A DNA stretch of 10,369 nt, taken from Candidatus Krumholzibacteriota bacterium (GTDB lineage: Bacteria > Krumholzibacteriota > Krumholzibacteriia > Krumholzibacteriales > Krumholzibacteriaceae). The DNA lies in contig JAFGCX010000028.1 in the NCBI GenBank assembly GCA_016932415.1, forward strand, positions 1 to 10,369, read 5' to 3'. Below, piece by piece: positions 1 through 10,369 of this stretch. The position numbers were made by a program, and so were the translations under genes. The notes below the pieces were generated by a model. It was not told where the DNA came from. It searched no databases and saw only the letters and a program-made list of their open reading frames with translations. Numbering within the stretch: position 1 is the stretch's first letter; every line of letters begins with the position of its first letter.

Positions 1-6
1 GAGTGT

Positions 7-83
7 GGCGGTGTAGCTCAGTTGGTTAGAGCAGCGGAATCATAATCCGCGTGTCCGGGGTTCAAATCCCTGCACCGCCACCA
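7..83 (+). tRNA. tRNA with CAU anticodon, probably elongator Met
   Basis: A complete cloverleaf can be folded by eye. The 7-bp acceptor stem pairs 7-13 with 73-79. The D stem is GCTC/GAGC (16-19 with 29-32), the anticodon stem GCGGA/TCCGC (34-38 with 46-50), and the T stem 56-60 with 68-72 contains one G-U pair. The T loop is TTCAAAT. The discriminator is A80 and the CCA end (81-83) is encoded. The anticodon at 41-43 is CAT. CAU is used by initiator Met, elongator Met and the lysidine-modified tRNA-Ile2. The fully paired first acceptor position argues against initiator. The AGTTGGTTA D loop, and G-C rather than C-G pairs at acceptor positions 4 and 5, lean towards elongator Met. tilS, whose product modifies tRNA-Ile2, begins only 39 nt downstream, so Ile2 cannot be fully excluded. 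Confidence 0.95.
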
Positions 84-95
84 GATAAATGCCGT

Positions 96-101
96 TATAA
101 T
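96..101 (+). promoter_or_regulatory. candidate -10 box upstream of tilS
   Basis: The hexamer TATAAT, a perfect sigma70 -10 consensus, lies in the 39-nt gap between the tRNA and tilS. A transcript from it would begin around 107-109 and leave only about 15 nt before the tilS ATG. No -35-like hexamer sits 16-18 nt upstream, where the sequence is the tRNA acceptor arm, and there is no TGn extension. It may be chance, and tilS may simply be read through from the tRNA promoter outside the window. Confidence 0.25.
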
Positions 102-122
102 CTCCTTTAAAACGACATACCT

Positions 123-1511
123 ATGGATTGCATCGAACAAACCAGGCTCTGGATCGACAGCCATGCCCTCATAATGCCGGGGTCAAGGATCATCGCCGCT
201 GTCTCGGGAGGCCCCGACTCGATGGCCATGCTGACGATCCTCTCCTGCCTGTCGGAAGAAACAGGATTCACCCTGGCCGCCGCCTGTTTCGACCATCGTA
301 TCCGCGACAAGGGAGAACGCGAAAAAATGCTGGTCCTCAGGTACTGCGAAAAGCTCGGCATCGAAACCATGACCGGTTCAGGCGACGTACCCCTTATGGC
401 CAGGCGGTCAAAAACAGGAATGGAAGAGACAGCGCGCAATATGAGATATGATTTCCTGGAAACAGAAGCGCGACGATGGCGGGCTGATTCGGTAGCACTT
501 GGTCACAACCGGGATGATCAGGCAGAGACGATCCTTCATCATATCATAAGGGGTTCGGGCTGGAAGGGACTTTCCGGAATGCCGGTAAGACGAGGGATAT
601 TCATCAGGCCGGTCCTCTCGTCGAGCAGGGCCGAACTGAGAGAGTTCCTCGGGGAAAAAGGGATCAGATACGCGATTGACAAGAGCAACAGGGACAATAC
701 AATACTCAGAAACCGTATCCGCAACAGGCTTCTTCCGATGATCAGGCGCGATTTCAATCCATCGATCGACGACGCCCTGATAAGGACCGGAGAAAATATC
801 GCCGAAGGTTGGAAACTCCTTGACGATCAGCTTGGATCCCTTCATCTCATCGAGGATTCTGGCGACATCATTGTCAAAGTCGGGGATGTCATGGAGCTGA
901 GCGGTTTTCAGATCTACCTGCATCTGGACCGTATACTGAGGACGAGATTCGGCATCTACCGCGATATTGAAAAGATCCATTTCGACGCGGCGAAGAGACT
1001 CATACAGTCTGGCAGATCGGGCAGCATGATCCAGCTTCCTCATGGACTTGAGATCTGGAAAGAACATGACAGTATAAGGATCAGGTCCATCTTGGCCGGT
1101 ATCGGGGATAAAACGATAGAACCGTCGGTCATACCATCCCCGGGGAGCTACGATCTGCCGTCATGGGATCTGACTCTGACGATCGAACGGCGTGGACCAG
1201 CGAAGGAACCCCGAGACTACGATCATCCGGGAGAGGAATTTGCCGGTATCGAGTTTCCCGTCATCATCAGGGCGAGGAGCCGGGGTGACAGGATTATCCC
1301 GGCGGGAATGAAGGGAAGAAAAAAACTGAGCGATATCTTCATCGACAAAAAAATACCGCTTAAAAAGCGCGGACTGATCCCCGTTTTCGAGGATAAAAAA
1401 GGGATCTTCTGGGTTCCGGGAATAGTCGCCGCCGAAAGGACAAAGGTGAAGGATCCATCGGAAGGGACTGTTATCATTACCCTTAAAGATCCAGGAGGCG
1501 TGAAAATTTAA
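123..1511 (+). CDS. tilS: tRNA(Ile)-lysidine synthetase TilS
   Basis: TilS joins lysine to the wobble cytidine (C34) of the CAU anticodon of tRNA-Ile2 using ATP. This converts both codon reading and aminoacylation from Met to Ile. The 462-residue length is normal for the long form. The PP-loop SGGPDS is at residues 28-33, and the N-type ATPase motif ALGHNRDDQAET is at about 125-136. The conserved RNRIRNRLLP is at 196-205. The C-terminal TilS domain follows at about 380-450, with RSRGDRI and KKLSDIFIDKKIP. The ATG at 123 places the PP loop at the usual distance from the N terminus. The 39 nt before it contain no purine-rich Shine-Dalgarno sequence, so initiation may be weak or independent of one. 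It is the first protein gene of a + strand series continuing into hpt. The family assignment is secure; no key residue is missing. Confidence 0.96.
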   Translation: MDCIEQTRLWIDSHALIMPGSRIIAAVSGGPDSMAMLTILSCLSEETGFTLAAACFDHRIRDKGEREKMLVLRYCEKLGIETMTGSGDVPLMARRSKTGMEETARNMRYDFLETEARRWRADSVALGHNRDDQAETILHHIIRGSGWKGLSGMPVRRGIFIRPVLSSSRAELREFLGEKGIRYAIDKSNRDNTILRNRIRNRLLPMIRRDFNPSIDDALIRTGENIAEGWKLLDDQLGSLHLIEDSGDIIVKVGDVMELSGFQIYLHLDRILRTRFGIYRDIEKIHFDAAKRLIQSGRSGSMIQLPHGLEIWKEHDSIRIRSILAGIGDKTIEPSVIPSPGSYDLPSWDLTLTIERRGPAKEPRDYDHPGEEFAGIEFPVIIRARSRGDRIIPAGMKGRKKLSDIFIDKKIPLKKRGLIPVFEDKKGIFWVPGIVAAERTKVKDPSEGTVIITLKDPGGVKI

Positions 1512-1514
1512 GTC

Positions 1515-1555
1515 TTTCCTCAAGCATTCAATTATGCTACTCTCCCGTGAGGAAA
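1515..1555 (+). repeat. inverted repeat in the tilS-hpt gap
   Basis: TTTCCTCA (1515-1522) and TGAGGAAA (1548-1555) are perfect 8-nt complements. Directly inside the left arm, AGCAT (1523-1527) pairs with ATGCT (1534-1538) around the 6-nt loop TCAATT. The RNA could therefore form a 13-bp two-part hairpin with a 9-nt bulge (1539-1547) on the 3' side. The next bases are ATTTAAAAG rather than a T run, so it is not a standard intrinsic terminator. A processing or stability element between the two genes is possible, but that is inference. Confidence 0.5.
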
Positions 1556-1586
1556 TTTAAAAGATAGAACGGACATTGATCAGAAA

Positions 1587-2144
1587 ATGACTGAATACAA
1601 GACGATATTTTCCGCCGAGGAGATCGAAAAAAGAGTCTGTGAACTGGCCGGAGAGATATCAAACGACTATACGGATGGCAAGCCGGTTTTCATAACGCTC
1701 CTTAAAGGAGCTTTTATTTTTATGGCGGACCTCGTCCGCCATCTTACGATTCCCCATGAGATCGATTTCGTCTCACTCTCATCCTACCGCAACGGCGCCA
1801 AAAGAAGTAATGTGATCGAGGTAGTAAACCATATAAGAGCAGATCTGAGAGACCGGGATGTCATCATCATTGACGAAATAGTCGATTCAGGTCACACGCT
1901 TTCCCTTCTTTTAAGGACGATAGGCGAGAAGAGGACGAAAAGCTTGAGAGTCTGCACTCTTCTCGACAAACCGTCTGCCAGAAAGACGGATGTCCCGGTT
2001 CATTACAGCGGATTCAAGATCCCGGACATCTTCGTGGTCGGATATGGCCTCGATTACATGGAGATGCACAGGAACCTGCCATTCATTGCGGAACTGACAC
2101 CACAACTAAAAGAACTGGCAATAACCGCCGATAACCGACAGTAG
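1587..2144 (+). CDS. hpt: hypoxanthine phosphoribosyltransferase
   Basis: This cytoplasmic purine salvage enzyme transfers ribose-5-phosphate from PRPP to hypoxanthine, and often guanine, giving IMP or GMP. At 185 residues it has the usual length of bacterial Hpt. LLKGAFIFMADL (about 38-49) matches the conserved N-terminal loop. The PRPP-binding motif VIIIDEIVDSGHT occupies about 92-104, with D100 in the catalytic aspartate position. Bacterial Hpt usually has Glu-Asp-Ile-Ile-Asp in this motif; here the first acidic pair is Asp-Glu. CTLLDKPSARK (123-133) and IPDIFVVGYGLDY (145-157), followed by RNLPFI, are standard for the purine-binding side. The ATG at 1587 fits the family N terminus, but its ribosome-binding site is poor. 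The gene lies between tilS and ftsH, a common bacterial arrangement. The exact base preference cannot be read from the sequence. Confidence 0.95.
   Translation: MTEYKTIFSAEEIEKRVCELAGEISNDYTDGKPVFITLLKGAFIFMADLVRHLTIPHEIDFVSLSSYRNGAKRSNVIEVVNHIRADLRDRDVIIIDEIVDSGHTLSLLLRTIGEKRTKSLRVCTLLDKPSARKTDVPVHYSGFKIPDIFVVGYGLDYMEMHRNLPFIAELTPQLKELAITADNRQ
1697..1742 (+). repeat. terminator-like hairpin plus a second hairpin inside hpt
   Basis: GCTCC (1697-1701) and GGAGC (1707-1711) flank the loop TTAAA and are followed at once by TTTTATTTTT (1712-1721), which has the layout of an intrinsic terminator. One base later ATGGCGGAC (1722-1730) and GTCCGCCAT (1734-1742) form a perfect 9-bp stem around a 3-nt loop. 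All of it lies within hpt codons for the conserved LLKGAFIFMADLVRH stretch, so the first part could arise from codon constraint. The short first stem makes real termination doubtful. Confidence 0.35.
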
Positions 2145-2171
2145 TGACTGGTAGCGTACAGTGGGCACTCC

Positions 2172-2199
2172 AGGCCCCTTTCACCTGCGGGAAAGGCCT
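2172..2199 (+). repeat. bulged inverted repeat upstream of ftsH
   Basis: AGGCC (2172-2176) pairs with GGCCT (2195-2199), and TTTC (2179-2182) pairs with GAAA (2191-2194). The loop is 8 nt and a CC bulge interrupts the left arm; an alternative register pairs CCTTTC with GAAAGG. There is no T run after it. It lies in the 141-nt hpt-ftsH gap, about 30 nt after the hpt stop and upstream of a candidate promoter. It could be a weak 3' end for hpt or an mRNA stability element. Confidence 0.35.
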
Positions 2200-2226
2200 C
2201 TCTGTGGCAAGATCAGCTAAACAGTG

Positions 2227-2255
2227 TAGACAAACTCCCCGTTTTTCATTATCTT
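2227..2255 (+). promoter_or_regulatory. candidate sigma70-type promoter for ftsH
   Basis: TAGACA (2227-2232) matches five of six -35 consensus bases. A 17-nt spacer separates it from TATCTT (2250-2255), which matches four of six -10 bases. Transcription would begin around 2262, a short leader before the ftsH start. The 141-nt gap before ftsH, compared with the tight packing downstream, supports a separate promoter for ftsH-folP-cdaA. No heat-shock-type promoter was recognised. The call rests on consensus matching only. Confidence 0.35.
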
Positions 2256-2285
2256 GCAGGATATGTCGAAGTATCTTTATCAAGG

Positions 2286-4382
2286 ATGTTGAATAATAAA
2301 ATGGATGAAAAAGGAAAAAACAAAAATATCCCTCCACAAAAAAGGTGGGTACCGCCGGGATCTGCTCCCGGGAACCAGAAACCGTCGAAATCGATGGCGC
2401 TGTGGGTAATGGTCGTAATTCTCTTTTTCCTTGCCTATCTCCTTTACAATTCGTCGCGGGAGAAGGAATGGCCTATCACATATACCCAGTTCATTACTGA
2501 AGTCAACAACGGTAACGTGGCAAGCGTAATGATCAAGGGGCTGGAGGTCCATGGTTCCCTGAATTCTCCGATAAGCATCCCAACGGGAGGGGAAGGAACG
2601 GTTATAAGCAGTTTCAAGGTGATCCTTCCATCTGAGGACAAGGACCTTCCCGAAAAGATTTGGGCCGTCAACCCCGACACGAAGATCGAAGCCGAATACC
2701 CCGGCAGCAGCATATGGGTAAAAGCGCTTGCCACGGCTCTGCCGCTTATCGCGCTTCTAGTGCTGTGGGTCTTCTTGATGCGCCAGATGCAGTCGGGTGG
2801 CAACAAAGCCTTCTCCTTCGGCAAAAGCAAAGCCAAATTAATGAACACCAATCTGTCAAAAGTCACTTTTGCCGACGTCGCCGGAGCGGATGAAGCTAAA
2901 ACAGAGCTCAAGGAAGTTATAGAATTCCTTGGTGATCCGAAAAAATTCCAGAGGCTTGGCGGGCACATCCCCAAGGGAGTGATCCTTCTTGGAGCTCCCG
3001 GCACGGGAAAGACCCTCCTGGCGAGAGCGGTCGCCGGTGAAGCGAACGTTCCCTTCTTCAGCATGAGCGGATCAGATTTCGTTGAGATGTTTGTGGGAGT
3101 CGGCGCAAGCCGAGTAAGGGATCTTTTCGATAAAGGCAAAAAACACGCCCCATGCATTCTTTTTATTGACGAGCTTGACGCTGTCGGCAGGCACAGGGGC
3201 GCCGGACTTGGCGGCGGACACGACGAAAGAGAACAGACCCTTAACCAGTTGCTCGTCGAGATGGATGGATTCGAAACGAACGAAGGGGTCATTCTCATCG
3301 CGGCCACCAACAGGCCGGATGTCCTTGATCCCGCACTCTTGAGGCCGGGGCGGTTCGATCGCCGGGTAATAGTCGATATGCCTGATATGCGTGGACGGTT
3401 GGGCATACTCAAGGTCCACGTTCGAAAAGTACCTGTCGCCGACGATGTCGACCTGGAGATCCTCGCCAGGGGCACACCGGGAATGTCGGGAGCCGATATC
3501 GCCAATATGGTGAACGAAGCCGCTCTTCTCGCGGCAAAAGAGAACAAAGACAAGGTCTATATGGACGACTTCGAACAGGCAAAAGACAAGGTATTCCTGG
3601 GTCCGGAACGAAAGAGCAGAGTGATCAAGGAAGACACCAGAAGAATGACTGCCTACCATGAAGCTGGCCATGTCATAGTGGGATCATATCTCGAAGAGAC
3701 TGATCCGCTTCACAAGGTCACTATCATACCAAGAAGATTCACGGGAGGCGTAACATTCTTTCTCCCTGACGACGACCGTATGCACTACCAGTCGCGCGAA
3801 TACCTGCTCGATCAGATCACCATGTCGATGGGTGGAAGAGTCGCCGAAGAGGTCGTAATACACAGGGTCGGTTCGGGAGCCCAGGCCGATATAAAGACTG
3901 CCACGTCGATCGCTCATAAAATGGTGACCAGGTGGGGAATGAGCGAAAAACTCGGACCGATCGCCTACGGCACTCATGAGGACCAGATATTCCTTGGAAA
4001 GGAATTGATGACGCGCAAGGATTTCAGCGAAGAGACAGCCAGGGAGATCGATCAAGAGATAAAGGCGATCATCACGGAATGCCATAAAAAGGCGACGAAA
4101 ATCATAAAGGAACACGAAGACGACCTGCACAGGGTGGCCGAAGCGCTCCTGGAGCGAGAATCTCTCGACGCCGAAGATATCAAGATCCTTTTGAACAAAG
4201 GGACTCTTCCCCCGATGAGGAAGAAACCCATTGCCAATAGTATGGACGATGAGGACGGAAATAAAGAGACGCTCCCGGAAACACGGCCTGAAGCGGGTGG
4301 AGAGTCAGATAGTTCCGACCTGGAAGATGATGTCGATGAAATCACCGGTACCGACGAGGATCCGGAGAACAAGAAGCGGTAA
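2286..4382 (+). CDS. ftsH: ATP-dependent zinc metalloprotease FtsH
   Basis: FtsH is a membrane-anchored hexameric AAA+ protease that extracts and degrades misfolded membrane proteins and selected cytoplasmic regulators. The 698 residues show membrane segment 1 at about 37-55, a periplasmic domain, and membrane segment 2 at about 144-166. The AAA module has Walker A GAPGTGKT (236-243), Walker B ILFIDE (291-296) and the second region of homology at 341-360, with arginine fingers in RPGRFDRR. The zinc protease motif HEAGH is at 458-462, and the third ligand is probably D535 in the context ADIKTAT. The tail after about 640 is acidic and low in complexity. The segment after HEAGH reads [10 protein letters not shown] where most FtsH have IPRG..LG.T. 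The start is uncertain: the ATG at 2286 overlaps an AAGGA, while an in-frame ATG at 2301 lies 14 nt after that AAGGA and would remove five residues. folP follows after 9 nt. Confidence 0.97.
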
Positions 4383-4391
4383 GATATTCGG

Positions 4392-5606
4392 ATGCGTTAT
4401 AATCTACGTCTGGTCTCCACGGGAAACAGGGAAACGCTTGGCCGTCGTCTGGCCAATGCCGGCGTGACATCGAGCGGCATAGAGATAATGGCCGACAAGA
4501 CGCAAGTATTCGCCCTGCGCGTCGATGGCGTCAGGGCCGAAGCGGCCAATATCATAAAACAGCAACTCCTGTCGATCGGCGGCGATGCTGCCGTCCACCG
4601 GGACGTCATCTCGGGAAGACCCGAATCTTCGACGGTCTACCTGATCGCCGATCCGGCGAGATTCATAAGATTCGCTGACAAACTGGAAGGACAGCCTTTC
4701 AGTCTGGACGAACTTGGCGAGGAAGTAAGACGCCTTGTCGCTCTGAAAAAATCTCCCCCCCGGCAGATCCGCATCCCTTCCGGTACTATCGATCTTCTCA
4801 ACGGACCTGTCATCATGGGAGTCCTCAATCTGACCCCCGACAGTTTCAGCGACGGAGGGTTATATACAGATCCGGAAGCCGCCATGGAGAGGGCTTTGAT
4901 GATGATCGAAGAAGGAGCGTCGATCATCGATATAGGCGGAGAGTCTACCCGGCCCGGGGCCACTGAACTCGACCCTTCGGAGGAACTATCCAGGGTGATC
5001 CCGGTCCTCCGGAGGATTTCGAAGAAGGTATCCGTGCCGATATCGGTCGATACCCGGAAAGCCTCCGTGGCCGAGGCGGCGATGGACGCCGGCGCGTCTA
5101 TAATAAACGATATAAGCGCCCTGCGGCATGACGGGGAAATGATCCGGTTAGCTGTACGGACCCGGGCAGCAGTCGTCGCGATGCATATGCGCGGGACTCC
5201 GGCGACGATGCAGAACAAACCCGAGTATTCCGATCCCGTTCAAGAAATAATAAGGTATCTCGACGAAAGGACGGGAGACCTCATATCTGCCGGGATCGAA
5301 AAAGAAAAAATAATCATTGACCCGGGAATAGGTTTCGGGAAAAGATTGGAAGACAATCTCGATATCATCGATCAGGCCGGTGATTTTCATACTCTGGGAT
5401 TTCCTGTTCTCATAGGATATTCGAGAAAATCGTTTTTAGGGGCGATCACGGGACAGCCGGAAAATAAAAGGATCGAAGGAGGATTGGCCGTTCTGGGCAA
5501 ATCTCTCGCTGCCGGCATACAGATCATCAGGACACACGATGTGAGGGAGACAACAGATTTCATCAGGGTATGGAAAGCTATCACTCGGAAGGATGACGCA
5601 AGTTGA
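4392..5606 (+). CDS. folP: dihydropteroate synthase with N-terminal extension
   Basis: FolP condenses p-aminobenzoate with 6-hydroxymethyl-7,8-dihydropterin pyrophosphate to give dihydropteroate in folate synthesis; it is the sulfonamide target. The TIM-barrel domain spans about 138-400 and carries all classic motifs. These are NLTPDSFSDGG (146-156), DIGGESTRPGA (180-190), SVDTRK (218-223), IND (238-240), HMRG (265-268), DPGIGFGK (310-317), GYSRKSF (342-348) and RTHD (380-383). The protein is 404 residues against about 270-300 for stand-alone enzymes, because some 130 residues precede the barrel. That region includes AANIIKQQLLSIGGDAAVHR (51-70) and resembles extensions I recall from other long bacterial FolP proteins. 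Its role is unknown to me. The gene begins 9 nt after the ftsH stop, and its stop overlaps the cdaA start, implying co-transcription and coupled translation. Confidence 0.95.
   Translation: MRYNLRLVSTGNRETLGRRLANAGVTSSGIEIMADKTQVFALRVDGVRAEAANIIKQQLLSIGGDAAVHRDVISGRPESSTVYLIADPARFIRFADKLEGQPFSLDELGEEVRRLVALKKSPPRQIRIPSGTIDLLNGPVIMGVLNLTPDSFSDGGLYTDPEAAMERALMMIEEGASIIDIGGESTRPGATELDPSEELSRVIPVLRRISKKVSVPISVDTRKASVAEAAMDAGASIINDISALRHDGEMIRLAVRTRAAVVAMHMRGTPATMQNKPEYSDPVQEIIRYLDERTGDLISAGIEKEKIIIDPGIGFGKRLEDNLDIIDQAGDFHTLGFPVLIGYSRKSFLGAITGQPENKRIEGGLAVLGKSLAAGIQIIRTHDVRETTDFIRVWKAITRKDDAS
5587..5593 (+). promoter_or_regulatory. ribosome-binding site fixing the cdaA TTG start
   Basis: GGAAGGA is a strong Shine-Dalgarno sequence, with 9 nt between its end and the TTG at 5603. 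It lies in the last codons of folP. The ATG at 5593 that overlaps it is out of frame with cdaA. This supports a TTG start whose last two bases belong to the folP TGA stop (TTGA overlap). Confidence 0.7.
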
Positions 5607-6379
5607 ACCCGTTTCATTTCAACCTGACAATAGACGTTCTTGATATTATCATAGTCGCGTTCCTGTTCTACAGGCTCTTTCTTCTGTTCAGGGGATCGAG
5701 GGCGACACAGATGTTCATTGGCCTCTTTCTGCTCATAATCCTCTCCTTTGTCGCCCAGTGGCTGAACCTGAACGCCCTGAACTGGATATTAAGCAGCCTG
5801 AAGACAGTATGGGTGATCGCATTTGTCATCCTATTCCAACCGGAACTCAGAAAAGCCCTTACGCAACTCGGACAAAACCGTATCCTTGGAATATTTTTCA
5901 GAGTCGAGGAGTCCGGCACGGTCAGCGAGATCGTAAAGGCCTGCAGCCAGCTCACCCAGAAAGGACTTGGAGCGATAATCGTCATGGAACAGGATGTGGG
6001 TCTGAGGAACTATATTGAAACGGGGACAGCCCTCGATTCGAGGGTCTCAGCGGAGCTGCTCGTAACAGTATTCACTCCGCCCGGTCCACTCCATGACGGA
6101 GCTGTCATCATCGAGAAGAACCGCATAGTGGCCGCGGGATGCATTCTCCCACTCTCGCAGAATCCCCGACTGACCAAATCCCTTGGAACAAGGCATAGAG
6201 CCGGCCTGGGTCTTTCCGAAGAGACCGACGCGATCACTATCATTGTCAGCGAAGAGACGAGCATGATATCTATCGCGAGAGGCGGCAAGCTCAAGCGCAA
6301 ACTGGACATTAACGCTCTTCGCAACGAGCTGGTCGAAAAGATCAGCGTCAAACAGAAAGAACCTCTCACCGAGTCATGA
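5603..6379 (+). CDS. cdaA: membrane diadenylate cyclase CdaA/DacA
   Basis: This enzyme makes cyclic di-AMP from two ATP; in known bacteria the messenger controls potassium and osmolyte transport and cell-wall homeostasis. The 258 residues match the CdaA class. Three hydrophobic segments lie at about 10-29, 36-53 and 61-79, followed by FQPELRKAL and a cytoplasmic DAC (DisA_N) domain. Catalytic signatures are the LHDGA motif (D165, G166, A167) and the GTRHRA motif (R197, H198, R199). SEETDAITIIVSEET and ISIARGGKL complete the domain, so the enzyme looks active. It starts at a TTG overlapping the folP stop. In many bacteria the next genes are cdaR (YbbR-domain regulator) and glmM. Here the operon ends, and convergent signalling genes follow after 390 bp, so any CdaR partner would be encoded elsewhere. 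Confidence 0.95.
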   Translation: MNPFHFNLTIDVLDIIIVAFLFYRLFLLFRGSRATQMFIGLFLLIILSFVAQWLNLNALNWILSSLKTVWVIAFVILFQPELRKALTQLGQNRILGIFFRVEESGTVSEIVKACSQLTQKGLGAIIVMEQDVGLRNYIETGTALDSRVSAELLVTVFTPPGPLHDGAVIIEKNRIVAAGCILPLSQNPRLTKSLGTRHRAGLGLSEETDAITIIVSEETSMISIARGGKLKRKLDINALRNELVEKISVKQKEPLTES

Positions 6380-6466
6380 CCCTGGCAGACCAGCAACCGG
6401 ACTTTGATCTCTTCCTTTTTTAGAAAAAAGAATGTCGACCCCTGCCACACCTCACTGCCACATCAC

Positions 6467-6484
6467 CGGGGCCGACACTCCCCG
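6467..6484. repeat. short inverted repeat between the convergent operons
   Basis: CGGGG (6467-6471) and CCCCG (6480-6484) flank an 8-nt spacer. The stem is only 5 bp and has no T run on either side. It is recorded because two other inverted repeats lie within the same gap. Confidence 0.3.
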
Positions 6485-6498
6485 ATATTCGACGCCGC

Positions 6499-6524
6499 GT
6501 CTGAAAATCCCGGGCTTTTCAGAC
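6499..6524. repeat. 9-bp perfect hairpin between cdaA and the REC-HD-GYP gene
   Basis: GTCTGAAAA (6499-6507) and TTTTCAGAC (6516-6524) are perfect complements around the 8-nt loop TCCCGGGC. The same structure would form in transcripts from either strand, so it could serve as a bidirectional transcript end between convergent genes. It lacks a following T run. This is the strongest inverted repeat of the region. Confidence 0.5.
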
Positions 6525-6645
6525 TGCAGCTCCTCTGATGAAGAATTGCAGCAATCGAAGTGCCCGACAGATTCGACAACCAGATTAATCATATTCCATT
6601 CAAAGATAACCGGTTAAGTAAGTCTATCGGGATCTGGATCGACGC

Positions 6646-6657
6646 GCGGGTACCCGC
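6646..6657. repeat. 12-bp perfect palindrome GCGGGTACCCGC
   Basis: A perfectly self-complementary 12-mer lies about 110 bp downstream of the REC-HD-GYP stop. It could be a protein-binding site or a small hairpin in either transcript. No second copy was noticed in the window, so chance remains possible. Confidence 0.35.
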
Positions 6658-6769
6658 TCCCTGTCCACACGATTTACAGCAAAATGTTTGTGGATCTGCA
6701 AAGGATTAAAAAATAAAAGGATACTATTGTTTTGAAAAAGAAAGACTCGATTGACGGCGGAATTGTTTT

Positions 6770-8308
6770 TTACTCTTTTATGATCCCTTTCTCGTAAAGT
6801 CTGACAAGGTTTTCGACAATATTCTGATCAAACTTGTGGCTCTGCTTCCTGAGCTGCTTGAAAGCCTCGGGGAAGCTGAACGCTTCCCGATAGGGCCGGG
6901 TAGTAGTCATCGCGTCGAAGCTGTCCGCTACTGCGACTATCCTGGCTCCGGTCGATATCTCATCCCCCTTCAGTCCGTCAGGATAGCCTTTTCCATCGAG
7001 ACGCTCGTGATGATGTCTGACGAGGTCTGTGGCAGATTCAAGAAATTTCAGATTCTTGATTATATTGGCGCCGACTTCCGGATGGCTTCTTACAATAAGC
7101 CATTCTTTTTCAGTAAGTTCTCCGGGTTTGTTGAGAATATTCTCATAGACGCCGAGTTTTCCGATATCATGAAGAGCGGCTCCAAAGCTGACGATATCCT
7201 TCTGTTCCTTGTCCATCCCCATCTCGTCGGCGATAAGGCGCGCGTACCTGGCAACCCTGTCTGTATGCCCCCTCGTATACGAATCTTTCGCCTCGATCGT
7301 CGAGACAAGGACCTTGATCGTCGAGAGGTAGGTATTCTGAAGTTCAGTAAAAAGTCTTGAATTCTGTAGCCCTGTAGTAGCCGAATTGCAGATCGATTTG
7401 AATATCTCAAAATCAGCGTTGGTGTACTGCTGTTTGTTTATTTTTCCTCCAATGAAGAATATGCCGATAAGCTGATTCTTTATGATCAGAGGGAAACAAT
7501 ATTCAAATCCGAGGTCCTTCATGAACACCGCTTCAAGTGCGGCGTCTTCGGGAAGTCCCTCCGCCTTTAGCTGTAAGACATCGGGGTTATCCGTCATGTA
7601 CTTCGCCAGCCCGGTCCCCCTGAAAAGCCTTACCGTTTTCAGGACGCCGTCACGCACTCTCTTGCCACCCGCGAAAGCGAGGAAATTGTCAGACTCGTTC
7701 TCCACGTGGAAGAGGCTTAACGATTCGACTCCAAGTTGACCAATGATCGTCAGGAAAAAAACATGGTAAAGTTCCTCAGGATCCTGGAGCCTGTTAAGAT
7801 CCTGGCTCAGATCGAAGAGAGTGCGCATATCGAGGATTATTTTCTTAAGTTTCCTGTTTACCCGTTTATAATCCTCCTGCCCTTTCTGAAGCTCGTCTTC
7901 GAGGATCTCCTTCTGCTCCCTGAGGTTTTTTCTTCCATCCGCCTGTTCTAGGAAGTTGCCGATTTTCGCCAGCACTTCCTGTACTGAAAAAGGTTTCTTG
8001 ATATAATCCTGGGCCCCTGATTTGAATCCTTCCAGCATCGTTTCTGAAATCGAGTTGCCCGAAATCATTATCACGGGGACATCACTGTGGACGTCCCTCG
8101 CCCTTATCTCGTCGCAAACGGTGAATCCGTCCTTGCGCGGAAGATTCACATCAAGGATTACCAGGTCAGGATGATAGCGGTCGTATTTCATCAGAGCCTC
8201 ATCGCCATCATGGGCAGAACGAGTGACATACCCTTCATTGTTGAGGGTCTCTGAAATGATCTCGACGACATTGGGATCATCGTCGACAACGAGAATACTT
8301 TTACTCAA
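6770..8308 (-). CDS. response regulator REC-GAF-HD-GYP, c-di-GMP phosphodiesterase
   Basis: This predicted two-component output protein should hydrolyse cyclic di-GMP. The 512 residues begin with a receiver domain (1-120) with acidic DDD (9-11), phosphoacceptor D53 in ILDVNLPRKDG and the conserved lysine K105 in KKPF. A charged coiled coil (about 122-160) and a GAF-like domain (about 165-320) follow. The HD-GYP domain (about 325-512) has H348 in RGHTDRV, the HD pair H380-D381 in ALHDIGK, HPE (409-411), HHERLDGKGYP (433-443) and D462 in VADSFDAM. All family metal ligands appear present, so activity is expected. Translation starts at TTG 8308: an in-frame TAG lies two codons upstream, and AAAGGA ends 10 nt before the start, overlapping the previous gene's stop. 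The GAF and HD-GYP parts are paralogous to the upstream gene, 14 nt away. The cognate kinase is not in the window. Confidence 0.92.
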   Translation of the reverse strand: MSKSILVVDDDPNVVEIISETLNNEGYVTRSAHDGDEALMKYDRYHPDLVILDVNLPRKDGFTVCDEIRARDVHSDVPVIMISGNSISETMLEGFKSGAQDYIKKPFSVQEVLAKIGNFLEQADGRKNLREQKEILEDELQKGQEDYKRVNRKLKKIILDMRTLFDLSQDLNRLQDPEELYHVFFLTIIGQLGVESLSLFHVENESDNFLAFAGGKRVRDGVLKTVRLFRGTGLAKYMTDNPDVLQLKAEGLPEDAALEAVFMKDLGFEYCFPLIIKNQLIGIFFIGGKINKQQYTNADFEIFKSICNSATTGLQNSRLFTELQNTYLSTIKVLVSTIEAKDSYTRGHTDRVARYARLIADEMGMDKEQKDIVSFGAALHDIGKLGVYENILNKPGELTEKEWLIVRSHPEVGANIIKNLKFLESATDLVRHHHERLDGKGYPDGLKGDEISTGARIVAVADSFDAMTTTRPYREAFSFPEAFKQLRKQSHKFDQNIVENLVRLYEKGIIKE

Positions 8309-8322
8309 GACCTATACATCCT

Positions 8323-10113
8323 TTAGCTGACTATAGACGCGGGTTTGACGGATCGGGCGATCTCTTTACCCATTATCTTCACGAATCGCTTCACTATCTC
8401 CCTGTCGTAGCGCAACCCATAGTTTTCTTTCAGAGTCTGAAGCGCTTCCTTCTCGGATAACGCGGGTCTGTTCGGCCGTTCGTGGATCATGGCCGAGTAA
8501 CTTTCAACCACGGAGATGATTCTGGCGCCGAGCGGGATCTCTTTCCCTCTCAGACCTCTTGGGTACCCTTCTCCATTGAACCGTTCGTGATGGCTTGTCA
8601 CTATATCGACAACGTGATCGTTGAATTTCATCCTTCTCAGCATATCGGCACCGTCTTCGGGATGCCGGTTTATCACATTCCACTCTTCACGGGTCAATTC
8701 CCTGGGGCTTCTTACTATCAGTTCACTCACCTTTATCATCCCCATATCCCTGAGAACGGTCCCGTAGATCAAATCGTTGAAATGCTCCTCAGGGTAGCCG
8801 ATATCCTTGGCCACCATACCAACATACCTTGATACAAATTCCGATGTTCCCTTGAGAAGAGTGTTCTCCTCTATCAGAGAGATGAGAGTCTTGACGATAC
8901 CGAGGGTGCGTTCATGTTCGCGTTCATACATAGTAGCATTCTCAAACGCTCCCTGAGCGATGTTTATAAGGATCTTCATGAACTCAAAATCTTCCTCCTG
9001 CATCCCGCGACCGGTTATCCGCTTGCCCAGGAAGATGAGTCCGGCGATCCTGTTCTCCACTATAAAGGGGTAAAAATATTCAAGCCCCGCGCCTTTAAGA
9101 AACCGGCATATCTCATCGTTGAAAGAATCTGAATCAATCACTATCAGATCGTTATTTCCCGTGATCCTTTTAGTCTCCGGGTTAGAAAGATTGAAAGCCT
9201 TTAAAGCTTTTTCCCCCACCCCCTTAAACATCACCGGCGCAAAGAGATTACCTGATTTCTCAAAGAATACCGCCGATTCGACGCCTCCCTGCGCGATCGA
9301 CGTCAAGAGAAAGATATCCATCAATCTTCTCTTATCCCTTATCGAGTTAAAATCGGTGCTTATAGAGAATAAAGTTTTAAGTTCGAGTATAGTCCTCTTG
9401 AGTTTTCTGGTGAGACCGTTCGCGTCGAGACACCCGTCGCTACCGGTATTTTCCATCCTGTTGAAAGGTGAAACTGGATCATCGATCCAGTCGGGTGGAG
9501 AATCTTTCCTTTCACTCTCGAATATCTCCGAAAGGATGTTGCCGTCCCCGTCTTCTATTTCAGGCTCAGCCTGTGTATCACCGTCATAAGGCATCATTAT
9601 CACGGTCGAAGACCCCGAAGCATTTTCCCCCGAAGATTCCATCTCCATGCCAGGTTCGACAGTCGATCCTGGAACCGAATCATCATCTTCATCGCTCTGT
9701 GGAGGCTGGTCGACCTCTTCTTCTCCGGCGCCGCCCTGATCCTCCATATAGGAATGTCCCGGGGCAGCGCTCATCGCGCTATCGAACGTATCGTAAACAT
9801 CGATCTGAACATCATCATCCCTTAAAAAATCCAGAATAACATCGTTTGTTATGACAAACTTTACTTTTCCGCCAAGTTCATTTACCGTATTGATAAATTT
9901 CCTGAAGATCCTGGCTACACCACCACCCAGGGAAGAGAGCTCCGAAAAATCAAAGATGATCTTCTTATATTCTCTTTTCAGACATTCATCGAGAAGATGC
10001 TCGACTTTGCTGTTTTCATGAAATCCCAGTTTCCCGGAGATCCTGAACGCAGCAGTATCGGAGATCTGCGTCTCTATCCTCTCGAATTGTGTTTTTTTCA
10101 TCGATCCGTTCAT
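8323..10113 (-). CDS. STAS-GAF-degenerate HD-GYP signalling protein
   Basis: This 596-residue protein has an N-terminal STAS-like domain (about 8-116) of the SpoIIAA anti-sigma-antagonist type. A Ser/Glu/Asp-rich, probably disordered linker (about 118-225) follows, then a short coiled coil (about 232-250), a GAF-like domain (about 250-395) and an HD-GYP domain (about 400-585). The last three match the neighbouring response regulator. The HD-GYP catalytic set is broken: the first His is Thr (T423), HD is R455-D456, the motif lysine is Met (M459), and the late Asp of VADSFDAM is Glu (E538). HPE (484-486) and HHERFNGEGYP (508-518) remain. It is therefore probably an inactive phosphodiesterase serving as binder or regulator, though this is inference. 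In the STAS motif (55-67) the usual phosphorylated Ser is Gly64. The ATG at 10113 has AGGA about 10 nt upstream; an internal ATG at codon 5 is an alternative. The HTH gene ends 12 nt upstream. Confidence 0.88.
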   Translation of the reverse strand: MNGSMKKTQFERIETQISDTAAFRISGKLGFHENSKVEHLLDECLKREYKKIIFDFSELSSLGGGVARIFRKFINTVNELGGKVKFVITNDVILDFLRDDDVQIDVYDTFDSAMSAAPGHSYMEDQGGAGEEEVDQPPQSDEDDDSVPGSTVEPGMEMESSGENASGSSTVIMMPYDGDTQAEPEIEDGDGNILSEIFESERKDSPPDWIDDPVSPFNRMENTGSDGCLDANGLTRKLKRTILELKTLFSISTDFNSIRDKRRLMDIFLLTSIAQGGVESAVFFEKSGNLFAPVMFKGVGEKALKAFNLSNPETKRITGNNDLIVIDSDSFNDEICRFLKGAGLEYFYPFIVENRIAGLIFLGKRITGRGMQEEDFEFMKILINIAQGAFENATMYEREHERTLGIVKTLISLIEENTLLKGTSEFVSRYVGMVAKDIGYPEEHFNDLIYGTVLRDMGMIKVSELIVRSPRELTREEWNVINRHPEDGADMLRRMKFNDHVVDIVTSHHERFNGEGYPRGLRGKEIPLGARIISVVESYSAMIHERPNRPALSEKEALQTLKENYGLRYDREIVKRFVKIMGKEIARSVKPASIVS

Positions 10114-10125
10114 GCCTGGATTTTC

Positions 10126-10365
10126 CTACTCCACCGTACTGGTGACCTCTTCCTGGGAAAGCCATCTGTCAAGCACACTTCGAAGAAAACGCCACTCGCT
10201 TCCTACCTTCTTGGCCGGGATCTTCTTTTCTTTCGCCAGGCGGCATACCGTCTTGACATGCATCTTCAGGTACTCTGCCGCCTCGACCGAAGTCATAACT
10301 TCACTGATGTCGTCATGCCCACCGATGATGATACTGCCGTAATCGTGCTGCTGTTGTTTCACCAT
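10126..10365 (-). CDS. excisionase/MerR-type helix-turn-helix DNA-binding protein
   Basis: This small protein carries a winged helix-turn-helix of the excisionase family (HTH_17) at residues 25-69. The pattern is TSVEAAEYLKMHVKTVCRLA, then a basic KEKKIPAKKVG hairpin and WRFLRSVLDRWL. Such proteins bind DNA as transcription regulators or recombination directionality factors. With no integrase or phage gene visible, and two signalling genes 12 nt downstream, a regulatory role in this operon is more likely. The first 24 residues are poorly conserved in character. The ATG at 10365 is 4 nt from the window edge, and the codon before it is still open, so the true start may lie outside. Its ribosome-binding site cannot be seen. 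Confidence 0.78.
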   Translation of the reverse strand: MVKQQQHDYGSIIIGGHDDISEVMTSVEAAEYLKMHVKTVCRLAKEKKIPAKKVGSEWRFLRSVLDRWLSQEEVTSTVE

Positions 10366-10369
10366 GACA

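Follow-up and report, generated by a model that had tools for sequence, protein, structure and literature searches.

A STAS-GAF protein of the Krumholzibacteriota with a conserved, degenerate HD-GYP domain, possibly retained as a ligand-binding receptor

The locus and its two HD-GYP proteins

The window referred to throughout is the whole stretch of DNA that was analysed, i.e. the 10,369 nucleotides of contig JAFGCX010000028.1 (C28; assembly GCA_016932415.1, Candidatus Krumholzibacteriota bacterium). It encodes two adjacent proteins with an HD-GYP domain, here called A and B, whose open reading frames lie on the same strand with 14 bases between them (Table 1). A gene for an excisionase-like DNA-binding protein is found upstream of A. 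A further gene in the window, cdaA (5603-6379), encodes a c-di-AMP synthase with a DAC domain and is convergent with the B-A genes in most relatives.

Table 1. Features of the window, with positions counted from its first letter.
Feature	Position	Strand	Basis
HTH_17 (excisionase-like) DNA-binding protein, upstream of A, reaching the contig edge	10129..10368	minus	Pfam HTH_17, 8.3e-14
Protein A, STAS-linker-GAF-degenerate HD-GYP, 596 aa	8323..10113	minus	Open reading frame; low end includes the stop codon
STAS domain of A, aa 8-118	9760..10092	minus	Pfam STAS, 7.8e-8
Acidic linker of A, about aa 120-228	9430..9756	minus	pLDDT about 30-50; fast-evolving
GAF domain of A, aa 237-385, then a long helix to HD-GYP	8959..9405	minus	AF2 model and PmGH match
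Degenerate HD-GYP domain of A, aa 395-588	8350..8931	minus	Pfam HD_5, 2.9e-33; motif table
T423 at the place of the first metal His (PmGH H189)	8845..8847	minus	Read from the DNA
R455-D456-M457-G458-M459 for H-D-I-G-K	8737..8751	minus	Read from the DNA; DNA pattern
H508-H509-E510..N513: HHE kept, D of DG.GYP replaced by N	8575..8592	minus	Read from the DNA
E537 for the late metal Asp (PmGH D305)	8503..8505	minus	Read from the DNA
Protein B, REC-GAF-HD-GYP, 512 aa, all HD-GYP motifs intact	6770..8308	minus	Open reading frame; low end includes the stop codon
Intact HD-GYP domain of B, aa 318-508	6785..7357	minus	Pfam; motif table

In protein A, Pfam recognizes the STAS domain and the HD-GYP domain (HD_5/HD), the HD_5 match reaching 115.4 bits against a curated cut-off of 27.2. 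The GAF domain has no Pfam match and becomes visible in the AF2 model (mean pLDDT 77.6, with a disordered linker) and in the structural matches of that model. When the model is compared to PmGH, the HD-GYP phosphodiesterase of Persephonella marina, 334 residues can be superimposed (A residues 237-583; Z 23.4, rmsd 4.4), and the same GAF-HD-GYP arrangement is found. The original prediction had assigned positions 8323-9114 to the degenerate domain; this span contains the HD-GYP domain, together with part of the GAF domain.

The STAS fold is confirmed by Z-scores of about 15-16 to structures of SpoIIAA-like anti-sigma-factor antagonists. STAS domains are interaction modules, and the phosphorylation loop of the anti-sigma-factor antagonists usually reads D-S-S-G. 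The corresponding loop of A is SLGGG, without a phosphorylatable Ser or Thr, and the LGGG loop is conserved in most orthologues.

Protein B combines a Response_reg domain with HD_5/HD according to Pfam. Its HD-GYP motifs are H348, H380-D381-I382-G383-K384, H409, H433-H434-E435, D438-G.GYP, D462 and D465; the neighbour is thus intact at every position, just as predicted. In 30 B orthologues the matching positions are likewise intact, save for an N in place of the D of DG.GYP in two of them and the absence of the second Arg contact in one. In the MAG G045 (L072) an in-frame TAG divides B into two open reading frames, which is either an assembly error or a real break.

Active-site residues of A compared to PmGH

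In PmGH the metals are bound through E185, H189, H221, D222, H250, H276, H277 and D305; D183 and K225 make up the putative catalytic pair, and the site is supported by D308 (PMC4159591). Substitution of the metal ligands by Ala essentially abolishes the activity, except at E185 and D305, where it is strongly reduced; the Ala variants of D183, K225 and D308 show a similar impact (PMC4159591). The position of E185 is normally a Tyr or Phe in one half of the HD-GYP family (PMC4159591), and B carries a Tyr there.

In A, the positions occupied by H, H-D, K, D, D and D in intact HD-GYPs have become T423, R455-D456, M459, N513, E537 and S540. The exchanges at the first His, at the HD pair and at the IGK motif (MGM, 457-459) had been predicted from the sequence and are real, as read from the DNA, whereas the Glu replacing the late Asp is indeed present but is residue 537 rather than 538. 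Three more losses were found: the catalytic Asp before the first His (equivalent to D183), which has disappeared by a one-residue deletion, the D to N513 exchange, and the replacement of the D308 equivalent by S540. The HHE and G.GYP elements have survived as claimed; the loop is nonetheless not fully canonical, with N513 at the place of the Asp. H484, G514, G516, Y517 and P518 were also read from the DNA.

The ligand set of active phosphodiesterases, H...HD...H...HH...D, is not found in A, where the first His, the His of HD and the late Asp are T, R and E, respectively. Four of the eight PmGH metal ligands are retained (D222, H250, H276 and H277, as D456, H484, H508 and H509), E537 is a conservative swap for D305, and the equivalents of E185, H189, H221, D183, K225 and D308 are lost, the Met at 459 standing for K225. 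Because the equivalents of H189, H221, D183, K225 and D308 are missing, A should not act as a normal phosphodiesterase, and we infer from these residues that it very probably does not hydrolyse c-di-GMP.

The proposal that the catalytic metals have been lost goes too far, however. Judged by its ligands, the H-site appears destroyed along with the K225/D183 pair and D308, but the remaining His/Asp set could hold a metal and may accommodate a single ion. In the PmGH crystal with unhydrolysed c-di-GMP, only the G-site iron is present (PMC4159591). The residues of PmGH that contact c-di-GMP, Y285, R314 and K317, align with Y517, R546 and R549 of A.

Conservation and selection

Orthologues of A were collected from 58 related genomes and further regions. 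The resulting set comprises 36 sequences that cover the HD-GYP domain and belong to families f1, f2, f3, f6 and f7 of our numbering. Thirteen positions are invariant in all 36: R455, D456, G458, M459, H484, H508, E510, N513, G514, G516, P518, E537 and R549. At position 423, T, S, N, A and R occur but no H, and D is absent from position 540. All six Arg codons are used for R455. The equivalents of the ligand contacts are nearly as constant, Y517 being found in 35 of 36 sequences, R546 (the guanine-contact Arg) in 32 and R549 in 36. Since the substitution set is fixed in 36 orthologues, it is not a matter of chance.

A search with the pattern RD.GM...HHE..NG.GYP at the DNA level gave matches in 34 of the 80 genomes of the phylum and none with the reversed control. 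A scan of genome contigs returned one relative, L008, from a Candidatus Krumholzibacteriota MAG, with 71% identity. Among plasmid records, 559 had matches at the level of the HD-GYP domain, none of which spanned 80% of A. No A was found in the f4 genomes by the orthologue searches. On this sequence evidence, the same losses are retained across most families of the phylum.

The dN/dS ratio amounts to 0.03-0.12 for the HD-GYP domain of A, versus 0.04-0.24 for that of B and 0.23-0.67 for the linker of A (pairwise Nei-Gojobori estimates on part of the same-genus pairs, excluding those with saturated dS or broken frames). The HD-GYP domain is the most constrained part of A and the linker has the highest ratio. 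Judged by these ratios and the fixed positions, A is certainly under selection, as had been anticipated for a domain kept without phosphodiesterase function. The check proposed at the outset, whether the positions vary randomly among orthologues as in a decaying gene, was carried out and the positions proved to be fixed.

A faster-evolving variant in family f5

When an f5 homologue was used as query, an A homologue was detected in most f5 genomes. In an alignment of 30 homologous sequences, one of which is the f6 protein of genome G039, position 455 is R in 29 and position 537 is E in 24. H484, H508, H509 and E510 are kept in all 30, and HP is also invariant. M459 has mostly become L, Y517 has become F in 23 of the 30 sequences and the R314 equivalent is lost. 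The genus g38 of this family (G054, G059, G060 and G061; L141, L142, L144 and L145) has RN for RD and Q for E537, with an invariant HHE.

The Arg and the three His are, in the aligned sequences, held in f5 even where the guanine contact is gone. As HHE and HP are kept while the guanine-contact Arg is lost, recognition of c-di-GMP cannot be the sole selected feature, at least in this family.

Origin of the degenerate domain

A maximum-likelihood tree was built from 46 HD-GYP domains. A branch of length 0.73 with 100/99 support has all A sequences and the f5 homologues on one side. The tree is unrooted, the other side holding all B sequences and six other HD-GYPs, and some of the f5 rows are long. 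This branch rules out that A is a recent duplicate of its neighbour B. As A, including f5, stands apart from all B and from the other HD-GYPs, the split predates the families, and the simplest reading of the tree is a single origin of the degenerate A before these diverged.

The genome also encodes GGDEF, PilZ and other HD-GYP proteins. On contig C11, two tandem HD-GYP proteins of about 1000 aa (L075:7596-13773) are degenerate in another way (HDVGM and YDLGM), close to a short GGDEF match (C11:40958). In the tree, this pair groups away from A.

The operon and its partners

In relatives from f1, f2 and f7, the gene order is nitrilase-like, MCP-like (protein F5), CheA-like (protein F1), HTH_17, A and B, and the B-A genes face cdaA-folP-ftsH-hpt-tilS in convergent orientation. 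Of these, cdaA was checked by Pfam, and the nitrilase-like, folP, ftsH, hpt and tilS genes were named by eye. Several f5 genomes with otherwise different neighbours retain the HTH gene in front of A.

The MCP-like protein (L151:4481-6547) has an N-terminal hydrophobic membrane anchor and is encoded upstream of the CheA-like gene. Its profile matches MCP structures (6e-14) and Pfam MCPsignal is found in 7 of 11 members; the signalling domain is weak. The profile of the CheA-like protein (G000:C16:98577-100238, with its relatives in the alignment) matches the P5/CheW region of CheA (1.8e-12), and Pfam CheW is found in 10 of 12 members. Compared to the two true CheAs of the same genome, the phospho-His of the HPt domain (H of HTLKGS) has been replaced by S, N, R, K or T, and in the alignment with these two the N, G1 and G2 ATP boxes (RNAIDH, DDGRG and GRGVGM) are absent. 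Lacking both the phospho-His and the ATP boxes, it looks like a pseudokinase. Members of this protein in f7, f6 and f3 carry a C-terminal REC domain.

In the present genome, the MCP-like and CheA-like genes are situated at the end of contig C16, the latter ending 165 bases from the edge, while the contig of the window ends in the HTH gene. In relatives the HTH gene follows the CheA-like gene. This fits a join of the two contigs, C16 and C28, which are probably neighbours.

In f1, f2, f3 and f7, and in G039 of f6, A and B stand side by side. At E <= 1e-60, B orthologues are present in f1, f2, f3, f7, f8 and one f6 genome, and none was found in any f5 genome. With a laxer search of eleven genomes, f5 yielded only matches at the level of the HD-GYP domain and no full-length relative of B. 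In G028, G032 and G035, three of the four f6 genomes, the sole match across the GAF-HD-GYP core in that search was A itself. As A persists without B in f5 and most of f6, control of B is not the common denominator.

Comparison to known degenerate HD-GYP proteins

The closest precedent is DvhD from Desulfovibrio vulgaris (PDB 9rbz and 9rc0), which has SQ for HD and binds c-di-GMP without metal and without hydrolysis, whereby the helices of its stalk are spread (PMC13090378). DvhD resembles A in the loss of the HD motif and the retention of the GYP loop, is matched by sequence and superimposes on the A model with a Z-score of 19.4; in both proteins catalytic metal ligands have been lost on a conserved fold. 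However, DvhD is a membrane-bound PAS-HD-GYP receptor with M-N instead of HH, whereas A is a STAS-GAF-HD-GYP protein with RD that keeps HH and the third His and lies beside chemosensory-like genes. Having lost the double His that A keeps, DvhD is not an exact model for A. PmGH (PDB 4mcw, 4mdz and 4me4; PMC4159591) shares the GAF-helix-HD-GYP arrangement with A, but has the complete set of eight metal ligands and phosphodiesterase activity.

NosR from Burkholderia (NCBIfam NF053512) is a degenerate HD-GYP with HG-GTP in a REC-HD-GYP architecture, unlike A; the paper on NosR refers to studies in which proteins of this degenerate kind act on genuine c-di-GMP enzymes (PMC12570481). A was rejected as a member of the NosR family, with 126 bits against a model cut-off of 400. 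Bd1817 from Bdellovibrio (PDB 3tm8) is, like A, an inactive protein of the HD-GYP fold with an altered late Asp. It differs in having a di-iron centre and no GYP Tyr, whereas in A the Tyr is still there and the His of HD is gone. The best PDB sequence match to A is V-cGAP3 (PDB 5z7c), in which an active HD-GYP and a second HD region, where the HHE of A aligns with LDE, share one chain. A and B are separate genes.

In view of DvhD, NosR and Bd1817, a dead HD-GYP serving as receptor or regulator is already a known kind. The novelty of A lies in its combination of STAS with GAF, in a metal site that is half kept beside the fixed R/M/N/E set, in its retention across the phylum and in an operon of pseudo-chemosensory character. 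No published description of the architecture or operon of A was found in the literature searched, in which coverage of subscription journals was thin.

Proposed role of A

The reading put forward here, at about even chances given what the sequences offer, is that A is a phosphodiesterase-dead HD-GYP kept as a ligand-binding receptor or switch in a sensory complex. The GAF-HD-GYP core would probably still bind a cyclic dinucleotide, most likely c-di-GMP, and may hold one metal ion via D456, H484, H508 and H509, with E537 as a conservative fifth ligand. R455 would sit where the missing H-site metal once had one of its ligands. Binding of the ligand without hydrolysis is proposed to reorient the dimer stalk formed by GAF and HD-GYP, and the signal might then pass via the STAS domain, which has no canonical phosphoacceptor, to other products of the operon. 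The MCP-like receptor and the CheA-like pseudokinase would be its recipients, together with the HTH protein and, in genomes that have it, the active phosphodiesterase B. Sensing of c-di-GMP by A is plausible in the light of the conserved contacts. The unhydrolysed c-di-GMP in PmGH with its G-site iron alone, the precedent of DvhD, and the GGDEF, PilZ and other HD-GYP proteins of the genome also speak for the receptor reading.

Somewhat improbable, though ahead of the other alternatives, is that A is a ligand-independent scaffold, a pseudo-HD-GYP with perhaps a structural metal that serves only for dimerization or for docking of the MCP-like, CheA-like and HTH partners. The variant of f5 fits such a role: there the guanine-contact Arg has been lost and GYP has turned into GFP, while the three His and the Glu of HHE stay in every sequence. 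So do the STAS domain, as an interaction module whose conserved LGGG loop has no phosphoacceptor, and the CheA-like partner, itself apparently a pseudoenzyme. Yet outside f5 hardly any variation is seen at Y517, R546 and R549, which is more than a pure scaffold needs. For this reason the receptor is favoured over the ligand-free scaffold.

The adjacency of A and B in four families and G039, and the GAF-HD-GYP core that they have in common, would suit a dedicated regulator of the active neighbour, acting for instance through heterodimers of the GAF domains or stalks, and the work cited in the NosR report (PMC12570481) provides a precedent. Since A is kept without a full-length B in f5 and in G028, G032 and G035, this is an unlikely general role, although it may still hold in f1, f2 and f7. 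The predicted control of an active sister, taken as the conserved function, is not supported. Where both proteins occur, they may engage in cross-talk.

It is more doubtful still that A has gained a new catalytic activity, in which R455 and E537 would join the three His and the Asp in a modified site with one metal, working as a hydrolase or lyase. The replacing residues do not vary, as is typical of a functional site, and one-metal enzymes of the HD superfamily are known (PMC8177086). However, it is precisely the quartet of classical mononuclear HD enzymes (H, HD, D) that is disrupted in A, and no acid/base pair is evident in place of D183/K225; such a gain is thus very unlikely. A decaying pseudogene or an artefact of assembly, as the joint loss of several canonical motifs might suggest, can practically be dismissed, as the frame is open, the same losses recur in dozens of independently assembled genomes and the 36 orthologues with their fixed set and low dN/dS rule out random decay.

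Returning to the receptor, a wider picture can be drawn, tentatively and with doubt as to the whole. The operon might encode a sensory complex of retired enzymes, in which the MCP-like receptor, the CheA-like pseudokinase and the STAS-GAF-pseudo-HD-GYP protein, with a fixed Arg for a lost metal ion, convey conformational or messenger signals to the HTH regulator without phosphotransfer. Such a complex would have been set up once, before the families split.

Degenerate HD-GYPs are usually noted gene by gene, while here one fixed set (R, M, N, E) extends across most families. A therefore offers a clean experiment of nature, in which the HD-GYP residues needed for binding or shape can be told from those needed for catalysis. 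If A binds c-di-GMP, a chemosensory-linked class of receptors would be added to the solved DvhD. If it does not, the fold itself would be worth keeping.
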